A stretch of 64,000 nucleotides of DNA, taken from NCBI GenBank assembly GCA_947168515.1, contig CAMVMF010000003.1, positions 1-64,000 of the forward strand, written 5' to 3'. A program made the position numbers and the translations under genes. The stretch's first letter is position 1, and every line of letters begins with the position of its first letter. A model generated the notes under the pieces. The model worked only from the letters and a program-made list of their open reading frames with translations. It did no database searches and was not told where the DNA came from. Below, piece by piece: positions 1 through 64,000 of the stretch. The DNA comes from an uncultured Bacteroidales bacterium. Its GTDB lineage: Bacteria; Bacteroidota; Bacteroidia; Bacteroidales; P3.

Positions 1-153
1 TGCTATAAAAACTATAAAGTAAAAACTAAAAACTAAAAGTGGATAGACAGATGCTATAAAAACTATAAAGTAAAAACTAAAAACTAAAAGTGGATAGACA
101 GATGCTTTAAAAACTACAAAGTAAAAACTAAAAACAAAAAGTGGATAGACAGA
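1..153. repeat. 51-bp tandem repeat, three copies
   Basis: Three head-to-tail copies of a 51-bp unit start at 1, 52 and 103. Each begins TGCTWTAAAAACTA and ends GTGGATAGACAGA. The first two copies are identical and the third differs at a few bases. A fourth TGCTAT start at 154 runs into a different repeat module. The array may continue left of the window. No coding potential is seen. Confidence 0.9.
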
Positions 154-345
154 TGCTATGCCAATAAACTTTTTAGTTTATAGCTTTTACCTTTTACTTT
201 ATCACAATCTCTCCACTCTCAACCCCGTCCACCCTTTTAGTTTTTAATTTTTACCTTTGACAACTCCCTTTTAGTTTTTAGTTTTTACCTTTTACCTTTG
301 GCAACTCCCTTTTTAGTTTTTAGTTTTTACCTTTTACTTTATCAC
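154..345. repeat. Dispersed composite repeat, several modules
   Basis: Contains several copies of the module TTTTAGTTTTTAGTTTTTAC, mostly followed by CTTTTAC, and one copy of the joined form in which CACTCTCAACCCCGTCCACC runs into it. The same modules recur near 10.1, 19.5, 21.8, 23.3, 61.7 and 63.96 kb, always between genes. The start of this stretch (TGCTATGCCAATA) is also found near 10.10 kb. No gene is seen between 1 and 459. Confidence 0.85.
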
Positions 346-406
346 AATAACGGTCGTTTAGCTTTAAAGCCACTCGTCAAACCACGGTAAGTGGGTCCGA
401 CACACA

Positions 407-438
407 CAAAAAAAGCCCCTATCTCGCGATAGAGGCTC
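407..438 (-). terminator. Rho-independent terminator of rpmE2
   Basis: On the minus strand AGCCTCTATC-GCGA-GATAGGGGCT forms a hairpin followed by seven T residues. It lies just after the rpmE2 stop codon. Confidence 0.85.
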
Positions 439-459
439 TAATCTAAAACCTAAAACAAA

Positions 460-717
460 TTACTTCTTGGAGTATTTCTTGTACTTGTTCATGAACTTAT
501 CGACACGTCCGGCGGTGTCAACGAGTTTCAGCTTACCGGTGAAGAAGGGGTGGGAGGTGTTGGAGATTTCCAATTTCACCACGGGGTATTCATTGCCGTC
601 GGTATAGGTGACGGTCTCTTTGGTAGCTGCACAGCTCTTGGTGAGGATCATGTTGTCGTTGGACATGTCTTTGAAGACTACCAGTCTGTAGTTCTCGGGA
701 TGGATTCCTTTTTTCAT
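460..717 (-). CDS. rpmE2: 50S ribosomal protein L31 type B
   Basis: Structural protein of the large ribosomal subunit. The 85-residue product starts [11 protein letters not shown] and has the SHPFFTGK segment typical of bL31. Length and the lack of the paired zinc-ligand cysteines fit the zinc-free type B form, which is the usual form in Bacteroidota. It is a single-gene unit with its own promoter at 831-861 and a strong terminator at 407-438. No second L31 gene is in this window. Confidence 0.95.
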
Positions 718-830
718 TTTTTCGGGTTGTTTAGCCGTTTTAAGCAGTGGCTCTTAAACGATTGTTATTATTTATTTTAACTCTAATTTTCTTGTTCAAA
801 ATGGGCCTTTTCGGCGTTGTTTTGAGTTTG

Positions 831-861
831 CAAAGATACACACTTTTTTTGATATGGCAAA
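831..861 (-). promoter_or_regulatory. Bacteroidota-type promoter of rpmE2
   Basis: On the minus strand TTTG (858-861) is followed after 19 bases by TATCTTTG (831-838), matching the phylum consensus TTTG-N19-21-TAnnTTTG. Transcription would start near 824, giving a leader of about 105 bases. Confidence 0.75.
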
Positions 862-899
862 CTTTTTTCTTGTTTTTTTCCTTCGGGGAGGGGTGAACC

Positions 900-2006
900 C
901 TACTTCCATCCAATCATTTTTTTGACGTGAGGTTTCATGAAGTTCTTTAATCGCTGTATTTGGTAGAACAGCAGGTAACAGCCGCTGTCCAGGGCTAGCG
1001 AAGCCGTTTTCACTTGTCGCTGGTGGGGGTATTTCTGCTGCCATAGCTCAATGCGATTGTCTTCTGTGAGCCGGGTGATGTGTCCCTGTGTCCTTACGGT
1101 GCCGTCACCTATCTGCGTTGTGACAATCTGCCCGTAACGCGTGTATTTCCTCCATTTTTTTAGAGTGACAGTGTCTACAAATGGGTATCTTTCTGTGGTT
1201 GGCAGGCTTGCGATGTCCATAGGCCCTTCGGGATAATAGGTGGAGCGCGGTGGGGCTATCAGCCTGTCGGGGAACAGGAAGTTGCCCATGCTGAATACCA
1301 CCGATTTGTTATTCTTGTGGTATATGGGTTGTATGCAATGTGTGTGTCCGCCAAGTACTAGGTCGGCCCCCGAAGCCATCATCAGTTTTGCCATTTTGTA
1401 CTCATGGTCGGTAGGGTAGGCGTGGCCTTCTCTTCCCCAATGAGGTATCGAAACGACATAGTCGTACTGGTCCTTGCATTTTCGTATTGTCGCCTGCACA
1501 TGGTCGTCATACATGGGATTCACGCCCCAGGCGTTGTCCGTTGCCATGGGACACCAGCCTACCGTCTCGTCGCGCCAATCGCAAAAACCCACAAAGGCCA
1601 CTTTCTTGTCGCCAACCACCATTACGGCAGGCTTGGAGGCTTCTTGTAGGTTCTTGCCAGCGCCGATGTGCTGTATGCCCATTTTGTCGAGCAGCTCTAT
1701 TGTGTGTTTGGCACCCTCCTCGCCCAAGTCGAAGAAATGGTTGTTGGCCAAGCTGACGATGTCCATGCCTAGCTGCGTTAGTTTCGGCATGTCGCGGTCG
1801 AGGGTGTATATCACATCTTTTTTGCGGCTCATTTTCTCCTGACTGAATGTGGGACTGTTGCCCACGGCCGTTTCCAACGTCCCCACCCGGATGTCGCCGC
1901 CCTTGAGGATTTCAGTTATTTCCGGTGACATATATCCCTGGTCTACTCCCGTCAGTACACCTCCGGGCATTATGTCACCCACGCCTATTATACGAATCAT
2001 TGTCAT
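900..2006 (-). CDS. CapA family (poly-gamma-glutamate capsule type) metallophosphatase-like protein
   Basis: The 368-residue product has the calcineurin-like fold signatures of the PGA_cap/CapA family: GVGDIMPGG at the N-terminus, LANNHFFDLG near residue 90, and GHTHCIQP near residue 220. No signal peptide or membrane anchor is visible, so it may act in the cytosol. CapA proteins are linked to poly-gamma-glutamate capsule making, but capB and capC are absent here, so a capsule role is not supported; in Bacteroidota such solitary copies have unknown substrates. Two in-frame starts lie close together (2006 and 2000). Confidence 0.85.
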   Translation of the reverse strand: MTMIRIIGVGDIMPGGVLTGVDQGYMSPEITEILKGGDIRVGTLETAVGNSPTFSQEKMSRKKDVIYTLDRDMPKLTQLGMDIVSLANNHFFDLGEEGAKHTIELLDKMGIQHIGAGKNLQEASKPAVMVVGDKKVAFVGFCDWRDETVGWCPMATDNAWGVNPMYDDHVQATIRKCKDQYDYVVSIPHWGREGHAYPTDHEYKMAKLMMASGADLVLGGHTHCIQPIYHKNNKSVVFSMGNFLFPDRLIAPPRSTYYPEGPMDIASLPTTERYPFVDTVTLKKWRKYTRYGQIVTTQIGDGTVRTQGHITRLTEDNRIELWQQKYPHQRQVKTASLALDSGCYLLFYQIQRLKNFMKPHVKKMIGWK

Positions 2007-2106
2007 TGGTTTAAATTGTTGTTTTCACTATGGGGAAGGCCCATGGAATAAAGTGTTTCGCGTTATGCTAAGGTCTCCCCCGTGGGGTAATCGGACTTCC
2101 CAACGG

Positions 2107-3054
2107 TCAGAGCCCGTGTTCAGACTCCAGTTCTTTGAGGAAGTGACGTGCGTATTCCTGCTCGTCCTCATCGCCGTACTTAACCATCTTCTTCAGGTAC
2201 TTATGCTCCTGCTTGTAGTTGCCTAGTTTGTGGTAGGTGTTGGCTATGTTGGAAAGTACGGTGCAGTCGTGTCGGTCCTGTTTCTCGGCTTTGAGGAGAT
2301 AGCGCAGGCATTCTTCGGTCTGCCCTAGGGCGTTGTGGTACACCGCCATGATGTTCAGCTGGTAGATGTCTTTGGGGTAGTACTTGAGCATCCGCTGGGC
2401 TATGTTGGCCATGCGGCGCAGCATGAGGGAGTCGTTATGCTCCATGGCCGAGAGGTTGGTCTCCTCCACCAGTGTTTGCTGGTATTCCAACACTGCCTCG
2501 GAGATTATCTCCTTGTCGAATCGCTCCATGCCGGGGTACTCCCACAACTTGTTTTTTGTCGTGGCAAAACGGTCAATCAGTTCCTCTAAAGTGTGCTCGA
2601 AGTCGTCCCAACGATAGACCATGCCTAAGAAATGGATGCGCCCCATCCACATGTCCATACGGTAGGGGTACTTCTCCAGGCCTCGCTCAATCCACATGAG
2701 GGCGCTGTCCGCCATCAGAGGCACTATGGTGGGCGTGCTCATGCCCAGATAGCCTGAAAGATCGCCGGTGCTATCGGTAAAAGAGAAGGTTCCGCCCTCC
2801 AACTCCTCGGCGTTGGTGGTAAGGAGCATAGTGCTGAAGAGAGATTTGTTGACGTAGAAATTGAACTGGTCGATATAGTAGTCGGCCTCGGTGGGCATGC
2901 TTTGTCTCCAGGCAGCGAGTGCGGACCTTTGGGCGTTTGTGTCACCGTCCGATAGGGCTTGGGAGAACTGCTGGTGGTAGTTCTGGGCCCAGAGGTCGGC
3001 CCCAAGCCCCAGTACAAAAAACAAAAAAAGCGTTTTCTTCATCATGATGCGCAT
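2107..3054 (-). CDS. Secreted tetratricopeptide-repeat protein
   Basis: The 315-residue product has a signal peptide (about residues 4-24, ending DLWAQ). Its C-terminal half reads as helical TPR-like repeats, for example YPKDIYQLNIMAVYHNALGQ followed by DCTVLSNIANTYHKLGNYKQ. Function unknown; probably a periplasmic or outer-membrane scaffold. It lies 11 bp after the DUF481 gene and is probably cotranscribed with it. Methionines at 3045 and 3042 are alternative starts just before the Lys-rich n-region. Confidence 0.75.
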   Translation of the reverse strand: MRIMMKKTLFLFFVLGLGADLWAQNYHQQFSQALSDGDTNAQRSALAAWRQSMPTEADYYIDQFNFYVNKSLFSTMLLTTNAEELEGGTFSFTDSTGDLSGYLGMSTPTIVPLMADSALMWIERGLEKYPYRMDMWMGRIHFLGMVYRWDDFEHTLEELIDRFATTKNKLWEYPGMERFDKEIISEAVLEYQQTLVEETNLSAMEHNDSLMLRRMANIAQRMLKYYPKDIYQLNIMAVYHNALGQTEECLRYLLKAEKQDRHDCTVLSNIANTYHKLGNYKQEHKYLKKMVKYGDEDEQEYARHFLKELESEHGL

Positions 3055-3065
3055 ATTGGTGTAAG

Positions 3066-3788
3066 TTAGAATTTCATTCTTAGCGTGACGGAGGTGATGA
3101 TGTCTTGTTTCTGCACCTTCTCGGGTACAAGACTGTGGTATTCATAGTTGAAGTTCCAATCCAGAAAGAGGTGTTGGGTTAGTTGCGACGAGAAGCTGGT
3201 GATGCTGGAGATGATGTAGTCGTTTCTGAGGTCGGCCATGGAAGGCATATAGAATGTGGTATGTTTTATCGCGATGCCGTCATTGATTTTGTGGCGCATT
3301 TTGAAACGGAGCGACACACGACTGACTTGTGGCTCCAGGATGGTGGTGTTGGTGGTGAAGTAGTCGACATATTCGTATACGTATGCGGCACTAATGGAGT
3401 AGTCGCATACGCTGTTGGAGAAAAAGCGGTATTTGGCACCTGCCAAAAAACTCAGCTTATACTCATATCCTTTGTATTTATTGTTGTAGTAGGTGGCGGC
3501 CACAAAAGGAGATATGCGATTGTACTGCCAAATGTCAATAGTTAGGTTGCCTGTCAGGCTCTTGTCGTATTCCACATGGTCCTTCTGTCCATAGACGATG
3601 GCGTAGTTTGCGTCTAGGGCCAAGATGCTGTCGTTTCGCTCCACACCGCCCTTGTTGTTGAAGGTGAAGGTGTTGACATTGCCCGACTTATATTCGCCAC
3701 CCATACTGAAGGAGTAGTGCCATTTGTTTTGAGCCGATAGGGTTAGCGCGGCAGTGGTCATCAATATGATTATTAGTACCTTGTGCAT
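3066..3788 (-). CDS. DUF481 family outer-membrane beta-barrel protein
   Basis: The 240-residue product has a signal peptide (to LSAQ, residue 19) followed by alternating hydrophobic and aromatic beta strands and a terminal Phe (RMKF), as in outer-membrane barrels. The pattern (YSFSMGGEYKSGNVNT at the start) fits DUF481, the YdiY-like salt-induced outer-membrane family, with about 220 mature residues. The substrate is unknown. It is the first gene of a likely two-gene operon with the TPR protein. Confidence 0.75.
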   Translation of the reverse strand: MHKVLIIILMTTAALTLSAQNKWHYSFSMGGEYKSGNVNTFTFNNKGGVERNDSILALDANYAIVYGQKDHVEYDKSLTGNLTIDIWQYNRISPFVAATYYNNKYKGYEYKLSFLAGAKYRFFSNSVCDYSISAAYVYEYVDYFTTNTTILEPQVSRVSLRFKMRHKINDGIAIKHTTFYMPSMADLRNDYIISSITSFSSQLTQHLFLDWNFNYEYHSLVPEKVQKQDIITSVTLRMKF

Positions 3789-4006
3789 TATTTGTCTACC
3801 GATTATAATGTTTTGATATTCTGCAAAAGTACGAAAAAAAAACGAACTATCTTGATTGGTGCAACAAGTTTTTTGCTTCCAGTTTTCCCAAAGAGAGATT
3901 AATGCTATTCTTGTTGGGGTGATGTCGAGACTCTCCTGCCGTCAAGGTTTGGCTTGAGAGACCATAGGGTATGGAATGGGATAGTCGCCGATTTGAAAAA
4001 AAAATG

Positions 4007-4014
4007 TATCTTTG
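4007..4014 (+). promoter_or_regulatory. -7 box of the fucosidase promoter
   Basis: TATCTTTG matches the Bacteroidota -7 consensus 43 bases before the chosen start. No good TTTG lies at the matching -33 position (the nearest, at 3992, is too close), so expression may need an activator. Confidence 0.5.
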
Positions 4015-4057
4015 CAAACAAAAATAAAGTGATTTGATTGATAAAAATGTTCGTAAT

Positions 4058-5443
4058 ATGAAGAGAATTACCCTTTTTGTGCTTTTTGTACTTGTGCTTT
4101 CCTTCGGTTCGGCCTTTGCCCAAAGCGATAAGGAACCGGAGACCGACCCTGTGATTCTTAACCGTATCGACCAGTGGCAGGACCTGAAGTTTGGTTTTAT
4201 GATGCACTGGGGCATCTATTCTCAGTGGGGTGTTGTGGAGTCATGGAATCTCTGCAACGAGCCTTGGATCGACCGCAAGGGGGCCGCCTACGACCAGTAC
4301 AAACATGATTATTGGAATCTTAACCGCACCTTCAATCCTACCCAGTTCCGCCCCGACCAGATGGCGGCTGTGGCCAAGGCTGCCGGTATGAAGTATGTGG
4401 TTTTTACTACCAAACACCACGATGGCTTTTGCATGTTCAATAGCAACGAGACCGAATACAGCTGCACTGGCCCCGAATGCCCCTACAGCAAGAACCCCCA
4501 GCCCGACATCACTAAGAGCATTGTGGACGCTTTCCGCGGTGCGGGCTTTTGGACGGGCCTCTATTTCTCTAAGCCCGACTGGCACAACGACGATTACTGG
4601 GCTCACGAATGGGCCACGCCCGACCGCAATGTCAACTACGACATCAACGAGCACCCTAACCGTTGGGAAGATTTCAAAACCTTCACCCACAAGCAGGTGT
4701 ATGAGCTGACGCATAACTATGGCGACATCGATATACTGTGGCTCGACGGGGGCTGGGTGCGTCCCCAATGGAGCATCAACGACGAGACGCGCCCCTGGTT
4801 GGGGTGCTACCAGCGCGTGCAGGACATCGACATGAACAAGTTGGTGAGCATCGCCCGCTCGGGCAATCCCGACCTCATTGTCGTAGACCGCTCGGTAGGG
4901 GGTCGCTACGAGAACTACCGCACCCCCGAGAAAGAGGTGCCCGACAGTTTGCTCTCCTATCCGTGGGAGACCTGCATGACCATGGGCGACAGCTGGTCCT
5001 ATGTGCCGGGCGACAAATACAAGAGCACCACGCAGCTCATTCACATGTTGTGCGATGTGGTGGCCAAGGGCGGCAACCTGCTGCTCAATGTCGGTCCCGA
5101 TGCCCAGGGCCGGTTGCCAGAGGAGGCCGTCAGCCGTATGAAAGAGATAGGGGCTTGGCTGGATGTCAACGGCAAGGCTATCTATGCCACCCGTCCGCTA
5201 TATCCTTACAGCAAGGGCGGTATCCGCTACACACAGAGCAAGGACGGCAGCCATCGCTATGCTATCTGCCTTATCGCCGAGCCTACCAAGAAAGCTTCCT
5301 TCCACTTCCCCTTCGATGTGAAAAAGGTGACTGCGTTGGCTGGCAAGAGTGTAAAAGCCAAGGTGAAACAGGCCGACGGCGGAACCCTCCTCACCCTCTC
5401 ATCGTCCTCACCCATGTACCATGCCGTGGTGGTGGAATTTTGA
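4058..5443 (+). CDS. Alpha-L-fucosidase, glycoside hydrolase family 29
   Basis: Secreted exo-glycosidase removing terminal alpha-L-fucose from glycans. The ATG at 4058 was chosen over an upstream TTG at 4034 because it is directly followed by a signal peptide (MKRITLFVLF to SAFAQ). Family signatures are clear: DLKFGFMMHWGIYS, the TTKHHDGFCMF segment, and WLDGGW, whose Asp (about residue 230) is the expected retaining nucleophile. The 461-residue length suits the catalytic barrel plus a small C-terminal beta domain. It is a lone gene with no SusC/D pair, so it is not a classical polysaccharide utilisation locus. Confidence 0.95.
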   Translation: MKRITLFVLFVLVLSFGSAFAQSDKEPETDPVILNRIDQWQDLKFGFMMHWGIYSQWGVVESWNLCNEPWIDRKGAAYDQYKHDYWNLNRTFNPTQFRPDQMAAVAKAAGMKYVVFTTKHHDGFCMFNSNETEYSCTGPECPYSKNPQPDITKSIVDAFRGAGFWTGLYFSKPDWHNDDYWAHEWATPDRNVNYDINEHPNRWEDFKTFTHKQVYELTHNYGDIDILWLDGGWVRPQWSINDETRPWLGCYQRVQDIDMNKLVSIARSGNPDLIVVDRSVGGRYENYRTPEKEVPDSLLSYPWETCMTMGDSWSYVPGDKYKSTTQLIHMLCDVVAKGGNLLLNVGPDAQGRLPEEAVSRMKEIGAWLDVNGKAIYATRPLYPYSKGGIRYTQSKDGSHRYAICLIAEPTKKASFHFPFDVKKVTALAGKSVKAKVKQADGGTLLTLSSSSPMYHAVVVEF

Positions 5444-5487
5444 TAAAAGGCTTAGCTAAACCCATTGAAGGGTACAAAAGAACAGTA

Positions 5488-6714
5488 TTATCTGTAGTAT
5501 AGAAAACTGAAGTTGTCTTCGGCTAAGATTTCTTGGGCGACGGCTTGCAACTCTTCGGGAGTTATGGCCAGAATGTCGCGATTCATCTCTTCTAGAGTGT
5601 CGACATGGTCGAAATTGAGGTAGGCTTTGCCTATGCTTTGCATCTCGTTGAGGCCGCTGTCGTTGGCTATGGCCATCTGTCCGATGAGTTGTGTTTGCGC
5701 GGCATGCAGTTGCTGTGGGCTGAGCTTATTTTCGCGCAAACGGCGCAGCTCCTGTAGGATGAGTTGTGTGCTGCGCTCGGCGGCATCGCTGTCCACACCG
5801 GCGTAGATGTAGAAAAGCCCGGCATCGGAGAAAGGCACATATTGTGACTCAATGGTGTAGCAGAAGCCCTGGTTTTCGCGTACCGACACGTTCAGCCGTG
5901 AGTTCATGGCAGGTCCTCCCAAGATGTTGTTCAGCAGGGTGAAGGCGTTTTTCTTCTCGTCATAGATGGTGGGAGCCGGACAACCCGCCAAAAGGTGCAC
6001 TTGGTGGGTGTGCTTGTTGAGGGTGGTGTTGAAGTGTTGGTAACTGGGCTTCGGGCTGCGCGCGTCGGCCTTGGGCTTGCTGACCTCGCTGGCTAGGGCG
6101 AAGTGTTTCTCGCACAGGTGTACCAGTTTGTTGAACTCCACATTGCCCACCACGGTAATCACCATCTTGTCGGGTGTGTAGTTCTGGTGGAGAAAAAGCG
6201 ACAGCTGTTCGGAAGTGAAATGCTTGACGTTTTTCTTGCTCCCCAAGATGTTGTGGGCCAGGGGATGGCTGCCGAAAATCATCTCTTCGAAATCGTCATA
6301 TATCAGCTCGGCAGGAGAATCCTTGTAAAGGTTGATTTCCTCTATCACCACGTCCTTTTCCTTCTCAATCTCGTGCTGGGGAAAGGTGGAGTGGAACAGG
6401 ATGTCGCTGAAGAGTTCTAGGCAACGCTCCAAATGCTGTGTCAGGGCCGATGCGTAGACGCATGTCTCCTCCTTGGTGGTGAAGGCATCCAGCTCCCCAC
6501 CCACACCGTCGATGCGGTTGCGGATATGGTATGAGCGCCGATGTTCGGTGCCTTTGAATATGGAGTGCTCAATGAAGTGTGCTATGCCTTCTTCTGAGGG
6601 GTTTTGCTCGTTGCGTGAGCCTACGTTGATATATACACCGGCATAGACAACATTGGAGTTGTTCTGCCGAAAGACGATGCGGATGCCGTTGCTAAGGGTG
6701 TGGTAGAGATACAT
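5488..6714 (-). CDS. M16 family zinc metallopeptidase
   Basis: Insulinase/pitrilysin-type protease. The 408-residue product carries the inverted zinc motif HFIEH (H46, E49, H50) and the downstream EEINLYKDSP segment that supplies the third ligand. The C-terminal half is the usual inactive M16 partner domain. No signal peptide is visible, which fits the cytosolic single-chain M16B type related to mitochondrial processing peptidase. It lies 3 bp after the O-antigen-ligase-like gene and is probably in the same transcript. Confidence 0.93.
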   Translation of the reverse strand: MYLYHTLSNGIRIVFRQNNSNVVYAGVYINVGSRNEQNPSEEGIAHFIEHSIFKGTEHRRSYHIRNRIDGVGGELDAFTTKEETCVYASALTQHLERCLELFSDILFHSTFPQHEIEKEKDVVIEEINLYKDSPAELIYDDFEEMIFGSHPLAHNILGSKKNVKHFTSEQLSLFLHQNYTPDKMVITVVGNVEFNKLVHLCEKHFALASEVSKPKADARSPKPSYQHFNTTLNKHTHQVHLLAGCPAPTIYDEKKNAFTLLNNILGGPAMNSRLNVSVRENQGFCYTIESQYVPFSDAGLFYIYAGVDSDAAERSTQLILQELRRLRENKLSPQQLHAAQTQLIGQMAIANDSGLNEMQSIGKAYLNFDHVDTLEEMNRDILAITPEELQAVAQEILAEDNFSFLYYR

Positions 6715-6717
6715 GGA

Positions 6718-8238
6718 TTATTTATGTCGGGATAGGAGGGCGATAAAAAAAGAGGTGAATGTGATGCCGGCGAGGGTCTCTAAGGTGTCTTCGCTAACAA
6801 AGGAGATGAGCACGATGCAGAGGAAGGCAGTGAAGAGTATGCGCCGACAGCTGTGGGTGCGGGCGATAGCGCGGATGAAAAAGAAGGCGATGACAGAAAA
6901 GCCTGTCAAGCCAAAGGCCAGGAGGAAGTTGAGGTACTGGTTGTGGGTGTGCATCTGCTTTTGAACCAAGGGCGATTGGGTGGCTTCCAGGCGCTCTTGG
7001 CAGACATCGGGAACATCGCCAGTACCCACGCCAAACAATGGATGTTGCAAGAAAACGCCTAGGCCGTTGCGCCATAGCTCTATTCGTTGCAATGTGCTGA
7101 AATTGTTTACGCTGCGGTAACAGCGGTAGTTCTCGAACTCGTAGCACAGTACGTACACCATCTTGCGTGGTCCTGCCTTTAGGTAGACTGGGTTGGCTAT
7201 CCCTTTTTCTATGGCGGCAATATCCTCATCGGTCAGGTGGGTCATGCCTAGGCTGTCCTTGGTCACCCCGATGCCGCCCAGATAGCGCAGTAAGGTGGAA
7301 TATACCGACCATCCAGTAGTGGTCGTAGCGTCAATGGACATGTTGCTCCGTTTGCCCCATTCCCGCTCCATCTCTTCTTCGCAGACATAATAGTGGACGT
7401 AGTTGCCGTTCTCGATGAGGCCGTCTTTGCGGTGCTGGTAGGGGTTGCCGTTCGGGGTGGTGGATGCCAGCGCTCCCGTAGAAAGTGGTCGCAGGTGGTA
7501 GTAGTCGTAGCAGTAATAGCCGCAAAGGCCGATAGTGAGCAGCAAAATGGCCCCCACGCCGACGGTGGCGGCATGGCGGTAGGGGAGAGGCAGGCGATGT
7601 CGGTAGGCCAATAGCAACACTACGGAGGTGGCCAGTAGGATGATAATGGAGGTGTATGAATGGATGAGCAACAGAAAAATCAAAAACCAGAGTGACAGCA
7701 ATGCGTCAATGAGGTAGAGCCACGGACGGTGGAATTTGAGTGTTGCCCAAATGAGTATTGCCAAAGAGAGGCAAACGTTTAAACCGAAGCGTATGTGGGA
7801 GATGTATGGGACAATCTCGCGATAGGGAAGGTCCTCGATAGTGAGAAAACGCACCAGGCCTATAATGGTGACCACCAGTACGGTACCTACATAGCAGATG
7901 CCTATGTTCAAAGCTTCCTTGGGCTTCGGCGGCGGGGTGGTGAGAATGACGAGGGGAATGAGGAACAGTGGCAGCTTTTTTTGTAGGTCGTAGAGCGCAT
8001 ACTCCATGTTTTCAGTCCCTATAAGCCAGACCAAGTGCACAACCAAAAGTGCCAAGAACGCCTGCAAGAGGTAGTTGTGCCTGAAGTCGGCAAACTTCTC
8101 ACGCCAGTTCCATTCCACCACCCAATTGGCCAACAGCAGCACCCACACCAAATTGGTGAAGAATACCGAGGTCGTCATAAAGACCGCCAACAGGCACAGC
8201 AACAGGATGTATATGGTACGATGTATTTTGTGTCGCAC
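6718..8238 (-). CDS. O-antigen ligase/polymerase-like membrane protein
   Basis: Polytopic inner-membrane protein of 506 residues with about ten hydrophobic segments and one large periplasmic loop (roughly residues 240-390). The conserved Wzy_C feature, HTHNQYLNFLLAFGLTGF, follows the loop. The family transfers or polymerises surface glycans on lipid carriers. No other glycan-assembly genes are adjacent, so whether it is WaaL-like or Wzy-like cannot be told. Confidence 0.8.
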   Translation of the reverse strand: MRHKIHRTIYILLLCLLAVFMTTSVFFTNLVWVLLLANWVVEWNWREKFADFRHNYLLQAFLALLVVHLVWLIGTENMEYALYDLQKKLPLFLIPLVILTTPPPKPKEALNIGICYVGTVLVVTIIGLVRFLTIEDLPYREIVPYISHIRFGLNVCLSLAILIWATLKFHRPWLYLIDALLSLWFLIFLLLIHSYTSIIILLATSVVLLLAYRHRLPLPYRHAATVGVGAILLLTIGLCGYYCYDYYHLRPLSTGALASTTPNGNPYQHRKDGLIENGNYVHYYVCEEEMEREWGKRSNMSIDATTTTGWSVYSTLLRYLGGIGVTKDSLGMTHLTDEDIAAIEKGIANPVYLKAGPRKMVYVLCYEFENYRCYRSVNNFSTLQRIELWRNGLGVFLQHPLFGVGTGDVPDVCQERLEATQSPLVQKQMHTHNQYLNFLLAFGLTGFSVIAFFFIRAIARTHSCRRILFTAFLCIVLISFVSEDTLETLAGITFTSFFIALLSRHK

Positions 8239-8362
8239 AACGTCAGACAGTATTTGAATATAGGGTCTGATAATATGGGGAAGTTCCTATATCTAAATCT
8301 ATATTACGAATTATTATCCAGTACTATCCGTTCAATAACAAGTTGACCTATATTCGTTTCTC

Positions 8363-10015
8363 CTATTTATTGTCGGAACTCAGGATTTTTTTGTACTCGC
8401 TTGGGTTGCCGAGAATCTCGGTGGCCTTTTTGATGTCGGGATCCCATTCCAGGGCGGCCTCGATACACCCTTTGCGGTAGTAGTAGTGGAGGATGATGGC
8501 ATCGGCCAGCAGCTCGCTGATTTCCTCGCGATTGCGGTTGAGGTCTTCCTTTTTGGCATCCTTATAGGTCTTTTCCAATTGGTCTATCTGCTGCTTGAGA
8601 TTGTCCATATAGTTCTCTTCCTCTGCCACCTTGCGCAAGTCGGCAATCAGGTTTTCGGTGTAGGTTTTGTACTCGTATGTCTTGTCGGAGAGGTAGTTGA
8701 CGAAATCGTTCCATATCTCGTCCGTGATTTTGAACTCACCGGCAGGCGGAATGCTGGCGTGCTCGCGGTGGTATTTCATGGCGTAGTTGAAGAAGTGGAA
8801 ACGGTTGTATAATGCCACAGAGAGCAATGAGCTGGGCTCATGTTCCACTTCGACATCGGGCTCGATGCCGAAACCGTCATAAACCGTACGTCCGTTGCGT
8901 GTTTTAAAGGCCGTCTTGAGCGAGTCGGGCACTTTGGTGGCACGGCCGTCGGCATCGCGGTGTTTATAGTCGATGGCCTGTATGCAGCGTCCGCTGGGGA
9001 TAAAATATTTCGACACGGTTACCTTCATCTGGCTGTTATAGGGCATGGGCAGGATGTTCTGTACCAATCCTTTGCCGTAGGAACGTTCGCCGATGATTAC
9101 GGCGCGGTCAAGGTCCTGCAGGCTACCGCTGACAATTTCGCTAGCCGAGGCGCTGGCGCTATTGATGAGCACTGCCAAAGGAATGTCTAAGTCTTCGGGG
9201 GACATCCGAGTGCGGCTTTTCACGTTCTTTGAGGCTACTTTGCCCTTGGTCTCCACTACCAGTTCGTTGCTCTTCACCCAGATGTTGACAATGTCTACGG
9301 CCTCGTTCATAAGTCCGCCGCCGTTGTTGCGTAGGTCCAGAATGAAACCTTTCATATCGGGGTGCTCGCGTTTGAGCTGGCGGAAAGCCTCACGCACATT
9401 CTTGGCAGCGTCCTGGGTGAACTCGTCGAGGCGCACATAGCCTATATTGCCGTCAACCATGCCGTAGTAGGGGACGTTGGGAAGCCGTATTTCGCCGCGG
9501 GTGAGTTTGACCTCGAACTCTTTGCCGTCACGTTCGAGACGGAGGGCCACTTCGGTGCCCGCCTGGCCGCGCATGGCGCTGCTGACGTCGCTGGTGGTTT
9601 TGCCCTTGGTGCTCTCACCGCCTACGGCCACGATGCGGTCGCCAATGCGTATGCCTGCCTTGTCGGCAGGGAGGCCCTCGTAGGGTTCGGCGATATATAC
9701 GCTGTCGCCTTGCTGGTGTATCAGTGCGCCGATGCCTCCGTACTGTCCCAGCACCTGCATTTTCACGTCCTCCATGTCGCTCTCGGCAAAATAGTTGGTG
9801 TAGGGGTCCATGGAGGCCAACATGGCATCGATGGCCACCTTCATGGTCTTGCCGGGGTCGACATCGTCTACATAGTTGATGTGGAGGTTCTTGTAAACGT
9901 TGGCGAAGATTTCTAGGTTCTTAGAGATTTCGAATCCTTTGTCGCTTTGTTCGTTCTGTGCCATGGCGGTCGTCCCTGCCCATAGCAGCAGCAATATCAG
10001 AATTTTTTGCTTCAT
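8363..10015 (-). CDS. S41 family C-terminal processing peptidase
   Basis: Periplasmic serine protease of the Ctp/Prc type, 550 residues. A signal peptide (to AMAQ, residue 20) is followed by a PDZ domain (about 85-170, with GLPADKAGIRIGDRI). The protease core follows: GFILDLRNNGGG and INSASASASEI. The likely catalytic pair is Ser290 and Lys315 (SYGKG), with the usual 25-residue spacing. The charged C-terminal helical part (about 460-550) is common in Bacteroidota members. It probably processes periplasmic or outer-membrane proteins. Confidence 0.93.
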   Translation of the reverse strand: MKQKILILLLLWAGTTAMAQNEQSDKGFEISKNLEIFANVYKNLHINYVDDVDPGKTMKVAIDAMLASMDPYTNYFAESDMEDVKMQVLGQYGGIGALIHQQGDSVYIAEPYEGLPADKAGIRIGDRIVAVGGESTKGKTTSDVSSAMRGQAGTEVALRLERDGKEFEVKLTRGEIRLPNVPYYGMVDGNIGYVRLDEFTQDAAKNVREAFRQLKREHPDMKGFILDLRNNGGGLMNEAVDIVNIWVKSNELVVETKGKVASKNVKSRTRMSPEDLDIPLAVLINSASASASEIVSGSLQDLDRAVIIGERSYGKGLVQNILPMPYNSQMKVTVSKYFIPSGRCIQAIDYKHRDADGRATKVPDSLKTAFKTRNGRTVYDGFGIEPDVEVEHEPSSLLSVALYNRFHFFNYAMKYHREHASIPPAGEFKITDEIWNDFVNYLSDKTYEYKTYTENLIADLRKVAEEENYMDNLKQQIDQLEKTYKDAKKEDLNRNREEISELLADAIILHYYYRKGCIEAALEWDPDIKKATEILGNPSEYKKILSSDNK

Positions 10016-10102
10016 ATTATGTTGTAGTCAAAAATGCTTGAATAAGTTTAATTTTATTGTCGCATAAACCCGTTTACGCTTTGAGCACGGAGAATTATCC
10101 AA

Positions 10103-10150
10103 ATGCTATGCCAATAGACCTTTTAGTTTTTAGTTTCTACCTTTTACTTT
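10103..10150 (+). repeat. Dispersed repeat copy (TTTTAGTTTTTAG module)
   Basis: ATGCTATGCCAATAGACC followed by TTTTAGTTTTTAG and ACCTTTTACTTTTCC repeats the sequence seen at 153-205. It sits between the S41 protease and antiporter genes and overlaps the last few bases of the antiporter gene. Confidence 0.75.
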
Positions 10151-12429
10151 TCCTGTTTGGCCTCATATTGCTGCATGGTCTCTTCGTAGTGGTCGAGTAG
10201 CTCTCCTACATCGATGTTCTGTGGCGAGATAAACATCACTAGGTCGCCCTCCTGGAACCGCTCGTTGCCCGAGGGGTTGAAGAGCGTCGTGTCGCCGCGT
10301 TTGATGCCGATGACCAAGGCGTTGTATATCACCATGAGGTTGGCCTCCTTGATGGGTCGTCCCACGAGGGCGTGGCCTTCGGGTATGACCATGGTGTAGT
10401 TGTTGATGTTGTGGTCGCTGTGGTCGTGGATGAGCATGTCAGGCTCCACCGTGATCTGGTTGCGCACTTTCGCAACCTGGTCTTCGCTGCCGATGAGCGT
10501 CACTTTGTCTCCGGGCAGCAGCTGGGTTTTCTTGTCGGGCAGGTCGTAGACGATGCCGGCACGTTCGATGCTCACCACATTGACTCCATAGCTCTTGCGG
10601 ATGCCGCATTCGCGAAGTGCCTTGCCCGACCATGGGGAGTAGGGGGTCACCATGGTGCTGTCCATATAGAAACTGTTCTCCAACTCCTCGGGTATGGCAA
10701 AGGAGTTTTGGGCCTGCCGTGAGTTGAGGTTGGTGACAAAGTGGTTCTCGATGCGGTGGTAGAAATCAATGACGGGCTTGGAGGCCAGGCTGACGAATAC
10801 GACCACGATGGCTATGACCAGCAGGAGGCCTACGGCAATGTGCACATAGCGCGATACGACCCAGCCTACTGCCGTCAGGGCCACAAAGTAGCGCAGCAAC
10901 AATAGCGGCAGTACGATGGCCTGGCTGTTGCTGCCTATCTCCAGCATCTCTTTCTCCAGCTTTTTGTTCACCCCTTTGACGGCCATGGCCCATAGGAACG
11001 GGGCCAGCGCCAGCAGGGTTGCCGTCATGCCCAGCAGGTTGCTCCAGATCTCCGGTATCCCCAGGTCGGCAAAAAGATTGTTGAGGAAGGGCTTGAGCAA
11101 GATGAAGCTAAGCAGCGACAATGCGGCGATGATAATACCGTAGAACAGGATGCCCTGCACCTGTTTCTTGATGAATGCGGTGAGTTTGTTTTCGTGCCCC
11201 GAAGTGCGGGAGGAGTTGCTGTACCGCTCCAATATGCGCTTGACTTTTTCGGGAATCTTGGGGTAGATCTTTTCGTAGGCCGGAGTGCCTGCCTTGATCA
11301 TGTAGGGGGTTACGAAGGTGGTGATGATGGACACCGAAACGATGATGGGGTAGAGCTTTTCGTCGATTACGCCGAAACTCAGGCCCAACCCTGCGATGAT
11401 AAAGCTGAACTCTCCGATGTTGCAGAAACAAAAACCGCCCTGCATGGCCCCCTTGAGGGGTTTGCCGCTGAGGAGGATGCCGAGGGTGGCACTAAAAGAT
11501 TTGAACACCACCACGGCCAGGGCGATGATGAGTATGTAGTACCATTGGTGCAGCAACACTTCGGGATTGACCAACATGCCCACCGACACAAAAAACACCG
11601 CTCCAAAGAGGTCTTTGATGGGGGTGATGATGCGGTGGATGACATCGGCCTCGATGGTCTCTGCCAAAATGGCACCCATCACAAAGGCCCCCAAGGCAGT
11701 GGAAAAACCGGCAAAGTCGGCAAAGACCACCATGCCGAAACAGAGCCCCACGGCCACGATGCACAGCGTCTCCTCCGACATCCATTTGCGCATCCAGCGC
11801 AAAAAAGAGGGGATGAGGAAGATGCCGAAGGTGAACCACACGATGAGGAAGAAAATCAGCTTGACCATGCTCATGCCCAGCTGCGCGCCGTCGAACCGGC
11901 GGCTGACGCTGAGGGTGGAGAGAATCACCAACAGCAACACCGCCACCAGGTCTTCTACCACCAGCACCGCCGTGACGGTGTTGGTGAACTTCTGCTGCTT
12001 GAGCTTCAGGTCCTCAAACGACTTGATGATGATGGTTGTGGACGAGATGGACAGCATACATCCCAGGAAGATGCAACTCATGTCGCTCATGCCCAAGATA
12101 TGGCCTATCGTGTTGCCTATCACAAACATGATCGCCAATTCGGTCAACGCAGTGACGGCCCCCGTGGCCCCCACCTTCTTCAGTTTCTTGATGCTGAATT
12201 CCAATCCCAAGGCAAACATCAGAAAGACGATTCCGATGTCGCTCCAAACGTGGATGTTGGTGTCGTCGCTGATGGCAGGGAACCATGGAAAATAAGGCCC
12301 GATAAAGAACCCCGCAACAATATAGCCTAGCACCAGTGGCTGCTTGAGCCACTTGAAAATCACCGTTATGATGCCGGCAGTAATGAGGATGATGGCAAGG
12401 TCGAGAAATATTGGGGGCAATGATGACAT
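10144..12429 (-). CDS. KefB-type cation:proton antiporter with two TrkA_C domains
   Basis: The 761-residue membrane protein begins with the CPA2 Na+/H+ exchanger domain (residues about 10-385, twelve or so hydrophobic segments; start MSSLPPIFLDLAIILI). A second hydrophobic block of about four segments follows (about 425-560). The C-terminus carries two RCK_C/TrkA_C domains (about 590-670 and 675-750), containing LLPGDKVTLIGSEDQV and FQEGDLVMFIS. It should exchange K+ or Na+ for protons under ligand control through the C-terminal domains. No TrkA_N Rossmann domain is present. Confidence 0.88.
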   Translation of the reverse strand: MSSLPPIFLDLAIILITAGIITVIFKWLKQPLVLGYIVAGFFIGPYFPWFPAISDDTNIHVWSDIGIVFLMFALGLEFSIKKLKKVGATGAVTALTELAIMFVIGNTIGHILGMSDMSCIFLGCMLSISSTTIIIKSFEDLKLKQQKFTNTVTAVLVVEDLVAVLLLVILSTLSVSRRFDGAQLGMSMVKLIFFLIVWFTFGIFLIPSFLRWMRKWMSEETLCIVAVGLCFGMVVFADFAGFSTALGAFVMGAILAETIEADVIHRIITPIKDLFGAVFFVSVGMLVNPEVLLHQWYYILIIALAVVVFKSFSATLGILLSGKPLKGAMQGGFCFCNIGEFSFIIAGLGLSFGVIDEKLYPIIVSVSIITTFVTPYMIKAGTPAYEKIYPKIPEKVKRILERYSNSSRTSGHENKLTAFIKKQVQGILFYGIIIAALSLLSFILLKPFLNNLFADLGIPEIWSNLLGMTATLLALAPFLWAMAVKGVNKKLEKEMLEIGSNSQAIVLPLLLLRYFVALTAVGWVVSRYVHIAVGLLLVIAIVVVFVSLASKPVIDFYHRIENHFVTNLNSRQAQNSFAIPEELENSFYMDSTMVTPYSPWSGKALRECGIRKSYGVNVVSIERAGIVYDLPDKKTQLLPGDKVTLIGSEDQVAKVRNQITVEPDMLIHDHSDHNINNYTMVIPEGHALVGRPIKEANLMVIYNALVIGIKRGDTTLFNPSGNERFQEGDLVMFISPQNIDVGELLDHYEETMQQYEAKQEK

Positions 12430-12774
12430 TGTAAAACGTATTTTATTAAAAAACCTATATATAACGCACCTTCCCCTTTCTTATTGTTCATCAAATGCCA
12501 CAAAAATCATTTTTTTATCAACTAGTAAGAGCTATCAATCAACAATTAGAGGGCCAATTAACCTATGAACCAGTTCATAATCCATGCTTACTATCATTTA
12601 ATAGATTGTATTATTCGTACTTCTTTCCTGCAGCATCACTCCAACCTTAGCCAGTGCCATTGCTTTTATTTTTTTGTTCTTAATGATGGACAGGAAGATG
12701 AGGATAGGGGCTTTGTTGCAAATACTCAGGCTTTTCTACAGCATCGTTTTGCCTCTTGACGGGCATGAGGTGGT
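12430..12774. other. Divergent intergenic region, no gene seen
   Basis: 345 bp of AT-rich DNA between the divergent antiporter and AraC genes. It should hold both promoters, but I see no clear TAnnTTTG pair, hairpin or repeat. Confidence 0.6.
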
Positions 12775-13671
12775 ATGGAAATTGTTGTTGAATGTTTTAT
12801 GAGCTATATTGACACTAAGGATATAGGGGTTTTTGATATCAGGGCCGGCGAGTCCGACGAGATGATTCAGCGTGGCAATGCCACCCAGGTAAGTGGGCTG
12901 CTTTTGGGCATTTGTGACCGAGGAACGTGTTCTTATCTGTTGAGTCAAAGCCGGCATGACGTTGGGCGCAACGGTGTTTTCTTTGCCCTCCCAGGTCAGC
13001 TCTTTTCTGTGCAGGAATACAGTAGCAACTTGGAGGCCACGGTGGTTTTTGTCACCTCAGAGTATCTGCTTAAAATGGGTTCGCAGAGCGATATGCTTCT
13101 CTTGCAAGGCAATGAACCTGTACGGGGAAAACTATTTGACAGTCTGAGCAAGCTTGATGGCGGTGTCCCTCAAGATATTGTCCTCACAGACGAAATAGCG
13201 GAGGATGTGCGGCACATTTTGTTGGTGCTTAAGCGACATGCCTATCCTCAGAGCGATAAGAGTAACCTGCTGATGTCTGTGCCGCTCATACAGGCACTGT
13301 TGTTGCTGGTCCTTGAGTCTCAGCCACATGATGGCATGAAAGTGCGTTCCCTCTCTCGTCACGAACAGCTGACCAAGGATTTCTTTGTGCTGCTGTTGCA
13401 GCATCACAAGGAAGAACATGACGTATCCTATTATGCCGAACGGCTTTTTGTAACGCCCAAATATTTGAGTACTGTGGTCTCCAAAACCACCGGGTCGCCA
13501 ATACAGGATTGGATTTCGCGTCTGCTGCTGTTCACCGCTAAACAGCTATTGAAAAATAGTAGGCTTAGCGTACAGCAGATTTCCAGTGAATTGCATTTCT
13601 CTACTCCATCCTCTTTCATTCGCATCTTCCGTCGCATGACGGGTTTGACTCCACGGGAATATAGGTTGTAA
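12775..13671 (+). CDS. AraC family transcriptional regulator
   Basis: The 298-residue product ends in two helix-turn-helix units (about 200-298), with DVSYYAERLFVTPKYLSTVV and LSVQQISSELHFSTPSSFIR, and the family ending GLTPREYRL. The N-terminal half (about 1-170) is a probable cupin-like ligand domain. The ATG at 12775 gives the longest product; 12799 (MSYIDTKD) is an alternative. It faces the convergent CDP-alcohol phosphatidyltransferase gene, and its target is not evident. Confidence 0.92.
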   Translation: MEIVVECFMSYIDTKDIGVFDIRAGESDEMIQRGNATQVSGLLLGICDRGTCSYLLSQSRHDVGRNGVFFALPGQLFSVQEYSSNLEATVVFVTSEYLLKMGSQSDMLLLQGNEPVRGKLFDSLSKLDGGVPQDIVLTDEIAEDVRHILLVLKRHAYPQSDKSNLLMSVPLIQALLLLVLESQPHDGMKVRSLSRHEQLTKDFFVLLLQHHKEEHDVSYYAERLFVTPKYLSTVVSKTTGSPIQDWISRLLLFTAKQLLKNSRLSVQQISSELHFSTPSSFIRIFRRMTGLTPREYRL

Positions 13672-13685
13672 GTGTAGTTTTGCTC

Positions 13686-14378
13686 CTACTTCTTTGGGTC
13701 TATCTTGGCGTAGCCTTTGGCATCGGTAATAAAAGTGACGCCAAGCATTAGTGTCAGGATAGCTATGACCACGATGGCGACAGCGTCTAGTATTCTTACC
13801 TCGTAGGCTATTCCGTAGACGTTGACCGTACGACACCACTCGCGGATGCCCGCAAAAGCAATCATTATGGTGTTCATAATAATGATAATGAGTCTGAACT
13901 CGGTAGGACCCATTTTGGCATAGGTCAGCCTGAACTCGCCTTTGAGGTGGGCATTGATGCTGACGTTGATGGTCATGATAAGGTAGAGGACATAGGCGAT
14001 GAGTGCCAGGTGGAGGTGGACAAAAGGGGAGAGACCCACGCCGATGAACATCAGGCCTTCGTTCACGCAGTCGATGGTGTGGTCGACATAATAGCCGTAT
14101 ATGGGCCGCTGGGTGTTGCGCACCCGTGCCAAGGTGCCGTCGAGCGAGTCGCCGTACCAGTTGATAACCAGTCCCAACGAACTTAGCCATAACCAGTTTA
14201 TATTGATGTTCGATAGAACGAAGCCGGCGGCAACAATGGCCGATCCCACAAATCCAATAAAGGTGAGTAGGTCCGAAGAAACCCACTTGGGCTGGCGCTT
14301 TGCCAGCCATACCAAGGCTTTCTTTTCCATTCCGTTGAGTACGGAAGTTTGTATTCTCTGTGATTGCTTGATTTCCAT
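13686..14378 (-). CDS. CDP-alcohol phosphatidyltransferase family protein
   Basis: Membrane enzyme joining a CDP-activated lipid to an alcohol. The family motif DG-x2-AR-x8-G-x3-D-x3-D is intact, reading DGTLARV through GYYVDHTID (residues about 70-95). About five membrane segments surround it. The ATG at 14378 (MEIKQSQRI) was chosen because it starts 19 bp after the cls stop; a longer reading from 14426 would overlap cls. The third gene of a ftsH-cls operon, it probably makes a phospholipid precursor; the alcohol acceptor cannot be read from sequence. Confidence 0.85.
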   Translation of the reverse strand: MEIKQSQRIQTSVLNGMEKKALVWLAKRQPKWVSSDLLTFIGFVGSAIVAAGFVLSNININWLWLSSLGLVINWYGDSLDGTLARVRNTQRPIYGYYVDHTIDCVNEGLMFIGVGLSPFVHLHLALIAYVLYLIMTINVSINAHLKGEFRLTYAKMGPTEFRLIIIIMNTIMIAFAGIREWCRTVNVYGIAYEVRILDAVAIVVIAILTLMLGVTFITDAKGYAKIDPKK

Positions 14379-14397
14379 AAATTGTTTGTTGTCTGAT

Positions 14398-15705
14398 TTA
14401 TAATTGGGCGGAGAAAAGACGGGCAATGTGCTCGAAAAGTCTCTGACGGCAAGGCCGTTCAGCCCATTGTTCTTTGGTGATGTGTTCTGAATCTTTTTCG
14501 TCCGCCAGAAAGATTTCCTTTATCGTACGGGTGTACTTCTCATCTTCTATAAATGCATTGATTTCTAGGTCTAGCAGGTAGCTACGTGGGTCTATGTTTG
14601 TGGAACCGATGGTGGCTATTCGGTCGTCGCAAGCCACAATCTTGGAGTGCATATACCCTTTGCTATAAAAGTATATGTCCGCGCCTGCCTCCAGCACTTC
14701 TGACAGATAGGATTTGGAAGCCAACGGAGTAAGGATACCCCGGTCTCCACGGGGCGGAATAATAATGCGGACGTTCACCCCTCGTCGGGCGGCTCTACAG
14801 ATGGATTGCATGACCTCCCGGGTAGGAATGAAGTAGGGCGACTCCCAGTAGACGTATTGCTGGCTGGTGTCTAATATTCGACACAGCTCCTTCATGATGG
14901 TGGGCCCCTCGCCAATAGGTCCCGAGGTAAGCACTCTTACCGGTAGGTCCCCAAGACCTTCTACTTTTGGAAAATATTTCTTGTCTGCCAACAGTTTGCC
15001 CGAGGCATAGCGCCAGTCGCAGAGAAAAGCTAGCTGCAGCTCCCCAACGGCAGGACCCTGAAGGCGTATTTGGGTGTCGCGCCAGTTGCCCCAGCGAAGG
15101 CCTTGGTAATAGCGGTCGGCAATGTTCATACCTCCCAAATATCCTTTCTTGCCGTCAATGACCACCACTTTTCGGTGGTTGCGGTAGTTGTCCTTTTTGC
15201 GGAGGAAAGGAATGTAGGCGGGCCCAAATCCGCATACTTCAATTCCTTCGCGCTGTAATTTTTTGTAATACCATTTGCTCTTCATGTTAGCCATGTCGTC
15301 GTAGAGCAACCGTACTTCTATTCCCTGCTTGGCTTTGGCTATCAATGCGTCGCCAATACATTGTCCTATGGCATCGGCCTCGAATTTGAAAAACTGAACA
15401 TGGATGAAATGCTCGGCTGTTCCGATGTCTTCCAGCAGTTGCTTCACCATCGGATGGAAGTCGGGGTAGGTGTCTATGAGGTTATCTGTTGTTTGTTCCA
15501 CCTGCAGTAGACTTTTCCCCGTCTCGTGAGTATGCGATGGTGCATTTTCTTCCCGGCCAGTGGAATCGCCCACACTGGGTCTTGCTTCCATACATCCTGC
15601 CAGTTTGGCTCGGTCGGCCTCGCTGACGAGTGGGATTTGGCCAGGTTTGCTTGTGAGCCACAGGAGCCAAAGAACTACCAGAAAAATAACGATTAGTGCT
15701 GTCAT
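14398..15705 (-). CDS. cls: Cardiolipin synthase (phospholipase D family)
   Basis: The 435-residue membrane enzyme condenses phosphatidylglycerol to cardiolipin. One N-terminal membrane segment (residues 1-17) precedes two HKD motifs: NHRKVVVIDGKKGYLGG (about residue 178) and MHSKIVACDDRIATIGSTN (about residue 350). Both HxKx4D sets are complete. The second usual N-terminal transmembrane segment seems replaced by a hydrophilic stretch (about 25-70). Its start codon overlaps the ftsH stop by 4 bp, implying translational coupling. Confidence 0.9.
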   Translation of the reverse strand: MTALIVIFLVVLWLLWLTSKPGQIPLVSEADRAKLAGCMEARPSVGDSTGREENAPSHTHETGKSLLQVEQTTDNLIDTYPDFHPMVKQLLEDIGTAEHFIHVQFFKFEADAIGQCIGDALIAKAKQGIEVRLLYDDMANMKSKWYYKKLQREGIEVCGFGPAYIPFLRKKDNYRNHRKVVVIDGKKGYLGGMNIADRYYQGLRWGNWRDTQIRLQGPAVGELQLAFLCDWRYASGKLLADKKYFPKVEGLGDLPVRVLTSGPIGEGPTIMKELCRILDTSQQYVYWESPYFIPTREVMQSICRAARRGVNVRIIIPPRGDRGILTPLASKSYLSEVLEAGADIYFYSKGYMHSKIVACDDRIATIGSTNIDPRSYLLDLEINAFIEDEKYTRTIKEIFLADEKDSEHITKEQWAERPCRQRLFEHIARLFSAQL

Positions 15706-17591
15706 GGAGTTTTCTTGTCAATGATTTCCATGAATTCTTCGCCGGTGATGGTTTCTTTCTCCAGCAGAAGGTTGGCTGCGGCATCCATTTGGCTGCGGTT
15801 TTCGATGATGATTTTCTTGGCCAAGGCATAGCTGTCGGCTATCATCTGCCGCACTTCGTTGTCGACGTCGGCGGCAGTCTCTTGGGCACAAGAGAGCGAG
15901 GTGTCGCCCCCTAAGTAGGCGTTGTTCACCGTCTCCAAGGCCATCATGCCGTATTTGTCGCTCATGCCGAAGCGGGTCACCATGGCGCGGGCCAGCTTGG
16001 TGGCTTGTTCGATGTCGTTGCTGGCTCCGGTGGTGATGTTGCCAAAGAAGACCTCCTCGGCAGCGCGTCCTCCTGTGAGAGTGGCTATGCGGCCCAGCAG
16101 TTCGGTCTTGTTCATGAGCACCTGCTCGCCACTGTCCACCTGCATGGTGTAGCCCAAAGCCCCCGAGGTGCGGGGCACGATAGTGATTTTGTGCACAGGT
16201 GCCGAACCCCCTAATCGGGCGGCCACCATGGCATGACCTATTTCGTGATAGCTGATGATGCGGCGCTCTTTGTCGGAAATCATCTTGCCTTTGCGTTGGG
16301 CACCGGCCATGACGGTCTCGATGCTTTCTTCTAGGTCTTGCTGTGTGACAGTTTTTCTGCCCATGCGCACGGCCCGGAGGGCAGCTTCGTTGACGATGTT
16401 GGCAATCTCGGCACCGCTACTGCCCGCCATGGCACGCGCTATCAGGTCTAGAGAAATGTTCTCTTCGTGTTTTATATGTTTCAGGTGCACATTGAGGATT
16501 GCCACACGACCTTCCAGGTCGGGCAGTTCCATCTGCACACGACGGTCGAAACGTCCAGGACGTAGCAATGCCTTGTCGAGCATTTCGGGTCGGTTGGTGG
16601 CGGCCAGAATGACCACGCCTTTGCGGCTGTCGAAACCGTCCATTTCCGTGAGCAGCTGATTGAGGGTCTGCTCGCGTTCGTCGTTTCCGCCAAATCCCGA
16701 GCTGTCGCGCCGTTTGCCAATGGCGTCAATCTCGTCTATGAAGATGATGCAGGGAGCCTTTTCGTTGGCCTGTTTGAAGAGGTCACGCACTTTGGATGCC
16801 CCCATGCCCACAAACATCTGCACAAACTCTGAGCCGCTGATGGAGAAGAAAGGCACGTGGGCCTCGCCTGCCACGGCACGGGCAATAAGTGTCTTACCCG
16901 TGCCTGGAGGGCCAACCAACAATGCCCCCTTTGGCAGCGAAGCACCAATATCGGTGTACTTGGTGGGATTATGTAGGAAATCGACCATCTCTTGGAGGGC
17001 CTCTTTGGCTTCGTCTTGTCCGGCGACATCGGCAAAGGTGGTCTTCACCTGGCTGTCGGCGTATATCTTGGCCCCACTATCGCCAAACGACATGAAATTG
17101 CCCATTCCGCCACCGCCTCGTTTGGACATCTTTTTCATCATCATGTTGAAGAAAAAGTAAAACAAGACTCCGGGCAGCACCCACCACATCAAGAAGTTGG
17201 CCAAAGGCGAATTCTCTTTGGGTATCTCCTGTGTGAAGACGATGTGCCCGCTCTCGTTGGAACTAGGGGCTTGGCTCAGACGCTCGACCAAGCCGGGGTC
17301 GTCCATCTGCCCGGTGACGTAGGTGATTTTTTTGTCCTCTTTGTTCTGGTCGCTTATGGCAAAATAGATTTTGTTTTCCTTTATCAGCACCTCTTCCACC
17401 TTGCCGTCGTTCACATATTGGGTGAAGGTGCCATAGTCGGTCTCTTTCAGCTGCGACTTTACCAGCAGCGGCTGCAGGAAACCGTTGAAGAGCAGTAGCA
17501 GACAGCAGGCCGTTATCAATGGCCACCAGGCGTCCAGCCAGCCCTTGCCTTGCTTATTGCCGTTCGTTTGCAGTTGGTTGTTTTTCATCAC
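15702..17591 (-). CDS. ftsH: ATP-dependent zinc metalloprotease FtsH
   Basis: Membrane-bound AAA+ quality-control protease, 629 residues. Two membrane segments (about 20-40 and 135-155) flank the periplasmic domain. The AAA core has Walker A GPPGTGKT, Walker [12 protein letters not shown] and the second-region-of-homology [20 protein letters not shown]. The zinc site is HEIGHA. All catalytic features are intact. It is first in an operon with cls and the CDP-alcohol transferase, linking membrane-protein turnover to phospholipid making. Confidence 0.97.
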
Positions 17592-17992
17592 TGTTTATTA
17601 TGTTATTATTATCTATGCTATCCCTATCAATTATTCTGCCATCTCTGCCCTCAGACGTAAAAGAGAGACCTTTGGGCATACAATAAGCGAAGTTGGGTAT
17701 ATTATTTGTTGCCATAAAGGCTAAAATGGCAGGGTTGTGATGCCTTGGGGTATAATTGAGTGAGACGGACGTTGGGCAAGCAGACGATAGTACCAAACGC
17801 ATTTTGCCATACGCTGAGGTCGGAGGATGGCTTTGTCAGCATGGGCGTTGGCCAGGGTCGGGCAGAGGCCAAACATTTCACTTTTTCCATCTTTCACACA
17901 ATATTCAAAGGGAAGAGCCGTTAATAAATAGATTATTTAATAAAAAGATACTATCACACCACAATATGTTACATCCAAATAGTGTTGCAACT
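17592..17992. other. Divergent intergenic region, no gene seen
   Basis: About 400 bp between divergent ftsH and the DUF4369 gene. AT-rich near both ends and GC-richer in the middle (17.75-17.90 kb). I see no RNA, clear promoter pair or repeat. Confidence 0.5.
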
Positions 17993-19420
17993 ATGGCAAA
18001 AAAATACAGCAAATTAACGCTACTAACGCTGCTGGCTTTGGTGCTGGCCCTTCCAGCCCAGGCCCGCAAAAAACCCAACTACGAAATCACCCTTAAAATC
18101 AACAAAGGTGTCGACACAATGTTGATGCTGGGCCACTACTACGGCCGCGGCAATCAGGTGTTGGATACGGCTTATCGTGATAAGAAAGGCCGTTTTGTGT
18201 TTTCCAGCACCACGGACACTTTGCCTGAGGGCCTTTTCTTTTTCGCCAACGCGCAAGGCAAGTATGTCGATTTTGTGGTCTATCACGAGAAGCCTTTCTT
18301 CCAATTCGAAACCCAGCAGAAGGATTGGACCACCTACATGGAGGTGAAGGGTAGCAAGCAGAATCAGTTTTTCTTTGATTTCTACCGCGACGAAGGCGTT
18401 ATCTCTACAGAGTTGGACCGGCAGCAGATGCTGATGGATTCGGCAGAGTATGCTCCCTATTACCGTCAGCAGATAAGAAAACTCGACAGCATTAAGTTTG
18501 CCTATACGGAGAGGGACCCCAGTATGTTCCTCTCCAAGATGATGTTGGCCACCAAGGATACGCCGCCGCCACTGGTGGACGAGAGGGGCGACACGATGAC
18601 CGACCTCCAACGCCGCGACTATTATCTGGCTCATTATTTTGACAATATGCCCCTTGAGGACAATGCCATCCTGAATACCCCCCGGGCGGTTTTCTACGAC
18701 CGTGTGATGGGCTATTTCGACAATGTCCTCCGCTATGCCCCCCCACAGACGATCATCCAGTATATGGACCCCATGCTCGACCGCTCCAAGAAGGCCCCCA
18801 ATGTGTTCCAGTATCTTTTGATCAGCTTCACCCAAAAGTATCTCCAAAGCAAGGTGATGGTCTATGACGAGATTTATGTGCACTTGGTGCAGAAGTACTA
18901 TGCCTCTGAAGACAACTGGTGGACCTCTCCCAGTTCTATCGACAAGGAGTCGCAGCGGGCTGCCAAATGGGAGCGGCTGCTCGTGGGCCGCGAGGCTCCG
19001 GAGCTGATTCTTTATGACACGCTGCACGTGCCTCACTCTCTCCATGCCATGCCCTATAAGTGGAAACTGCTGATTTTCTGGTCGCCCAATTGCGGCCATT
19101 GCCAGCACATCATTCCTGAAATCTATCGTGTGTTCGAGAAGTATCAGCAGCAGTACAATCTGTGTGCTTTCACCATTCTCAGCGACCCCGACGACAAGAC
19201 CCGCAAGGAGTGGAAGGAGTTTATGGCCAAGCATGGCATGAACAGCCCCAATTGGCTCAGTCTCGACGGCGGCGAGGCCAATGTCGATTGGCATGACGTG
19301 TATGATATCCAGTCTACGCCCCAGATATACCTTATCGATGAGAACAACATCATACAGGCCAAGAAACTCGGCGAGGCCAGTATTGAGAACATTCTTACGG
19401 CCATCTGCGGAGGCCAATGA
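17993..19420 (+). CDS. DUF4369/DUF5106 thioredoxin-fold secreted protein
   Basis: The 475-residue product has a signal peptide (MAKKYSKLTLL to PAQA), a DUF4369-like beta domain (about 30-110), a helical middle matching DUF5106, and a C-terminal thioredoxin fold with FWSPNCGHCQHIIPE. The CGHC pair is an intact redox site, so it is likely a periplasmic TlpA-like thiol oxidoreductase. The ATG at 17993 precedes the signal peptide directly; 17966 (MLHPNSVAT) is an in-frame alternative. Partner proteins are not evident. Confidence 0.83.
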   Translation: MAKKYSKLTLLTLLALVLALPAQARKKPNYEITLKINKGVDTMLMLGHYYGRGNQVLDTAYRDKKGRFVFSSTTDTLPEGLFFFANAQGKYVDFVVYHEKPFFQFETQQKDWTTYMEVKGSKQNQFFFDFYRDEGVISTELDRQQMLMDSAEYAPYYRQQIRKLDSIKFAYTERDPSMFLSKMMLATKDTPPPLVDERGDTMTDLQRRDYYLAHYFDNMPLEDNAILNTPRAVFYDRVMGYFDNVLRYAPPQTIIQYMDPMLDRSKKAPNVFQYLLISFTQKYLQSKVMVYDEIYVHLVQKYYASEDNWWTSPSSIDKESQRAAKWERLLVGREAPELILYDTLHVPHSLHAMPYKWKLLIFWSPNCGHCQHIIPEIYRVFEKYQQQYNLCAFTILSDPDDKTRKEWKEFMAKHGMNSPNWLSLDGGEANVDWHDVYDIQSTPQIYLIDENNIIQAKKLGEASIENILTAICGGQ

Positions 19421-19433
19421 TGAGAATTTTTTA

Positions 19434-19540
19434 AAGGTAAAAGGTAAAAACTAAAAACTAAAAGGGTGGACGGGGGTGAGAGTTGAGCGTTGAGAGTTGA
19501 GCGTTGAGAGTTGAGCGTTGAGGGTTGGTAACCTCCAGAA
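19434..19540 (-). repeat. Composite dispersed repeat, minus orientation
   Basis: Read on the minus strand it runs CTGGAGGTTACCAACCCTC, then heptamers CTCAACG/CTCAACT, then CACCCCCGTCCACCC, then TTTTAGTTTTTAGTTTTTAC. This is the fullest copy of the element, matching 23.36-23.43 kb in the other orientation. Confidence 0.85.
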
Positions 19541-19627
19541 ATGTCCTGCGAGGGCTTAAACAGATCTAGCCCAATGGCAACGCCTTGGGTGAGAATTGAG
19601 TAATCGAAAACTTTAAAAATAGATACA

Positions 19628-21730
19628 ATGACAAACAAATCTAAATTTCTTGCCCTCAGCTTTGCGGCAATGACGCTGCTGGCCACGGGTTGTAAAAAAA
19701 ACATGGATAATCCTTTTTTTAACGAATGGGGTACCCCCTACGAGATTCCCGATTTTGCCAAGATCAAAACGGAACATTACATGCCTGCCTTCCAGGAGGG
19801 CATGAAGCGTCAGATGGAGGAAATCGACGCTATTGTCAACAACAGCGAGGCTCCGACCTTCGCTAACACCATCGAGGCTTATGAGTACTCCGGCGAGCTG
19901 CTGAACACAGTTTCGGGTGTTTTCTTCAACCTCAGCGAGTGCGAGAACAGCCCCGAGATGGAGGCCATCGCCGAAGAGGTGACTCCGCTGCTGTCTGCCC
20001 ACGGCGACAACATCGCCCTCAATGCCAAGCTCTTTGAGCGAATCAAAACCGTATATGACCAGCGTGAGACCCTCGGCCTCAATCCGGAGCAGATGCGCCT
20101 CTTGGAGGAAATCTACAAGGGCTTCGTTCGCGGCGGTGCCAATGTGCCACAGGAGCAGCAGGCCCGTTTCCGCGAGCTCAACGAGCAGATAGCCTCCCTC
20201 ACCCTTCGCTTCGCCCAGAATGTGCTGAAGGCTACCAATGCCTATCAGTTGGTTCTGGACACCGCCCCTGCCGGTCTCACTCCCGACCAGATTGCTGCTG
20301 CCCGTGAGGCTGCCGATGCCGATGAGGCCACCAAGGGCAAGCTGGTCTTCCAGCTCAATATGCCCAGCTGGGAACCCTTCATGCAGAACTGCCAGGACCG
20401 TAACCTCCGCAAACAGATGTGGGATGCCTACACCAGCCGCTGCAACGGTGGAGAGTTCGACAACACCAAGATTATCGACACCCTCACCAACCTCCGTCTC
20501 GAACGTGCCAACATCCTCGGTTTCCCCAGCCATGCCGACTACGTTCTCGACGACTGCCTGGCCAAGACTCCTCAGAATGTCATCAGCTGCCTGATGCAGA
20601 TATGGAACCCCGCACTGGCCAAAGCCAAACAGGAAGCTGCCGAGTATCAGAAGTTGATTAAGGCCGACGACCCTGCCGCCAAACTGGAGCCTTGGGACTG
20701 GCGCTACTATAGCGAAAAGCTCCGCAAGGAGAAGTACGAGCTGGAGGACAGCGTGGTGCGCCCCTACTTCTCGCTCGACAATGTGCGCGAAGGTGCCTTT
20801 GCCACCGCTAACAAGCTTTACGGCATCACCTTCCGCGAGAACCCCCAACTGCCTACCTACAACAAGGAGGCCCACTCCTATGAGGTCATCGACGGCGGTC
20901 AGGTGATTGGCATCCTTTACATGGACTTTTTCCCTCGTGCCAGCAAGCGCAGCGGTGCCTGGATGACTGAGTTCCGCGGACAGAAGGTCAACCAACAAGG
21001 CCAAAACGTCATCCCCATCATCCAGGTGGTTTGCAATTTCACCAAACCCAGTGGCAACAAGCCCTCGCTCCTCACCTTTGACGAGAGCGAGACGCTCTTC
21101 CACGAATTTGGCCATGCCCTCCACGGCCTTCTCAGCAAGTGCCACTATCCCTCGCTGGCCGGTACCAATGTGCCGCGCGATTTCGTTGAGCTGCCTTCTC
21201 AGATTATGGAGAACTGGTGCCGCAACCCCCAGGTGATGAAGACCTATGCCAAACACTACCAGACCGGCGAGGCCATTCCCGACGAACTTATCAAGAAGAT
21301 TGCGGCCGCGCAGACCTATGGGCAGGGATTCATCAACACCGAGCTTCTGGCCGCCTCTCTGCTCGACATGGACTATCATAGCATCACGGAGAAACAGCAT
21401 ATCGATGCCAATGCTTTCGAACAGCAGCATCTCGATGCCATCGGCCTCATCCCCGAAATCATCAGCCGCTATAAGAGTCCCTATTTCCAACATATCTTCA
21501 CCACCGGCTACGATGCTGGCTATTACAGCTACACTTGGACCGCCATCCTCGACCACGATGCCTTTGCAGCCTTTGTCGAAAGCGGCGACCTGTACAACCC
21601 CGACCTGGCCAAGAAGTTCCGCCACATCCTGGAGAGCGGCAACACGGTAGAGCCTATGGAGTTGTATCTCCAGTTCCGTGGCAAAGAGCCCAGTGTCCAA
21701 CCCCTCCTCAAGGACAGGGGCCTCATCTAG
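19628..21730 (+). CDS. dcp: M3 family peptidyl-dipeptidase (Dcp-like) lipoprotein
   Basis: Zinc peptidase cutting dipeptides from peptide C-termini. The 700-residue product starts with a lipoprotein signal (MTLLATGC, Cys22). The zinc motif is HEFGHALHGLL (about residue 495), and a downstream glutamate-bearing segment follows. Length matches the M3A Dcp/oligopeptidase A family. The lipobox suggests anchoring in the outer or inner membrane facing the periplasm, unlike cytosolic E. coli Dcp. It has no operon partner. Confidence 0.92.
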   Translation: MTNKSKFLALSFAAMTLLATGCKKNMDNPFFNEWGTPYEIPDFAKIKTEHYMPAFQEGMKRQMEEIDAIVNNSEAPTFANTIEAYEYSGELLNTVSGVFFNLSECENSPEMEAIAEEVTPLLSAHGDNIALNAKLFERIKTVYDQRETLGLNPEQMRLLEEIYKGFVRGGANVPQEQQARFRELNEQIASLTLRFAQNVLKATNAYQLVLDTAPAGLTPDQIAAAREAADADEATKGKLVFQLNMPSWEPFMQNCQDRNLRKQMWDAYTSRCNGGEFDNTKIIDTLTNLRLERANILGFPSHADYVLDDCLAKTPQNVISCLMQIWNPALAKAKQEAAEYQKLIKADDPAAKLEPWDWRYYSEKLRKEKYELEDSVVRPYFSLDNVREGAFATANKLYGITFRENPQLPTYNKEAHSYEVIDGGQVIGILYMDFFPRASKRSGAWMTEFRGQKVNQQGQNVIPIIQVVCNFTKPSGNKPSLLTFDESETLFHEFGHALHGLLSKCHYPSLAGTNVPRDFVELPSQIMENWCRNPQVMKTYAKHYQTGEAIPDELIKKIAAAQTYGQGFINTELLAASLLDMDYHSITEKQHIDANAFEQQHLDAIGLIPEIISRYKSPYFQHIFTTGYDAGYYSYTWTAILDHDAFAAFVESGDLYNPDLAKKFRHILESGNTVEPMELYLQFRGKEPSVQPLLKDRGLI

Positions 21731-21795
21731 CCACCCTCATGGCCCGAGGCGCGTGCATCTCGCGCCTCGGAGCCTTATTTACAATAGCCTCTATC

Positions 21796-21877
21796 CCAAC
21801 TCCCAACACTCAACACTCAACTCTCAACTCTCCCCCCCCGTCCACCCTTTTAGTTTTTAGTTTTCACCTTTTACTTA
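21796..21877 (+). repeat. Composite dispersed repeat, plus orientation
   Basis: CTCAACACTCAACTCTCAAC heptamers run into CCCCCCCCGTCCACC and then TTTTAGTTTTTAG and CACCTTTTACTT. It lies between the dipeptidase stop and the PspC start and may supply most of the PspC leader. Confidence 0.85.
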
Positions 21878-21888
21878 AAAAAAGCATT

Positions 21889-22089
21889 ATGTCTGAAACA
21901 CCAACACCCAAAAAACTATTTCGCAAAGCCTCTGACAAAAAGATAGCAGGGGTTTGCAGCGGTATTGCCGAATACCTCAATGTCGATGTCACTGTAGTGC
22001 GCATCCTTTTCCTTATCGCCCTTATCTGTGGCAGCATCGGCTTTTGGATTTATCTAATTGTATGGATTTGCGCTCCTGAGCGGGCATAG
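21889..22089 (+). CDS. PspC domain protein
   Basis: A 66-residue membrane protein starting MSETPTPKKLFR, with the PspC signature KKIAGVCSGIAEYLNVDVT and two closely spaced hydrophobic segments (about 37-62). Family members sense or respond to envelope stress; no other psp gene is nearby. It is followed 16 bp later by the DUF4919 gene and may be cotranscribed with it. Confidence 0.92.
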   Translation: MSETPTPKKLFRKASDKKIAGVCSGIAEYLNVDVTVVRILFLIALICGSIGFWIYLIVWICAPERA

Positions 22090-22105
22090 ACATCCCTGTC
22101 CTGTT

Positions 22106-23266
22106 ATGAAGAAAACACTAGCCATCCTTTTAGCCACCTTCCTGGGTGCGGCCATTTGGGCGCAGGAGGCCGACTCTGTTGGTAAAGGTTTCATCACCCC
22201 TAACTTTAAGTTTGTCTACGGTGCTACAACAGACACCGCAAGCCCCTATTATTACCCAAAGTTGGTTCAACGTTTTGCCGAGGCCGACACTGACTTAACC
22301 ATTTTTGAACTTCAGGCTTTCTATTTCGGCCAAGCTTATCAGCCCAATTATTCCCCTTATTCCGCCGGACAGGACGAGTTTCAGGCCATCCACAGTATCA
22401 TGAGTAAGGAAGAGGAACCTACCCGTGCCGATTTTGACAGCATAGTGTACTATGCCGACCAAGTCATTGCCGAACACCCTGCCGAACCTATGGCCTACTA
22501 CTATAAGTTCATCGGCCTGAACGCCATTTATCAGAATTACGGCGGCGACACCACAGCACGCACCCAGGCGCAAAGGCAGTTCGAGATGCTTTTCTATACC
22601 ATCGAAAGCACCGGCAACGGCCTCACTACCTCACAGCCTTTCTATGTGGTAAGCACCAGACATGAGTATATGATGCTCAATATGTATGGCTTTGAACCCA
22701 AAGGGCAGGCCCTGATTCATGAAAGCGAGCATTCCTTTGATTTGCTCTACCTGCAGGAGAACGAGTACGGGGTCGATTCGCTTTATTTCAACATCGACCT
22801 ACTCATGAGTAGTCTTTCCCAGATGTTTGACTCTCACCTCGACTTTGATCCTGAAGAGAAGGTCTCGTCCCTCAATCTTCCCATTGGGACCAAATTTGTG
22901 ATCGAGATGGTCAAAACAAAGCGCAAAGAAAGCACTTTCCGCATCCTTTCTATGGAAGAAATTTCCGACACGCTCAACACAAGAGATTCCTCGCTGTTTC
23001 CCAACCCAATTCCCGAAAATCGGGTGGTGGGATATTTCGCACCAGCACGCCTGAGCTCGGACAGCGATGCCGTTTTCAATTGTCTACTTTTCAAAAGCAA
23101 CATCTCCAAAGACATGCTCTTCATGGATACATACATCCGCTATATAGGGGCTTTGAAGTTTGAACCTACCTCCAATAGTGGCCTCATGCGTGGTGTGCTG
23201 ATGAACGAAATGTGGGACACCTCCATCAAGCAAATCCGTATTTCTAACATCCGCACCAAAGAGTAA
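22106..23266 (+). CDS. DUF4919 domain secreted protein
   Basis: The 386-residue product starts at MKKTLAILL with a signal peptide (to WAQ). Residues about 25-225 match the DUF4919 pattern: TASPYYYPKLVQRFAEAD, then TIFELQAFYFGQAYQ and a later WxxG-like ending. The remaining 150 or so residues (DSLYFNIDLLMSSL onward) form an extra C-terminal domain that I do not recognise. DUF4919 function is unknown. An upstream in-frame ATG at 22058 would overlap the PspC gene and lacks a signal peptide. Confidence 0.75.
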   Translation: MKKTLAILLATFLGAAIWAQEADSVGKGFITPNFKFVYGATTDTASPYYYPKLVQRFAEADTDLTIFELQAFYFGQAYQPNYSPYSAGQDEFQAIHSIMSKEEEPTRADFDSIVYYADQVIAEHPAEPMAYYYKFIGLNAIYQNYGGDTTARTQAQRQFEMLFYTIESTGNGLTTSQPFYVVSTRHEYMMLNMYGFEPKGQALIHESEHSFDLLYLQENEYGVDSLYFNIDLLMSSLSQMFDSHLDFDPEEKVSSLNLPIGTKFVIEMVKTKRKESTFRILSMEEISDTLNTRDSSLFPNPIPENRVVGYFAPARLSSDSDAVFNCLLFKSNISKDMLFMDTYIRYIGALKFEPTSNSGLMRGVLMNEMWDTSIKQIRISNIRTKE

Positions 23267-23274
23267 TGGGTATA

Positions 23275-23434
23275 AGTAAAAAGGTAAAAACTAAAAACTA
23301 AAAAGTATAGCATTTGTCTAATCGCTTTTAGTTTTTAGTTTTTACCTTTTACTTTTCAAAATATCTGGAGGTTACCAACTCTCAACTCTCACCCCCGTCC
23401 ACCCTTTTAGTTTTTAGTTTTTACCTTTTAGTTT
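23275..23434. repeat. Cluster of composite dispersed repeats, both orientations
   Basis: Holds a minus-oriented TTTTAGTTTTTAG module (about 23275-23303), a plus module (about 23324-23356), then the full form: CTGGAGGTTACCAACTCTC, heptamers, CACCCCCGTCCACCC and the module again (23365-23434). The first two modules face each other and could pair as a hairpin between the convergent genes. Confidence 0.85.
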
Positions 23435-23438
23435 GTAG

Positions 23439-24827
23439 TTAAATCTCTGCTATTATCTGCTGGGCAAGCTCGTTGGCACGGGTCTCGGTGTGGGCTTCGC
23501 TGTAGATGCGGATGATGGGTTCGGTGTTGCTCTTGCGCAGGTGCACCCAGCCGTCCTCGAAGTCAATCTTCACACCGTCAATGGTGCTCACTTGGCAGCT
23601 CTTTTCGGCACTGTATTTCTCGGCAACTTTCTTCAGCAGGGCATCCACGTCCATGCCGGCCGTCAGGTCCTTGCGGTTCTTGCTGATGATGTAGTCGGGA
23701 TAGGTCTTGCGCAGCTCGCTCACCTTCATGCCTTTCTTGGCCAGCAGGGTGAGGAAGAGGGCCACACCCACCAGGGCATCGCGACCGTAGTGCAATTCGG
23801 GATAGATGACGCCGCCGTTGCCCTCGCCTCCGATGACGGCATGGTTTTTGCGCATCAGGGTGGTGACGTTCACTTCGCCTACGGCAGAAGCCTCATATTG
23901 GCAGCCGCTGTACTTGTGGGTCACGTCGCGCAGGGCGCGGGAGGAGGACATATTCGAAACGGTGTTGCCTGGGGTGTGCTGCAGCACATAGTCTGCCACA
24001 CTCACCAGGGTGTATTCCTCGCCAAACATCTCGCCAGTCTCGCACACCAGGGCCAGACGGTCCACATCGGGGTCAACCACGATGCCAAGGTCGCAGTGCT
24101 CGCGGGCCACAGTGTCGGCAATCTGGGTGAGGTTTTCCGGAATGGGCTCGGGATTATGGGCAAAATGGCCTGTGGGTTCGCAGTTCAGCTCCACCACGTC
24201 TTTCACGCCCAAGGCGCGAAGCAGACGGGGGATGGCAATGCCTCCGGTGGAGTTAACGGCATCCACGGCCACGCGGAAATTGGCCTTGGCGATGGCCTCT
24301 TTGTCTACCAGTTTGAGCCCGAGCACGCGCTCGATATGATGGTCGATAGTGTTCAGGTCTTCGGTCACCTGGCCCAGCTGGTCCACCTCCGTGTAGCAGA
24401 AGTCCTCGCTCTCGGCCAGGGCTATCACCTCGTTGCCCTCAGCGGCATCGATAAATTCGCCACGGGCGTTCAGCAGCTTCAGGGCATTCCAATGTTTAGG
24501 GTTGTGGGAGGCGGTGATGATGATGCCGCCATCGGCATGACGGTCTATCACGGTCATCTCTGTGGTTGGCGTGGTGGAGAAGCCCGTTTCTATCACGTCG
24601 ATACCCATACCTTGTAGGGTGCCCACCACCAGGCGGTCCACCATAGCCCCGGAGAGGCGTGCGTCGCGGCCCACCACCAAGGTGAGGCGTTTGCCGCTCT
24701 CGTTGCGGCGTTGTAAAAATGTGGCAAATGCCGTGGTGAATTTCACCACATCGATAGGGCTGAGGCCGTCGCCCGGCTTGCCGCCGATGGTGCCGCGAAT
24801 GCCCGAAATGGATTTAATAAGACTCAT
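23439..24827 (-). CDS. glmM: Phosphoglucosamine mutase
   Basis: Converts glucosamine-6-phosphate to glucosamine-1-phosphate for UDP-GlcNAc. The 462-residue product has all four family sites: phosphoserine loop TASHNP (Ser107), metal site DPDVDR, sugar loop GEGNGG and phosphate loop SNTEPIIR. The ATG at 24827 (MSLIKSISGIRG) fits family starts; the reading continues upstream to 24926 without similarity. The family also contains phosphomannomutases, but the RGTIG start and overall length favour GlmM. Confidence 0.9.
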   Translation of the reverse strand: MSLIKSISGIRGTIGGKPGDGLSPIDVVKFTTAFATFLQRRNESGKRLTLVVGRDARLSGAMVDRLVVGTLQGMGIDVIETGFSTTPTTEMTVIDRHADGGIIITASHNPKHWNALKLLNARGEFIDAAEGNEVIALAESEDFCYTEVDQLGQVTEDLNTIDHHIERVLGLKLVDKEAIAKANFRVAVDAVNSTGGIAIPRLLRALGVKDVVELNCEPTGHFAHNPEPIPENLTQIADTVAREHCDLGIVVDPDVDRLALVCETGEMFGEEYTLVSVADYVLQHTPGNTVSNMSSSRALRDVTHKYSGCQYEASAVGEVNVTTLMRKNHAVIGGEGNGGVIYPELHYGRDALVGVALFLTLLAKKGMKVSELRKTYPDYIISKNRKDLTAGMDVDALLKKVAEKYSAEKSCQVSTIDGVKIDFEDGWVHLRKSNTEPIIRIYSEAHTETRANELAQQIIAEI

Positions 24828-25219
24828 ACATTTATGTTTTATAATTATACTCTCATTAGCTTGGTAGAAACAGGCTTTTCGTATACGCTCCAGCTCGCAG
24901 GAATCCCCCAGCAGCCCCTCTACCAAAACTCTCCTAACGCAACATTTTGTTTTTTATTGTTTTTTGCCACAAAAAAACTTGGCTGTAGATTCAATCTCAT
25001 TAATTGCTATCCTGAGCGCAGCACCGCTATGACTCACGGTTGTCTGCGATGTCCCGAAGAACAGAGGCGGCTACGTCAAAAGATTTTGAAGACAGGGAGA
25101 CCGACGGAACCAACTGCACCCTTTGGTACACCTTTTTCCTACTCAGTGTTGCTCTAGTAGCTGGAATGTAGGACCCGGCATTGCCCCTGTGACTTGTATT
25201 TTGGGAAATAGCGATAAAC
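24828..25219. other. Intergenic region, no supported gene
   Basis: Part of a 500-bp gap between glmM and the DUF4956 gene. It holds a 64-codon minus reading (25027-25221) that I do not trust as a gene because it lacks a recognisable domain or promoter. The GC-rich stretch around 25.01-25.19 kb looks unlike the AT-rich flanks and may be a decayed or dispersed sequence. Confidence 0.4.
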
Positions 25220-25266
25220 ATTTAGTGTGATTTGAGTGCACCCCTGTCGCTCAAATCACACTAAAT
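25220..25266. terminator. Perfect 17-bp inverted repeat, likely bidirectional terminator
   Basis: ATTTAGTGTGATTTGAG and its exact complement CTCAAATCACACTAAAT are separated by 13 bases. It lies about 65 bp after the stop of the minus-strand DUF4956 operon. No long T-run follows, so it could instead be the remnant ends of a small mobile element. Confidence 0.5.
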
Positions 25267-25331
25267 TGTGTGCCGTCTCTTTCTTTTCTCGTGCCGTTTT
25301 ATCGCCTTGGAATAGGCACTGCGGGTATGAT

Positions 25332-26045
25332 TTAGTTCTGCTTGAACTTTGTTATCATGTCGATGTCGTTGGGCATCTTGTCCGTAGGGATGTAGGTGAC
25401 TTTCAGGTAGGCGGTGTCCTTGAGAAAGTCGATGCTGCCTATCTGTATGTTGATGATGTCCAGTCCTGTGCGGGCCTTAACGTCGGCTAGCAGCTGGTCG
25501 CGGCATTCGGGTTTGATGAGGGCTATTTTGTCGTAGAGGATGATTTTGTGGGCTTCTTGGCGCGTCAGGTGGGTGCTCTCCAGTATCCAGGTTACCAGGA
25601 TTACCAGCACGTTGGTCACCAGCAATGCCACATAGCTGGCACTCATGCCAAATCCATTGATTATGCTCACCCCAATGATGACGAAGAGGTAGGTCATTTC
25701 GCGTACGGGCAGGGTGTTGGTGCGGTAGCGTATCATGCCGAAGATGGCAAACAGTCCCAGCGCAAAGCCGATTTCGATGGTTAGGTTCTGAAGCAGGAAC
25801 AGCAGCAGGAAGATGGTTACGCTGAACATGATGTAGGTGAAGTAATAGTCGCGGCGGTGGCTTTTCCTATAGTAGAAGAACTGGACGATAATCCAGCATA
25901 TCAGCAGGTTGAAGGCAAAACGGATGAGCAGGTTCCACAGGTTGGGGCCATCGAAGAGGGGGATGCCGAGGAAGTCTATTGTGCTCACTTGGTCGGCAAA
26001 TTCGCTGGCGATACTGGGGTCGAAGGCTTCTTGCAGGAGTTTCAT
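25332..26045 (-). CDS. DUF4956 membrane protein of a polyphosphate (VTC) operon
   Basis: The 237-residue product has four clustered membrane segments (about 40-145) with the conserved FAIFGMIRYRTNTLPVREMT, then a soluble C-terminal half. DUF4956 genes are commonly next to VTC-domain genes, as here with 2 bp between them. The pair probably forms a membrane-coupled polyphosphate polymerase, with DUF4956 a candidate channel or anchor; this role is inferred from context. Confidence 0.87.
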   Translation of the reverse strand: MKLLQEAFDPSIASEFADQVSTIDFLGIPLFDGPNLWNLLIRFAFNLLICWIIVQFFYYRKSHRRDYYFTYIMFSVTIFLLLFLLQNLTIEIGFALGLFAIFGMIRYRTNTLPVREMTYLFVIIGVSIINGFGMSASYVALLVTNVLVILVTWILESTHLTRQEAHKIILYDKIALIKPECRDQLLADVKARTGLDIINIQIGSIDFLKDTAYLKVTYIPTDKMPNDIDMITKFKQN

Positions 26046-26047
26046 GG

Positions 26048-26842
26048 CTATTGAGTTTTATTTGTTACTATGTTATTTTGTTGGGATGCCTCTATCAGCT
26101 TTTCGATAAGGCGTATTTTGATTTTGAAACGGTTGTACTTGGCAGCGGGGTTGGTTAGGACGGTGCCGATGCAGTATTTGCTTACCCGTTTGGGGTGCAC
26201 GCGCAGCTCCAGCAGGGCTTCCTCTATGACCGACTTGGGTGCGCCCACTTCGTGTTTCACCTCTATGATTACCAGGTCGGAGATGTCTTTGTCGATGCCG
26301 GTGTGGCGGTTGTGGAACCGGATGTTGTAGTCTATGGTCACCCGCTCGGTCATGCCTTTGTCCACGAGCGTCAGCCGACTGAAGGCGTTTTCCACCTGTT
26401 CGAGCAGCGACTCGACAGGGTAGGGGGTGTTTTCCGCCACAAAAGCCGACACTTGAGGCTGTTGCAGAACTTTGTTGAACAACGATACGTCCACGGGTAT
26501 GCGCGTCTTGTGGGTCTTGCCCTTGTTGTCTTTGTTCTTCAGCTCAAAGAAGGTGGTCTGCGTGCTGCGGTAGGTCCTGATGCGCAGTTTTTGTCTCCGC
26601 CTTTTGCGGTTGTGGTGGCAGGTGTACATCGCCAGGTCGCTGGTGTCGAAGTATAGGGTGCGGTAGTCGGCCACGGCCACTCCGTCGATGCGCTGTACGT
26701 AGTAGTATGGGGCTATCCTGTCGAGCAGAAGGGGCAGGGTGGCCTTGTTGGTCATGAATTTCTGATCAACACGGTTCATCAGCTTCACGGCCCCCATCTG
26801 GTCTAGGGTGATGGTCTCCATCGTGCGAACGTGCTCTTCCAT
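26048..26842 (-). CDS. VTC domain polyphosphate polymerase-like protein
   Basis: The 264-residue protein matches the VTC catalytic tunnel fold: NRVDQKFM near the start, RTLYFDT (about 61), the basic HHNRKRRRQKLRIRTY segment (about 75-90), FFELKNKDNKGKTHK, and later IIEVKHE. The many basic residues and the ELK and EVK acids line the polyphosphate and metal sites in the known family. It probably makes polyphosphate from ATP. Middle gene of a three-gene operon. Confidence 0.88.
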   Translation of the reverse strand: MEEHVRTMETITLDQMGAVKLMNRVDQKFMTNKATLPLLLDRIAPYYYVQRIDGVAVADYRTLYFDTSDLAMYTCHHNRKRRRQKLRIRTYRSTQTTFFELKNKDNKGKTHKTRIPVDVSLFNKVLQQPQVSAFVAENTPYPVESLLEQVENAFSRLTLVDKGMTERVTIDYNIRFHNRHTGIDKDISDLVIIEVKHEVGAPKSVIEEALLELRVHPKRVSKYCIGTVLTNPAAKYNRFKIKIRLIEKLIEASQQNNIVTNKTQ

Positions 26843-26872
26843 GGCTCAAACAAGTGGGGAAAAGGTTGCACC

Positions 26873-27280
26873 TTATCTATAACTATATTCGTATTCTTTG
26901 GTCGACACCAGAACCCCTTTGGGGTTGTAGTTGTACTGCTTTTTCTTGGTGCCGTTGGGGTTGTACTCGTATTTGCGAATACGTCTTACCTTGTCCTTGT
27001 CGTCGTACTCCACTTCGCGACTGATGCGTTTGCTGGTGCCGTCATACTCGATTACGATGCGTTCGCGCTGGCCGTAGGAGGCATATTCGATTTCCTCGAT
27101 TTTGCGTCCCAGCGAGTCGTAGGTGGTCTGGTGGTCCAGGAAGTTGGACTGGTGGCCGTTCTTGAGTTTCCATTGCCTTACCACCAAGTTCTTTTTCGTA
27201 TGTTGCTTGGCATTCTGGGCCCATACGCCTCCACTTATCAGGCAGAGCGATAGGAATAGAATCAACTGCTTGTTTCTCAT
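26873..27280 (-). CDS. Secreted protein with YD-like repeats
   Basis: The 135-residue product has a signal peptide (to VWAQ, residue 22). The rest shows short repeats of the form xYDxxGRKIEEIEY, EYDGTSKRISREVEYDD and YNPKGVLVSTKEYEY, similar to MORN/RHS-like YD strands. Function unknown. It lies 30 bp before the VTC gene, making it first in that operon, so an envelope role linked to polyphosphate is possible. Confidence 0.7.
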   Translation of the reverse strand: MRNKQLILFLSLCLISGGVWAQNAKQHTKKNLVVRQWKLKNGHQSNFLDHQTTYDSLGRKIEEIEYASYGQRERIVIEYDGTSKRISREVEYDDKDKVRRIRKYEYNPNGTKKKQYNYNPKGVLVSTKEYEYSYR

Positions 27281-27818
27281 AGTGTTATTGCTTGCGTTTG
27301 TGAGTGTTGTTTTCTTTTCTCGAATGGGGTGTTATGTCTATTTTGTATTATCAATTATTTTATAATTGCACTGTGCAAAAAATAATCAAACCATGACCTT
27401 TCCGTCCCCCGTCTGAGCGCTTTCATAATTGCGCGTCGGCCCTGCCGGCACGGAACATCCTAGTCCTAACCTTCTTTGCTGGAAGTGCCTTGTGCCTACC
27501 TGGTACACCTACATCGGGCCCGTCTCCTCGCATATTTTGCGGATTTTTTTTCAGACAAAATTTCAATTGTGCTATCGGAAAAGGAGTGTCTGTGCGTTCG
27601 CCATTTATATTATGTTTATATTATGTTTGTATTATGTTTTATTTATACTTGATAAGTAAAAGCTAAGTTAAGCATAATGTAAATGTAATTTAAATACGTC
27701 GTTCTGAAATTGGGTAAAAAGGTCCGGCTGATGCAGTGCTAGGTTCTGGAATATGGGCGCCGAAAAAGCATGAGCAAGGGTGATTAAAAAAAAGTTCGTT
27801 CGGCTCGGATTTTTTTTG
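27281..27818. other. Intergenic region with short AT-rich repeats
   Basis: About 540 bp without a supported gene. Around 27605-27640 the unit TATATTATGTT repeats about three times. The 3' end carries the deoxynucleoside kinase promoter. Confidence 0.5.
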
Positions 27819-27826
27819 TATATTTG
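27819..27826 (+). promoter_or_regulatory. -7 box of the deoxynucleoside kinase promoter
   Basis: TATATTTG fits TAnnTTTG; the -33 region reads TTCG (27795-27798), one mismatch from TTTG. Transcription would start near 27833. Confidence 0.6.
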
Positions 27827-27898
27827 CTTTTTTAAAAATAGAATAATAAAATGTCTATTCTTTTGGATGCCAAAAGGATAGACGAATTTGGACATATT

Positions 27899-28516
27899 AT
27901 GCACATTGCTATTGCAGGAAATATCGGCTCTGGAAAGACCACTCTGACGAAGATATTGGCGCGCCACTATGGTTACCGCCCTGTTTTCGAGTCTACGGAG
28001 ACGAATCCCTATATCAACAGTTTTTATGAGGATATGCGCCGCTGGTCGTTCAATATCCAAATCTACTACCTCCACACCCGCACCCGCCAGTTGCTCGACT
28101 TCCAGAAAGAGACTCCCAATATCATCCAGGATCGCACCCTCTACGAGGATGCCTATATCTTCACCCCCAATCTCCACGCCATGGGTCTGATGAACACCCG
28201 CGACTTCGACAACTATCAGGAGACGTTCGAACTGGTCTCCTCCTTTCTTCAGCCGCCCGACCTGCTCATCTATCTCCGTGCCGACGTGCCGACGCTCATC
28301 CGCCATATCCAGGCCCGCGGCCGCGAATACGAGAACAGCATCCGGCTGGACTACCTCACGGGACTCAACAAACGATACGAGGACTGGATTAGCAAATACC
28401 ACAAGGGTAAGACCATCATCGTGGATTTGGGCAAGCTCGACTTCGTTGCCAGCGACGAGGACCTGGGGTCCGTCTACAACATGATAGATGCCGAAATCAA
28501 TTCTCTTTTTAACTAA
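27899..28516 (+). CDS. Deoxynucleoside kinase
   Basis: Phosphorylates deoxynucleosides in the salvage pathway. The product has the P-loop GNIGSGKT at its N-terminus, the DRTLYEDAYIF segment (DRS-like motif), and an Arg-rich lid (RGREYEN). The ATG at 27899 (MHIAIAGN) matches the start seen in the family. An in-frame ATG at 27851 would add 16 residues and lies closer to the mapped promoter, so it cannot be excluded. It ends 47 bp before kdsB. Confidence 0.9.
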   Translation: MHIAIAGNIGSGKTTLTKILARHYGYRPVFESTETNPYINSFYEDMRRWSFNIQIYYLHTRTRQLLDFQKETPNIIQDRTLYEDAYIFTPNLHAMGLMNTRDFDNYQETFELVSSFLQPPDLLIYLRADVPTLIRHIQARGREYENSIRLDYLTGLNKRYEDWISKYHKGKTIIVDLGKLDFVASDEDLGSVYNMIDAEINSLFN

Positions 28517-28563
28517 CAATACCTCCCCGACATCAAGAACAGAAAAACAACAGAAAGTCCAAC

Positions 28564-29466
28564 ATGAAAGTACTCGCCGTCATACCTGCCCGCTATGCAT
28601 CGACCCGCTTCCCGGGCAAACCCCTGGCCCTGCTGGCCGGCAAACCTATTATTCAGTGGGTGTGGGAGAATGTGGTTGGCGGATCTGGGTTAGCGGCCTG
28701 CGGTGACGGATATGTGGCCCAACACCAGCAGCGCAATGGCCAGTGCGAAAGCACCCTCCGACAGGATTGTGCTGCCGAGTCTTCCCAGAGAGGTCCCTCG
28801 CAGCAAGGTGCCGGGGCTGATGCCTTTGCGGTTTGCGATGCCGTGGTTGCCACCGACGACCAGCGCATCTGCGATGCTGTGCAACAGTTTGGAGGCAAGG
28901 CCATGCTGACCGGCAGCCATCATCGCAGCGGCACCGACCGTTGTGGCGAGGTGCTCCGCAATATGGAGGCCATGGGCCGTGTCTACGATGTGGTGATTAA
29001 TGTGCAGGGCGACGAGCCTTTTGTGCAGCCCAGTCAGCTTGCCAGCTTGGTAGCCTGCTTTGCTGATGCCAACACTCAGATTGCCACGTTGAAAACGGCC
29101 ATCCGCAGCAGTCAGGAACTGTTTTCGCCCAACAATGTCAAGGTGGTTTGCGGCAAAGACGGCAGGGCCGTTTACTTTAGCCGTCAGCCGATACCCTTTT
29201 TGCGCGGGGTGGAGCCGACGCTATGGCTCGACCGCCAGCCGTACTTCAAACATGTGGGCATCTATGCCTTCCGTGCCGAGGTGCTCAAGGAGGTGGTGCA
29301 GTTGCAGCCTTCGCCCCTCGAACTCTCGGAGTCGTTGGAGCAGCTGCGCTGGTTGGAGAATGGCTACACCATACGCGTGTGTGCCACCGAGCAGGCCAAT
29401 ATCGGCATCGACACGCCTGAGGACCTGGCCGCCGCTGAACAATATTTGCTAAACAAGAAAAAATAA
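28564..29466 (+). CDS. kdsB: 3-deoxy-manno-octulosonate cytidylyltransferase with in-frame insertion
   Basis: Activates Kdo with CTP for lipopolysaccharide inner-core assembly. The start MKVLAVIPARYASTRFPGKP, the VATDD site, SGTDRCGEV and NVQGDEPF are all intact. The product has 300 residues against about 250-255 for the family. The excess is a 45-residue block (about residues 44-88) rich in Gln, Cys, Gly and Ala between the WVWEN helix and VATDD. The block is exactly 135 bp and is flanked by imperfect 15-bp direct repeats at 28693 and 28828. Reading frame is kept, so the enzyme may still fold, but activity is uncertain. Confidence 0.9.
   Translation: MKVLAVIPARYASTRFPGKPLALLAGKPIIQWVWENVVGGSGLAACGDGYVAQHQQRNGQCESTLRQDCAAESSQRGPSQQGAGADAFAVCDAVVATDDQRICDAVQQFGGKAMLTGSHHRSGTDRCGEVLRNMEAMGRVYDVVINVQGDEPFVQPSQLASLVACFADANTQIATLKTAIRSSQELFSPNNVKVVCGKDGRAVYFSRQPIPFLRGVEPTLWLDRQPYFKHVGIYAFRAEVLKEVVQLQPSPLELSESLEQLRWLENGYTIRVCATEQANIGIDTPEDLAAAEQYLLNKKK
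28693..28827. other. 135-bp in-frame insertion inside kdsB
   Basis: GCGGCCTGCGGTGAC at 28693 and GCGGTTTGCGATGCC at 28828 match at 11 of 15 bases and are exactly 135 bp apart. The DNA between them encodes residues absent from other KdsB proteins. The complementary strand of the block would encode a hydrophobic stretch (FALAIALLVLGHISV). Origin unknown. Confidence 0.7.
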
Positions 29467-29474
29467 TATACCCT

Positions 29475-31340
29475 ATGAATATAACTGACCTTATCGTAGA
29501 ATTCATCAAAGAAGGAAATGTAGTGGAATTCCCCGGCATGGGAACGCTTACGAGCAGTACTGTGAGTGCCCATCACGATGCCGAATCGGGCATATATTAT
29601 CCCGCCCGCCGCACCGTGGTGATGACGGGTGCCCAGAACGGCAACCAGGCCATCATCCGTAAGATTGCCGAAAGCGAGTGTGTGACCGTGGAGATTGCCG
29701 AGATGATGTGGAAAAACTATGTGGGTGCCTTGAACGACAAACTCCAGCGCGACCCCAATGGCCATGAGTTCAACGGCGTAGGCGTCATGCGCCGTGTGGG
29801 CAACAAGGTGGTTTTTGATGCCAAGGAAGGTCTCGACCTCGATGCCGACAAGCGCCGTGAGCAACCATTGGAGAATGTGGCCACATACACCCCCAAGAAT
29901 GTGGAAGACCCATTTGCCGCCTTTGAGAAACCCGCTGAACCTGCTCCGGCTCCCGCTCCCGAGCCTGCCCCGGCTCCCGAGCCTGCCCCCGCTCCCGCTC
30001 CTGAGCCCGAGCCTCAGCCCGTCGAGCCCACCCCTGCACCCCAGCCCAAGAAGGTGGAAGAGCCCGAGCCCCAGCCCGCCATCGAGTCCGTGGCTGCCGC
30101 CGTGGGCGCTGCCGCCGTTGGTGCTGCTGCCGCCTCTTCGGCCGACCATTTGTCGGAGGTGAAGAAGATGCTGGACGAGATTCCTTCCTCGCCCAAGACC
30201 GCCAAGGAGGCCCGCCAGGCCGAGAAGGCTGCCGCCAAGGCCGAGAAAGAGGCCCGCAAGGCCGCCGAAAAGGCCGAGAAAGAGGCCGCCAGGAAGGCTG
30301 CTATGCTTGCCAAGGAGAAAGAGGCTGCCGCCAAGGAGGCCGAGAAGGCTGTGCGCCAGCGCGAGAGAGATGCCGCCAAGGCCGAGAAGAAAGATGTCCT
30401 AAGCGTGGGCACCCCCCAATCCTCCGCCACCGAAGACCAAGAAAAGAACAAGAAGAAACGCGGCTGGCTCTGGATTGTCCTCCTGCTGCTGTTGGCTCTG
30501 ATTGGCTGCGCCATATACTACTTCATGACCAAAGGCGGCCAATCCGCTAACAACGGCAACTATGCCAAGGAGGTAGATTGGAGTCGCTACGACTATGCCG
30601 ACATGATGCCCATGGGCACCATCGACATCGATATGCTCAATATGCTAGAATTTGACGAGAACCGCATTGCCATCACGGCGAACAACCTGCATGTGTACAT
30701 GTCGGAATATATCCACAACTTCCTGCTGGCCCGCCACTACAGCAACGCTTTTGTGCCTATGATGAACAGCATCGACCAGTACGCCAACGAGCGCCTGCAC
30801 GAACTGATGGTGCCCGGCATGAGCAGCAAGCGTTTCCATGCCTACACCGATTTCTGGAAAGACCGTCACCTGAACAGCTATATGGCTTGGGGCGGCCGCT
30901 ACTACCAGTACATGGTGCAGGAAGAGCTGATGGATGTGGAATTGCTGGAAAAGATTCTCGACGACCTCGTGGTCCGTCTGGGACTCCATGCCGACGGTTT
31001 TGGCCTGACCAACAAGGGCGCCGCAGGGCAGGGGAAAGGCAACCAGTACAAATCCCTTGTCGACCGTCCGTTTGAGGAGACTGTCCCCGAGGCCCCCACG
31101 TTCCGCAACAGCAAACAGGGCTATGACGTGATCGCCGGTTTCGCCACCGATAAGAAGAAAGCCAACAAGCTGGCCAACCAACTGAAGAAGTTGGGCAGCG
31201 ATGCCTACATCATCAGCAAGTCCGGCGGCTACTACATCAGCATGGGTTCTGCTCCCACACTTACTGCCGCCCAGGCCATGGAAAACCATATCAAGGCTTG
31301 GTATCAGGGTCCCGTCTCTATTAAGAACTTCAATGACTAA
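29475..31340 (+). CDS. HU-CCDC81 and SPOR domain membrane protein
   Basis: The 621-residue product begins with the two-part bacterial HU-CCDC81 domain (about 1-130, MNITDLIVEFIKEGN). A Pro-Ala-Glu repeat region follows (about 153-200), then a Lys/Glu/Ala-rich coiled coil (about 230-315), one membrane segment (about 330-350, WIVLLLLLALIGCAI) and a C-terminal SPOR domain (about 549-620). SPOR domains bind denuded peptidoglycan at the septum, so a division-site role is likely. The HU-like part faces the cytoplasm and may bind DNA. Widespread in Bacteroidota. Confidence 0.9.
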   Translation: MNITDLIVEFIKEGNVVEFPGMGTLTSSTVSAHHDAESGIYYPARRTVVMTGAQNGNQAIIRKIAESECVTVEIAEMMWKNYVGALNDKLQRDPNGHEFNGVGVMRRVGNKVVFDAKEGLDLDADKRREQPLENVATYTPKNVEDPFAAFEKPAEPAPAPAPEPAPAPEPAPAPAPEPEPQPVEPTPAPQPKKVEEPEPQPAIESVAAAVGAAAVGAAAASSADHLSEVKKMLDEIPSSPKTAKEARQAEKAAAKAEKEARKAAEKAEKEAARKAAMLAKEKEAAAKEAEKAVRQRERDAAKAEKKDVLSVGTPQSSATEDQEKNKKKRGWLWIVLLLLLALIGCAIYYFMTKGGQSANNGNYAKEVDWSRYDYADMMPMGTIDIDMLNMLEFDENRIAITANNLHVYMSEYIHNFLLARHYSNAFVPMMNSIDQYANERLHELMVPGMSSKRFHAYTDFWKDRHLNSYMAWGGRYYQYMVQEELMDVELLEKILDDLVVRLGLHADGFGLTNKGAAGQGKGNQYKSLVDRPFEETVPEAPTFRNSKQGYDVIAGFATDKKKANKLANQLKKLGSDAYIISKSGGYYISMGSAPTLTAAQAMENHIKAWYQGPVSIKNFND

Positions 31341-31361
31341 GAAGCACTATAACAACGATTA

Positions 31362-32048
31362 ATGGGACATCACAAGTTAGAACGTTTCGCAGAAAACCTC
31401 ACCTTCCCCAACCTCTTTCAGGTCTCTTATGAGATGCTGAAAGAGGAGGGCTTTGCCCTCCGCGGCAAGTGGAACGGCTATTTCGTCAACGACAACCCCA
31501 TCACGCTGGAGCTTGGCTGTGGCAAGGGCGACTACACCATCGCACTGGCCCGCATCCATCCCGACCGCAACTACATCGGTGTGGACATCAAAGGAGCCCG
31601 CATGTGGCGGGGTGCCAAAACCAGCAATGAGGAGCAGATGCACAACGTGGCCTTTTTACGCACCCGCATCGAGCTGATAGAGCAATTCTTTGCCCCCGAA
31701 GAGGTGTCGGAAGTGTGGATTACTTTTCCCGACCCTCAGCCTAAAAAGGAGATGAAACGTCTCACCTGCGAACGCTTCCTCGGATACTACAAGCATTTTC
31801 TTCGTCCGGGAGCCCCTATCCACCTCAAGACCGACTCGCAAGAGTTGCATGACTACACCCTCAACGAGGTCATCCCTGCCGGAGGGTACCGTGTGGAGTA
31901 TGCCACTCAGGACCTCTATGCCACACCTGCTGCCGACCATCCCGAAACACCTTCGCTTGCCGAGGCACAGATGACGCAGACCTTCTACGAGCGAATGTTC
32001 CTTGCCGAGGGCAAACCAATCACCTATCTGAAATTCTATTTATCCTAA
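31362..32048 (+). CDS. trmB: tRNA (guanine-N7-)-methyltransferase
   Basis: Methylates G46 in the tRNA variable loop using S-adenosylmethionine. The 228-residue product has the SAM-binding LELGCGKGDYTIALA (about residue 48), IGVDIKGARMWRGAK, the family signature ITFPDPQPKKE (about residue 124), and HLKTDS. It starts 21 bp after the HU/SPOR gene, so readthrough is likely. Confidence 0.95.
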   Translation: MGHHKLERFAENLTFPNLFQVSYEMLKEEGFALRGKWNGYFVNDNPITLELGCGKGDYTIALARIHPDRNYIGVDIKGARMWRGAKTSNEEQMHNVAFLRTRIELIEQFFAPEEVSEVWITFPDPQPKKEMKRLTCERFLGYYKHFLRPGAPIHLKTDSQELHDYTLNEVIPAGGYRVEYATQDLYATPAADHPETPSLAEAQMTQTFYERMFLAEGKPITYLKFYLS

Positions 32049-32100
32049 TGCAAGGGTAAGCAAACAAATAATAATGTATTAATATATAAAATTTTTTTTT

Positions 32101-32844
32101 ATGTCAGGACACAACAAATGGTCAAAGATTAAGAGAGCCAAAGGCGCAGCAGATGCCAAGCGCTCCAAACAGTATTCGAAAATTCTGAAAGAGGTAGCCG
32201 TAGCCGTCCGCGAAGGCGGTCCTGATCCCGAAAGCAATCCCCGTTTGCGTCTGCTCGTGCAGAACGCTCGTGGTTGCAACATGCCCAAGGACACCCTTAT
32301 GCGCGCCATCAACAAGGCTAGCGACAAGGATGCCGCCGTGCTGCAGGAGATTACCTTTGAGTGTCACGTGGCCCACGGTATCGCCCTTTTTATCGAGTGT
32401 CTGTCCGACAACAACATGCGTACCGTTGCCAACATCCGCAGCATCATGAACAAGAATGGTGGTACGATGGAAACCAATGGCAGCCTCAGCTTCCTTTTCA
32501 CCCGTAAGGGTGTCTTTGTGGTACCCCGCAAACCCGACATGAATGTGGAAGAACTCGAGATGACCCTTATTGACGGCGGTCTTGAGGAGATGGAGGTCGA
32601 CGACGATTACCTGACCCTCTATACTGCCTACGAGGACTTTGGCAACATGGTGAAGATGTTGGAGGAGCTGCATATCGAGTGCGAGAGTGCCGAGCTGCAG
32701 CGTATCCCCAACACCACCCGTGAGATTGACGAAGACTCCATCCGCAAGGTGCTGAAGGTCATCAACCTCCTTGAAGAGGACGACGATGTCACCAACGTCT
32801 TCCACGACATGGAGATTCCCGAAGATTTCGAAGAAGAGGAATGA
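32101..32844 (+). CDS. yebC: YebC/PmpR family regulatory protein
   Basis: The 247-residue product opens with the family hallmark MSGHNKWSKIKRAKGAADAK and has the usual three-domain layout. The family acts as transcription regulators, and recent work ties it to translation of polyproline stretches. The last four bases overlap the start of rsmI (ATGA), indicating coupling. A T-rich run lies directly before the start with no Shine-Dalgarno. Confidence 0.95.
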   Translation: MSGHNKWSKIKRAKGAADAKRSKQYSKILKEVAVAVREGGPDPESNPRLRLLVQNARGCNMPKDTLMRAINKASDKDAAVLQEITFECHVAHGIALFIECLSDNNMRTVANIRSIMNKNGGTMETNGSLSFLFTRKGVFVVPRKPDMNVEELEMTLIDGGLEEMEVDDDYLTLYTAYEDFGNMVKMLEELHIECESAELQRIPNTTREIDEDSIRKVLKVINLLEEDDDVTNVFHDMEIPEDFEEEE

Positions 32845-33506
32845 AACTCTATCTAGTCCCCACCCCGGTTGGCAACCTCGGCGACATGACCTATCGTGCC
32901 GTCGAGGTGCTCAGGGGGGCAGACCTCATCTTGGCCGAAGATACCCGCACTTCGCGTGTGGTGCTGCAGCATTACGGCATCAGCACGCCGCTGCAGTCTT
33001 ATCATATCTTCAATGAGCATCAGACACTGCAGAGCGTCGTGGAACGTCTGCTCAGCGGAATGACCATTGCTTTGGTGACCGATGCCGGAACCCCCGGCAT
33101 TAGCGACCCGGGTTTTCTTTTGGTGCGTGAGTGTGTGAAGAACGACATCCCCGTGGAGACCCTCCCAGGGGCCACGGCTTTTGTGCCTGCCTTGGTGGAC
33201 AGCGGGTTGCCGTGCGACCGCTTTGTCTTTCTCGGTTTCCTGCCGCATAAAAAAGGACGCCAGACTGCCGTGCGCCAATTGGCTGCTGAGACCCGCACGA
33301 TGGTGATTTATGAGTCGCCCTACCGCCTGGTCAAGCTCCTCGAAGAGCTGCGGGAGGTTCTGGGTGAGGACCGCCAAGTGAGTGTCTCACGCGAGATTAG
33401 CAAGCTGCACGCCGAAACGGTCCGCGGCACCCTCGGCCAGGTGCATTCGCACTTTGCCTCCAAAGAGGTCAAGGGCGAGATTGTCGTCGTGCTGGCAGGC
33501 GAATAG
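32841..33506 (+). CDS. rsmI: 16S rRNA (cytidine(1402)-2'-O)-methyltransferase
   Basis: Tetrapyrrole-methylase-fold enzyme modifying C1402 in the decoding centre. The 221-residue product has the family motifs TPVGNLGDMTYRAVEVL, AEDTRTSRVVL, DAGTPGISDPGF and VFLGFLPHKKGR. It is about 50 residues shorter than E. coli RsmI, lacking the C-terminal extension, as in many Bacteroidota. Start overlaps yebC by 4 bp. Confidence 0.94.
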   Translation: MKLYLVPTPVGNLGDMTYRAVEVLRGADLILAEDTRTSRVVLQHYGISTPLQSYHIFNEHQTLQSVVERLLSGMTIALVTDAGTPGISDPGFLLVRECVKNDIPVETLPGATAFVPALVDSGLPCDRFVFLGFLPHKKGRQTAVRQLAAETRTMVIYESPYRLVKLLEELREVLGEDRQVSVSREISKLHAETVRGTLGQVHSHFASKEVKGEIVVVLAGE

Positions 33507-33638
33507 TTTTTGTAGCGTAACACTATTGTTAGTTATGAGTTATGAGTGACTGCCTCACGGGCGTGTAAAACCAATTATACTGTCGTATAGCCCTCTTACA
33601 CTAATAGATATGATTCATTAAATTATTGCAACTTCCCT

Positions 33639-34094
33639 ATGCCTATTTCCGTTTTCCTCAACCGACTCCTCTGTGCCATGACTGCAGGCATCATCATCGG
33701 CATCGAACGCCAACTGCGCAAGCGCAACGCTGGGTTGGCAGTAAACTCCCTAGTCTCTGTGGGTGCCTGCATTTTTATACTTATTTCCGAGAGTGTCATC
33801 GCTGCTGCCGTCCAAAACGGCGGTATGGTCAACAACGACAATTTGCGTGTCCTCTCGCAAGTTGTTACCGGCATCGGCTTTCTCGGAGCCGGTGTCATCA
33901 TGAAGGATGGATTGTCCATACACGGACTCGGCAGCGCGGCCACCATCTGGTGCAGTGCTTCCGTGGGCTGCCTGTGCGGTTACGGCATGTGGCGCCAAGC
34001 GGCCATAGCCGTTGCTGTGGTGGTCTCCATCAACTGGATTGTCAAGAATATTGAGATTTATGTGGAGAAGAAAAACGAGGACAAGAACAATTGA
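33639..34094 (+). CDS. MgtC/SapB family membrane protein
   Basis: The 151-residue product has four hydrophobic segments and the family motifs GIIIGIERQLRKRNAGL and VVTGIGFLGAGVIMKDG. It corresponds to the membrane domain alone, without the C-terminal ACT-like domain of MgtC. MgtC proteins are linked to Mg2+ limitation and ATP-synthase control; the short form has no firm role. Confidence 0.9.
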   Translation: MPISVFLNRLLCAMTAGIIIGIERQLRKRNAGLAVNSLVSVGACIFILISESVIAAAVQNGGMVNNDNLRVLSQVVTGIGFLGAGVIMKDGLSIHGLGSAATIWCSASVGCLCGYGMWRQAAIAVAVVVSINWIVKNIEIYVEKKNEDKNN

Positions 34095-34119
34095 AACTGA
34101 AACTTTTTAACCGTTTTTG

Positions 34120-34197
34120 CGTATAATAGTACTGCCATCCCCCTGCATACGGGGAGGAGCATGGCCGGACAAGAGGAAAGAAACAGACTATTATACG
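34120..34197 (+). promoter_or_regulatory. Structured leader before lon
   Basis: CGTATAATAGT (34120-34130) is perfectly complementary to ACTATTATACG (34187-34197), only 5 bases before the lon ATG. Inside, CCAT-CCCC (34135-34142) can pair with GGGG (34151-34154) and ATGG (34161-34164). The whole could fold as a closed multi-part hairpin controlling lon, or the repeats could be protein-binding half sites. Confidence 0.55.
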
Positions 34198-34202
34198 ATT
34201 AG

Positions 34203-36668
34203 ATGAAAAAAAATAATACCCCAGAAGAAAGATTAGAGATGGATTTAGTACTTGACGAATTATCTGCCGAAGACTCTTTGGCTCAGAGAGCCGAAATCAT
34301 ACCCTTGGTGTCTAAAGAGGACGAAGCGTTCCTGCTGTTTGAGGAAAGCGTCCCTGACGAGATGCCCCTGCTGCCCATACGCAGCAATGTACTCTTCCCG
34401 GGCGTGGTGATGCCTATATCGGTTGGGCGCAAGAGTTCGTTGCAGCTGGTGCGTACTGCCGAGCGCAAGAGCCTGCGCATCATAGCCTGCACCCAGCGCA
34501 ACGATGCCGACAATCCCACAATAGATGATATATACAACATAGGTGTCATCGCACGTGTGCTTAGGGTCATCGAGATGCCCCGTGGCGAATGCATGGCCGT
34601 CATCCAAGGCACCATGAAGTGCACGCTGGAGGCCATCACACGCACAGAGCCTTTTTACATGGGTCGCGCCACACTGCTGGACGAGAATTTCAAGGAGGAA
34701 CATCCCCGTGCCTTCCACAGCCAGGTTACCACCATTCGCAAACGCTATGCCGAACTTCAGCAGAAGAAGAACGGCGGCAGAGGATTCGCCGCCAAGGATG
34801 TGCTCAGTTCTCTCGGCAATATTGGCAGCGACCGCATACTGGTCAACTATGTGGCATCGCACCTGGACGTGTCCAGCAACGACAAGCAGATGTTGCTGGA
34901 TTGTTTCGGCTATGAGCGCCGTGCCGAAATGGTGTTGGAGTTTATTGACAACGAGCAGGAGTATTTCCGCGTGCGTGAGGATATACAGGACAAGACCCGC
35001 CAGGAGATGGACCGCCAGCAACGCGAGTATTTCCTCAACCAGCAGATGCGTGTCATTCAGGACGAGCTGGGCGGCAGTCCCGCCGATCAAGAAATCCAGC
35101 ACCTGATGGACCGTGCCGCCAAGAAAAAGTGGTCCAAGGCTGTCGACGAGGCTTTTATGCGCAGTATAGAGAAACTGCGCCGCACGCCTCCACAGACACC
35201 CGACTATACGGTGGAAATCAACTACGCCGAGTTGCTGCTCGACCTGCCGTGGGACCAATACAGCAAGGACGACTTGCGTACCTCCCATGCCAAGAAAGTG
35301 CTCGACAAGGACCACTACGGCATGGAAAAAGTCAAGGAGCGCATTGTCGAATACATCGCCGTCCTCAGCCTCAAGGGCGATATGAAGAGCCCCATACTGT
35401 GCCTTGTGGGTCCTCCGGGCACCGGCAAGACCTCTTTGGGCAAGAGCATAGCCGCCGCCATGAAGCGCAAATACGTGCGTGTGGCCCTTGGCGGTCTGCA
35501 CGACGAGGCCGAAATCCGCGGCCATCGCAAGACGTATGTCGGCGCCATGCCCGGCCGTATTATCCAGAGCATCAAGAAGGCCGGCGTCAGCAATCCCGTC
35601 TTCGTGCTCGACGAGATTGATAAGGTGCAGGGCATGAGCCATAACGGCGACCCCACCTCGGCCCTTTTGGAGGTGTTGGACCCCGAGCAGAACAATGCTT
35701 TCCACGACAATTATCTCGACCTGGATTACGACCTCTCCAAAGTGCTCTTTATAGCTACTGCTAACACGCTCAGTACCATACAGCCTGCCTTGCTGGACCG
35801 TATGGAGGTGATAGACCTCAGCGGCTACATCTTGGAAGAGAAGCTGGAAATAGCCCAGCGCCACCTTATCCCGCGGCAGCTGGTCGAACACGGCTTCGAC
35901 CGTCGTGCCCTCAAGTTTAGCCAAGAGCTGCTCACCACCCTCATCAACGACTATACACGTGAGAGCGGTGTGCGTCAGCTGGAGAAGGCCATTGCCAAGA
36001 TAGTCCGTCGCCGTGCAGTGCAGTTGGCCGATGGTCAGCAGATAGACAAGACCATCCATGCATCGGAGCTGAAAGATATTCTCGGCCTGCCAATCCACAA
36101 CAGCGAGCGACGCGGAAGCGAACCCAAAGTGGGCGTAGTCACCGGCCTGGCTTGGACCCAGGTGGGAGGCGAAATCCTCTTTATCGAGTCCAGCATCAGC
36201 AAGGGGAAGGGCACCCTCTCCATGACGGGAAATTTGGGCGACGTGATGAAAGAGTCTGCCACCTTGGCCTTTGAATACCTCAAGGCCAACGCCGACCAAT
36301 TCGGTGTAGACATGGAAAAGGTGGAGAACAGCAACATACACATCCATGTGCCTGAAGGGGCCACGCCCAAGGACGGCCCTTCGGCAGGCATCACTATGTT
36401 TGTGGCCATGGTTTCGGCCTTCACCCAAAGACGTGTCATCCCTACGGTGGCCATGACTGGCGAAATCACGCTCCGTGGCCAGGTCACCCCCGTGGGCGGC
36501 ATCAAGGAGAAAATCCTTGCCGCTAAGCGCGCTGGCATCTCCGACATTATACTTTGTGAGGACAACCGCCGCGACATAGAGGACATACCCCAGGAGTATC
36601 TCGCCGGCCTGACCTTCCACTACATCCGTGAGATGAAAGAGGCGCTGCCTATAGCTTTTGAGAAATAG
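34203..36668 (+). CDS. lon: ATP-dependent Lon protease
   Basis: Cytosolic AAA+ serine protease degrading misfolded and regulatory proteins. The 821-residue product has the N-terminal substrate domain (about 55-250), Walker [14 protein letters not shown], Walker [10 protein letters not shown], and the proteolytic Ser in [11 protein letters not shown] with its Lys partner in [14 protein letters not shown]. All are intact. The leader contains an 11-bp inverted repeat ending just before the start codon. A PorE-like gene follows after 7 bp. Confidence 0.97.
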
Positions 36669-36675
36669 TGCCGAT

Positions 36676-38109
36676 ATGAAAAAGTTTGCTTTCATATTGA
36701 CTCTTATGCTGACGGTGCATGCGGTGCATGCGCAGCGACCCATCACGGTAGTTCCACAGGACAACGTGAAGCTTTCTTGGGGGCTCAAGAACCTGAGTGT
36801 GGTGGATGGCCGGCTCTACGGCAGCAGCAACGGTGTTATGGTAGGGTCCGAAATGTTGGACGGCATGGTGTATATGCTGCGTCCCGACACGCTGGCGCAT
36901 TTCCTCGGCTCCGATTTCAGCTATGTGGTGCGCAATCCGCATGACAGCCTCCTCTATTTCTCGCGCATGGACGCGTCCAACGGCCGCTATGGCCTCTATG
37001 TGCACACACAGGGCCGTGGCCGAAAGAATCGTCAGGTTGATGTCCGTGGCTGGAATATGGCTCTCTATCACCCCACATTCTCCACCGATGGCAATATAAT
37101 GGTTTTCTCGTCGCAGAACAAGGTGGGGCTCGGAGGCTACGACCTCTGGTGCTCTTTCTGGAACGGCAAAAAGTGGTCCAAGCCCCTTAATCTGGGCAAC
37201 ACCATCAATACCCCCGGCAACGAGCTCAACCCCGTTTTCTACGGCAATTACCTTATCTATTCTACCAACCAGCAGCAGAACGGACCAGCATACGACTTCT
37301 ATGCTGTGTATGTCAAGCCGGGTTCCACTATCGATAATATCCTTTTTGGCACTTTCCGTCCCCAACGCTTGCCGGCCCCCATCAACAGTGACAGCAACGA
37401 TGTTGAAATGGCCGTGGACCCTTCGCTTCGGCGAGGCTATTGGATAACCAATCGTGAGGGGTATCAGGAACTCTATTGCTTCGAAGGGCGGCTGGATGGT
37501 GTCATGCTCACCGGCAAGGTGTCCGACGAGAAGGGTCGCCCGGTTCCCCGTGCCGAGGTTACGGTGCTGCGTGCGGGCCGACAAGTCAATACCACCACTA
37601 CTGATGACAAGGGGCAGTACCATCTCTTCGTTCAGCCTGGCGAAGGCTATGAGCTGGCGGTCAGGTGCGATAACTATTTTAACTATTCCACAGTCACGTC
37701 GGCCATTCGATCCGACGAAGGATTTTTGGTGGCCGAGGACCGCCACGATGTCACCCTCTCCTATCTGCCATTTGACCGCATTATGGTCTTTGACCATATC
37801 TATCGGCAAGGGGCAGATGTGGAACTCTCCGAGGACGGCAAGCGTGCACTTTCGCCGTTGGCAGACTTTCTGAGGGATAATCCTCAAGTAAGCCTTAAAT
37901 TGACCCTAAAATGCGACCAAACAACCGATTCGATATTTAATAATATGCTTATTGAGCGTAGAATCAGTGATTTGCGTCAATTCTTCCTTTCGGTGCTGCC
38001 TACAACAGCCCAAATTTCTTTTGAAAATGGTAATTTGGCAGGCGAAAATGAGGCCCTGGGGAGTGGCGAAAACATTATTTTTGCTGTTTTGAGTAGGGGT
38101 GGTAAGTAG
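36676..38109 (+). CDS. PD40/CarboxypepD_reg/OmpA-like secreted protein (PorE-like layout)
   Basis: The 477-residue product starts at MKKFAFILTL with a signal peptide (to VHAQ). Residues about 60-270 have PD40 propeller strands such as FSTDGNIMVFSSQNKVGLGGYDLW. A CarboxypepD_reg-like domain follows (GKVSDEKGRPVPRAEVTVL, about 280-360). The C-terminus has the OmpA-like outline (LSPLADFLRDNP with later RRISDLRQFF) but key peptidoglycan-binding residues look degenerate. Domain order resembles PorE of the type IX secretion system, though no other Por gene is nearby. It follows lon by 7 bp. Confidence 0.75.
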   Translation: MKKFAFILTLMLTVHAVHAQRPITVVPQDNVKLSWGLKNLSVVDGRLYGSSNGVMVGSEMLDGMVYMLRPDTLAHFLGSDFSYVVRNPHDSLLYFSRMDASNGRYGLYVHTQGRGRKNRQVDVRGWNMALYHPTFSTDGNIMVFSSQNKVGLGGYDLWCSFWNGKKWSKPLNLGNTINTPGNELNPVFYGNYLIYSTNQQQNGPAYDFYAVYVKPGSTIDNILFGTFRPQRLPAPINSDSNDVEMAVDPSLRRGYWITNREGYQELYCFEGRLDGVMLTGKVSDEKGRPVPRAEVTVLRAGRQVNTTTTDDKGQYHLFVQPGEGYELAVRCDNYFNYSTVTSAIRSDEGFLVAEDRHDVTLSYLPFDRIMVFDHIYRQGADVELSEDGKRALSPLADFLRDNPQVSLKLTLKCDQTTDSIFNNMLIERRISDLRQFFLSVLPTTAQISFENGNLAGENEALGSGENIIFAVLSRGGK

Positions 38110-38170
38110 TTGTACGATAACGAATAATGCGGTTTGTGGAGGTGGTGAGGAGAAAAAAATGAAAAAAAAA

Positions 38171-38202
38171 TTTGGTCAGTACAAAAAAAAGTAGTACTTT
38201 TG
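38171..38202 (+). promoter_or_regulatory. Bacteroidota-type promoter of tRNA-Pro
   Basis: TTTG (38171-38174), 20 bases, then TACTTTTG (38195-38202) matches the phylum consensus exactly. Start of transcription near 38208, 40 bases before the tRNA. Confidence 0.85.
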
Positions 38203-38247
38203 CAACCGTTTTCGAGAGGATGAGAATCACAAACGAAACAAAATGTT

Positions 38248-38321
38248 CGGGGCGTGGCGCAGTTGGCTAGCGCACTTGCATGGGGTGCAAGGGGTCGAAA
38301 GTTCGAGTCTTTTCGCCCCGA
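38248..38321 (+). tRNA. tRNA-Pro (anticodon GGG)
   Basis: A 74-base cloverleaf. The acceptor CGGGGCG pairs with CGCCCCG, the D stem is GCGC/GCGC, the anticodon stem CTTGC/GCAAG encloses loop ATGGGGT with anticodon GGG, and the T loop is TTCGAGT. The discriminator is A, and CCA is not encoded. It has its own promoter and terminator. Confidence 0.95.
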
Positions 38322-38325
38322 CAAC

Positions 38326-38358
38326 AAAAAAGGATTCGGGAAATCGAATCCTTTTTTT
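38326..38358 (+). terminator. Rho-independent terminator after tRNA-Pro
   Basis: AAAGGATTCG and CGAATCCTTT pair around a 6-base loop and are followed by a T-run. Confidence 0.9.
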
Positions 38359-38448
38359 ATTTAATCATACAATATTCTTTGTTAATATCCGTTATTGGTG
38401 ATATTTGTTTAGTAAAATAAAAGTATTTACAAATTAATATTTTACAAG

Positions 38449-39303
38449 ATGAAAAAGTTTTACATTTTATTGTTCGCCCTGCTTTTCTCTGCAGGTGCAG
38501 TCTATGCTCAGAACGATGATGAGCTCTTGAAGAAACAGCAACAGGAACAGCAAGACCTCCTCAAACAGCAGCAGAAGGAGCAGGAACGCCTCCAGAAACA
38601 ACAACAGAAAGAGGAGGAGCGTTTGGCTAAGGAACAGGCCAAAGAGCAGGAAGCCGCTGCCCAAAAGGAGCAGGACCGCATCAAGCGTGAGCAGGCCAAA
38701 GAGCAAAACGCCATCCGCAAAGAACAGAAAAAAGCCGAGAAGAAGGCTAAACGTCAGGAGAACTACGCCAAGTGGAATCGCAAGCCCAGCTTCACCGCTG
38801 ACCCCAGTGCCACTATCCTTACCGACCGCCGTTTCTATGGTCAGAACAACTATCTCAACGCAGTTGGTTATAATCTGGGTGTCGTTATCGACTATCATCG
38901 GCCCATTGCCAAGCGTTGGGATTGCAACATCGGCTTAGGTTATCGTTTCACCAACTACTACTACAGTCATTTAGATGCAGGAGTTGTTGGATTCGATGGT
39001 AAGGAAGAGGTTCGTTCCTACAGCTCGATTGTCCTGCCCCTCAAGCTCTCCCACATCAATAAAGACAACGACCATGGCTGGTATCTGGGTGTTACTCCTG
39101 GATTCAACTTTGGATTCAACAAGTCTTTGCCCACAGGCTATAGCTTCAATAAATTCCGTTGCGATGTAGCCATTGGCACCCAGAGCCGCTGGCTTATCTT
39201 CTCTCCTGGTTTCGAAGTCTATTTCAACCTCCTGCCCACCTATAGTTCCAATATTCAGAACGAGGGCAAGATTCACGAATTCGGCATTCGTTTCAACCTG
39301 TAG
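38449..39303 (+). CDS. Outer-membrane protein with N-terminal coiled coil
   Basis: The 284-residue product has a signal peptide (to VYAQ, residue 21), then about 85 residues of Gln/Glu/Lys-only coiled coil with LLKQQQKEQERLQKQQQKE-type repeats. A beta-barrel-like C-terminal region follows (about 115-284), ending FGIRFNL with the terminal aromatic-hydrophobic pattern of outer-membrane proteins. The coiled coil probably spans part of the periplasm. I do not recognise a named family for the full chain. Confidence 0.75.
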   Translation: MKKFYILLFALLFSAGAVYAQNDDELLKKQQQEQQDLLKQQQKEQERLQKQQQKEEERLAKEQAKEQEAAAQKEQDRIKREQAKEQNAIRKEQKKAEKKAKRQENYAKWNRKPSFTADPSATILTDRRFYGQNNYLNAVGYNLGVVIDYHRPIAKRWDCNIGLGYRFTNYYYSHLDAGVVGFDGKEEVRSYSSIVLPLKLSHINKDNDHGWYLGVTPGFNFGFNKSLPTGYSFNKFRCDVAIGTQSRWLIFSPGFEVYFNLLPTYSSNIQNEGKIHEFGIRFNL

Positions 39304-39326
39304 TTTTTTTAGATCAACTAATATAC

Positions 39327-39353
39327 AAAAAGCCCGGGATACCGGGCTTTTTT
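39327..39353 (+). terminator. Rho-independent terminator
   Basis: AAAAGCCCGG-GATA-CCGGGCTTTT followed by T residues, directly after the coiled-coil protein gene. Confidence 0.9.
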
Positions 39354-39359
39354 GCTATA

Positions 39360-39632
39360 GCTTGTTGTGAGAATGTTTTGCCTAACAACATTGAGGTGAC
39401 AGACACTCAATGAATGGCGTATATCGGGTAAGGAGTAAACTTATTTGCAATGTCTAAAAGGGCATCCATACATTGCCTCTAAGGCAAACTCTCAAGCAAA
39501 TACAGTCGGGGTGTCGGAGTGAAGAAACTCCTCTGGGCTTTCGATTACTGAGCATCGCGAAAGAGGAGATGTCAACCCTCTCAAGATTGAATTAATAGAA
39601 CACATCTTATATGTGCTCTAAAATTTTTTTTG
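39360..39632 (+). ncRNA. Possible structured small RNA
   Basis: This 270-bp gene-free stretch holds several short complementary pairs in order: CATTGAG/CTCAATG (39389/39406), GCAATGT/ACATTGC (39447/39470), GGAGT/ACTCC (39516/39527), CTTTCG/CGAAAG (39538/39558). It ends in CACAT/ATGTG followed by a run of eight T residues (39624-39631). The layout fits an independent RNA with terminator between two genes. I do not recognise the family, and the individual stems are short enough that chance cannot be excluded. Confidence 0.35.
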
Positions 39633-39704
39633 TAGAAATACAATATTATATTTTTATTTGCGTTATATAACTAAAAAAATAATTACAAAATATATTTTAT
39701 AGTT

Positions 39705-40094
39705 ATGAGAGAGTCTGAAAAGAAAGAACTAACCCGTGCTGAGGAGCAGGTGATGCAGGCCATTTGGTCAGTAGGACAAGGTTTTGCCAATGAGATTGTG
39801 GCAGCCATTGAACCGCCCAAACCGGCCTATAACACGATTCTTACTGTGGTGAGAATTTTGGAGAAGAAGGGCTTTGTGGCTCACGAGACTTTCAATAAGT
39901 CCAACAGGTATTACCCATTGATTAGTCAGGAGGATTATGCCACTGGGATGCTGGGCCATTTTGCCAAACACTATTTTGGTTCCTCTTTCCGCAATATGGT
40001 TTCTTTCTTGGTTGACAAGAAGGAGGTAACTATTGAGGATTTGGAGGCGTTGACCAAGTCGTTAGAATCATCTACTAATAATACTGAGTCATGA
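39705..40094 (+). CDS. BlaI/MecI/CopY family transcriptional repressor
   Basis: The 129-residue product has the winged-helix core of the family (LTRAEEQVMQAIWS at the start, KPAYNTILTVVRILEKKGFV about residues 42-61). In known systems the repressor is cleaved after an M56 sensor binds its signal. The stop overlaps the start of the M56 sensor by 4 bp, so the two form the expected regulator-sensor pair. Confidence 0.95.
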   Translation: MRESEKKELTRAEEQVMQAIWSVGQGFANEIVAAIEPPKPAYNTILTVVRILEKKGFVAHETFNKSNRYYPLISQEDYATGMLGHFAKHYFGSSFRNMVSFLVDKKEVTIEDLEALTKSLESSTNNTES

Positions 40095-41602
40095 TACGCT
40101 ATCTTGTTTTTGCCACCCTAGGCACGGCTTTGTTCTGGCTTGCCTACCATCTGCTCTTGAGGAAAGAGCATTGTTTGCGTCTGAACCGATTCTTCTTGTT
40201 GGCGACCCTGTTGCTGAGCTTGCTGCTGCCACTGGTGCACCCTCAGGTGGCTGTTGTTCCCCCGACGGCAATAGGGGGTGGGGGCTATTTGCTGGATTTT
40301 TCTGATTTGGGTGGTACGCCAGAAATATCTATAAATAATCAATCCATTAAGAGTGTAGAGGTGTCGGCCTCACAGGGGGTTGACGTGTGGCAGGTGCTGA
40401 GTATTGTATATGGGGTCGGTGTGGCTCTGGGAGTGCTGTTGCTGGTCGTGCGTTATGCTGTGCTGTGTCGCAAGTTGCGCAAGTATGAGTTTGTTCTTCA
40501 TGGTCACTTCCATGAGGCTGTGACCGACAGGGAGGAGCCGTCGTTTTCTTTCTTTCGCTATATCGTGGCAGGGCGAGGCGGTATGTCCGATGCCGAGCTG
40601 CAGCTGGTGCTGAAGCATGAGCGCCTGCACGCGGCACAGGGGCACAGTTGGGACATTCTGTTGGTGCAGCTGGTGTGCTGCCTGTTGTGGTTCGACCCGT
40701 TTGTGTGGCTGTATGGACGCGATTTGCGCGAGGTGCATGAATACCTGGCCGACGAGGCGGTGCTGCAACAGGGCAGCGAGGGAGAATACAAGAGCTACCT
40801 CCGTTTGCTTTATTGTCAAATAACAGGGATGCAGTATGTCCCGATAGTCAATAGTTTCCATTTTTCAACAATTAAAAATCGTATTACCATGATGAAACAA
40901 CCGAAATCCCACAAAGGCTGGGTCAAGGCATTGGCTGCCTTGCCCGTGGCAGCATTGCTGCTATTTGCCAATTGTAAGAACCAAGAGCCTGCACAGGAGC
41001 AGGCCGTTATCCCCGACGGTACCTATTTGGTGGATCCGTTCATCGACACCTACCGCGACGGACAACTGGTGGAACGCGAGTTTATGGGTGTGCTGTTGCC
41101 GCTCGAAGAGGTGGAAAACCACAAGGTGTTTGCCGATTCGGCTGAGGCTGTGCACTTTGCTGAAGGACTTGAACAACCGGTGAAATATTTGGTTATACCT
41201 ATGGTGAACCGTGACGACAGCACGGTGGCGCGGTGGTATGATGTGGCATGGAGCAACGACACAACGGCATTGTCGTGGTGGAACGAGGAAGACCCAGACG
41301 TTGGGTTTGCATTGGCTGAATATCCGGGAGGTTCTGAGGCTATGGCCGATTATATTTCCAAGTCGGTTGTCTATCCCGAAAAGGCCAAGGCCGATAATGT
41401 GCAAGGCAAGGTGTATGTGCAGTTTGTTGTTGAAACCGATGGCAGCATAGCGGAGGCCACTGTGTTGCGTGGTGTTGGTGGCGAGTGCGACGATGAGGCT
41501 TTGCGGGTGGTGAAGTCCATGCCGAAATGGCAGCCTGCCACATTCAAGGGCAAGCCTGTGCGTTCGAAGTATGTGATTCCTATTTACTACAAGTTACAGT
41601 AA
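40091..41602 (+). CDS. M56 family metallopeptidase sensor fused to a TonB C-terminal domain
   Basis: The 503-residue protein has BlaR1-like membrane segments (about 5-20, 35-55, 105-125 and 275-295) and the zinc motif LKHERLHAAQGHS (HERLH, about residue 178). After the last membrane segment, the periplasmic C-terminus is a TonB_C domain (about 415-503), with VQGKVYVQFVVETDGSI and KSMPKWQPATFKGKPV. It presumably cleaves the BlaI-type repressor after sensing an envelope signal. No beta-lactamase gene is adjacent, so the signal is unknown. Confidence 0.92.
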   Translation: MIRYLVFATLGTALFWLAYHLLLRKEHCLRLNRFFLLATLLLSLLLPLVHPQVAVVPPTAIGGGGYLLDFSDLGGTPEISINNQSIKSVEVSASQGVDVWQVLSIVYGVGVALGVLLLVVRYAVLCRKLRKYEFVLHGHFHEAVTDREEPSFSFFRYIVAGRGGMSDAELQLVLKHERLHAAQGHSWDILLVQLVCCLLWFDPFVWLYGRDLREVHEYLADEAVLQQGSEGEYKSYLRLLYCQITGMQYVPIVNSFHFSTIKNRITMMKQPKSHKGWVKALAALPVAALLLFANCKNQEPAQEQAVIPDGTYLVDPFIDTYRDGQLVEREFMGVLLPLEEVENHKVFADSAEAVHFAEGLEQPVKYLVIPMVNRDDSTVARWYDVAWSNDTTALSWWNEEDPDVGFALAEYPGGSEAMADYISKSVVYPEKAKADNVQGKVYVQFVVETDGSIAEATVLRGVGGECDDEALRVVKSMPKWQPATFKGKPVRSKYVIPIYYKLQ

Positions 41603-41605
41603 CCT

Positions 41606-42883
41606 ATGCGGCGACTTGCCATCTTCATCGTTTTGATGCTGCTCTGCTGCGGCTGCGCCACGGTGCAGCCGCAGTTGGAGGGCGGCAGCGCCGTGGAAGT
41701 GGCCAGGGTGCCTGATGCCATTTTCCGCGCCTTTCTGATAGAAAGTGGGTATGTCAAACCCTGCAAACCTCCCTCGCGAAAGCCCTGGCACCTTGTCCGT
41801 CCTCAGGAATGGGTGGAGAGTACCCGCCTTGGCAGGGCTACTCAGCTTATCGACTGTCACCGAAAGGGAATTGAAAGCATCGACGGCATAGAGCTTTTCC
41901 CCAATTTGGTCCTACTCATTTGTAGCGAGAATCCTATCTCTCGGATCGACCTAAGCCACAATCCGAAGCTTAAACAGCTGGTGGCCATCGAAACCCCTCT
42001 TCAGAGGCTCGACATCAGCAGAAACACCCAGCTCAAAGTACTCCAGATTAGTTATGTGCGGATGCGGTCGTTGGATGTCAGCCATAACCCACACCTCCAA
42101 GAGCTGTTTTGCATCCTTTCCCCCGGCATAACTGACATCGATCTCTCCAACAATCCCGACCTCCGTTCGCTATACATCCTTGGGACGGCAGTGCAGTTGG
42201 TTGATCTTCGCCACAATCCCATGTTCCGTAGCCTTCATGCCTACAACACCCCGTTGCAGTATATCGTGGTGTCGCCACAGCACAGCCTCGACAGCATCAA
42301 GGCCGATGTCGAGGACCACGTGCAGGTTCTTACCCTCCCGGCTTCAGCACAGGTGCCCGTTTTGCAGCATATCGAAGTCCCCGACTCGTTGTTGGCAGTA
42401 GCTCCCTTTCGCAACCAAAGGGTGCAGCGGGTGCTGACCCATGCCCAGGCCGCTGCCGAAGGCATCGATGAGAATTACCTGCGCGATTCGGTCTATCGTC
42501 CGGCATGGACTTTTGACACCCTTTCTAAGACTTACGAGGAATGGGGGCTGGTGCGTTCTGACAAAGATTTGGTGCAATTCATCCTCACGTGGAAACTGTT
42601 CCTGCAGGGCATTGCGGAAGAAATGGAGAACCAAAACCTGCAATTAGACAAACCGTATCACGGTCATTGCTTAGTGCTCTTTGCTGAGGACGGCTATGTC
42701 GACTATTTCCTTTACAACTTCCTGGGGGACGAGCGTCCCTCGGAGGAGCAGCAGCTCCGTTTCGCTCAGGTGATGCAGAGCTATATTTCCAACAACCCTA
42801 TCGGTTTCTATGGCTCGCGACCGTTCAGCCAGTGTGGCGGATTCATCCTCCAGCCCCACGGCATCGACGCGGACGAGGAATAA
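41606..42883 (+). CDS. Leucine-rich-repeat lipoprotein
   Basis: The 425-residue product has a lipoprotein signal (MLLCCGC, lipobox ending at Cys15 or Cys17). Residues about 75-225 form irregular leucine-rich repeats of the internalin style, for example IDLSHNPKLKQLVAIETPLQ and LDISRNTQLKVLQISYV. The C-terminal 180 residues lack repeats. It begins 3 bp after the M56 sensor stop and is likely part of that operon, so it may be a binding partner or target. Function unknown. Confidence 0.75.
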   Translation: MRRLAIFIVLMLLCCGCATVQPQLEGGSAVEVARVPDAIFRAFLIESGYVKPCKPPSRKPWHLVRPQEWVESTRLGRATQLIDCHRKGIESIDGIELFPNLVLLICSENPISRIDLSHNPKLKQLVAIETPLQRLDISRNTQLKVLQISYVRMRSLDVSHNPHLQELFCILSPGITDIDLSNNPDLRSLYILGTAVQLVDLRHNPMFRSLHAYNTPLQYIVVSPQHSLDSIKADVEDHVQVLTLPASAQVPVLQHIEVPDSLLAVAPFRNQRVQRVLTHAQAAAEGIDENYLRDSVYRPAWTFDTLSKTYEEWGLVRSDKDLVQFILTWKLFLQGIAEEMENQNLQLDKPYHGHCLVLFAEDGYVDYFLYNFLGDERPSEEQQLRFAQVMQSYISNNPIGFYGSRPFSQCGGFILQPHGIDADEE

Positions 42884-43054
42884 CCCTCACCCCTATTGGT
42901 CTCATAAATAGTTTCCCGGGAACATATATAAATTGCCCCAGAGTGGCAAACGCTCAATAATCCCGCACTCATAGTGTGATGTATACCAAACGAATACATC
43001 TTAGCGTGCCGGAGGCACGCGCTCTCAAAACATATTAATAGAGCCCACCTTCCT

Positions 43055-44353
43055 TTACAGCACCTTTTCCAGCTCCCACATGCGGGTGCCGTTGGAGCCT
43101 TTCAGCAGGATGGTGCAGCCGCTGAGCGGGTTTTGCTCAAAATAATTCGAGGCGGCCACCACATCGGCAAACCACATCAGCCTGGGCGAGGCCATTTCCT
43201 GGACAAACTGGAACTCTGGACCCACTAGCACGCCCCTCATGTCGTCACGGCCAGTCAGCCGTGCGACAATCTTCTCGTGCTCTGCCCGGCTCTCGGTGCC
43301 CAACTCCCTCATGCCGCCCAGCATGGCTACCTTGTTGTCGCGCTGCAGTGCCTCGAAGTTGTCCAAGGCCACCTTCATGCTCGAAGGATTGGCATTGTAG
43401 CAGTCCAGTATCAAGGCATTGCGGCCGGTGTCTTTGTATTGCGAGCGGTTGTTGGAGGGGGTATATTGCTCTATGGCTTCTTTGATGTCCCAGTAGTCAA
43501 CGCGGAAGAAGCGACCCACGGCCGAGGCGGCCATGGCGTTGTCGAAATTGTAGTTGCCCAGCAGTTGCGACTGTATGCTGTAGACGTTGTCGCCATCTTC
43601 CATATAATATTTCATGTAGGGCTCGGAGCCGACGAGATGGCCGCGAATTTGCGCTGTGTCGGTGTCGCCATAGCTGATGGTGGAAAGGTGGCAGTCGGCG
43701 GCTTGGCGAAGGAGGATGTCGTTGGCGGCATTCACAAAGGCGGTACCCTGCTTTTGGGCAAGATGGCGGTAGAGTTCGGTCTTGGTTCGAACCACACCCT
43801 CGAAACTGCCGAAGCCTTCCAGATGGGCCCTGCCCACATTGGTGATGAGGCCGAAGTCGGGGTCGGCAATGGCGCAGAGGGCTTCTATCTCACCTGGGTG
43901 GTTGGCCCCCATTTCTATAATGGCTATTTCGGCATCGGCGGGGAGGGAGAGCAGGGTTAGCGGCACGCCAAGGTGGTTGTTGTGGTTGCCAGCGGTGGCA
44001 TGGGTGCGGTATCGGCGGCTGAGCACGGCATGGACGAGTTCTTTGGTGGTGGTCTTGCCGTTGGTGCCGGTGATGCCTATGAAGGGAATGGAGAGCTGGC
44101 GGCGGTGGTGTGCGGCCAGTTGCTGCAGGGTGGCAAGCACGTCAGGTACCACAATGCAGCGGTCGTCGACTTTGTATTGGGGGTCGCTGATGACGCACAG
44201 GGCGGCTCCCTGGTCGAGAGCCTGGGGTGCGAAGGTGTTGCCGTCGAAGGTCTCCCCACGGAAGGCAAAGAAGATGCAGCCGGGGGTGATATGCCGCGAG
44301 TCGGTGGTCACCCGCCGCGACGCAAGATATGTTTCGTATAGTCGCTCAATCAT
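43055..44353 (-). CDS. murF: UDP-N-acetylmuramoyl-tripeptide--D-alanyl-D-alanine ligase
   Basis: Adds D-Ala-D-Ala to the peptidoglycan precursor in the cytosol. The 432-residue product has the Mur ligase P-loop GITGTNGKTTTKELV (about residue 97), EMGANHPGEIEAL, TNVGRAHLEGFGS and the C-terminal DCYNANPSSM segment. Start at 44353 (MIERLYETYLASRRV) agrees with the family; the open frame continues upstream without similarity. Monocistronic here, apart from the usual mur cluster. Confidence 0.95.
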   Translation of the reverse strand: MIERLYETYLASRRVTTDSRHITPGCIFFAFRGETFDGNTFAPQALDQGAALCVISDPQYKVDDRCIVVPDVLATLQQLAAHHRRQLSIPFIGITGTNGKTTTKELVHAVLSRRYRTHATAGNHNNHLGVPLTLLSLPADAEIAIIEMGANHPGEIEALCAIADPDFGLITNVGRAHLEGFGSFEGVVRTKTELYRHLAQKQGTAFVNAANDILLRQAADCHLSTISYGDTDTAQIRGHLVGSEPYMKYYMEDGDNVYSIQSQLLGNYNFDNAMAASAVGRFFRVDYWDIKEAIEQYTPSNNRSQYKDTGRNALILDCYNANPSSMKVALDNFEALQRDNKVAMLGGMRELGTESRAEHEKIVARLTGRDDMRGVLVGPEFQFVQEMASPRLMWFADVVAASNYFEQNPLSGCTILLKGSNGTRMWELEKVL

Positions 44354-44719
44354 CGTTATTATAGATTTTATATGCAAAAATAAACGCAAGCCGCTGCTTT
44401 TTATTGTGACATGGATGCAAAATGTCCACCCGTGGGGCATATCTCACGGTGTTCATACGGCTTTGGTTTGTCGATTGTAGAAAAAAATACCTAGTTTTTA
44501 GGTGTTTGTGCGTGTAACTGTATTATAGTCACTGTTTTTATAACAGCACAGAGCAGTGCTTGGACACTAATGTATTGCGGTGTTCTTCTGCGTTAAAAAA
44601 GGTGTTGGAGAAATAAAAATGTTTTCCGATTTTGGCCCTTTTATATATTAGGGGTGTGCAGATTTTTCGTCCATGTCGGGAAAAACTCGTATCTTTGCAC
44701 TTGGAAAAATAATTCAGTC
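44354..44719. other. Divergent intergenic region
   Basis: 366 bp between murF and an unknown membrane protein gene. A TATTTTTG box for murF can be read on the minus strand at 44375-44382, and TATCTTTG for the other gene lies at 44690-44697. Nothing else is seen. Confidence 0.5.
44690..44697 (+). promoter_or_regulatory. -7 box before the 44.7-kb gene
   Basis: TATCTTTG lies 23 bases before the start codon, giving a very short leader. The -33 region is a T-rich near match (TTTC at 44664-44667). Confidence 0.6.
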
Positions 44720-45577
44720 ATGTCCAAACTCAATATTATCAGGCCACCAAAAATAAGCGTGGACACCAGAAAAGCTTTCTGGAAGCAGATTGTCATGATT
44801 GTAATCGGTACAACCATCTCGCTGTTTTTCACGATAGGTTCTGCAACTCTGATGGAGAAACGCCAGCGCGTCAAGGACCGCAAACTGTCGGCCATGATGG
44901 TGCTGAGCAACATCGAGAAGTTTGCCCGTATCCTGGACGATCACGCAAAAGAACTTGGTCCGACTGACAGCGTCGCCGCCTGGTTGCTGAGCAAACCCAT
45001 CGAGGAACTCGAGCTGATGCCCAATGAGGTACTCGATGCCAAGGTGAATCAGGTGGTCACCTTCTTTTTCCTGTCGTACGACAAGTCGGCCGAGAGCATC
45101 TTCTCCAACAACATCGAGACATGGAAGAACATGGGCAACGTACAGTTCATCGACCAAGTGGGGAAATGCTTTTCCGTCATGCACTCCATCGAAGACTATT
45201 GGAACAAATGGACGACCAATGTGAACGAGGCTGCCACCGACATCGCGGACCATCCCGACAACTATGAGGGTGGCACTTGGGCTGTGAAATGCCTCCGCAA
45301 CGAGAAGACCAGACATTATATCCAAAGTATCCACATTATGAGAGGCTGGTGCTCATACACAGCCGCAACCATGCGCTACCAAAACCGGCGCAACATGAAG
45401 GCCATTGGAATCGAGGAGCAGGAGGTGATGGACTACACCAATGCCCGCGAGATGAGTGTGGATATTGGCGAGGCGGCTCCCAACCCCCAAGATTACTACA
45501 CCGCCCCGCTCGACCCAGCCAACTTGACGTCTATGAACGACCTCGATGTTATGCTAGACAGCATCATGGGCCGGTAG
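44720..45577 (+). CDS. Unknown membrane-anchored protein
   Basis: The 285-residue product starts MSKLNIIRPPK and has one membrane segment (about residues 21-42, IVMIVIGTTISLFFTIG) followed by a long helical soluble domain, probably periplasmic. No catalytic motif or known family is recognised. It has its own promoter and a strong terminator hairpin, so it is a single-gene unit. Confidence 0.75.
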   Translation: MSKLNIIRPPKISVDTRKAFWKQIVMIVIGTTISLFFTIGSATLMEKRQRVKDRKLSAMMVLSNIEKFARILDDHAKELGPTDSVAAWLLSKPIEELELMPNEVLDAKVNQVVTFFFLSYDKSAESIFSNNIETWKNMGNVQFIDQVGKCFSVMHSIEDYWNKWTTNVNEAATDIADHPDNYEGGTWAVKCLRNEKTRHYIQSIHIMRGWCSYTAATMRYQNRRNMKAIGIEEQEVMDYTNAREMSVDIGEAAPNPQDYYTAPLDPANLTSMNDLDVMLDSIMGR

Positions 45578-45599
45578 ACGACTCCAATGCCATTTTGCC

Positions 45600-45638
45600 A
45601 ACGTCCGCACCGTTCGTATTCGAAAGGTGCGGATGTTT
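45600..45638 (+). terminator. Terminator hairpin
   Basis: ACGTCCGCACC and GGTGCGGATGT pair (one wobble) around a 14-base loop and are followed by a short T-run, 22 bp after the stop of the unknown membrane protein gene. Confidence 0.75.
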
Positions 45639-45923
45639 CGTATGCTCGGCATGAGTATTGGGAACATCTAAAAATACGAAAAATACAAAAATTATAAGAT
45701 GGTAAATGTTGATTATTGGTTGGTTCGTAAGTTAATAGGTGCTTTAATTCTTGATTAAGGATGGGTGCAAAATAGTGACGCATACGACGGTGGGCTAAAG
45801 GGGTGGTGAGGGTGGGGGCGAAGTGTAGTACGGTGGCAACTATGGCGCACGGTTCTTTCCCTGCCCTTTCTGTTCCCCTCTGCCCCAGGTGCAAAGACGC
45901 TGCAAGTACCCTCTGTGTCCGTT

Positions 45924-45961
45924 CCGGGGCCGTTCCGCAATCGGGGGTGGAACGGCCCCGG
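45924..45961. other. GC-rich perfect hairpin upstream of dnaK
   Basis: CCGGGGCCGTTCC pairs perfectly with GGAACGGCCCCGG across a 12-base loop. It sits about 210 bp before dnaK in a 590-bp gene-free region and is not followed by a T-run. Confidence 0.7.
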
Positions 45962-46036
45962 GGCGGCGTTGGTGCGGTTGTACTGTGTCACGTGTCATGC
46001 CTGACAGGTTATGTTGTCGGGGATAATTCGGATGGG

Positions 46037-46087
46037 TGACAAATTGTCAGAGTGGCCAAATGGTAGGTCGGTTGGCATGATAGTTGT
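46037..46087 (+). promoter_or_regulatory. Sigma54-like promoter with palindrome before dnaK
   Basis: TGACAAATTGTCA (46037-46049) is a perfect 6-bp inverted repeat around A. 22 bases later, TTGGCATGATAGTTGT (46072-46087) resembles the -24/-12 element TGGCAC-N5-TTGC, with GG and G(T) at the right spacing. Transcription would begin near 46098. No CIRCE element (HrcA site) and no good TAnnTTTG box was found in the region. Confidence 0.45.
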
Positions 46088-46169
46088 TTTTATGGTGTCG
46101 GATTCATTCCTTAAAAGGATGGATTGGAAAACATAAGTATCAACAAGAAAATAAAAAAAATAGAATATT

Positions 46170-48107
46170 ATGGGTAAAATCATTGGAATCGACTTAGGAA
46201 CAACTAATAGTTGTGTAGCAGTCATGGAAGGTAACGAGCCTGTTGTCATTGCCAACAGCGAGGGCAACCGCACCACCCCTTCGGTGGTAGGCTTCATCGA
46301 GAACGGTGACCGTAAAGTGGGTGACCCTGCCAAGCGTCAGGCTATCACCAACCCCCACAACACCGTTTACAGCATCAAGCGTTTTATGGGCGAGAACTTC
46401 GACCAGGTGCAGAAAGAAATTGCCGCCGTCCCCTACAAGGTGGTTAAGGGCGACAACAACACTCCCCGCGTCGACATCAATGGCCGTCTTTATACCCCAC
46501 AGGAAATCAGCGCCATCATTCTTCAGAAGATGAAGAAGACTGCTGAGGACTATCTGGGCTCTGAGGTCACTGAGGCCGTCATCACCGTGCCCGCATACTT
46601 CAACGACAGCCAACGTCAGGCCACCAAAGAGGCTGGCGAAATCGCAGGTCTTAAGGTGCGCCGTATCGTCAACGAGCCTACGGCTGCTGCTTTGGCCTAT
46701 GGCTTGGATAAAAAGAATAAAGATATGAACGTGGCCGTCTTCGACCTTGGCGGCGGTACGTTTGATATATCCATCCTCAACCTCGGCGACGGTGTCTTCG
46801 AGGTGAAGAGCACCAACGGCAACACCCATCTGGGCGGCGATGACTTCGACCGCAAGATTATCGACTGGTTGGCCGACGAGTTCCAGCGCGACAAGAACAT
46901 GGACCTCCGTAAGGACCCCATGGCTATGCAACGTCTGAAGGAAGCTGCCGAGAAGGCCAAGTGCGAACTTTCCAGCAGCCAGCAGACCGAGATTAACCTG
47001 CCTTACATCACCGTGGCTGACGGCGTTCCCCAGCACTTGGTGAAGACCCTCACCCGCGCCAAATTCGAACAGCTCTGCGATGACCTTATCCAGTCCACTC
47101 TGGAACCCTGCCGCAAGGCTATGCAGGATGCTGGCTTGAACAACAGCGATATCGACGAGGTCATCCTCGTGGGCGGCTCCACCCGTATCCCCGCCATCCA
47201 GCAGATTGTAGAGAAATTCTTTGGCAAGGTGCCTAGCAAGGGTGTCAACCCCGACGAGGTTGTGGCTGTGGGTGCTGCTATCCAGGGCGGCGTGCTGACC
47301 GGCGAAGTCAAGGACGTGCTGCTGCTCGATGTCACTCCTCTGAGCCTGGGTATCGAGACCCTCGGCGGTGTCATGACCAAGCTGATTGATGCCAACACCA
47401 CCATCCCCACCAAGAAGAGCCAGGTGTTCAGCACCGCTGCCGACAACCAGCCCGAGGTGGAAATCCACGTGCTGCAGGGCGAGCGCCCCATGGCTAACCA
47501 GAACAAGACCATCGGCCGCTTCCACTTGGCAGGCATTCCGCCAGCACCCCGTGGAGTACCCCAGATTGAGGTGACCTTCGACATCGATGCCAACGGCATC
47601 CTCAATGTCAGCGCCCTCGACAAGGCTACCGGCAAGAGCCAGAACATCCGCATCGAGGCTTCCAGCGGTCTTTCGGAAGAAGAGATTAAGCGCATGAAGG
47701 CCGAGGCCGAAGCCAACGCCGATGCCGACAAGAAGGCCAAGGAAGAGATTGAGAAGATCAACAATGCCGACGGCATGATCTTCCAGAGCGAGAAGAACCT
47801 CAAGGAATATGGCGACAAGATTCCTGCCGACAAGAAGAGCGCCATCGAGGCCGCCCTCACCGAGTTGAAGGCTGCCCACAGTGCCCGCAACGTCCAGCAG
47901 ATCGACCAAGCCATGGAGAAAATCAATGCCGCATGGCAGGCCGCCAGCGAGGACATGTACAAAGCCCAGCAGCAGGCCGGCGGTGCCAACCCCGGCGCCG
48001 GCTTCGACCCCAACAACATGGGCGGTAACCCCGGCCAGCAAGGTGGCAACACCAACCAAGGCGGCAGCGACAACGTCACCGACGTCGACTACGAGGAGGT
48101 GAAGTAA
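46170..48107 (+). CDS. dnaK: Molecular chaperone DnaK
   Basis: Hsp70 chaperone, 645 residues. The nucleotide-binding domain starts [32 protein letters not shown] and [11 protein letters not shown] follow. The substrate-binding domain starts near residue 390, and the helical lid ends in a Gly/Asn/Gln-rich tail finishing DVDYEEVK. All signatures are intact. dnaJ and grpE are not adjacent. The last codons are repeated at 48134 and, diverged, at 49430, marking an insertion event directly after the gene. Confidence 0.97.
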
Positions 48108-48133
48108 CCGACGAGTAGTCAACGTTTGAAAAA

Positions 48134-48155
48134 CGACTACGAGGAGGTGAAGTAA
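48134..48155 (+). repeat. Direct repeat of the dnaK 3' end
   Basis: The 22 bases at 48134-48155 are identical to 48086-48107, that is the last seven dnaK codons including the stop and one preceding base. A 26-base spacer separates them. Confidence 0.9.
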
Positions 48156-48274
48156 ATGTCCAGTGGACATTTACGATAGCGGAGCGGAGAAAGCATCCCT
48201 TGCGGATGCCGCGGTCCCAAAGACCGCTCCGCGGATCCGAATACCGCGGAATCCCTGCGTCAAGTCCTACAAAC

Positions 48275-48310
48275 AAAAAGAGTGTGCCTCATATAAGCAC
48301 ACTCTTTTTT
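48275..48310 (+). terminator. Rho-independent terminator
   Basis: AAAAAGAGTGTGC and GCACACTCTTTTTT pair around a short loop. It is the first strong terminator after dnaK. Confidence 0.9.
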
Positions 48311-48367
48311 GCTACATAGCACAATAAAAGTTGTGGCCATGCGTTATCATAACAAAACAATCACGAT

Positions 48368-48598
48368 ATGTCATACGCTCAATTAGCACAGTTGGAACTA
48401 CTGAATGCCCTGAAGAACATCAATTCTGAGGCGGAGTTGAATGAGTTCAAGGACTTGGTGGCGCATTTCTTTGCAGAGAAGGCGCAAAAGGCAATTGATG
48501 CCTTGTGGGACGAGGGTGTTATTAACGAGGAAACCATCAACCAATGGGGCGCAGAGCACATGCGCACCCCCTATCGTTATGCGACGAATCGTACTTGA
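48368..48598 (+). CDS. Probable antitoxin of a PIN-domain toxin pair
   Basis: A 76-residue acidic, helical protein (MSYAQLAQLELLNALKNINS) located directly before, and overlapping by 20 bp, a PIN-domain gene. Size and layout fit a VapB-like or COG1569-associated antitoxin. No DNA-binding motif is evident, so the call rests on context. Confidence 0.72.
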   Translation: MSYAQLAQLELLNALKNINSEAELNEFKDLVAHFFAEKAQKAIDALWDEGVINEETINQWGAEHMRTPYRYATNRT

Positions 48599-48983
48599 CA
48601 CCAACTGCCTCCTGCAGACCTTACCCACCAACAGCCCGTACCATAAGATGTGGACAGGAGTGTTGTGCGGCGACATTGTTCTTTGTGTTAACACTGAGAT
48701 TCTAATCGAGTACGAAGAGATTCTTGCGCAAAAGACCACTAGGGAGATAGCCCGTAACATAGTGGAAGCCATCGCACGACTGCATACCACTCATTTTCAA
48801 GAGACCTATATCCATTTTGGCCTAATAGAGCAGGATGTCGACGACAACAAGTTTGTTGACTGCGCTATAGCCTCCGATGCCGAGTACATCGTCACCAACG
48901 ACAGCCATTTCAAGGTTCTAAAAGAGATAGACTGGCCAAAGGTCGCCATCTTGACCATCCAAGAGTTCGCCTCGCAGATATAA
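48579..48983 (+). CDS. PIN-domain toxin (putative ribonuclease)
   Basis: The 134-residue product has the PIN fold acids: MRRIVLDTNCLLQ (first Asp), NTEILIEYEEIL, and near the end DVDDNKFVDCAIASDAEYIVTNDSHF, which carries the remaining acids. This is the COG1569-type PIN family, close to VapC. It likely cuts RNA when released from the upstream antitoxin. It sits in the inserted segment between dnaK and the diverged dnaK tail. Confidence 0.87.
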   Translation: MRRIVLDTNCLLQTLPTNSPYHKMWTGVLCGDIVLCVNTEILIEYEEILAQKTTREIARNIVEAIARLHTTHFQETYIHFGLIEQDVDDNKFVDCAIASDAEYIVTNDSHFKVLKEIDWPKVAILTIQEFASQI

Positions 48984-49127
48984 TATGAATCGGCTTTACG
49001 ACAATATTATTATTCAGGGTATAAAAAGAAAACACGTCATAAAACACATTTCAAAACTTATAGTCTCGTAATGTTTAACGGGACGGCGTGACAAGATGCC
49101 ATGACCGTCCACAACATTCAAGACACA

Positions 49128-49367
49128 ATGGGTAAAAGTAGAAAGAAAATATGTGCAGGCACATGGGTTGCCTGCTCGCAAAAGAGAGGGAAAACTAATA
49201 GCTACCGACGTTTTCGCCGTAGGGAAAGGACAATGATTCAAAGCGCGATGTATGACCGCGTACCTCTTTTACAGCGTGAGTTAACAGACCAGTATGACCT
49301 CGGAGGCGACGGCAAAGCCTACTGGCACGTCGACGGTGAATTGAGAGTCCAATTGATGCGCAAATGA
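49128..49367 (+). CDS. Small Arg-rich protein of unknown function
   Basis: The 79-residue product starts MGKSRKKICAGTWVACSQKR, has a basic RRFRRRERT stretch, and ends with YDLGGDGKAYWHVDGELR. The G(K/R)SxKK start plus a D-x-GGDGKxYW ending resembles a class of small uncharacterised Bacteroidota proteins that I recall but cannot name. Short length and basic charge suggest nucleic-acid or ribosome binding; this is inference. Confidence 0.6.
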   Translation: MGKSRKKICAGTWVACSQKRGKTNSYRRFRRRERTMIQSAMYDRVPLLQRELTDQYDLGGDGKAYWHVDGELRVQLMRK

Positions 49368-49370
49368 AAA

Positions 49371-49450
49371 CACTGACAAGTGATGCAGGCCCGCAAGGCA
49401 ACAACCCCAACGACAACTTCTCCAACATCGACTACGAGGAGATGAAATAA
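49371..49450 (+). pseudogene. Diverged dnaK 3'-end remnant
   Basis: Reading in frame towards the stop at 49448 gives GPQGNNPNDNFSNIDYEEMK, which resembles a DnaK tail (Gly/Asn-rich then DYEEVK). GACTACGAGGAG at 49430 is identical to the dnaK end, and the last nine bases differ at two positions. It is followed by its own terminator, as dnaK would be. Confidence 0.65.
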
Positions 49451-49464
49451 GGAACTCTACAATC

Positions 49465-49500
49465 AAAAATAGGTGTAATCGCAAGGTTACACCTATTTTT
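49465..49500 (+). terminator. Rho-independent terminator
   Basis: AAAAATAGGTGTAA and TTACACCTATTTTT pair around an 8-base loop. It may be the original dnaK terminator, now displaced by the inserted segment. Confidence 0.9.
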
Positions 49501-49501
49501 G

Positions 49502-49552
49502 TTTGCCATGCGGAGAAAAAGTTGTATATTTGCCGCAGAATATGCGGAGAAT
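49502..49552 (+). promoter_or_regulatory. Fic gene promoter with palindromic start region
   Basis: TTTG (49502-49505), 19 bases, then TATATTTG (49525-49532) is a full phylum-type promoter. Directly after it, CCGCA-GAATA-TGCGG (49533-49547) is an inverted repeat at the transcription start. The 19 bases from 49534 recur exactly at 56814. Confidence 0.75.
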
Positions 49553-49586
49553 AATAATTGTATAATCCGCACAAAAACAATAGAAT

Positions 49587-50669
49587 ATGTATTTGTGGGA
49601 ACATAAAGAATGGCCTAAATACAAATGGGATGAGCAGAAAATCAACGAATTGCTTGTGCAAGTGAGGTATCGGCAAGGCAGACTTTTGGGAATGGCAGAT
49701 ACGCTTGGATTCGATGTGAAAAGTCCTGTTGTTCTTGATACAATGACTTCGGACGTCATAAAGTCGTCGGAGATAGAGGGCATAACATTAAATGCCGACG
49801 ATGTACGCTCGTCGGTGGCGTGGCAATTGGGAATAGACCGTGTAGGAGTGCCATCTTCCGACCACTATATTGAAGGGGTGGTGGAGGTGATGTTTGACGC
49901 CGTGCATCATTATGACGATCCTTTGACGCAGGAGCGGCTGTTCCGTTGGCATAGTGCTTTGTTTCCGAATCTCAACCGATTGGCACACATCACTGTTGGA
50001 GGCTGGCGTAAGGGGGATATGCAGGTGGTGTCTGGGCAGTATGGCAAAGAAAAGGTCCATTACGAGGCACCTCCCAGCAAGGACGTGCCCCAGATGATGA
50101 CGGAACTGCTGCAATGGATTAACAGTAAGGAAATAGACCCCGTGCTTAAAGCTGCCATCGCCCATCTGTGGTTTGTCAGCATACATCCTTTCAGCGACGG
50201 TAACGGCCGTTTGGCCAGGACCATCACCGATATGCTTCTGGCCAAATCAGATGCTACGCCCTACCGTTTTTACAGTATGTCGACGCAGATTGCGTTGGCT
50301 CGAAAAGAATACTACGACATACTGGAGCAGACTCAGAAAGGGACGCTCAACATCACCGCGTGGCTTTTTTGGTTTCTTGGCAGGATGATGATTGCTGTCG
50401 ACACTGCAATGAAAGCCATAGAGCGCACACTAAATAAAGCCTCGTTTTGGGAGAACCACCGTCACGTGTCGATGAACGAGCGGCAGACCAAGATGGTCAA
50501 TATGCTGTGGGATGGTTTCGATGGTAAATTGACCTCATCCAAATGGGCCAAAATAAACAAATGCTCTCCCGACACCGCATTGCGTGACCTACAAGACCTT
50601 GTAGCAAAAGGCATTCTTGTCCGCACCGACTCGGGTGGCCGCAGCACCGGGTACGACCTGGCAAAATAG
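49587..50669 (+). CDS. Fic family protein with DUF4172
   Basis: The 360-residue product begins with DUF4172 (MYLWEHKEWPKYKWDEQKI), followed by the Fic core with the intact motif HPFSDGNGRLAR (His200). The inhibitory motif S-x3-E-G is present at SSEIEG (60-65), upstream of the core as in class II Fic proteins, so the enzyme is probably self-inhibited. A winged-helix-like C-terminus ends GGRSTGYDLAK. It should transfer AMP to a target protein. The 3' end is duplicated at 56457. Confidence 0.92.
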   Translation: MYLWEHKEWPKYKWDEQKINELLVQVRYRQGRLLGMADTLGFDVKSPVVLDTMTSDVIKSSEIEGITLNADDVRSSVAWQLGIDRVGVPSSDHYIEGVVEVMFDAVHHYDDPLTQERLFRWHSALFPNLNRLAHITVGGWRKGDMQVVSGQYGKEKVHYEAPPSKDVPQMMTELLQWINSKEIDPVLKAAIAHLWFVSIHPFSDGNGRLARTITDMLLAKSDATPYRFYSMSTQIALARKEYYDILEQTQKGTLNITAWLFWFLGRMMIAVDTAMKAIERTLNKASFWENHRHVSMNERQTKMVNMLWDGFDGKLTSSKWAKINKCSPDTALRDLQDLVAKGILVRTDSGGRSTGYDLAK

Positions 50670-50942
50670 TTATATGATGGAAAGGAGCGCCAAAGTTGAC
50701 GCTCCTTTCTTTGTGGCTTCTTTGTGGCTTCTATGTGTGTTATTATTCTACACATCTTTGGGGCCGCACGGGTTGCCCCTTTCCGTTATGTCGGATTTGC
50801 AATCCGGCATTTGTTATTATCAGGATTTGTAATCCGCCAAGAATCAATTCTGTAATAATTTTTTTGTGGATTGCAAATCCTTATATTAAGCTGCGTCGGA
50901 TTGCAAATCCGCCGCAACGCTGTCGAACATCCGCCGCGACGG
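50622..50942 (+). repeat. Direct repeat copy A: Fic 3' end plus palindromic repeats
   Basis: This stretch is near-identical to 56457-56764. It covers the last 16 Fic codons, the terminator, and palindromes such as CGGATTTGCAATCCG and GCGGATTGCAAATCCGC-type cores, ending in GTCGAACATCCGCCGCGACG. Copy A has a 12-bp local duplication that copy B lacks. Confidence 0.9.
50681..50708 (+). terminator. Terminator of the Fic gene
   Basis: AAAGGAGCG and CGCTCCTTT pair around 10 bases, 11 bp after the stop. A version with compensating changes is found in the second copy at about 56517. Confidence 0.8.
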
Positions 50943-50983
50943 GATTAATACTGCACGTAAGGCCAAGTTGAAATAAGTTATTA

Positions 50984-51688
50984 TTATATTAGATATTCTT
51001 GCCATAGATTTTTATGGGTTTCCCAAAATTTCTCTGGTGAAAATCCTGTGGGACGGTATGTTGTGTCTGTTATCCTAATATCACTCAGCAAATACAACGG
51101 CCAAATCGTCTCCATACGATAGCTCGTATGTCCCAAAACATACCAAACGAAATCTTTCATTACCAATCCTCTTGGTTCAAATAGTTCCTGATGATAAGGG
51201 AAACCAGTTCTTGGATGATGGTAGTATAAATCAACACACTTTTGCTGACGGATGGCATCCATCAGAATATTCACATTCTCTACCCCTGTGGCTTTGCAGT
51301 CGATGTACATATACTTTTTGTTTTCTTCCGAATCCTGCAGCTGCTTCATTGCCGCTGATGTTTCAAAAGCAATTAGAAACGGCATTGTCCAAGGATTGTT
51401 GTTGCTCCGAGGCTTTTCCACCAGCCGATAACGATACCTTCGGTTCTCTTCCGACAATGCTTTCTTCCAAACCTCGTGTTGAAGGCGGTTGACACATTCT
51501 ATCTTGATACCAAACCTGTCTCGGAGTTCTTTCAAATAGTTGTGAAATGTCCGCTTGGGCAGAATATTCTCCATATTCGGTTCATCGACAAGCTTGTCGA
51601 TTAACTGGTCGAATGTGATTCCTGTCTCTCCGGCTCTCCGGAACTGGGCAACCAACCAGGAGAGCATTTCCAAATTTTTGTAGTCCAT
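50984..51688 (-). CDS. WYL domain transcriptional regulator
   Basis: The 234-residue product has an N-terminal winged helix-turn-helix (MDYKNLEMLSWLVAQFRRAG) and a WYL domain at about 110-210 (AIRQQKCVDLYYHHP, then EPRGLVMKDFVWYVLGH). WYL regulators often repress phage-defence genes and respond to nucleic-acid ligands. The start at 51688 lies just after a TATCTTTG box. It is divergent from the 176-aa gene and 0.8 kb upstream of the nuclease operon. Confidence 0.88.
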   Translation of the reverse strand: MDYKNLEMLSWLVAQFRRAGETGITFDQLIDKLVDEPNMENILPKRTFHNYLKELRDRFGIKIECVNRLQHEVWKKALSEENRRYRYRLVEKPRSNNNPWTMPFLIAFETSAAMKQLQDSEENKKYMYIDCKATGVENVNILMDAIRQQKCVDLYYHHPRTGFPYHQELFEPRGLVMKDFVWYVLGHTSYRMETIWPLYLLSDIRITDTTYRPTGFSPEKFWETHKNLWQEYLI

Positions 51689-51709
51689 CTGATGTATTGT
51701 TTCTCGCTG

Positions 51710-51717
51710 CAAAGATA
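51710..51717 (-). promoter_or_regulatory. -7 box of the WYL regulator promoter
   Basis: TATCTTTG on the minus strand, 21 bases before the WYL start codon. No exact TTTG is seen at -33. Confidence 0.55.
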
Positions 51718-51876
51718 CAATAAATAACTGATATGTAAAATAAATGTTATACAAAAGTTAATGTATTTCGCATACTATTGAGATAAATTGTTGATAAATA
51801 GTAGAATGTATATTATGCTAAAAGTTGTTGATTGAGGTTCTTCGTATTATATAAGCAGGCACAAAACTTAAACAAT

Positions 51877-52407
51877 ATGAATACCTGCAAAGAAAACAAC
51901 CTTCAAAAGAACCTCGACGAGGCCATCGCCAACGCCGCCAACGCGTGCAAAGTTATCTGCGCCATCAACACCCGCTTTGCCCAGCACGGTATCCCTATGC
52001 TTGTGATTGGCGAGAGGCACAGTATTATGGGCGAGAAAGGCAACCGCACCCTCTGCATCGACCGCGACGACCTGGCACTCCTCAACGCCATTAGTATGCG
52101 CGAGACATTGAAAATCGCTGACCTAGCCGTCAAAATCAAGCAGCGCGGCAGCTACCCCTACCCTCCTATCAATGTTATCTTCAGCGGCGACGCCCGACGG
52201 GGAATGTATTGGGCGAATCTGCTGGATGAGTTGCTGGCCCTCCACCTCAAAAGCCTGCCCTTCTCCTCGCTCTACAGCGGCAAGCACTACGACGGCAAGG
52301 GACTCTTCATCATCGCCTCCGACCTGCCGGTGGCCGAGTTGAAAAGAGGCTTCCCAAAACTGTACTCGGATGTCATACTCTTGGAGAATACACCTTCAGG
52401 AGTATGA
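51877..52407 (+). CDS. Unknown 176-residue protein
   Basis: Starts MNTCKENNLQKNLDEAIANA with an amphipathic helical N-terminus, then alpha/beta segments such as IPMLVIGERHSIMG, PPINVIFSGDARRGMYWANL and GLFIIASDLPV. No signal peptide or membrane segment; no family recognised. It is divergent from the WYL gene and upstream of the nuclease operon, so it may be part of the same island unit. Base composition is GC-richer than the next gene. Confidence 0.65.
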   Translation: MNTCKENNLQKNLDEAIANAANACKVICAINTRFAQHGIPMLVIGERHSIMGEKGNRTLCIDRDDLALLNAISMRETLKIADLAVKIKQRGSYPYPPINVIFSGDARRGMYWANLLDELLALHLKSLPFSSLYSGKHYDGKGLFIIASDLPVAELKRGFPKLYSDVILLENTPSGV

Positions 52408-52449
52408 CTTCCAAATGTCTGCTCTTTAGGAAGTCATCTGTTAGAAATA

Positions 52450-52481
52450 TTTGGTTGATTGAAAATAAAGTTGTACCTTTG
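52450..52481 (+). promoter_or_regulatory. Promoter of the nuclease-like operon
   Basis: TTTG (52450-52453), 20 bases, then TACCTTTG (52474-52481) is a perfect phylum-type promoter. Start near 52488 leaves only about a dozen bases of leader before the ATG at 52501. Confidence 0.85.
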
Positions 52482-52500
52482 CACACACAAAAAAACTGTT

Positions 52501-53535
52501 ATGAAACACCGTACTCAAATTTCCAACAAAGAGGTGGTTAGGGAAACCCTTCGCTTGTTGAATGAAAATCCAGAATGGAAAGACCGCTATGCACAGTATG
52601 CAATGGCCATCAAAAAAAACAGTGAAATTTACGGAAGCAACTCCAGAAAATTTCACTTAAGCAAACCGCTATACGTTTACAGTAGTATTACAAAAGCAAA
52701 AAATGACAGTTCTACGAGTACCTTTGATATGCGTTTTGCTGGTCAAAGTGTTGGTGAGATAACCGTAAATAAGAAAGGTTTGGTATCATTAAAGGTAAGT
52801 GACCAGCAAGCAAAATATGCAAAAGTGCATTTTGGTTATAATAGAGCAGAGGGCTTTTCCGTTGAATGGCGTACTCAAATAGCTTCTGAATATCGGAGTC
52901 TTTTTTCGACTCAAAAGTCCACAAAAGAAACTAAAATCCATAGCCAAGAACATCGAATTGAAAACTGGATGCTTGCAGAGTTCGCAAAAAAGACCCGAAA
53001 AGAAGGCAAATTACTCTGCAACATTCAGCCCGTAAGGTTGGGTGGTAAATTTTTCCAGTTAGCCACCCCTCTTTCAGCTAGCAATCACGGAGAGAAGCCC
53101 AAATATTCGTCTCAAAACGGTGGAGGTATTGACATACTGGCCAGAGTGAATCATACAATATACAGAAGGGATAACAGGTTTGCCGTAATTGAATTGAAAG
53201 ATGAGAATAAACCGGAGGAATCACAAGCAATGACAATACAACAGGCGTTAACCTATGCTACATTTTTGGCGTGTCTACTGCGTAGTGACAGTGGCAACGT
53301 ATGGTGGAATATTCTTGGAAGAAGCAAAGATGTACCTGCCGATTTAATAATTGATGCTGTCACTCTTATGCCTAACGAAGGTGATTCAGAAGAGGGTTTA
53401 ATGGATGCAATAAAGATTGACGAATTAAATGTCACACTAATGCCCTACACGTTGTACTACAAACCGGACAAAAATGGAAATCCAATGTCTTTTGGAGGTA
53501 CACTTAAGGAAACGCTAGCAAATAAAGGACAATGA
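52501..53535 (+). CDS. PD-(D/E)XK-like nuclease-fold protein
   Basis: The 344-residue product has a C-terminal stretch matching a PD-(D/E)XK core: GGGIDILARV (Asp211), FAVIELKDENKP (Glu231, Lys233) and a following helix TIQQALTYATF (Gln247/248). An upstream helix (HRIENWMLAEF) supplies a possible acid. The N-terminal 150 residues are unrecognised. It is the first gene of a three-gene overlapping operon. Codon use is visibly more AT-rich than in flanking housekeeping genes, suggesting transfer. The nuclease call is from motif reading only. Confidence 0.65.
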   Translation: MKHRTQISNKEVVRETLRLLNENPEWKDRYAQYAMAIKKNSEIYGSNSRKFHLSKPLYVYSSITKAKNDSSTSTFDMRFAGQSVGEITVNKKGLVSLKVSDQQAKYAKVHFGYNRAEGFSVEWRTQIASEYRSLFSTQKSTKETKIHSQEHRIENWMLAEFAKKTRKEGKLLCNIQPVRLGGKFFQLATPLSASNHGEKPKYSSQNGGGIDILARVNHTIYRRDNRFAVIELKDENKPEESQAMTIQQALTYATFLACLLRSDSGNVWWNILGRSKDVPADLIIDAVTLMPNEGDSEEGLMDAIKIDELNVTLMPYTLYYKPDKNGNPMSFGGTLKETLANKGQ

Positions 53536-54818
53536 CCATCACCATCCATCGTGGAATCAACCAGATTGGCGGGTGTATCACGGAGATTGCATCCGCTAAG
53601 GGCTCAAAAATACTGATTGACCTCGGCCACAATCTACCGGAGGGGGAGAACCGAGACAATGACCCTTTGGAGAAAGCCGAAAACATCGACCCCATCCTCA
53701 AGAGGGTGGACGCCATCTTCTATACCCACTCCCACGGCGACCACGTGGGATTTGAGTCCTATGTGGCATCTAAAAATATCCCGCAGTACATAGGAAAACT
53801 CTCAAAGAAACTGCTGCTGCTTCAACGTGGCAATATCCTCTATTACCATCCAACCCCCGAATTGAGAGCCAGTAAGAAAGCCATCGAGAGTTTCATCACA
53901 TACGAGGCCACCAAACCCGTGGAAGTCGGTGATATTGTAGTTACTCCCTACTATGTCAGCCATTCCTCCCCAGATGCCTATATGTTTGTGGTTGAGTGCG
54001 ACGGACATACCGTGTTGCACACGGGAGACTTCCGTGACCACGGCTATCGTGGCAAAGGTCTGGAACCTACTATCCAAAAGTACATTGACCCTCGCCACAT
54101 TGACGTACTTATCACAGAAGGCACAATGCTGAATCGTGACGATGGTCGAATGATTTCTGAAGAACAGCTGTGTAAGCAAGCCACCAAGCTGATGCAGAAA
54201 TACAAGTACGTCTTCTTTATGTGTACTACCCAAGATGCCGACCGAATTTCTTCCATCAACCACGCCACAGACACCGTGAGAGGCCGTCGGATGTTAGTGG
54301 ACGGATACCAGTACAAGGTGCTTGAAGCTTTTGAAGAAGAATTGGGGCAAGGGAAGTTCTTCCGCTACCAATATAATAGAAAACACTATTTCCGTAAAGA
54401 CTGGAACTACGTACTTGATAAGGACTGCAAGCGTGGTTTCACGATGCTGGTTAGAAACAATCGAAACATCAAAAAGAGCCTCGATGAGATGATGCCTTTG
54501 CTGGACAAAGAGCAATGCTGCTTGGTATATTCACAGTTCAAAGGTTATTTAGACCCCAATCACTCGGCTTTTATGCAGAGTGCTTACGACTTTATCCACA
54601 CCTACAACTGGCATTTCGAGTATCTTCACACTTCTGGTCACGCTTCGCGTGAGACACTGGAGATGGTGTGCAAAAAGGTGAATCCCCAACTGGCCATTAT
54701 CCCTATTCACCGTGAAGCACAAAGTGATTTCCGAGAACTCAACTTGTCAGAGGAACTGAAGAACAAGGTGATTACAAAAAGCACTTCAATTGAGGATGTG
54801 ACAATCGTCGTTAAATGA
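53532..54818 (+). CDS. Metallo-beta-lactamase/beta-CASP family hydrolase (RNase J-like)
   Basis: The 428-residue product has the metal motif THSHGDH (His66, His68, Asp70, His71), HTGDFRDHG for later ligands, and SGHASRE and PIHREAQS in the C-terminal part, as in beta-CASP nucleases. It is shorter than housekeeping RNase J (about 550 residues), lacking the C-terminal extension. Start overlaps the previous gene by 4 bp and the stop overlaps the next gene by 4 bp. Likely an RNA or DNA nuclease acting with its operon partners. Confidence 0.85.
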   Translation: MTITIHRGINQIGGCITEIASAKGSKILIDLGHNLPEGENRDNDPLEKAENIDPILKRVDAIFYTHSHGDHVGFESYVASKNIPQYIGKLSKKLLLLQRGNILYYHPTPELRASKKAIESFITYEATKPVEVGDIVVTPYYVSHSSPDAYMFVVECDGHTVLHTGDFRDHGYRGKGLEPTIQKYIDPRHIDVLITEGTMLNRDDGRMISEEQLCKQATKLMQKYKYVFFMCTTQDADRISSINHATDTVRGRRMLVDGYQYKVLEAFEEELGQGKFFRYQYNRKHYFRKDWNYVLDKDCKRGFTMLVRNNRNIKKSLDEMMPLLDKEQCCLVYSQFKGYLDPNHSAFMQSAYDFIHTYNWHFEYLHTSGHASRETLEMVCKKVNPQLAIIPIHREAQSDFRELNLSEELKNKVITKSTSIEDVTIVVK

Positions 54819-55420
54819 AGATTCTCCATCTATCCGACACACACGGCAAACATAGAGAACTCACCGATATGCCATCCGCTGACATACTGGTGCATAGTGG
54901 CGATTTTACCTTGGCGGGCGGTGATATGGAAGCTCTTGACTTTATTGAATGGCTCTGTGATTTACCTTACAGACATAAAATATTCATTGCAGGAAACCAC
55001 GATGACTGTATGCTGGATGCCTCATTGGAAGGGTTGCCGAAAGATGTGCATTATCTTTCCGATAGCGGTATCACAATTGATGGAATATCATTCTATGGTG
55101 CTCCGATGTTTGTAGTATTCGATGGCGAGGAATTGAAAGAGGTAGAACACTACGAACAAATACCAGACAACACTGATATTTTAATAACCCATCGTCCTCC
55201 GCTTGGCATTTTGGATAGCATCGACGACCACATACACTATGGCAGTTCCATCCTACTGGACAAGGTTTCCAATATAAAGCCAAGAATGCACCTTTTTGGA
55301 CACGTTCATTCTGCTTACGGAACAATTGGTTGGAAAGGGATAACTTTCTGTAATGCAAGTCTTACTGATTGGAAATACGACATCCAGTATTCTCCTCAAT
55401 TATTTGAAATAAAATTATAA
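54815..55420 (+). CDS. Calcineurin-like metallophosphoesterase
   Basis: The 201-residue product has the full set of metal motifs: LSDTHG (Asp8, His10), VHSGDF, AGNHDD, a THRPP histidine segment and FGHVHSAYG. The layout resembles the MPPED/UDG-type small phosphoesterases. Third gene of the operon, overlapping the beta-CASP gene by 4 bp. Substrate could be a nucleotide, cyclic nucleotide or RNA end, not readable from sequence. Confidence 0.87.
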   Translation: MKILHLSDTHGKHRELTDMPSADILVHSGDFTLAGGDMEALDFIEWLCDLPYRHKIFIAGNHDDCMLDASLEGLPKDVHYLSDSGITIDGISFYGAPMFVVFDGEELKEVEHYEQIPDNTDILITHRPPLGILDSIDDHIHYGSSILLDKVSNIKPRMHLFGHVHSAYGTIGWKGITFCNASLTDWKYDIQYSPQLFEIKL

Positions 55421-55611
55421 GTTTGAATTGGATATGGTTGAATTGGTCTTGCCATTATCTGCCATCTCTGAGAAAGTTTCAAATAATACGTTTGAAATAA
55501 CCCCCTCAGCTAAAAATGAAGATGGGGAGAAAAGTGGGGGGGGTAAATCAATTATCAGATAAATAGTAAGATATTCCGTTTTTGTTAAGTATCGATGACG
55601 ACACTGTCACT

Positions 55612-55896
55612 CTATGCTCTCCACTTTGCTCTGAACTCATCACTGTTGTGAAGCCTTTCGATAATCTCAACAATCTTCTTGTCGAAAGACACCAATAACT
55701 CATCGTGTCCATCTTCTTCATCAAAAGTATCATCACTAAACCTAATTGAATAATGGTTATATATTGGTTTTGATAATGGATGCTGCATGATGTCAAAAAG
55801 AACCTTGGTGGCTTTCTTGAACAGGGCAGGATTCGACTTCTTCCACTTCCGCAACGTCTTGTCGGCAGCCTTAGAGTATTCGGCCTTGTACATCAT
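55612..55896 (-). CDS. RelE/ParE-like toxin, unusual C-terminus
   Basis: The 94-residue product starts MMYKAEYSKAADKTLRKWKK and continues KATKVLFDIMQHP, a pattern typical of RelE/YoeB-type toxins. The second half (SIRFSDDTFDEEDGHDELLV) is acidic and lacks the basic YSRRI-type catalytic strand expected there. It may be a diverged or recombined, possibly inactive toxin. Start overlaps the upstream antitoxin stop by 4 bp. Confidence 0.6.
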   Translation of the reverse strand: MMYKAEYSKAADKTLRKWKKSNPALFKKATKVLFDIMQHPLSKPIYNHYSIRFSDDTFDEEDGHDELLVSFDKKIVEIIERLHNSDEFRAKWRA

Positions 55897-56147
55897 AAGC
55901 TGTCGAAGTATTGTTGCATCTCCTCGGGAGTGCTGCACACTACGGTCTCGCCATCGGCAGACTCCTTACGGGCTTTCCTGATTCTGGTGCGGAGCGCAGG
56001 GGTGATAGTGTTATCAAGGCGCACCACATGCACCGAGGCAACTCCTCGTATCAATAGCAAAGCCTTCCTAATCTCGGACAATGCTGCACCTTCCTCAAGT
56101 GTAACAATCACTTGGTATGATTTCGGTGTAGATGTTCCTGTATCCAT
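55893..56147 (-). CDS. Probable antitoxin paired with the RelE-like toxin
   Basis: The 84-residue product has a beta-alpha-beta-like N-terminal half (SYQVIVTLEEGAALSEIRKA, GVASVHVVRL) and an acidic C-terminal tail ending STPEEMQQYFDSL, fitting toxin-binding antitoxins. Context (4-bp overlap with a toxin-like gene) supports the call. It is the first gene of the pair. Confidence 0.68.
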   Translation of the reverse strand: MDTGTSTPKSYQVIVTLEEGAALSEIRKALLLIRGVASVHVVRLDNTITPALRTRIRKARKESADGETVVCSTPEEMQQYFDSL

Positions 56148-56374
56148 CTTGTTTTATAATTATGCGGTGTTAAATGCGAACTTTTATTGAATTGTCAAAT
56201 GCTTGTTTTCCTTGTTTATAGACGGAGAATGTACTGCGTCATTCTTTCATGTTGTAGCTGATATGTTTCTGCGTTTTATAACATATTCATTGTATCATTT
56301 TCACACTGCAAAGATACACATTATTTTCTATTTGGGGAAAAAAATGTCGGTTGTTGTAAATTATGGTCACCTCT

Positions 56375-56456
56375 GAATAACTGCCCGAGTCCGAGTGGCG
56401 CGCCAAGGCTTTGGCCAAGAGGTACCGCTCGTTTGTTGACGAATACAACACGTTTT
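56375..56456 (+). pseudogene. Gene fragment joined to the Fic 3'-end copy
   Basis: One frame reads PESEWRAKALAKRYRSFVDE, then YNTFS, before it runs out of frame into the duplicated Fic end. It looks like the C-terminus of a real helical protein but has no start and no recognised family. The region 56148-56374 before it shows nothing else. Confidence 0.35.
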
Positions 56457-56764
56457 CGCACCGACTCGGGTGGCCGCAGCACCGGGTACGACCTGGCAAA
56501 ATAGTTATATGATGAAAGGAGTGCCAAAGTTGACACTCCTTTCTTTGTGGGTTCTATGTGAGTTATTATTCTACACGTCTTTGGGGTCGCACGGGTTGAC
56601 CCTTTCCGTTATGCCGGATTTGCAATACGGCATTTGTTATTATCAGGATTTGTAATCCGCCAAGAATCAATTCTGTAATATTTTTTTTGTGGATTGCAAA
56701 TCCTTATATTAAGTTGCGGCGGATTGCAAATCCGCCGCAACGCTGTCGAACATCCGCCGCGACG
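56457..56764 (+). repeat. Direct repeat copy B: Fic 3' end plus palindromic repeats
   Basis: Near-identical to 50622-50942, including the last Fic codons with the stop, a terminator with paired compensating changes (GGAGTG/CACTCC), and the GGATTTGCAATCC palindromes. The Fic coding part is not preceded by the rest of a Fic gene. Confidence 0.9.
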
Positions 56765-56835
56765 GGAAATCCGCCGCAACGCAGTCGAACATCCGCTGCG
56801 ACGGAATATTCCACGCAGAATATGCGGAGAATCGA
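56765..56835 (+). repeat. Extra palindromic repeat units and Fic promoter-region motif
   Basis: A further unit (GCAGTCGAACATCCGCTGCG) follows copy B, then CGCAGAATATGCGGAGAAT at 56814-56832, identical to the Fic transcription-start region at 49534. Confidence 0.8.
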
Positions 56836-56975
56836 CATTGCAGGCTAGTGGCGAGGATTGCAAATCTTATCTATTTTGTCTTCTTTTGTGGGAAATATTA
56901 CTTTTTCTAGCCCATGTTTTCTCTAGAATGTCGCTTTTCTCAATGTGGCATATCTCTTAAATGTCATTTTTTTTG

Positions 56976-56983
56976 TACCTTTG
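56976..56983 (+). promoter_or_regulatory. Possible -7 box upstream of the TonB-dependent receptor
   Basis: TACCTTTG preceded by a T-run. If used, it gives the receptor a leader of about 510 bases, which would include the doubtful 57.1-kb reading frame. Confidence 0.45.
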
Positions 56984-57115
56984 CAGGCAAAATACGATTG
57001 GACTTTATGGTTTGAATAAAGCAAAATGCACTAACAGCTATTGAATTAGGCATCGGATTTACTAGGAAGACAAAAACGATTTATAATTCATTCTACATTG
57101 CCAAACAGGAAAATT

Positions 57116-57481
57116 ATGCCCAAAAGTAAGACTAAAAAAGACATCCACAATCTAACTCATCCATTGCTGAGCGCTATGGCTTGTTTGACCAATGGTTATA
57201 TCAACAATCCCCTGCACAAGACTAGCCAACAATGCCCTATCGGATTATCTCTCCATCTCGGTAGCAGCATCTCCCTGCAGTTTGGTAATCAACCTGTCAA
57301 ACAATTCCTAATAAGCTTAATCAGCCTTAAGGCTGTCGCACGTGGACTATACCTCAAGGCCATCCAAGTGGCTTCTAATGGGTGCCTCGCCAGCAAGAAC
57401 CAAACCGACTGCCCTCCCCACCTTATCGATAATAAAAACAAGATATGCTGCTTGGAAAGACCTATCCTGATGCCATATTGA
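57116..57481 (+). CDS. Doubtful small reading frame in the receptor leader
   Basis: A 121-codon frame starting MPKSKTKKDIHNL ends 20 bp before the receptor start. The composition (many Leu, Ser, Asn, Cys, no repeated domain pattern) resembles chance translation, and no family is recognised. It is listed because it fills an otherwise empty 500-bp transcribed leader. Confidence 0.2.
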   Translation: MPKSKTKKDIHNLTHPLLSAMACLTNGYINNPLHKTSQQCPIGLSLHLGSSISLQFGNQPVKQFLISLISLKAVARGLYLKAIQVASNGCLASKNQTDCPPHLIDNKNKICCLERPILMPY

Positions 57482-57501
57482 AACCCCTATCTTTACTGCA
57501 C

Positions 57502-60033
57502 ATGAAACGATTTATCTTATTCTTATTCCTATTTCTCGCCACTGTTGCTCAGGCACAAAAAGGACAGGTGCGTGGTCGTGTGGTCGATGCCAACACTGGT
57601 GAAAATGTAGAATATGCCACCATCGCCTTGCTCAACCTGCAGGACAGCACCCTTCGTGGCGGATCGGTGAGTGAGGCCAACGGCACCTTCAGCATCGAAG
57701 CCCCTTATGGCACCTATCTCCTCCGTATCACCTTCATCGGCTACGAGCCGCAATACTATAACAGCAAGGTGACCCTCTCTGCCGACCGTCCCAACCGCAA
57801 TCTGGGCAAGATAGCCATCAAGGCCACTGCCACCCTGATGGAAACCGTGGAGGTGGTGGCACAACGTAGCATGGTGGAGTACCAGCTCGACAAGCGGGTG
57901 GTCAATGTCGACAAAAACATCGTGGCAGGAGGCGGTACGGCAACCGATGTGTTGGAGCAGGTGCCCAGTGTGGCTTTTGACAACGATGGCAACGTCACCC
58001 TGCGAGGGTCCACCAATGTCAAAGTGCTGGTCAATGGCCGCCCCAGCGAATTGCTGGCCTCTGACCTCACCACCTTGCTCGAACAGATACCCGCCTCAAC
58101 GGTGGAGAATGTCGAGGTCATCACCAACCCCTCTGCCAAATACGACCCCGAAGGCATGAGCGGCATCATCAATATCAAGCTCAAGGAGCGCACTGCCGGT
58201 GCATTGGGCCTCAACGGTGTGGTCAACATCAATGCAGGAGCCCCGTTGCCCTTTGCGGTACCCGATTCCCTGCCAAGTTTCATCCCCACAGCCACTGGCA
58301 ATATCAGCCTCAACTATGCCACAGAGAAATACAACCTCTTCCTCAACGCCGATTTGGGCAGACGTGTGCGTGGCAGTTACGGCCGCACCGACATTGCCCA
58401 TCGAAACAATTGGCAAGACTATACCCATGACCTCATCAACGAGTACAGCCTCAATCCCGGACTCATGGGGAGTGTGAAATTGGGTGGCGAATATTTCTTT
58501 AACGAAAAAAACAGCCTGCTGCTATCCTATCAACTCAGAGGGGGCAGTCGCCAGCGGCAGAACTGGACCTATGCCCAAGACTTGCTCTACAACGATTCCA
58601 TTTCCTATACCCAAGTCAATACCAGCCTCAACAGCAATATCAACCACTCCGTCAACCTCCTCTACACGAAGAAATTCAATCGCAAGGATGAGGAGTTGAC
58701 CTTCGATGCCACCTTCAGCACCCGTCAGGTGCATGGCGACGGCACCCAGGAGCAAACCTATGCCCACCTGTTGCCTAATTGGGACAACTACTACCTGCGC
58801 AACAGCATCACCACCAACCACCATCAGGCCCTTAATCTCAAACTCAACTACCTGCGCCCATTTGATAATGGCTGGCGGTTAGAAACCGGCTACGAGGGTC
58901 GCCTCGACTGGCCCAACCAGCAGGCCGACTACTACCGCACCGAGTACAACCCCTCGCACGACCTATACAAATACTACGACTCGCTCTCCTCCACCCATTT
59001 CGACTACAATTTGCAGGTGCATGCCCTCTATGCCACCTTTGGGGGAAACTTCTCCGATGCCTTCTCCCTGCAGGCAGGGTTGCGAGGCGAATATGCCTAC
59101 ACCTATGGTCAGGATGTCAACCATCCTCTCACCCCTGCGGTTGAAAAGAGTTACTGGAAGCTTTATCCCACCCTCCATCTTTCCTATCAAATCAATGCCA
59201 AGCAGAGTGCACAGCTCAGTTACTCGCGCCGTGTGCGCCGTCCCCACATGTGGGACCTCAATCCCTACATCAATGTCATGGAAGGGCAGCATCTGGGATT
59301 TGGCAACCCCAACCTCGACCCCGAGTTCACCAACGCCTTTGAGCTCAGCTACAATCTGTCCCTCAACAAACTAAACCTCTACACCGCTGCCTATTATCGA
59401 CAGAGTGACAACATGATTACCTGGTATGGATTTGTTTGGGACAGCCTTTCTGCTTCGCGCTACGCATGGTGGGAGCCCTACAATAGTCAGTACGACGGCT
59501 ATTGGGCTGCCGGCCCGCAGAACCTTGCCAAGAGCTTCAACTACGGATTGGAATTCATCTTCGACTGGCAGGTAACAGCATGGTGGAAACTCAATGTCAG
59601 CCTCAACCTTTATAATGAACGCATCGAAGGCACCGAACTGCTCAACGACGACTATTCGGAGATGTTTCAAGGCAGTGGCAAATTCAACTCATTCATGACC
59701 CTGCCACGCGACTGGACCATCCAGTTCAGCGGCCAATACATGGCTCCTGGCTTAGACCTACAGGCCAAATTGGATGCCAGCTATTGGTTCGACCTTGCCG
59801 TCAAGAAAGAGGTGTTGGCCAAGCGTGGCACCCTCACGCTGCGCCTGAGCGACATTTTCTGCACTGGCGGTTGGGGACATCTCAGCGACGGCCCTCAGCT
59901 CTATCGGTTTGTTAAGAACCATCGTCTTTCGCCCACCCTCACCATAGGCTTCTCCTACAAAATCAACAACGGCCTTAAACAGCAACCCCAGCTTCAAGAG
60001 AGCGACGAGGCTGCCAGCGAGAGTATTTATTAA
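57502..60033 (+). CDS. TonB-dependent receptor family outer-membrane protein
   Basis: The 843-residue product starts MKRFILFLFLF with a signal peptide (to AQAQ). A CarboxypepD_reg-like domain (about 20-105, GQVRGRVVDANTGENVEYAT) precedes the plug (about 120-210, with VLEQVPSVAFDNDGNVTLRG and VKVLVNGRPSEL) and the outer-membrane barrel to the C-terminus. It matches the SusC-distant 'outer membrane beta-barrel family' receptors without a SusD partner. Substrate unknown. The ATG at 57502 gives the signal peptide; an upstream start at 57445 does not. Confidence 0.9.
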   Translation: MKRFILFLFLFLATVAQAQKGQVRGRVVDANTGENVEYATIALLNLQDSTLRGGSVSEANGTFSIEAPYGTYLLRITFIGYEPQYYNSKVTLSADRPNRNLGKIAIKATATLMETVEVVAQRSMVEYQLDKRVVNVDKNIVAGGGTATDVLEQVPSVAFDNDGNVTLRGSTNVKVLVNGRPSELLASDLTTLLEQIPASTVENVEVITNPSAKYDPEGMSGIINIKLKERTAGALGLNGVVNINAGAPLPFAVPDSLPSFIPTATGNISLNYATEKYNLFLNADLGRRVRGSYGRTDIAHRNNWQDYTHDLINEYSLNPGLMGSVKLGGEYFFNEKNSLLLSYQLRGGSRQRQNWTYAQDLLYNDSISYTQVNTSLNSNINHSVNLLYTKKFNRKDEELTFDATFSTRQVHGDGTQEQTYAHLLPNWDNYYLRNSITTNHHQALNLKLNYLRPFDNGWRLETGYEGRLDWPNQQADYYRTEYNPSHDLYKYYDSLSSTHFDYNLQVHALYATFGGNFSDAFSLQAGLRGEYAYTYGQDVNHPLTPAVEKSYWKLYPTLHLSYQINAKQSAQLSYSRRVRRPHMWDLNPYINVMEGQHLGFGNPNLDPEFTNAFELSYNLSLNKLNLYTAAYYRQSDNMITWYGFVWDSLSASRYAWWEPYNSQYDGYWAAGPQNLAKSFNYGLEFIFDWQVTAWWKLNVSLNLYNERIEGTELLNDDYSEMFQGSGKFNSFMTLPRDWTIQFSGQYMAPGLDLQAKLDASYWFDLAVKKEVLAKRGTLTLRLSDIFCTGGWGHLSDGPQLYRFVKNHRLSPTLTIGFSYKINNGLKQQPQLQESDEAASESIY

Positions 60034-60054
60034 ATGACCTCAGTGCTATCAATC

Positions 60055-60634
60055 ATGTACTACATTGCACATTACCAGTCGCCCTTGGGCAACATCACCA
60101 TGGCATCCGACGGCAAATCCTTGGTGGGTTTGTGGTTCGAAGGGCAGAAATACTATGGTGCAGGCATTGGACTTGATTGTCAAGTGCGTCCCACATTGCC
60201 CATTTTTAGCCTAACCTGTTGTTGGCTCAACGAATATTTCAGCTCTCGGGAGCCCAGATTCACCCCTCCCATTTTGTTGCTTGGCAGCACCTTCCAACAG
60301 CGAGTATGGAATGAGCTGCTGAAAATCCCCTATGGTTCTACCCTCTCCTATGGTGCCACCAGCCCAACGTCTGGCTATGGCTCAACCCGACGTATGCGTG
60401 TCGGCACGTGCTGTGGGTGGCGCTGTGGCCCACAACCCCATCTCGCTAATTGTTCCCTGCCACCGTGTGGTAGGGGGCAATGGCTCGCTGACAGGTTATG
60501 CTGGCGGATTGGAGAGGAAAGTGCAACTCTTACAAATGGAGAGATCATTAGCTTCCCCTGCCTTAGAAGAAATGAGGAAGGGTGGTTCCTCAAAACAATT
60601 CGTCGATGATTTCCCATTCGTCAAGTATCACTAA
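60055..60634 (+). pseudogene. ogt: Methylated-DNA--protein-cysteine methyltransferase, frameshifted
   Basis: DNA repair enzyme removing O6-alkyl groups. The first frame gives MYYIAHYQSPLGN and [20 protein letters not shown]; the rest continues in the +1 frame as [31 protein letters not shown] and GYAGGLERK. The active-site Cys (PCHRV) is only in the second frame. The shift lies near 60355-60362 and looks like one extra base. Without correction the gene is inactive; a sequencing error is possible. Confidence 0.87.
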
Positions 60635-60702
60635 AAAAACAACTATTCGTCTAAACTCAGTTCAAAATCGATCAATAATTATTGATTAATAAAAAAAACA
60701 CC

Positions 60703-61422
60703 ATGAGAATACCATTTTTCAAACTACTCGTATTAGCCATGTTGCTGTCCGCCACTATGAGCTCCTGCATTGTCTACCATGCCCCAACCACCAGCCTGCC
60801 TTTGTTGACAGAGAAAGGCGAGAAGCAACTGGAGGCTTCGCTTTCTGCTTCGGCCCCCTTGGGGCTTGCTCCGGCACTGAATGTCTCCTTTGCCTATGCA
60901 CCCACCAACCTCCTCTGCACTCAGGCAGCCGTCAGCTTCACCAATGAAAAAGCGTTCCAGGCGCAGCTGCAGGCGGGTATCTATAAGAATTTTCAGCCCG
61001 CAGTGCTGGAGTGGTATGTCGGCTATGCCTACGGCACCTCCTATTCAGGCAAGTCTTCCGATCTGAACAAGGACAATTTTTATTACGACGGCTATTATCA
61101 AATACCCTTCACTCAGCTCAATTTTGGCTTCCGCAAGCTGTTGCATGGCTTTGTTGATTTGGGCGTTGGCTTCAAAGGTGGCCTGATGTTGCCCCATTGG
61201 GATAAAGTACTGATTGCCGATGATGGCACCCTCTCTCCCGAATACACTTTCGACAGCCCCTTGGGACTATTCGAGCCTCAACTCATGCTGCGCTTTGGCT
61301 TTCAACAGGTCAAGCTGACCCTCAGTCTCGCCTATACCCACCTCTCAGGCATCGAATATGGCAACACCCCCTTCACCTACGAGCCTATTGGCATAGGCTT
61401 GGGGGTGAACTGGAGCTTCTAA
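60703..61422 (+). CDS. Outer-membrane barrel-like lipoprotein
   Basis: The 239-residue product has a lipoprotein signal (MLLSATMSSC, Cys at about 22). The rest alternates aromatic/hydrophobic and Gly-rich strands (GLAPALNVSFAYAPTNLL, QLNFGFRKLLHGFVDLGVGF) and ends LGVNWSF, typical of an eight-stranded-like outer-membrane barrel. No family name recognised. The ATG at 60703 was preferred to 60682 because it directly precedes the signal. Confidence 0.75.
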   Translation: MRIPFFKLLVLAMLLSATMSSCIVYHAPTTSLPLLTEKGEKQLEASLSASAPLGLAPALNVSFAYAPTNLLCTQAAVSFTNEKAFQAQLQAGIYKNFQPAVLEWYVGYAYGTSYSGKSSDLNKDNFYYDGYYQIPFTQLNFGFRKLLHGFVDLGVGFKGGLMLPHWDKVLIADDGTLSPEYTFDSPLGLFEPQLMLRFGFQQVKLTLSLAYTHLSGIEYGNTPFTYEPIGIGLGVNWSF

Positions 61423-61560
61423 GGATAAACCCAAATCGGTCATTAGGCCGACTTTACAATTAATCTCTCTTTTTCAGGTCTGTTTTCGCCTTCAGCAGCG
61501 TAGGTATGCTGGAGCATTTGTTGGTCGGATGCCACAAAGAGGGTGTCAGAGCCGTCGCCC

Positions 61561-61690
61561 CAAAGGATGCTGACGCTGTCGAACATCCGCCGCGACGGGA
61601 AATTATTTTGTGGATTGCAAATCCTTATATTAAGTTGCGTCAGATTGCAAATCTGCCGCAACGCTGTCGAACATCCGCTGCGACGGAATA
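61561..61690 (+). repeat. Palindromic repeat, third copy (partial)
   Basis: GCTGTCGAACATCCGCCGCGACGG, then GTGGATTGCAAATCC, TTATATTAAGTTGCGTCAG and a second CGAACATCCGCTGCGACGG unit. Matches the central part of copies A and B (50.8 and 56.7 kb). Palindromic cores (GGATTGCAAATCC) look like REP-type elements. Confidence 0.85.
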
Positions 61691-61702
61691 AGAACCTCGG
61701 AC

Positions 61703-61866
61703 ACGCGTTATCTCAATTCTCAATTCTCAATTCTCAATTCTCAATTCTCAATTCCCAATTCTCAATTCTCAATTCTCAATTCCCAATTCTCAATTCTCGC
61801 CCCCGCCCATCCTTTTAGTTTTTAGTTTTTACCTTTTACTTTATCACAAATTCTCGATTCTCAATT
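61703..61866 (+). repeat. CTCAATT heptamer array joined to composite repeat
   Basis: About a dozen tandem copies of the 7-bp unit CTCAATT (some CCCAATT) run from about 61711 to 61798. They continue into CGCCCCCGCCCATCC, TTTTAGTTTTTAG and TTTACTTTATCACAA. Longest heptamer array in the window. Confidence 0.9.
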
Positions 61867-61867
61867 T

Positions 61868-61933
61868 CTATGGCAAGGACTCCTTGTCGGCACCGAATCA
61901 TGCAGTCGCGGCACTGGGTACGATCTGGTGTAA
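61868..61933 (+). pseudogene. Decayed Fic C-terminal remnant
   Basis: In frame it reads LWQGLLVGTESCSRGTGYDL then V-stop, which lines up with the intact Fic ending KGILVRTDSGGRSTGYDLAK. Nothing upstream continues a Fic gene. It lies directly after the composite repeat. Confidence 0.6.
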
Positions 61934-62007
61934 TAGAAAGTATCTGAATGATACACACCACACTGCCAGTGCTGTATGGTCGAAGGCCTTCCTTTTCCAG
62001 GCAATGG

Positions 62008-63951
62008 CTAAAGGTTCCCAATATTTATCATGTCAATGGGATGGATGCCCAACTTGTCGACTTTCAAAAGGATAGAATGCTGTGGTTCGAACTGCAGGGT
62101 ATAGGGTTGGCTCTTACCATGGTGGTTCACGATAATACGACGGGTGGCACCCGTGTCGCTGTAAGCATAGCGGTATTCGAGAGGGTAACTAATCGTCTGA
62201 GTAAGAGGATTGGCAAAGAAGATATAATAAGTATCTGCATCCTGCCTACACCAAAAGTCTGGCAGGCTGTCGCCCTCTATTAGGGGTTCGGCTTCGATGA
62301 TCGAGGCTCTGCTGCCCACATTACGACACTGATGCAGCAGCTTAAGAGTTTCGGCATAGTCATTGTGCTTCACCTTGCCGGGTTCTTTCGGGTCACGCAG
62401 CATGCAAATGGGCAGTCCTTGTTGGGCAAGGCGCAGTATCTCTCCCAGAGCCTCCCGTTCCATATACTCCACATCTATGTACAGTGCTTTGAAGTTGCAG
62501 GCACCGCAATGCAGCACTCCGTCAGAAAAAGAAGCTTGGCTGAGGAAGTGTTTGTTCACCCAAAGCGGCTGCAAACCCTTGAAATCCGTAGGCGTGTTGA
62601 TGAACCGCATTTCATACTCGCCCCAAAAGAAAGCCTTCACTTTGCGCACCGAATCAGGGTAGGCACCACCCATCCAAGCATCTTCCAGTGGAATGTACAC
62701 GGCCAGGTCACTGTAGTTGCGGCCCCGACTCATGTAGTCCGACACCTGGGTCATATACTGGTTAAACCGTCTAAGCGGCTCGCCGGTGAGCGAGTGCTGT
62801 GGGTGAGTGCTTATTTGACAGGTCGTATAGAAGAAATTACTTGTGTCGCCCACCCTATTGAACGGCATGCCATGCCAAATAATCTGGTTGGTGCCGTTGG
62901 CAAAGAGGGCATCGCAGATTAGTTTGAGGTCGGCCACCTGCTCTCTACCCTGATAGGGGCTGTGGCCGCGACCGTTGTTGTAGAGAAGGCTGGTCCAGCC
63001 GTAGGCACAGGTGAAAGTCTCTGCCGTCACCACCTTCTTGCCAGCCAACGAAGCAGCAGAGGCAGCAATCTTACTGAACGAAGGCTCGTACAGGAGTGCC
63101 TCGGTTTCGGGCACATCGACGAGGGAGAAAGCCGTCAGAAGGTCGGTCGGTGCACCCCCACATTGTGCACGAGAGAAGGCACCCACGCTGCGAGCATTTT
63201 CGGCAAAAGGCGAGTAAAACTCACGTAGCACATAGTTGGACAGAGTGCTCATATAATCGTAAAAGACCTCAGCATTTGCCTCGTCGAGCAACGTGCGTCC
63301 CTCCATATAGGGCACAATATCGTAGCCATGCTCCTGCATGAAGCGTTTTTCAAACCCCTTGGTCCAGAGGTACTCTGTCTCAACCTCCCAAGAGTCAACA
63401 AAAACGCCTGAAGGGGAACCCCTGTAAGCCTCAGCCAACCCTCGGTTCATCTTAGCCGCATAGCGGAAGAAAGCCTCGCGGTCTAGATGGTTCAATATTC
63501 GGGCCTCGCGGGGATAGTCCCACGTGTAATTGCGGCGGGCCGGCCCAACGGAGTCGAAGAAAGTGCGCGCCTGATCGCCATCGGGCAAATCCACGTCGCT
63601 GAATGGCCAAAGCGTGCCAAAGGTGAAGTCGCAACCAAGCCCTAGCGAGTCGGCAACCCTTTTGGCATATCGGACATGGTCAGCCCACCTAGGAGAAAGA
63701 AAAGCCGGATGGGCTGTGGTAGAGTCGAGGCCCATGGGGTATATCCAAGCTATCTCCACCCCGCCGAACTCATGGTCGCGAAGCCACACCAACTGCTCAC
63801 GGATGTCGTTGTCGTCAATTTCCGACGATAACCACCACCAACGGGTATAGGGTTTGTGCGAGGCATAGAGGTCCATATCCTGCCGCTGCTCGGAGCAGGA
63901 CACCAGCAGCAGACTCATAAAGGCAACTAAGGCAAAAAAAGACCTTTTCAT
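62008..63951 (-). CDS. GH106-like glycosyl hydrolase lipoprotein
   Basis: The 647-residue product has a lipoprotein signal (LLLVSC, Cys19). The start of the mature chain, RWWWLSSEIDDNDIREQLVW and FGGVEIAWIYP, matches the barrel opening of alpha-L-rhamnosidase family GH106 and related proteins. A later segment FVDSWEVE carries possible catalytic acids. It is shorter than most GH106 enzymes (often over 900 residues) and lacks part of the C-terminal beta domains, so substrate is uncertain. It would act on the cell surface or in the periplasm. Confidence 0.8.
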   Translation of the reverse strand: MKRSFFALVAFMSLLLVSCSEQRQDMDLYASHKPYTRWWWLSSEIDDNDIREQLVWLRDHEFGGVEIAWIYPMGLDSTTAHPAFLSPRWADHVRYAKRVADSLGLGCDFTFGTLWPFSDVDLPDGDQARTFFDSVGPARRNYTWDYPREARILNHLDREAFFRYAAKMNRGLAEAYRGSPSGVFVDSWEVETEYLWTKGFEKRFMQEHGYDIVPYMEGRTLLDEANAEVFYDYMSTLSNYVLREFYSPFAENARSVGAFSRAQCGGAPTDLLTAFSLVDVPETEALLYEPSFSKIAASAASLAGKKVVTAETFTCAYGWTSLLYNNGRGHSPYQGREQVADLKLICDALFANGTNQIIWHGMPFNRVGDTSNFFYTTCQISTHPQHSLTGEPLRRFNQYMTQVSDYMSRGRNYSDLAVYIPLEDAWMGGAYPDSVRKVKAFFWGEYEMRFINTPTDFKGLQPLWVNKHFLSQASFSDGVLHCGACNFKALYIDVEYMEREALGEILRLAQQGLPICMLRDPKEPGKVKHNDYAETLKLLHQCRNVGSRASIIEAEPLIEGDSLPDFWCRQDADTYYIFFANPLTQTISYPLEYRYAYSDTGATRRIIVNHHGKSQPYTLQFEPQHSILLKVDKLGIHPIDMINIGNL

Positions 63952-63954
63952 AAC

Positions 63955-64000
63955 AATTTAGTTTTTATTTTTTACTTTATCACAAATTCTCAACTCTCAA
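63955..64000 (+). repeat. Composite dispersed repeat at window end
   Basis: TTTAGTTTTTATTTTTTAC then TTTATCACAAATTCTCAAC and TCTCAA begin another copy, cut by the window edge. Confidence 0.75.

Follow-up and report, generated by a model that had tools for sequence, protein, structure and literature searches.

The locus lies in a 64,000-nt stretch of DNA from an uncultured Bacteroidales bacterium (contig CAMVMF010000003.1), referred to here as the window. A WYL regulator reads away from the other genes, which follow in the order U176, NUC (PD-(D/E)XK), MBL (beta-CASP) and MPE (Table 1). An earlier note on this DNA had described the last three as genes joined by 4-bp overlaps behind a promoter of the phylum type, in an AT-richer block bracketed by direct repeats, and each part of that description was borne out. 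The promoter is an exact match to TTTG-N(17-21)-TANNTTTG, a pattern found four times in the window versus 0.86 expected, and none of 100 shuffles gave four. The G+C content is 42-45% in 2-kb windows starting at 50001-56001 and mostly 49-57% elsewhere; further dips occur outside the block, for example 42.9% at 38001-40000. The repeats, of about 0.3 kb, consist of pieces of 61, 47 and 227 nt with 98, 91 and 96% identity, and the 61-nt piece takes in the final 48 nt of fic. Copies of part of the repeat are scattered over the genome: a 324-bp query gave 72 matches in the own genome. One relative (G460) was considered as an empty site and set aside as weak, its left match being 64 nt at 81% to this dispersed repeat. 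The note had also placed toxin pairs on both sides of the block. This holds on the left, where a PIN-domain protein (PIN_3 4e-18) is accompanied by a small partner and a DUF4172-Fic protein is also encoded; on the right there is only a weak YafQ-like match (E 0.022).

Table 1. Features of the locus, in window coordinates.
Feature	Position	Strand	Remarks
Left direct repeat	50622-50944	.	fic 3' end and intergenic repeat
WYL-domain regulator	50984-51688	-	divergent; forms the constant left end of the genus loci; Pfam WYL 1.7e-7
U176, protein without assigned family	51877-52407	+	part of the genus frame
Bacteroidetes-type promoter TTTG-N20-TANNTTTG	52450-52481	+	exact match, ahead of NUC
NUC, PD-(D/E)XK-fold protein (predicted) in exchangeable slot	52501-53535	+	344 aa
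MBL, beta-CASP metallo-beta-lactamase-fold nuclease-like protein	53532-54818	+	428 aa; Lactamase_B_2 3e-10, RMMBL 1.2e-4
MBL 5' end	53532-53581	+	four relatives have extra 24-59-nt copies in their loci, the window has none
MPE, calcineurin-like metallophosphoesterase, MPPED2-like	54815-55420	+	201 aa; Pfam Metallophos 8.9e-12
Right direct repeat	56457-56768	.	partner of the left copy

The motifs from which the three enzymes had been named are all present. NUC, which had been called nuclease-like from D211, E231 and K233, shows the core fold of the PD-(D/E)XK superfamily together with its motif residues (E / D / ExK / Q). The motif residues are invariant in 72 sequences and the structural model is confident, which supports the assignment of NUC as a PD-(D/E)XK-fold protein and predicted nuclease. 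This assignment is based on the motif and on VIA-align rows, which include unrelated proteins further down. Foldseek found no PDB structure matching NUC at E 0.001, and no Pfam, NCBIfam or PADLOC model matched at E 1. The E value in profile comparison of NUC was 0.0016 with six plasmid sequences, 0.003 when NUC2 was added to them and 0.37 for the reversed mix. NUC and NUC2 have the motif order in common and perhaps also a G-[QA]-S-V motif; that they are proven homologues is not established (profile comparison E 0.21).

MBL carries HSHGDH at residues 66-71, and its identity as a beta-CASP protein is supported by the Pfam domains, by PDB matches to RNase J and EF2904, and by its conserved motif residues. 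The RMMBL score is 22.4 bits against a cut-off of 21.6. The residues D30, H66xH68xD70H71, H144 and D166, together with H370 and H393, which make up the metal site and the beta-CASP/RMMBL motifs, are 98-100% conserved in 51 sequences, a set in which the window and a few genomes have a second entry. This conservation suggests that MBL is probably an enzyme and not a mere antitoxin. MPE features the LSDTHG and GNHD motifs and a Metallophos domain with DxH, and its identity as a metallophosphoesterase is upheld by similarity to MPPED2 (PDB 3rl4 at 6.1e-32); it also matches the PADLOC candidate family PDC-S10 at 4.7e-74 over residues 1-200 of 201. The WYL domain of the upstream regulator was confirmed with a Pfam query (50984-51682) that is two residues short at the N-terminus, and homologues that are 88-95% identical head the locus in five relatives (G005, G517, G034, G009 and G029). 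U176, noted earlier as an unknown 176-aa gene, has no family above any curated cut-off. Its homologues occur in WYL-headed loci of the genus, with dN/dS of 0.24-0.32. A degenerate DnaE fragment was considered for U176 and rejected, since the hhalign probability is only 0.1 and 0.3%.

The earlier note suggested testing whether the trio stays together across genomes. The coupling of NUC and MBL stands, but the trio is not a fixed unit and NUC is its replaceable member. In 13 same-genus loci, with duplicate genomes counted once, the ends are constant (MPE in 13/13 and WYL in 12/13), and the slot between them is filled by different PD-(D/E)XK-type genes. The genus frame consists of WYL, U176, MBL and MPE. 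No MBL match was found in 8 of the 22 genus genomes having an MPE match, after three weak MBL matches (E 2e-4 to 9e-4), a partial gene in G006 and a short second match in G529 were dropped; two genomes that have MPE without an MBL match (G034 and G036) carry WYL, U176 and another nuclease-like gene. DNA homology picks up again at most 3 bases from the MBL start codon in 9 of the 12 relatives compared, and this start codon is the seam of exchange. Extra copies of the MBL 5' end occur in 3/3 multi-nuclease loci and in 1/10 others, as if cassettes had been stacked at the MBL start; the short second match in G529 (query residues 3-25) is located where its extra copy sits. None of 33 MBL genes outside the genus has such copies, which limits the stacking seen here to this genus. 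These stubs could point to an array-building immune module, a reading that is possible though rather doubtful. Nuclease genes from a diverse PD-(D/E)XK pool would enter where the constant MBL begins, at its start codon, each insertion leaving a short MBL 5' stub, with the newest nuclease beside MBL and older ones stacked upstream. MBL would be the common effector, and inactive fragments of DNA polymerase and gyrase, present in some arrays, would serve as baits for phage proteins directed against the host replisome.

Of 45 NUC loci, from several phyla and in differing gene orders, 39 have MBL at most 3 kb from NUC, and in 30/45 it lies within 150 bp or is fused. The 45 include four loci (L012, L013, L024 and L042) whose genomes also appear under other names (G009; L098, G529; L096, G517; and L075, G029, respectively). 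Among the 40 NUC loci with an MBL, 28 have it downstream on the same strand, 6 have it upstream and 5 in convergent orientation, and in one it is joined to NUC in the only in-frame fusion found. The remaining five have no MBL in the available DNA, four of them with less than 2 kb on one side, while L032 lacks it despite about 10 kb on both sides. The pairwise distances of NUC and MBL are correlated (r 0.57 for 38 pairs, a set that left out the fused pair, pairs more than 3 kb apart and short fragments), and 0 of 2000 permutations gave a value as high. A plasmid search that started from MBL yielded 10 records, of which H7 was left out because its organism, length and coordinates are those of H6; a PD-(D/E)XK-type neighbour is present in 7 of the 9 records examined. 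One of these, a Cereibacter plasmid, carries the whole trio, so the trio is found more than once. Compared with the window, MBL of G029 is 93% identical and its NUC about a third identical, whereas G009 has a NUC that is 98% identical and an MBL that is 55% identical. Such free mixing of NUC types and MBL types speaks against a closely fitted NUC-MBL complex. An IetA-like AAA gene is located directly upstream of NUC in four proteobacterial loci.

The distribution of NUC is patchy: 3 relatives out of 61 carry it, as does 1 class genome out of 395, and both counts include the own genome. With tblastn, none of 50,697 phage and 72,556 plasmid records gave a match to NUC; one match came from viral_contigs. 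The dN/dS values of NUC, MBL and MPE are 0.08-0.13 in six pairs, which indicates that the three genes are under purifying selection. Between the window and G009, dS is 0.07 for the nearly identical NUC and 1.06 for MPE, which suggests that NUC moves on its own.

A role of the locus in anti-phage defence is plausible. A comparison of 78 flank genes of the genus loci, drawn at random from 105, with all 78 control genes gave no clear excess of defence families; genes of less than 130 aa or more than 700 aa, and those that open a stretch, had been excluded. The 25 of 56 families listed for the flanks include AbiEi, SoFic and PDC-S01/S02/S04/S13, and the 25 of 38 listed for the controls include PDC-S01/S02, PD_DExK and DEDDh. 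The Pfam families of the same flank genes, 25 of 100 being listed, are mainly metabolic, with Fic 2, YhcG_C 1 and HipA_C 1. Neighbours of the other loci, sampled as 149 of 230 genes with no control, include WYL 5, mad3 4 and IetA 3. MBL has only a weak PADLOC match (PDC-M48B at E 0.012). The gene set is undescribed in the open-licence PubMed Central papers searched.

The results computed here are the NUC fold and the intact motifs, the coupling of NUC and MBL, and the constant frame with its replaceable nuclease slot. From these we infer catalysis, the substrate (DNA or RNA), any complex, a part in defence and the order of steps. We hold it about an even call, leaning slightly to the negative, that the locus encodes an innate accessory system that degrades nucleic acid, most likely that of phages or mobile elements of other kinds, in which the cutting subunit is exchangeable and the partner nuclease constant. 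The WYL protein would repress the operon until a ligand or damage is sensed, and NUC would then recognise and cut foreign or marked nucleic acid. MBL, comparable to RNase J and SNM1, may degrade from the ends made by NUC, and MPE may strip end phosphates or break down released nucleotides. Counted for this reading are the NUC fold with its invariant motif, the coupling and distance correlation, the plasmid pairs, purifying selection, the replacement in the slot, the movement of NUC alone, the patchiness, the WYL gene, the PDC-S10 match and the IetA-like gene in four loci. Counted against it are the flanks without a clear excess, the phage and plasmid records without a NUC match, the NUC loci without MBL, the free mixing, and an MBL without the C-terminal length of RNase J.

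WYL proteins also govern damage responses, as in the case of PafBC. The locus might accordingly be a stress or damage module in which WYL acts as a sensor of DNA damage or of RNA ends, with the enzymes cutting, trimming and dephosphorylating the cell's own nucleic acid for repair or recycling and having no special anti-phage role. The likeness of MBL to RNase J and of MPE to MPPED2 and the mainly metabolic families listed in the flanks agree with this; we consider it unlikely, since the locus is rare and patchy and its nuclease is swapped for other families at one point, which housekeeping repair would not need. An exchangeable nuclease with constant neighbours is also a known pattern of polymorphic toxins, and with Fic and PIN genes nearby the NUC-type proteins might be toxins that MBL or U176 restrains or processes. 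The conserved motif residues of the 51 MBL homologues, the NUC-MBL fusion, and the occurrence of both gene orders and of convergent pairs make such a toxin distinctly improbable. Slightly less probable still is a selfish or passively carried cassette: recombination at the 5' end of MBL would move the nuclease genes about, and these would share no function with MBL or MPE. The seam at the MBL start codon with the 5' copies, the free mixing and the direct repeats around the block are in keeping with a passive cassette, but NUC-MBL pairs recur in other phyla, in other gene orders, as a fusion and on plasmids, and dN/dS is low in both genes. A nuclease partnership spanning several phyla, whose first member has none of the model matches searched for, would add an undescribed enzyme pair. 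A slot open to replacement in a fixed frame, with stubs at a single seam, would illustrate how gene exchange alters the cutting subunit of an innate system.

Several known systems were compared with this locus. Shedu (SduA) acts as a single protein; NUC matches nothing in Pfam at E 1, and the 50 NUC rows listed do not include SduA. PDC-S10, the family matched by MPE, is held in PADLOC as a candidate without a named system. A REase-ARP protein (PF22558) is located near a WYL gene and MPE in four stretches (G015, G484, G014 and G462), but it belongs to another nuclease family and no MBL is labelled in those four. MBL resembles RNase J in its MBL motifs and RMMBL domain, and RNase J is among its PDB matches. 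The two differ in that MBL has 428 aa versus 553-705 aa in the RNase J chains listed, without the extra C-terminal length; MBL scores 58.8 bits against TIGR00649, whose NCBIfam cut-off is 400, and its locus is accessory and patchy. Trypsin-MBL modules include HamM with a protease-HamA in Hachiman and are also found in AVAST, Lamassu and DRT; HamM resembles MBL proteins of the ComEC type, and its activator is a fused trypsin-like protease (PMC12799240). No protease family was found in the ten window proteins scanned, and the MBL here differs in being of the beta-CASP type with a PD-(D/E)XK protein as its partner. The likeness to these modules is that an MBL-fold nuclease stands beside a second enzyme and is recruited by differing systems (PMC12799240).

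NUC, the PD-(D/E)XK-fold protein, MBL, the beta-CASP metallo-beta-lactamase-fold protein, and MPE, the metallophosphoesterase, are encoded in series after the promoter, each neighbouring pair overlapping by 4 bp; gene order, exact promoter and overlaps were all re-found as read in the earlier note. NUC gives no match at E 1 in Pfam, PADLOC or NCBIfam. MBL is identified as a beta-CASP protein by Pfam Lactamase_B_2 and RMMBL (22.4 bits vs a cut-off of 21.6), and its PDB relatives include RNase J and EF2904. MPE is MPPED2-like and matches PDC-S10, a PADLOC candidate family without a named system. The palindromic element listed in the table is genome-dispersed (72 matches to a 324-bp query). A fic gene adjoins the locus; the same fic (92%) is present in the same-genus genome G464, where the locus is absent from the 9.5 kb taken, and in G517 fic lies ~5.7 kb from the locus.

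Positions of features in the window and in other DNA stretches (L; same-genus genomes, G)
Feature	Location	Remark
WYL regulator gene	window 50984-51688	minus strand
U176 (176 aa)	window 51877-52407	
Bacteroidetes-type promoter	window 52450-52481	exact match; between U176 and NUC
NUC	window 52501-53535	
MBL	window 53532-54818	
MPE	window 54815-55420	
Palindromic element	window 50784-50919, 56607-56742	around GGATTGCAAATCC
fic (DUF4172-Fic)	window 49587-50669; L151; L096:1519-2727	
DnaE palm/finger fragments	L012:7574-9211, L013:6610-8052, L071:11843-13273, L099:5604-7229, L102:5566-7188, L113:6842-8479	476-545 aa; slot region
GyrA/ParC coiled-coil-like	L068:7445-7834, L071:11459-11806, L013:8424-8813, L024:8306-8641	111-129 aa
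U157 members	L069:10259, L070:9543, L113:10287, L100:7865, L154:4549, L156:6256, L157:4408, L161:4549	
pCY186 locus	L153:7492-10253	
Sigma-70-like proteins	L016:7853-8416, L028:7685-8557, L029:1609-2034	near NUC
Extra MBL 5' copies	L096 (G517)	2; 44 and 44 nt
Extra MBL 5' copies	L098 (G529)	2; 59 and 34 nt
Extra MBL 5' copy	L071 (G008)	1; 24 nt (weak case)
Extra MBL 5' copy	L069 (G001)	1; 47 nt

The genetic association of NUC with MBL is close to certain. A pattern scan of genomes collected from 84,980 species yielded 94 stretches, of which 44 hold NUC relatives, and one viral contig brings the loci to 45, mostly metagenome-assembled and, by record titles, from Bacteroidota, Bacillota, Alphaproteobacteria, Omnitrophota, Planctomycetota and others. 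An MBL homologue is present in 40/45 of the stretches examined. Its distance from NUC is at most 3 kb in 39 of them, and in 30 the two genes are no more than 150 bp apart or are fused. Where at least 2 kb is available on both sides of NUC, MBL lies within 3 kb in 30 of 32 loci, the exceptions being L014, with MBL at 4.9 kb, and L032, without MBL. Strong matches to the window MBL occur once each in 14/120 same-genus genomes, about 1 per 20 Mb, so chance adjacency would be expected in well under one case in 45, an estimate from one genus. In 28 of the 40 loci MBL follows NUC on the same strand; it precedes NUC in 6, is convergent in 5 and forms a fusion in 1. This single, metagenome-assembled fusion (L025) is a 714-aa open frame matching the NUC profile at residues 4-325 and the MBL profile at 330-714. 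Pairwise distances of NUC and MBL correlate (r 0.57 over 38 pairs, reached by 0/2000 permutations), which partly reflects species descent. Of the trio proposed in the earlier note, the NUC-MBL pairing holds across several phyla; within the genus NUC is the replaceable member. In L045, L048, L049 and L052 an AAA ATPase (672-689 aa) lies 7-11 bp upstream of NUC and MBL is convergent. The sigma-70-like proteins form one BLAST cluster (Pfam for L016), and Sigma70_r2 occurs in 4/149 neighbour genes.

Replacement of the slot, the region of exchangeable nuclease genes within the frame of WYL, U176, MBL and MPE, is seen directly in DNA alignments with the window. G005 aligns at 89% across WYL and U176 to 52411, not at all in NUC, and at 88% from 53529; G029 aligns at 90-91% up to 52494 and then from 53532 onwards, its NUC protein being 35% identical; G517 aligns at 91% across WYL and at 92% from 53531. 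Homology restarts at 53529-53532, within 3 bases of the MBL start at 53532, in 9/12 same-genus relatives; in the others it restarts at 53520 (G461) or runs throughout a window-like NUC (G009, G529). NUC of G009 is 98% identical to that of the window with a dS of 0.07, whereas dS is 1.06 for MPE and 0.33 for U176 and MBL is only 55% identical, diverging most at residues ~210-330, presumably the beta-CASP part. NUC has therefore recently moved between different frames. The identities in G009 and G029 also show that NUC and MBL types mix freely, which argues against a close mutual fit of the two proteins.

With MBL as the only query, plasmids yielded 10 records (26-31% identity), nine of which were examined. 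A PD-(D/E)XK-type protein adjoins MBL or lies within ~0.6 kb in 7/9, none of these neighbours matching the NUC profile itself. The profile of NUC2, another PD-(D/E)XK-type slot protein, matches at 1.9e-6 or better in L154, L156, L157, L159 and L160 and at 0.0036 in L158; L153 is assigned by motif only. L155 has WYL and MPE with no PD-(D/E)XK-type gene seen, and L161 only a homologue of the small protein U157. On the Cereibacter plasmid L159, three genes with 4-bp overlaps encode a NUC2-type protein, MBL and a protein annotated as a metallophosphoesterase; the latter does not match the window MPE at E 1e-3, so such trios may have come together on more than one occasion. In Butyrivibrio plasmid pCY186, dnaX and a 480-aa protein matching DnaE fragments (E 1e-3 or better) follow the genes for a WYL protein, a nuclease-like protein and MBL.

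Fragments of DnaE (polymerase III alpha), 170-545 aa, recur inside or near the slot, and shorter versions (166-202 aa) lie near NUC or MBL in L018, L020, L028, L029, L040 and L046. Presumably catalytic aspartates are replaced in 6/7 aligned long copies (L024 is the seventh), and dN/dS is ~0.2 despite this loss. In L105, L106 and L107 a full-length dnaE gene, a possible source of the fragments, directly adjoins the genes for WYL, REase-ARP (PF22558), a protein of 397 aa and MPE. Small GyrA coiled-coil-like proteins also recur, with sub-cut-off Pfam DNA_topoisoIV matches (E 0.0088 in L068, 1.4e-4 in L071). A role of both passengers as bait for phage proteins is speculative. U157, an unnamed family of small proteins (GIFW...PRGR), occurs near MBL in the genus and in alphaproteobacterial plasmids, with 8 members in the ORFs searched and a dN/dS of 0.03 in two pairs at saturated dS.

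Additional copies of the MBL 5' end lie upstream in 4/13 genus loci and are absent from the remaining nine, including G027 and G502, which have a nuclease-like gene and U157; outside the genus they occur in 0/33 MBL genes. Control windows along MBL had an outside match in 1/208. Copies are found in 3/3 loci carrying two or more PD-(D/E)XK-type genes vs 1/10 others (Fisher 0.014, with classes chosen post hoc on data already seen and the 24-nt case weak). The NUC2 reading frame passes through one such copy in G517 and in G001.

A defence role, as proposed earlier, stands at roughly even chances. In its favour are the presence of a WYL regulator, the patchy distribution, the PDC-S10 match, the diversity of nucleases, mobility and, in four proteobacterial loci, IetA-like AAA genes next to NUC (IetA-like in L048, the other three assigned by BLAST cluster). 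Against it, the flanks of the genus loci show no clear enrichment in known defence genes, and NUC has no match in phage and plasmid collections.

The earlier note knew of no named system with this gene set, and a full-text search of open-licence papers found no description of a PD-(D/E)XK and beta-CASP pair; term look-ups in PMC12839542 and PMC12458937 likewise gave none. MBL nucleases in defence are known as trypsin-MBL modules, described in PMC12799240, which differ from the window locus in both MBL type and partner.
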